From the NCBI GenBank assembly GCA_934646865.1, contig CAKUEU010000065.1, positions 1 through 10,179 on the forward strand: DNA of 10,179 nt, written 5' to 3'. Positions 1 to 10,179 of the stretch are shown here, piece by piece. The notes under the pieces were generated by a model. The model was not told where the DNA came from and did no database searches. It worked only from the letters and a program-made list of their open reading frames with translations. The stretch's first letter is position 1; each line of letters starts with the position of its first letter. The translations under genes were made by a program, and so were the position numbers. The stretch is from an uncultured Collinsella sp. (GTDB lineage: Bacteria > Actinomycetota > Coriobacteriia > Coriobacteriales > Coriobacteriaceae).

Positions 1-1944
1 ACGCCCAACCGCCCCGACTGCCTGTCCATGATCGGCATGGCCCGCGAGACCGGCGCCATCTTCGACCGCGATTTCCACGTTGAGCTGCCCGCCATCAAGG
101 CCGAGACCGGCCGTGCGACCGACGACGAGCTTTCCGTCGAGATCGCCGACGAGGGCCTGTGCGACCGCTACGTTGCCCGCATCGTGCGCAACGTGAAGGT
201 CGGCCCGTCGCCCGACTGGATGGTCAAGCGCCTCAACGCCCTGGGCGTGCGCCCGCACAACAACATCGTCGACATCACCAACTACGTGATGATGCTCACC
301 GGTCAGCCGCTGCACGCCTTTGACCTGGATACCTTTGCCGAGCGCGATGGCCGTCGCCGCGTGGTGGTCCGCGCCGCCCAGCAGGACGAGAAGTTCACGA
401 CCCTCGACGGCGAGGAGCGCGTGCTCGACGCCGGCATGGGCCTGATCACCGACGGCGAGCGTCCCGTGGCGCTGGCCGGCGTTATGGGCGGCATGGATTC
501 CGAGATCGAGGACGACACCGTCGACGTGATGGTCGAGAGCGCCTGCTTCAATGCCGGCCGCACCTCGCACACCAGCCGCGACCTGTCGCTGATCTCCGAT
601 GCCTCCATCCGCTTTGAGCGCCAGGTCGACGAGACCGGCTGCGTGGACGTCGCCAACGTCACCTGCGCCCTGATCGAGGAGATCGCCGGCGGCGAGGTCG
701 CTCCCGGCTACGTTGACGTGTTCCCCGCGCCCAAGACCATCGACAGCATTAAGCTGCGCCTGGCCCGCGTGCACGCCATCTGCGGTGCCGATATCGAGCC
801 CGACTTTATCGAGCGCTCGCTTACCCGCCTGGGCTGCACCGTCGAGCGCGACGGCGAGGACTTTATGGTCACGCCGCCGAGTTTCCGTCCCGACCTGCCG
901 CGCGAGATCGACCTCATCGAGGAGGTCCTGCGCCTGTGGGGCATGGGCCGCGTGACGGCGACCATCCCGGCTGCCAAGAACCACATCGGCGGTCTGACCC
1001 GCGAGCAGAAGCTCACCCGCAAGGTCGGTGAGATCCTGCGCGCCTGCGGCCTCAACGAGACCACGACCTTTGGTTTTGCCGCCCCGGGCGATCTGGAGAA
1101 GATCGGTATGTCCACCGAGGGCCGCGGTTGCCCCGTGGTGCTCATGAACCCGCTGGTAGCCGAGCAGACCGAGATGCGCCGCTCGCTGCTTCCGGGCCTG
1201 CTGCAGTCCGTGGCCTACAACGAGGCTCACGGCACGCCCAACGTGCACCTGTACGAGGTCGGCAGCCTGTTCCACGGTCGCGAGAACGCCAGCCTGCCCA
1301 AGGAGACCAAGTCCGTGGCGGGCGTGCTTTCGGGCCAGTGGAGTGAGCAGTCCTGGAACATGAAGTACCGCAAGCTGCGCTTCTTCTTTGGCAAGGGCAT
1401 CGTCGAGGAGCTGCTTGCCCAGCTGCGCATCGAGAAGGTCCGCTTCCGTCCCGTCGAGGGCGAGGGCTATGCCTTCCTGCAGCCGGGTCGTGCGGCCGAA
1501 GTTCTGTCCGGCGGTACCGTGCTGGGCTGGGTCGGCGAGATCCATCCCGAGGCACGCGAGGCTATGGGCATCGATGAGGTCGTCGTTGCCTTTGAGCTCG
1601 ATCTGGACAAGCTGATCAAGGGCGCCCGCAACCAGGAGAACTATCGCGAGTTCTCGCAGTACCCCGCCGTTGAGCACGACCTTGCTATCGTGGTCGACAA
1701 CTCCGTGACCTGCGAGGACCTTGAGCGTCGTATTACGAGCGCCGGCGGCAAGCTGCTCGAGGGCGTGCGCCTGTTCGACGTCTACCGCGATCCGGTTCGC
1801 ATCGGTGCGGGCAAGAAGTCCATGGCCTTTGCGCTTACGTATCGCTCCGACGACCACACGCTCACCAGCGAAGAGGTCGAGAAGGCGCACCAGAAGATCG
1901 TCACCAAGGTGTGCAAGGGCGTAAACGGCGAGGTCCGCGGCTAG
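1..1944 (+). CDS. pheT: Phenylalanyl-tRNA synthetase beta subunit (5'-truncated by window)
   Basis: This is the beta chain of the (alpha-beta)2 enzyme that charges tRNA-Phe with phenylalanine in the cytoplasm; the alpha chain (PheS) would lie to the left. The frame is open from base 1, where TPNRPDC, a conserved PheT stretch, is read ahead of the first in-window ATG at 28, so 28 is not the true start. About 647 residues are visible and roughly 150-170 N-terminal residues (tRNA-binding-like domain) are off the window. Domains in order are the B3/B4 editing domain (about bases 160-650, with the PHNNIVDITNYVM and GQPLHAFD motifs), the B5 domain (about 730-960, with SFRPDLPREIDLIEEVLR), the catalytic-like core, and the C-terminal FDX-ACB anticodon-binding domain (about 1660-1941, starting QYPAVEHDLAIVVD). 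The stop is TAG at 1942-1944. The gene is intact as far as seen, with codon use typical of a highly expressed gene. Confidence 0.97.
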   Translation, partial: TPNRPDCLSMIGMARETGAIFDRDFHVELPAIKAETGRATDDELSVEIADEGLCDRYVARIVRNVKVGPSPDWMVKRLNALGVRPHNNIVDITNYVMMLTGQPLHAFDLDTFAERDGRRRVVVRAAQQDEKFTTLDGEERVLDAGMGLITDGERPVALAGVMGGMDSEIEDDTVDVMVESACFNAGRTSHTSRDLSLISDASIRFERQVDETGCVDVANVTCALIEEIAGGEVAPGYVDVFPAPKTIDSIKLRLARVHAICGADIEPDFIERSLTRLGCTVERDGEDFMVTPPSFRPDLPREIDLIEEVLRLWGMGRVTATIPAAKNHIGGLTREQKLTRKVGEILRACGLNETTTFGFAAPGDLEKIGMSTEGRGCPVVLMNPLVAEQTEMRRSLLPGLLQSVAYNEAHGTPNVHLYEVGSLFHGRENASLPKETKSVAGVLSGQWSEQSWNMKYRKLRFFFGKGIVEELLAQLRIEKVRFRPVEGEGYAFLQPGRAAEVLSGGTVLGWVGEIHPEAREAMGIDEVVVAFELDLDKLIKGARNQENYREFSQYPAVEHDLAIVVDNSVTCEDLERRITSAGGKLLEGVRLFDVYRDPVRIGAGKKSMAFALTYRSDDHTLTSEEVEKAHQKIVTKVCKGVNGEVRG

Positions 1945-1969
1945 GGCTTGCGACTGAGGCGTGGGCCGT

Positions 1970-1999
1970 CGGGCGGCGGCATGACTGGGCCGCTGCCCG
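1970..1999 (+). other. GC-rich hairpin after pheT
   Basis: Bases 1970-1980 pair with 1989-1999 as an 11-bp stem with one G-U wobble and an 8-nt loop. It starts 26 bases after the pheT stop. No T-run follows, so it is not a classical intrinsic terminator. It may protect the mRNA 3' end or work together with the hairpin at 2030-2070. Confidence 0.5.
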
Positions 2000-2029
2000 C
2001 TGATGTCTCGCATCTATGACATATGTATT

Positions 2030-2070
2030 GCAAAACGGCGTGCTGCTTTGTGGGCGGCGCGCCGTTTTGC
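2030..2070 (+). terminator. Probable intrinsic terminator of pheT operon
   Basis: A 17-bp stem (2030-2046 with 2054-2070, two G-U wobbles, the outer 11 bp perfect) encloses a 7-nt loop. The outer stem reads GCAAAACGGCG / CGCCGTTTTGC, so the GC core is flanked by an A-tract and a TTTT tract, the usual form of a bidirectional terminator. The T-tract is short (4), so termination may be incomplete. The -35 region of the next promoter falls in its loop. Confidence 0.6.
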
Positions 2071-2076
2071 TATGAT
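2048..2076 (+). promoter_or_regulatory. Predicted promoter of the nickel/cobalt ECF operon
   Basis: An extended -10, TGC-TATGAT, has its hexamer at 2071-2076. A weak -35-like TTGTGG at 2048-2053 lies 17 bp upstream. The predicted transcription start is near 2083, giving a leader of about 87 nt before the start codon at 2170. The promoter overlaps the preceding terminator hairpin. The -35 matches consensus at only three positions, so the extended -10 carries most of the support. Confidence 0.55.
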
Positions 2077-2086
2077 AGCCGGCGGC

Positions 2087-2114
2087 GTGTTACGAATTAG
2101 TCGATGCGTAACAC
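2087..2114. promoter_or_regulatory. Inverted repeat resembling a NikR operator
   Basis: GTGTTAC (2087-2093) and GTAACAC (2108-2114) form a perfect inverted repeat separated by 14 bases; counting the adjacent G/C, the arms are 8 bp. The nickel-responsive repressor NikR of Geobacter/Desulfovibrio type is reported to bind GTGTTAC-N13/14-GTAACAC upstream of nik transporter genes (recalled, not looked up). The site lies just downstream of the predicted transcription start, where bound protein would block initiation or elongation. No nikR gene is in the window. In RNA the same repeat could form a hairpin with a 12-nt loop. Confidence 0.65.
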
Positions 2115-2159
2115 TGACAATTGATTCAACCGGCGCCGCAATCCCATGCGCCGACAACC

Positions 2160-2165
2160 GGGAGG
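2160..2165 (+). promoter_or_regulatory. Ribosome binding site deciding the nikM/cbiM start
   Basis: GGGAGG ends 4 nt before the ATG at 2170. This selects the ATG that gives N-terminal MHIPD over the in-frame upstream ATG at 2146, which would add eight residues and bury the metal-binding amino terminus. A 5-bp GCGCC/GGCGC pairing (2148-2152 with 2164-2168) partly covers the site. Confidence 0.7.
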
Positions 2166-2169
2166 CGCT

Positions 2170-3255
2170 ATGCACATTCCAGATAATTACCTGTCCCCGC
2201 AGACCGATGCCGTCATGGCGGTGGCGATGGTGCCCGTGTGGGTTCACTGCATCAAGAAGGTGCGCGCTACGCTCGATCGCGAGCACATGGCCTTTTTGGG
2301 TATTTGCGCCGCGTTCTCCTTTTTGCTCATGATGTTTAACGTGCCGCTGCCCGGCGGCACCACGGGTCACGCTGTCGGCGGCGCGCTAATCGCGCTGCTG
2401 CTGGGCCCCGAGGCTGCGGCCATTGCCGTTTCGGTCGCGCTGGCGCTGCAGGCGCTACTGTTTGGCGACGGCGGCATCCTGTCTTTTGGCGCCAACTGCT
2501 TTAACATGGCCTTTGTGCTGCCGTTTGCCGCCGCCATCGTGTTTCGTGCGCTCAACATTCGTCTGCACGACAAGAGCTGGGGCACTTCGGTCTCGGCTAT
2601 CGTGAGTGGCTGGGTTGGCCTGTGCCTGGCAGCCCTGTGCGCGGCGATCGAGTTCGGTATTCAGCCCATGCTCTTCACCAATGCCTCGGGCGCGCCGCTG
2701 TACTGCCCCTTCCCGCTGTCTATCGCTGTCCCGGCCATGATGATTCCGCACATGCTGGTCGCCGGCGTGGTCGAGGGTGTGGCGACGGCCGCCATTTACG
2801 GCTTTATCAAGAAGACGGCGCCGGGTATTATCGTTGGTCCCGAGGCCGCTGACGGCCAGCTTGCCGCCGAGGGCGCTACTGCCAAGAAGACCTCGCTGAT
2901 CCTCACGCTCATCCTGGTCGCCGTACTTGTCGTGGCCACGCCGCTGGGTCTGCTTGCCACGGGTGACGCCTGGGGCGAGTGGGACGCCGAGGGCGCCGCA
3001 ACCGCCGTTCAGGAGGCTGGCGACGACAGCTTACAGGCTTCGGTCGGCCTCGATACCCCGACCTTCGCTGACGTCCTGCCCACGGGCGATTATCTACAGG
3101 CTTATTCCGAGGAGCAGGGTCTTGGCTTTGCCGGCCAGGCTGCCATGTATATCCTTTCGGGCGTGATTGGCGTGGCGGTGCTCACCATCGCGTTCCGCCT
3201 GATCTCGCTGACGGTTAAGGAAAGCGGTGCTCATGGCAATGGCCGAGCTGCCTAG
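2170..3255 (+). CDS. nikM: ECF nickel/cobalt importer, CbiM/NikM substrate-binding component fused to NikN-like domain
   Basis: This 361-residue membrane protein is the metal-specific S-component of a group I ECF transporter and would capture Ni2+ or Co2+ for import. The mature start MHIPDNYLSP matches the family hallmark MHIPDGFLSP. Met1/His2 and His67 (in GTTGHAVGG, residues 64-71) are the known metal ligands, and all are present. The conserved QALLFGDGG...GANCFNMA block is at 94-114. After the CbiM core (to about 215) come a linker, a membrane segment (about 242-262, ending TPLGLLATGD), an acidic extracytoplasmic stretch (265-318) and a last membrane helix (about 325-348). That layout is the NikN/PDGLE-type accessory domain, so M and N are one chain, as in Nik(MN) proteins. 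It is the first gene of the operon and overlaps the next by 29 bases. The substrate call of nickel over cobalt rests on the upstream NikR-type site, not on the protein. Confidence 0.88.
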   Translation: MHIPDNYLSPQTDAVMAVAMVPVWVHCIKKVRATLDREHMAFLGICAAFSFLLMMFNVPLPGGTTGHAVGGALIALLLGPEAAAIAVSVALALQALLFGDGGILSFGANCFNMAFVLPFAAAIVFRALNIRLHDKSWGTSVSAIVSGWVGLCLAALCAAIEFGIQPMLFTNASGAPLYCPFPLSIAVPAMMIPHMLVAGVVEGVATAAIYGFIKKTAPGIIVGPEAADGQLAAEGATAKKTSLILTLILVAVLVVATPLGLLATGDAWGEWDAEGAATAVQEAGDDSLQASVGLDTPTFADVLPTGDYLQAYSEEQGLGFAGQAAMYILSGVIGVAVLTIAFRLISLTVKESGAHGNGRAA

Positions 3256-4069
3256 CTGGCTTGCGGCCGAGGAGCGATATGAGCCCACGGGGGCTCGGCA
3301 TCGCGTGATGCAAAAGAACGTCCTGCACCTGGCGAGCCTGCTTGAACGGGTTCGCCTGGGCGGCGGCGCACACGAGGGCGGGTCAGTTGTCGACCGCGCC
3401 CTTTCTTGCGTTTCGGCTCCGGTGCGCCTGGTGGGGATGTTTGCCTGCGTTCTGTGCGTGTGTCTGACGCAAAGCCCACTGTTCCTCATGTTGATGGCGG
3501 CAATCGCTCTGGTGCTCGTTGCCGTACGCCCCGTACGCGGGCTGCGGGCGACCTTTGTGCCGGCGCTTGGCGCTGCGGGGCTTGCGGTGGTTCTGGCGCT
3601 GCCGGCCTTGCTGTTGGGCGCTTCTGCCGCGAGCGCTATGCTCAAGATCGCTCTCAAGACGTTCATCAATGTGTCGCTGGTGCTGGGCGTTTCGTGGACG
3701 CTTACCTGGAGCCGCATGTCGGCAGCGCTCAAGATGTTGCACCTGCCCGACGAGGTTATCTTTACGTTTGATATGGCTCTCAAGCACATCGAGGTGCTGG
3801 GTCGCACGGCGCACGACCTGACCGAATCGGTCATGCTGCGCAGCGTCGGCCGCGCGCCTGAGGGGTTTTCGCGCACCGACTCGGTCGCGGGTATCATGGG
3901 CATGACCTTTATCAAGGCGATGGAATGCAGCCGCGCGATGGATGAGGCCATGCTATGCCGCGGCTTTGCCGGCGTGTATCCAGCGCCCACGCGCGCTGGG
4001 TTTGGCTGGCGCGACGTGGTTTATACGGCCGTTGTGGTGCTGCTGGCGGCGCTGTGCGCCGTGCTGTAA
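3227..4069 (+). CDS. nikQ: ECF transporter T-component CbiQ/NikQ
   Basis: This integral membrane scaffold couples ATP hydrolysis by the ATPase to the substrate-binding component. It has about 280 residues, with hydrophobic segments near 63-80, 84-100, 108-130 and 140-160 and a C-terminal one at 264-280. Two cytoplasmic coupling motifs are visible: the expected first (ESVMLRSVG, 200-208) and the second, better conserved AMLCRGF (241-247), equivalent to the Ala-Arg-Gly motifs of T-components that dock on the ATPases. The start is ambiguous. GTG at 3227 has AAGGA (3217-3221) at a 5-nt spacing, while ATG at 3233 or 3239 lies further away, so GTG is chosen. Either choice overlaps the end of the M-component gene, which suggests translational coupling. 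The first 60 residues are hydrophilic and variable. Confidence 0.88.
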   Translation: MLMAMAELPSWLAAEERYEPTGARHRVMQKNVLHLASLLERVRLGGGAHEGGSVVDRALSCVSAPVRLVGMFACVLCVCLTQSPLFLMLMAAIALVLVAVRPVRGLRATFVPALGAAGLAVVLALPALLLGASAASAMLKIALKTFINVSLVLGVSWTLTWSRMSAALKMLHLPDEVIFTFDMALKHIEVLGRTAHDLTESVMLRSVGRAPEGFSRTDSVAGIMGMTFIKAMECSRAMDEAMLCRGFAGVYPAPTRAGFGWRDVVYTAVVVLLAALCAVL

Positions 4070-4882
4070 ATGGCTGGCGGGCTGTTGATGCGAATAGGGA
4101 AGGGCGACGTTTTGGCTGACGATACGAATAGCGTGACGGGTGCGAGCGGTGCAGCTGGCACCAAGGTAGCCCCACTCATCGAGTTGCGCGACGTGGTGTT
4201 TTCCTATGCTGGGCATACGGTTATCGACGGCGTGTCGCTGCGGGTCGATCGCGGTGAGCTTGTTGCGCTGCTCGGTCCCAATGGCTGCGGCAAGACGACG
4301 ATCATGCGCCTTATCAACGGTCTTGAGCTCGCGGGCGCGGGCACGTACCTGTTTGATGGGCACGTGATCGATGCGGCGTTTCTGAAGGATTCTGTGGCCG
4401 CTCAGCGCTTCCACCAGCGCGTGGGCTTTGTGTTCCAAAACGCCGATGCCCAACTGTTCTGCGCCACGGTGGGCGAGGAAGTTGCCTTTGGTCCCACTCA
4501 AATGGGTCTGCCGGCAGACGAGCTCGACCGCCGCGTGCGCGATGCCATGGAGCTGTTCCAGGTTGCCGATCTGGTCGACGCCTCGCCCTATCAGCTCTCG
4601 GGCGGGCAAAAGAAGCGCGTGGCGCTGGCCGCAGTGGTGTCGATGAACCCAGATATCCTGGTGCTCGACGAGCCCACCAACGGGCTCGACGAAGATTCAT
4701 GCGACATCGTGGTCAACTTCTTGCTGGCCTATGTTGCAGCGGGCAAGACGGTCTTGATGAGCACGCACCACCAGGATTTGGTGCGACGTCTGGGTGCCCG
4801 TGCGATCTATATCGATCGATATCACCACGTGGTCGAAGCACCTGCGCTGTCGTATGGAACCGAAAGCGGTGTCGCCGAATAG
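4070..4882 (+). CDS. nikO: ECF transporter ATPase CbiO/NikO
   Basis: This cytoplasmic ABC ATPase powers metal import with the M/N and Q components. Numbered from ATG 4070, it has Walker A GPNGCGKTT (69-77), Q-loop Gln123 in FVFQNADAQLF, signature LSGGQ (176-180), Walker B ILVLDEP (196-202, with Glu201), D-loop GLDE and switch His233 in STHHQD. The 270-residue length is normal for a single-domain ECF ATPase, probably working as a homodimer. ATG 4070 abuts the TAA of the Q gene but has no clear ribosome site. ATG 4088 also lacks one. TTG 4112 lies 7 nt after a strong GGGAAGGG and would remove 14 residues ahead of the ABC domain, which begins only around residue 35. The 5' end is therefore uncertain, while the 3' end is firm. 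Confidence 0.92.
   Translation: MAGGLLMRIGKGDVLADDTNSVTGASGAAGTKVAPLIELRDVVFSYAGHTVIDGVSLRVDRGELVALLGPNGCGKTTIMRLINGLELAGAGTYLFDGHVIDAAFLKDSVAAQRFHQRVGFVFQNADAQLFCATVGEEVAFGPTQMGLPADELDRRVRDAMELFQVADLVDASPYQLSGGQKKRVALAAVVSMNPDILVLDEPTNGLDEDSCDIVVNFLLAYVAAGKTVLMSTHHQDLVRRLGARAIYIDRYHHVVEAPALSYGTESGVAE
4097..4104 (+). promoter_or_regulatory. Candidate ribosome binding site for an internal TTG start of the ATPase
   Basis: GGGAAGGG lies 7 nt upstream of an in-frame TTG at 4112. It is the only good Shine-Dalgarno-like match near the 5' end of the ATPase gene and argues that translation may begin there rather than at ATG 4070. Confidence 0.4.
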
Positions 4883-4902
4883 TTGCTGCGTGGAGCATGC
4901 GT

Positions 4903-4918
4903 AGCCGCCCGCGCGGCT
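4903..4918 (+). terminator. Possible weak terminator of the ECF operon
   Basis: AGCCGC (4903-4908) and GCGGCT (4913-4918) form a 6-bp stem with a 4-nt loop, followed by only TTTG. It starts 21 bases after the ATPase stop. The short stem and short T-run make it a weak candidate, and read-through into the next gene is plausible. Confidence 0.35.
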
Positions 4919-4927
4919 TTGCCGTGA

Positions 4928-4936
4928 TGGTATAGT
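4928..4936 (+). promoter_or_regulatory. Predicted extended -10 promoter of the phospholipase C-fold gene
   Basis: TGG-TATAGT is an extended -10 with its hexamer at 4931-4936. No convincing -35 is visible at the right spacing. The predicted start near 4943 leaves a very short leader before ATG 4962. Confidence 0.45.
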
Positions 4937-4961
4937 TATCCAGGTTTTTATGGGGGTGGCT

Positions 4962-5810
4962 ATGCCAAGCTGGAACATTCATATCGCTCAAACGGAGCGT
5001 TTGCTGGAGCGCACCGGTGCGCTTGCCGATAGCGTCCGCGATCGTAACGCCTTTTTGTTTGGCTGCGTGGTTCCAGATATCTTTGTGGGCTATATGGTTC
5101 CCGGCATCGCCGATCCCATTCCGTACCGCATTACACACTTTGCCAAGCCCGAGCCTATTCCTAAGCCGCGCGAGCATGAGTTTTGGGATACCTATGTGGC
5201 GCCGTTACTTAAAAGTTCGCCCGCCGGTGCACCGGCTGCGGCGACCTCGATTGTCGAGGAGCGCGAGCGGCTGAATCGCGTGCACTATCCTCAGCGCTAT
5301 AAGGATGCCGAGCCGGTTGCCGGGCCGGATGCCGGCGAGTTTTCGCTGGCATCCGAGGACGTGGCACAGTCGTTGCTCGATTTAACACTGGGCGTCTGGT
5401 CGCATTTGGTGGCCGATACCGTGTGGAACACGCGCGTGAACCAGTATCTGGAAGCGCACGGCGGCAAGCCGAGCGAGGAGTTCCGCATCAAAAAGCAGGG
5501 TGACTTTGACTGGTTTGGCAAGACGCTCGGCATCGTCTCCATCCCGCGTGCGACCGATCGCCTGTATACCGCGGCGACGCGTTTTGGGCAGTATCCCATC
5601 CATAAGGAATATGTACTCAAGACCATCGGTGTCATGCATGAGATCGTGCGCGAAAACCCCGGCGAGCCCGATCATCCGCCGTACCGTCTGCTGACCGAGG
5701 AGTTCTTTGATGAAACGTTTGCCGAGGTCATCGAGCTGACCGAAGCCGGTTTTGCCGAGCGCGTTGATGCCCCCGGCGTCCCTGCGGCGCCCCTGATCGC
5801 CAGCTGCTAA
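4962..5810 (+). CDS. Zinc-dependent phospholipase C-fold family protein
   Basis: This 282-residue protein resembles the Zn-dependent phospholipase C/S1-P1 nuclease-like fold family (Pfam Zn_dep_PLPC). Conserved metal-ligand positions are seen at His7 (MPSWNIHIAQ), Asp39 (GCVVPDIF), His59 (YRITHF), and His148/Asp152 (GVWSHLVADTVWN). It has no signal peptide or membrane segment, unlike secreted phospholipases, so a cytoplasmic hydrolase of unknown substrate is more likely. Start choice: in-frame ATG 4950 and GTG 4956 lie upstream, but ATG 4962 gives the family-like N-terminus MPSW and has GGGGGTGG just before it. The stop TAA (5808-5810) overlaps the stop of the convergent gene. Family assignment is from motif spacing by eye; biological role unknown. 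Confidence 0.75.
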   Translation: MPSWNIHIAQTERLLERTGALADSVRDRNAFLFGCVVPDIFVGYMVPGIADPIPYRITHFAKPEPIPKPREHEFWDTYVAPLLKSSPAGAPAAATSIVEERERLNRVHYPQRYKDAEPVAGPDAGEFSLASEDVAQSLLDLTLGVWSHLVADTVWNTRVNQYLEAHGGKPSEEFRIKKQGDFDWFGKTLGIVSIPRATDRLYTAATRFGQYPIHKEYVLKTIGVMHEIVRENPGEPDHPPYRLLTEEFFDETFAEVIELTEAGFAERVDAPGVPAAPLIASC

Positions 5811-6880
5811 CTGGCCGGCTTGACGGCGAACAGCTCGTCCCAATCAACTAACAACTCCCGCCGAAGGGAATCTTCGACGGTGCGCTCCTGTTTAGTCTTT
5901 GGGGCGTAGGGGAGCCCGGCCTTTTTATGGATGAGCTCGGCGACGCTGTCAAAACTCTTCTTGTCTTTAATCTGCTCATAGGTTATCTGGATGACGTCGT
6001 AGCCCATGCTTGTAAGGGCGGTGGTGCGCTTGGCGTCGGAGAGGCTTGCGGCCTCGCTGTCATGAGCGGAGCGGCCCTGGCATTCCAGGATAACGCCCAT
6101 GCTGTCGGTATTGCTCTCGATGAGGATGTCGGCGTAGCAGCAGGTTTTGTCATACAGCGAGCGCGCGGCGTCGCTGAGTGGGATGCGGACGTTATTGCTA
6201 ATGCTAATGCCTAAGCCGCCTTCATCGCGGGGAAGCGAGACGAGCATGGAGGTTTGCACCTCGAAGGGCGAGGCGGTCTGTCCCGTCATGCGCTCGGCCG
6301 CCCAACGAAGCTGCCTGACACCGCGCAGACCTGCGGCCTGCTTGGCGAACGCGGCGATATCCGTCGCGGTAAGGAGCGGCGCACGCTTCCACAGGTTGGT
6401 GTCTTTGCCGTTGACGTCTTGGACCCGCTCCCAACCGCAGTTGGGTGGAATGAGCTTAAGCAAGATGGCTTCATCGAGTTGTTGCTGCGTTCGCTCGCAG
6501 AGCTTAAATACTGCAAAGGAGCCGCGCATCTCGTAACATGCCATGAGTAATTGGCTACGTGAGACCTGCGTAGCAAGGTTGAGCAGCGTAAACTCCGGCG
6601 ACGTGACATCAAACCCATGTTCAGTTTGCCTAAATGACCCCGGAGGCGGCTCTTGGGTTAGCAAGCGGCTGTGAAATAGCTTTCCGTTCGCACGGCGACC
6701 CCTTTCGCTTACGAATCTCCAGACCGGTTTGCTGAGCAGGTCTTTAAACACTGGCTGTTGGGAGTAATGCACCAAGCGATGGTCATGGTCGGGCGGCAGG
6801 ATTGCCGGATAGAGTCCCAGTATCTGAGGTGGGATGCGATAGTACTGGAAAGCCGTGGGTCCGCAGGCAAGAAATGACAT
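5807..6880 (-). CDS. Hypothetical protein with PD-(D/E)XK-like (DUF559/Vsr-type) C-terminal domain
   Basis: This 357-residue protein has no firm functional assignment. The N-terminal half contains SFLACGPTAFQYYR, SPEFTLLNLA (94-103) and Leu-rich helices. The middle has an arginine-rich helix followed by ASPFEVQTSMLVSLPRDEGG (203-222). The C-terminal part has the order expected of a small restriction-endonuclease fold: YADIL (Asp251), VILECQG (Glu266-x-Gln268), then SDAKRTTALTSMGYDVIQIT. I recall a multi-copy Coriobacteriia family with this same layout, usually with E-x-D in place of E-C-Q. Catalysis is therefore uncertain: Gln at the third position occurs in some PD-(D/E)XK enzymes but can also mark a dead site. 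ATG 6880 has only a weak ribosome site. GC content looks lower and codon use less biased than its neighbours, consistent with an accessory or transferred gene. Its TAG stop overlaps the stop of the + strand gene. Confidence 0.7.
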   Translation of the reverse strand: MSFLACGPTAFQYYRIPPQILGLYPAILPPDHDHRLVHYSQQPVFKDLLSKPVWRFVSERGRRANGKLFHSRLLTQEPPPGSFRQTEHGFDVTSPEFTLLNLATQVSRSQLLMACYEMRGSFAVFKLCERTQQQLDEAILLKLIPPNCGWERVQDVNGKDTNLWKRAPLLTATDIAAFAKQAAGLRGVRQLRWAAERMTGQTASPFEVQTSMLVSLPRDEGGLGISISNNVRIPLSDAARSLYDKTCCYADILIESNTDSMGVILECQGRSAHDSEAASLSDAKRTTALTSMGYDVIQITYEQIKDKKSFDSVAELIHKKAGLPYAPKTKQERTVEDSLRRELLVDWDELFAVKPAS

Positions 6881-6926
6881 AGCAATCCGATCGTTTGAGC
6901 GTTGTTTAGGTTAGAAAAGCTATCGG

Positions 6927-7056
6927 TTTCGGAAGTGCGGTGAAAAAGAGAAACAGGCCAAGCATAAGCGGTATTTGAGCCAACTTTATCAGGGGTTTTG
7001 TTGAAATAAAAGGGCTTGTGCTCGGGGGTTAGCGATTTTTCCCCGCACTTCTGAAA
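6927..7056. repeat. Imperfect inverted repeat pair, 21-nt arms, 88 bp apart
   Basis: Bases 6927-6947 and the reverse complement of 7036-7056 agree at 19 of 21 positions, sharing the core GAAGTGCGG followed by one variable base and GAAAAA. The arms are too far apart to be a simple terminator. The left arm lies about 50 bases upstream of the start of the minus-strand hypothetical gene. Function unknown: candidate operators, or ends of a small non-coding element. Confidence 0.6.
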
Positions 7057-7075
7057 ACACAGTCGATTTGACCCT

Positions 7076-7093
7076 TGCTAAAACGATTTAGCA
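7076..7093. repeat. Small perfect hairpin in the intergenic region
   Basis: TGCTAAA (7076-7082) and TTTAGCA (7087-7093) form a 7-bp stem with a 4-nt loop. No adjacent T-run supports termination on either strand. Function unknown. Confidence 0.4.
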
Positions 7094-7234
7094 GCTCTGC
7101 GTGGGGTGTGGGTTTGCCACCGGGCGAACACTATTGGCGCTGGGAGCCCTAGTTTTGGGCTTCGAAGGGCGGATTTCGCGCGTTTGGTAAAGAAATGAGT
7201 GGTTATTTTGCTGTGTCCCGGCCTTGACGCACAG

Positions 7235-7271
7235 AAAAAGGGCCCGGAAGGCGAAACCTTCCGGGCCCTTT
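7235..7271 (-). terminator. Intrinsic terminator of pyk
   Basis: A perfect 15-bp stem (7237-7251 with 7257-7271) with a 5-nt loop includes GGGCCCGG/CCGGGCCC. Read on the minus strand it is followed by a run of five T (7239-7235). It begins 28 bases beyond the pyk stop codon and is a textbook Rho-independent terminator for that gene. Confidence 0.93.
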
Positions 7272-7275
7272 GCAA

Positions 7276-7291
7276 TGCAAGTCTGCTTGCA
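7276..7291 (-). other. Small hairpin between pyk stop and its terminator
   Basis: TGCAAG (7276-7281) and CTTGCA (7286-7291) form a 6-bp stem with a 4-nt loop in the pyk 3' untranslated region. It may be incidental. Confidence 0.35.
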
Positions 7292-7299
7292 AGTGCGAT

Positions 7300-8760
7300 T
7301 TAGCGCACCTGAGCGACGTAAGCGACGTTGGTCGAGGAGACCTTGTCCTCGAGCTGGACGCTCATGCGGGGATCGCCGGCGGTAGCGACGGTCAGGTCGC
7401 CGGTCTCGACGTAGCCGAGCTCCTTAGCGGTCTCGATCGCCTTGACGATCGTACCGTTGACAGTGCCCTGGGTGATCTCGGCCTGGTGCGGGATAACGCC
7501 CCAGTACATGATCATCTGCTGGACAGCCCAGTCGTGACGAGAGAACGCGCAGATCGGCATGTTGGGACGGAAGTGCGAGATCAGGCGAGCGGTACGACCG
7601 GTGGTCGTCGGCACGGTGATGCACTTGGCGCCAACGGTGGTGGCCATGTTCACAGCGGACATACCCACAACGTTGTTGACGACGCGGGTGCCGTGGGCGT
7701 CGGCCGGAACCTCGAGCGGAGCGTGAGCCGGGAGGTACTTCTCGGTCTCCATGGCGATGCTGGCCTGCATCTTGACGGCCTCGACCGGGTACTTACCGGC
7801 AGCGGACTCGCCGGACAGCATGACGGCGTCGGTGCCGTCATAAATGGCGTTAGCAACGTCGGCAACCTCGGCGCGCGTCGGGCGCGGGTTCTGCTGCATG
7901 GAGTCGAGCATCTGCGTAGCGGTGATGACGGGCTTGTAGGCCGCGTTGCACTTGGCGATGATCTCCTTCTGGATGTGCGGAACGAGCTCGGGCTTGATCT
8001 CGATACCCAGGTCGCCACGGGCGACCATGATGCCGTCGGAAGCCTCGAGGATCTCGTCGAAGTTCTCGACGCCCAGGGCGCACTCGATCTTCGGGAAGAT
8101 CGTCACGTGCTCGCCACCGTTCTCGCGGCAAAGCTCGCGGATGCCGCGGACGGACTCGCCGTCACGGATGAAGGAAGCGGCGATGTAGTCGATGTTCTCG
8201 GTCAGGCCAAAGAGGATGTCCTGACGATCGCGCTCGGTGATGGCGGGCAGCGAGATGTTGACGTTGGGCATGTTGACGCCCTTGCGCTCGCCGATCAGGC
8301 CGTCGTTCTTGACGACGCAGGTCATGTCCTGGCCGTCGACGGACTCGACCTCGAGGGCAACCAGGCCGTCGTCGATCAGGATGAGGGAGCCCTTCTCGAC
8401 CTCGGAGGGCAGAGCCAGGTAGTCGAGGGAGATGTGCTCAGAAGTGCCGTGGAAATCCTCGGACGTGGGCTGAGCGGTGACGACGATCTTGTCGCCAGTC
8501 TTGACGGCAACCTTCTTGCCGTCGACCAGAAGGCCGGTGCGGACCTCGGGACCCTTGGTGTCGAGCAGGATGCCGACGGGCATACCGAGCTCCTTGGAAA
8601 TACGACGGACGCGCTCGATGCGACCGTGATGCTCGTCGTAGGAGCCGTGCGAGAAGTTAAAACGGGCGACGTTCATGCCCGCCTTGATCATCTCGCGGAT
8701 GGTCTCGTCGCTATCGCAGGCGGGACCCATGGTGCATACAATCTTGGTGCGCTTGTACAT
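7300..8760 (-). CDS. pyk: Pyruvate kinase
   Basis: This cytoplasmic glycolytic enzyme converts phosphoenolpyruvate and ADP to pyruvate and ATP. It has 486 residues, the usual length of the form without the extra C-terminal PEP-utilising domain. It begins TKIVCTMGPACDS, with NVARFNFSHG at 30-39 (Arg33, Asn35 and Ser37, matching the substrate and K+ ligands). LLDTKGPEVRTG (65-76) has Glu72 at the position that, by alignment to the muscle enzyme Glu117, marks K+-dependent kinases. The catalytic lysine lies in FPKIE (Lys224). GDLGIEI and ITATQMLDSM follow, then the C-terminal effector domain (about 350-486). The start ATG has a strong ATGGAGG ribosome site. The gene is monocistronic here: its own promoter is in the divergent gap and a strong terminator follows. 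Confidence 0.98.
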   Translation of the reverse strand: MYKRTKIVCTMGPACDSDETIREMIKAGMNVARFNFSHGSYDEHHGRIERVRRISKELGMPVGILLDTKGPEVRTGLLVDGKKVAVKTGDKIVVTAQPTSEDFHGTSEHISLDYLALPSEVEKGSLILIDDGLVALEVESVDGQDMTCVVKNDGLIGERKGVNMPNVNISLPAITERDRQDILFGLTENIDYIAASFIRDGESVRGIRELCRENGGEHVTIFPKIECALGVENFDEILEASDGIMVARGDLGIEIKPELVPHIQKEIIAKCNAAYKPVITATQMLDSMQQNPRPTRAEVADVANAIYDGTDAVMLSGESAAGKYPVEAVKMQASIAMETEKYLPAHAPLEVPADAHGTRVVNNVVGMSAVNMATTVGAKCITVPTTTGRTARLISHFRPNMPICAFSRHDWAVQQMIMYWGVIPHQAEITQGTVNGTIVKAIETAKELGYVETGDLTVATAGDPRMSVQLEDKVSSTNVAYVAQVR

Positions 8761-8765
8761 TCAGA

Positions 8766-8772
8766 CCTCCAT
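8766..8772 (-). promoter_or_regulatory. pyk ribosome binding site
   Basis: On the minus strand ATGGAGG ends 5 nt before the ATG at 8760. This fixes the start and excludes longer readings. Confidence 0.85.
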
Positions 8773-8823
8773 CTGACATCGTCTTGCGCTGATAGATAAA
8801 CCATAAGAAATAAAACCGAGAAG

Positions 8824-8829
8824 ATTATA
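8824..8829 (-). promoter_or_regulatory. Predicted pyk promoter -10
   Basis: On the minus strand a perfect TATAAT sits 63 bases upstream of the pyk start, predicting transcription from about 8817. No good -35 hexamer is visible at 16-18 bp, so an activator or an unusual -35 may be involved. Confidence 0.55.
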
Positions 8830-8910
8830 ACGAATTGCCGACCGAATACCCCTAAAAATCGACCGTACGCCGATTAAGAAGTTCATTTTTTACTCAAAAA
8901 AGGCTAAAGG

Positions 8911-8995
8911 AAAAACTTTTACCAAGCGGTCTTACCGCTGCTATCTGGGAGATATTTCAGTTAGGCGATGAGCCGTAGAAAAAACGTTTTACCAA
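8911..8995. repeat. Two copies of an AAAAAC(G)TTTTACCAA motif in the divergent gap
   Basis: The motif occurs at 8911-8925 (without the G) and at 8980-8995 (with the G), in the same orientation and about 70 bp apart. The second copy contains the perfect palindrome AAAACGTTTT (8981-8990), a CG-centred core of the kind bound by LacI-family regulators. A 6-bp hairpin AGCGGT/ACCGCT (8925-8939) overlaps the end of the first copy. These are candidate operators for pyk and/or the divergent ATPase gene; no regulator gene is present here. Confidence 0.4.
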
Positions 8996-9054
8996 CATTG
9001 AGCATCACACCGTCTGCACCGTTGTAACCGGACCGTGTTTCCAGATGGAATGTT

Positions 9055-9084
9055 TTGGCTAGACGCGCCGCTTTGGGGTACCAT
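9055..9084 (+). promoter_or_regulatory. Predicted promoter of the P-type ATPase gene
   Basis: TTGGCT (9055-9060) and TACCAT (9079-9084) are separated by 18 bp, each matching the sigma-70 consensus at four of six positions. The predicted start near 9091 is just before the structured leader begins at 9099, which supports the placement. Confidence 0.5.
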
Positions 9085-9090
9085 AGCTCC

Positions 9091-9202
9091 ACTATCAACT
9101 GCCGCTCAGCACGGCAGCCTTGATGAGCCCTTGCCCTTCTCCTGGGAATTATGATCGGGCATCAATCTGCTGAGTGGCCCGAATCCCAGGAGGGGACTCT
9201 AT
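9091..9202 (+). promoter_or_regulatory. Structured 5' leader of the P-type ATPase; candidate riboswitch-like element
   Basis: The roughly 110-nt leader contains several pairings. First, 9101-9111 pairs with 9168-9178 as an 11-bp long-range helix with one G-U. Second, 9120-9125 and 9128-9130 pair with 9160-9165 and 9157-9159, a 9-bp hairpin with a 2-nt bulge. Third, CTCCTGGGA (9139-9147) pairs perfectly with TCCCAGGAG (9184-9192), covering the Shine-Dalgarno AGGAGG (9188-9193). A local hairpin CTGCCG/CGGCAG (9099-9104 with 9112-9117) competes with the first helix. The third pairing joins the loop of the second helix to the ribosome site, so it would be a pseudoknot or an alternative fold. I do not recognise a known class: M-box, yybP-ykoY manganese and NiCo consensus features were not found by eye. 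A ligand, if any, is unknown. Confidence 0.55.
9123..9173 (+). CDS. Possible 16-residue upstream ORF in the ATPase leader
   Basis: ATG at 9123 opens MSPCPSPGNYDRASIC and stops at TGA 9171-9173, entirely inside the structured leader. Its codons cover the anti-Shine-Dalgarno strand, so translation would disrupt that pairing. No convincing ribosome site precedes it, and it may well be chance. Confidence 0.15.
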   Translation: MSPCPSPGNYDRASIC

Positions 9203-10179
9203 ATGCAAAAGGAATACCTGTCCGCCGCGGCGGAGGTGCTCAGCGACCAGGGTGTCGATGAGCACCTCGGCCTGAGCAACGACGAGGCGTCGTCGCGTCT
9301 CGCCAAGACAGGCCCTAACAAGCTCGAGGAAGCCGAGAAGACGCCGCTATGGAAGCGCTTCTTTGAGCAGATGGCCGACCCCATGGTCATCATGCTGATC
9401 GTGGCTGCCGTCATCAGTGCGCTTACGGGCATGGTCAAGGGCGAGCCCGACTTTGCCGATGTCGCCATCATCATGTTCGTCGTTATCGTCAACTCGGTGC
9501 TGGGCGTGGTCCAGGAGGCCAAGAGCGAGGAGGCCCTCGAGGCCCTGCAGGAGATGAGCGCGGCGCAGTCCAAGGTTTTGCGCGACGGCAAGCTCGTGCA
9601 CCTGCCGAGTGCCGAGCTCGTGCCCGGCGACGTGATCATGCTCGAGGCGGGCGACTCCGTCCCGGCAGACTGCCGCGTGCTCGAGAGCGCCACGATGAAG
9701 ATCGAGGAAGCCGCCCTGACCGGCGAGTCCGTGCCCGTAGAGAAGCACGCCAACGTGATTGAGCTCGCCGCGGGCACCGACGACGTGCCGCTCGGCGACC
9801 GCAAGAACATGTGCTATATGGGCTCCACCGTGGTGTACGGCCGCGGCCGCGCCGTCGTGGTCGGCACCGGCATGAACACCGAGATGGGCAAGATCGCCGG
9901 CGCCCTGGCCGAGGCCAAGGAAGAACTCACGCCGCTGCAGGTGAAGCTCGCCGAGCTCAGCCGCATCCTTACCATCATGGTGATTGTCATCTGCGTCGTC
10001 ATCTTTGGCGTTGACATCCTGCGTCACGGCGTGGGCAATGTCCTCACCGACCCGACCGCCCTGCTCGACACCTTTATGGTCGCCGTCTCGCTCGCCGTCG
10101 CCGCCATCCCCGAGGGCCTGGTCGCCGTCGTGACCATCGTGCTTTCGCTCGGCGTGACCAAGATGGCCAAGCGCCAGGC
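9203..10179 (+). CDS. P-type Ca2+-type cation-translocating ATPase (3'-truncated by window)
   Basis: This is the N-terminal 325 residues of a P-type (P2, calcium-transporter-like) ATPase that would pump cations out of the cytoplasm using ATP. It shows the N-terminal cation-ATPase region (GLSNDEASSRLAKTGPNKL, 22-40), membrane helices M1/M2 (about 60-105), the actuator domain with TGES (173-176), M3 (about 258-277) and M4 with the metal-binding AAIPEGL motif (Pro303, Glu304). The second Pro of the frequent PEGLP is Val here, a variant I recall in bacterial homologues. The DKTGT phosphorylation site and the C-terminal half are beyond the window. ATG 9203 has AGGAGG at a 9-nt spacing (9188-9193), but that site is inside the leader pairing described above. 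Ca2+ is the usual substrate of this subgroup; Mn2+ or others cannot be excluded. Confidence 0.93.
   Translation, partial: MQKEYLSAAAEVLSDQGVDEHLGLSNDEASSRLAKTGPNKLEEAEKTPLWKRFFEQMADPMVIMLIVAAVISALTGMVKGEPDFADVAIIMFVVIVNSVLGVVQEAKSEEALEALQEMSAAQSKVLRDGKLVHLPSAELVPGDVIMLEAGDSVPADCRVLESATMKIEEAALTGESVPVEKHANVIELAAGTDDVPLGDRKNMCYMGSTVVYGRGRAVVVGTGMNTEMGKIAGALAEAKEELTPLQVKLAELSRILTIMVIVICVVIFGVDILRHGVGNVLTDPTALLDTFMVAVSLAVAAIPEGLVAVVTIVLSLGVTKMAKRQ

Follow-up and report, generated by a model that had tools for sequence, protein, structure and literature searches.

A conserved structured leader RNA of predicted SERCA-type Ca2+ pump genes in Coriobacteriaceae and Atopobiaceae: a candidate translational ON switch

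The leader of a P-type ATPase gene, at about 9091-9202 of the window (the whole 10,179-nucleotide stretch of Collinsella DNA that was analysed), is a real and conserved structured RNA, and apparently an undescribed one. It is compact (about 78 nt) and consists, from the outside inwards, of an 11-bp helix, P1, a second helix, P2, an internal loop that is asymmetric, UUG//AAUUANNAUC, and, at the tip, the short helix P3. Conservation is highest in GCCCUUGCCC-loop-GGGAAUUAUGAUCGGGC at 9127-9160, a part that had been missed in an earlier reading of this DNA from its letters (the sequence-only reading). That the leader works in cis as a functional structured RNA is practically beyond doubt. The fuller proposal, for which we put the chances at about even, is that it represents a new class of cis-acting leader RNA, a translational ON switch of a SERCA-type Ca2+ efflux pump, with Ca2+ as the most likely ligand.

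Two collections of leaders were used. The protein-anchored set covers 58 relatives, with 43 places where an ortholog was found at E 1e-90 or better, and its alignment, A1, has 28 distinct rows and 23 invariant columns. The other, 109 unique leaders, was chosen by a pattern in which much of the core is already specified, and for core conservation only the protein-anchored set, with its 43 places and 28 distinct rows, was therefore used; the tests of P1, the P2 flanks and the Shine-Dalgarno sequence (SD) on the 109 leaders use positions outside the pattern. The pattern search of genome contigs is a sample and not a census, with at least 120 stretches among the matches listed, and six non-pump matches from other phyla (L103, L111, L139, L145, L147 and L150) were dropped before the counts on the 109 leaders. 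The features of the window's leader are as follows.

9079..9084, + strand: -10-like box TACCAT, read from the sequence, which would put the transcription start near 9091
9101..9111, + strand: 5' strand of P1, the outer long-range helix, supported by covariation
9112..9119, + strand: conserved junction CGGCAGCC between P1 and P2, facing UC at 9166-9167; YGGCARYC in 57 of the 109 leaders
9120..9130, + strand: 5' strand of P2, made of UUGAU (9120-9124), a two-base purine bulge GA (9125-9126) and GCCC (9127-9130)
9131..9133, + strand: 5' side of the internal loop, UUG, the same in all 28 distinct rows of A1
9134..9136, + strand: 5' strand of P3, CCC, which never varies
9136..9147, + strand: anti-SD segment (P3 loop and 3' strand), able to pair with 9184-9195
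9144..9146, + strand: 3' strand of P3, GGG, conserved
9147..9156, + strand: 3' side of the internal loop, AAUUAUGAUC, a putative ligand site by its conservation in A1
9157..9165, + strand: 3' strand of P2, made of GGGC (9157-9160) and AUCAA (9161-9165)
9168..9178, + strand: 3' strand of P1, supported by covariation
9184..9195, + strand: SD region UCCCAGGAGGGG, which pairs with 9136-9147 and is predicted to open when P2/P3 is forced
9203..10177, + strand: P-type ATPase, a predicted SERCA-type Ca2+ pump by its ligand residues; 325 aa of about 893 lie within the window

Structure and compensatory base change

The gene 5' of the ATPase encodes pyruvate kinase and lies on the opposite strand, and the ATPase, which begins at 9203 and continues past the window end, must therefore have its own promoter and leader. 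The sequence-only reading had placed the transcription start just before the first helix, and the -10-like box at 9079-9084 agrees with this. Similar boxes are found in similar places in relatives, and directly before P2 in the minimal forms described below; lying just 5' of the element, they would argue against a start downstream of 9120. A generic scan of 8700-9400 for sigma-70 promoters and terminators gave no promoter-like and no terminator-like site.

The predicted fold has an energy of -49.3 kcal/mol (z -2.71), and none of 200 shuffles was as stable. Orthologous leaders conserve, with compensatory changes, two of the three helices drawn in the sequence-only reading. One of these is the 11-bp long-range helix, P1 (9101-9111/9168-9178): when 208 column pairs were ranked by APC-corrected mutual information in the 57 (of 109) leaders that have the standard junction, nine P1 pairs took ranks 1-4, 6, 8, 9, 11 and 14. 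The long-range partners score 19.9 with their own leader and 15.7 (sd 0.25) when swapped. Not every leader has P1: an unbroken long-range helix reaching 9 bp occurs in 49/109 (shuffled 10.4, sd 3.1). Within P2, pairs 9124-9161 and 9122-9163 rank first and second of 196 column pairs around the core in the 109 unique leaders, and at 9124-9161 there are 71 UA, 28 CG, 2 AU and 8 unpaired cases.

The same helices emerge from A2, an alignment of 53 leaders chosen for standard junction spacing, in which 92.8% of cells pair and two-sided changes occur in 10 of the 11 P1 pairs. It holds 111 two-sided compensatory cells, as against 42.7 (sd 6.2) in shuffled controls, none of 500 being as high, and 7-23 in slid controls; the covariation score is 0.324, as against 0.035-0.079 when slid. 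(Shuffled controls ignore relatedness, whereas slid controls retain it.) A count of pairs with at least one two-sided change is unremarkable (12, as against 10.3 shuffled, with 59/500 shuffles as high), as were the counts in another covariation test, where 70/500 shuffles matched the number of pairs with a two-sided change and 161/500 the pair types. Apart from minor differences, RNAalifold on A2 recovers the core of P1, P2 and P3. P3 itself is invariant and therefore gives no covariation support. A structured 5'-leader domain with compensatory changes, as looked for in a riboswitch, is thus present.

The conservation of the internal loop concerns bases that are unpaired. On the 3' side, with the consensus AAUUANNAUC, the second A is kept in at least 90% of the rows of A1 and the other eight specified bases are invariant. 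Conserved across 28 distinct protein-anchored rows, UUG//AAUUANNAUC forms a putative ligand pocket.

Why could this RNA not simply be a short coding leader? A 16-codon frame runs open from an ATG at 9123 to 9173, as read by eye in the window, but that reading is barely credible and was rejected on core lengths and loss of the ATG: GACGAG, GAAGGG or GACAAG stands in place of the ATG, the frame would not survive core stretches of 51, 52, 53, 54, 55 and 66 bases, and the changes preserve pairs.

Pairing with the Shine-Dalgarno region

The sequence-only reading had also drawn a 9-bp pairing over the SD. This lies within a longer one of 12 bp, with wobbles, between 9136-9147 and 9184-9195, and 90/109 leaders can form a helix of 8 bp or more from the apical (P3) region to the SD, where shuffling of the 3' strand leaves 23.2 (sd 3.8); the other 19 cannot. 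Partners from the same leader score 23.7, swapped partners 22.6 (sd 0.2) and shuffled ones 16.1. The small excess of own over swapped is expected, because one side is the near-constant SD. Where the SD varies, a matching loop can be found: AGAGGGG with CCCCUUCU (L038, L183), AGGGGUCG with CGACCCCU (L056) and UCCCCGGGAG with CUCCCGGGGA (L064).

The match to the SD usually spans the CCC 5' of the SD and runs into the GGG of P3, so that the SD helix and P3 are mutually exclusive. The minimum-energy fold of the window contains the SD helix and not P3. When five P2/P3 pairs are forced, the mean probability that the SD is unpaired goes from 0.16 to 0.54, with a rise in 99/109 leaders. In a model that has neither ligand nor tertiary contacts, the price of forcing is 5.6 (sd 3.2) kcal/mol. 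In 13/109 leaders the SD is already open unforced, in 10/109 there is no gain, and the probability exceeds 0.5 upon forcing in only 60/109. A pairing that covers the SD and excludes part of the aptamer is thus found in 90/109 leaders by the helix and in 99/109 by forcing, and not in the rest. As there is no terminator-like site, control would be of translation rather than of termination.

The sequence-only reading had proposed competing folds, one of them covering the SD. That part stands, but the competitors are P3 (9134-9136/9144-9146) and the helix between anti-SD and SD, not a 5' hairpin and the long-range helix. The local 6-bp hairpin (9099-9117) that had been given the competing role is possible in a 5-bp version in 22/57 leaders (shuffled 11.9, sd 3.3), and it was rejected as a general switch partner. 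The reading of the leader as resembling a translational riboswitch is supported overall, with an altered anatomy and with cation sensing kept as a conjecture.

Control of the SD by strand exchange is, in our judgement, likely. At rest, the SD would be paired with the P3 loop and 3' strand, as in the predicted minimum-energy fold, and translation would be off. Binding of a ligand to UUG//AAUUANNAUC, the conserved loop that separates P2 from P3, would stabilise the P1-P2-P3 fold, P3 would retain its 3' strand, and the SD would be released, turning translation on. The design is a neat one, the SD invading the apical helix of the aptamer itself.

Some Coriobacteriaceae have minimal forms of the leader (e.g., L199-L201, L204-L208 and L211), in which P1 and the junction are missing and a -10-like box stands shortly before P2. 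Their P3 is sometimes just CC/GG with the loop UUCCU, and UUCCUGG/CCAGGAGGG, or a wobble version of it, is kept in most of those tested. These forms imply that the essential unit consists of P2, P3 and the loop, usually with the anti-SD. Other leaders have diverged. In L210 (genome G256), which fails the pattern and is outside the 109 leaders, the core is degenerate (CCCUCGCC, ACACGUACGUGGG) and SD complementarity is retained; perhaps this is a switch whose ligand has been lost or changed. In L026/L045 (genome G022) a long GC-rich hairpin takes the place of P3 and the anti-SD is missing, so that the proposed pairing cannot switch that leader.

Association with one family of pumps

The core lies upstream of the pump in 43/43 protein-anchored orthologs. 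Among the pattern matches listed, and with the window included, 115 of the 124 frames 3' of a match have a pump match at E 1e-15 or better. Six of the nine others are in other phyla, two (L099 and L172) are cut by the locus end at 24 and 40 residues and match weakly, and one is a second copy in L182, which has no pump match with the frame chosen. In the class, the pump was detected in 170/396 genomes and the element in 160 of these 170, 159 by an R1 match (E 1.6e-5 or better) and L230 by eye. It is present in 32 genera of two families, Coriobacteriaceae and Atopobiaceae. Identity among 15 close strains is 99.5% in the element, compared with 89.7% in the stretch 5' of it and 87.0% at third codon positions.

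Ten pump genomes have no visible core: G238, G271, G292, G372, G392 and five of genus g36 (L227-L229, L234 and L235; genomes G139, G306, G353, G222 and G144). In the g36 lineage the pump is kept and the core has apparently been lost. Conversely, only three of the 226 class genomes in which no pump was detected have R1 below E 1e-4. G096 has true elements, one of them near a contig end, where its pump is perhaps split; G220 and G185 have no core. In the 16 class genomes with R1 at E 0.1 or better and no detected pump, strong matches were seen only in G096. The weaker R1 matches inspected lead nowhere: L209 and L212-L217 have no core and are not upstream of a pump, the core is absent from all 11 examined (L249-L259) of the weak second matches (E 8e-4 or worse; 16 loci in 14 genomes), three weak matches in the phylum outside the class (L224-L226) have no core, and the viral contigs searched gave no match.

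Some Collinsella have tandem paralogs of the pump, each with its own diverged copy of the leader. In Collinsella tanakaei-like genomes (G009, G014, G017, G018, G023 and G035) the pump is duplicated nearby (L016/L023-type; L031/L032/L037/L039-L041) with leaders of clearly different subtypes, the P2 of one subtype being without the usual pairs. The two subtypes may respond differently.

What does the pump transport? With the 893-aa ortholog in L094 as the query, the closest solved structure is the Listeria Ca2+-ATPase lmo0841 (LMCA1; E 2e-203), followed by SPCA1 and SERCA. Alignment of M5, M6 and M8 to SERCA1, with the M4 glutamate placed via the Listeria pump, sets Glu, Asn, Glu, Asn, Thr, Asp and Glu of the pump against SERCA E309, N768, E771, N796, T799, D800 and E908, which we take to be the Ca2+-ligand residues of SERCA sites I and II. 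All seven are identical in 67/67 full-length orthologs (at least 880 aa). The Listeria pump, on the other hand, differs at three of them, having Ala, Asn and Arg at the positions of E771, T799 and E908. The best NCBIfam matches are TIGR01522 (639.1 bits; cut-off 798.3) and TIGR01116 (614.1; cut-off 703.4), so the curated equivalog cut-offs for SERCA-type/PMR1-type Ca2+-ATPases are not reached by this pump.

Elsewhere in the window there are cobalt/nickel-type ECF transporter genes (CbiM, CbiQ-like and CbiO-like) at 2146-4882, with no Rfam riboswitch match in the window. There are also two long open frames, one of 671 aa at 1-2013 (- strand), antisense to a 647-aa frame at 1-1944, and one of 509 aa at 7270-8799 (+ strand), antisense to pyruvate kinase; these antisense frames are probably an effect of codon bias.

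The ligand and the known leader families

We lean towards the leader being a small-ligand riboswitch. If so, the ligand would most likely be the pumped ion, and the seven SERCA-type residues favour Ca2+. That the RNA measures cytosolic Ca2+ and turns on translation of the SERCA-type pump, as a Ca2+ riboswitch, is a tentative reading, to which we give somewhat less than even weight.

The same RNA and switch could instead respond to another ion or metabolite (Mn2+, Mg2+ or some other ion-stress signal), a less likely but serious alternative. Riboswitches are known to control P-type ATPases and cation transporters, and the substrates of pumps are often misjudged from sequence, according to PMC7266159. 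Since the yybP-ykoY cut-off was reached in 0/58 relatives, Mn2+ stays possible, and a different Mn2+ sensor is conceivable. Against this alternative stand the seven Ca2+ ligands themselves, present in all 67 orthologs in a form from which the Listeria Ca2+-ATPase departs.

Rather unlikely is that the conserved loop is the site for a translational repressor or activator protein, the RNA itself sensing nothing. Restriction to one family of genes is as compatible with a dedicated RNA-binding protein as with a riboswitch, and a protein operator would also look like this, with its internal loop fixed. However, the anti-SD is built into the conserved fold, which, as modelled, could switch without a protein partner. 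Control without any ligand, by an RNA thermometer or a simple translation attenuator, is very unlikely: SD-sequestering helices would suffice for it, but the conserved unpaired bases of the internal loop would be left unexplained.

How bacteria sense cytosolic Ca2+ and set the levels of their Ca2+ pumps is poorly understood. No report of a Ca2+-riboswitch class was found in the openly licensed literature, and a Ca2+ riboswitch would therefore be, as far as found there, the first of its class. In a review by riboswitch specialists, K+, Ca2+ and Zn2+ are named as strong candidate ligands for undiscovered riboswitch classes (PMC10043782). The RNA is compact, at about 78 nt, and has a clear proposed expression platform, which makes the question of the ligand directly testable. 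Even with a ligand other than Ca2+, this is an RNA family without an Rfam 15 match that spans 32 genera and two families.

How does the leader compare with known families? The sequence-only reading saw none of the known consensus sequences, and Rfam 15 bears this out, with no family at gathering score in the window or in 15 relatives (M-box, NiCo and Collinsella-1, RF01700, included). In permissive scans the only matches at the element were to small RNAs of eukaryotes or archaea, at the level of chance, and one scan gave nothing there; a known Rfam family was rejected on these grounds. No description of the leader was found in the openly licensed literature, supplements excluded. The HMP2 candidate RNAs (PMC8040213) are similar in being computational leader candidates from gut bacteria, Collinsella included, but the Collinsella example seen in the main text precedes ribosomal protein L7/L12; that catalogue, compared here by its main text, may list the leader. 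The Collinsella-1 RNA (RF01700), a structured motif that PMC2864571 describes in Actinobacteria living in the human gut, is likewise comparable, but the leader gives no match to it in the Rfam scans. The Na+ riboswitch (DUF1646 motif) is an ion-sensing leader of ion-handling genes (PMC9337991), but another ion is reported for it and there is no match in the Rfam scans, assuming that the family is in the library. M-box/ykoK (Mg2+-I) resembles the leader as a divalent-ion sensor 5' of transport genes (PMC7266159). Nevertheless, neither M-box/ykoK nor NiCo matches the leader in the Rfam scans. NiCo riboswitches, too, are divalent-ion sensors before transport genes. The yybP-ykoY (Mn2+) riboswitch, RF00080, matched nothing in the window, at its gathering threshold or under permissive ones. 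It is nonetheless like the leader in being a leader RNA of cation transporter genes, and in the known cases it is an ON switch.
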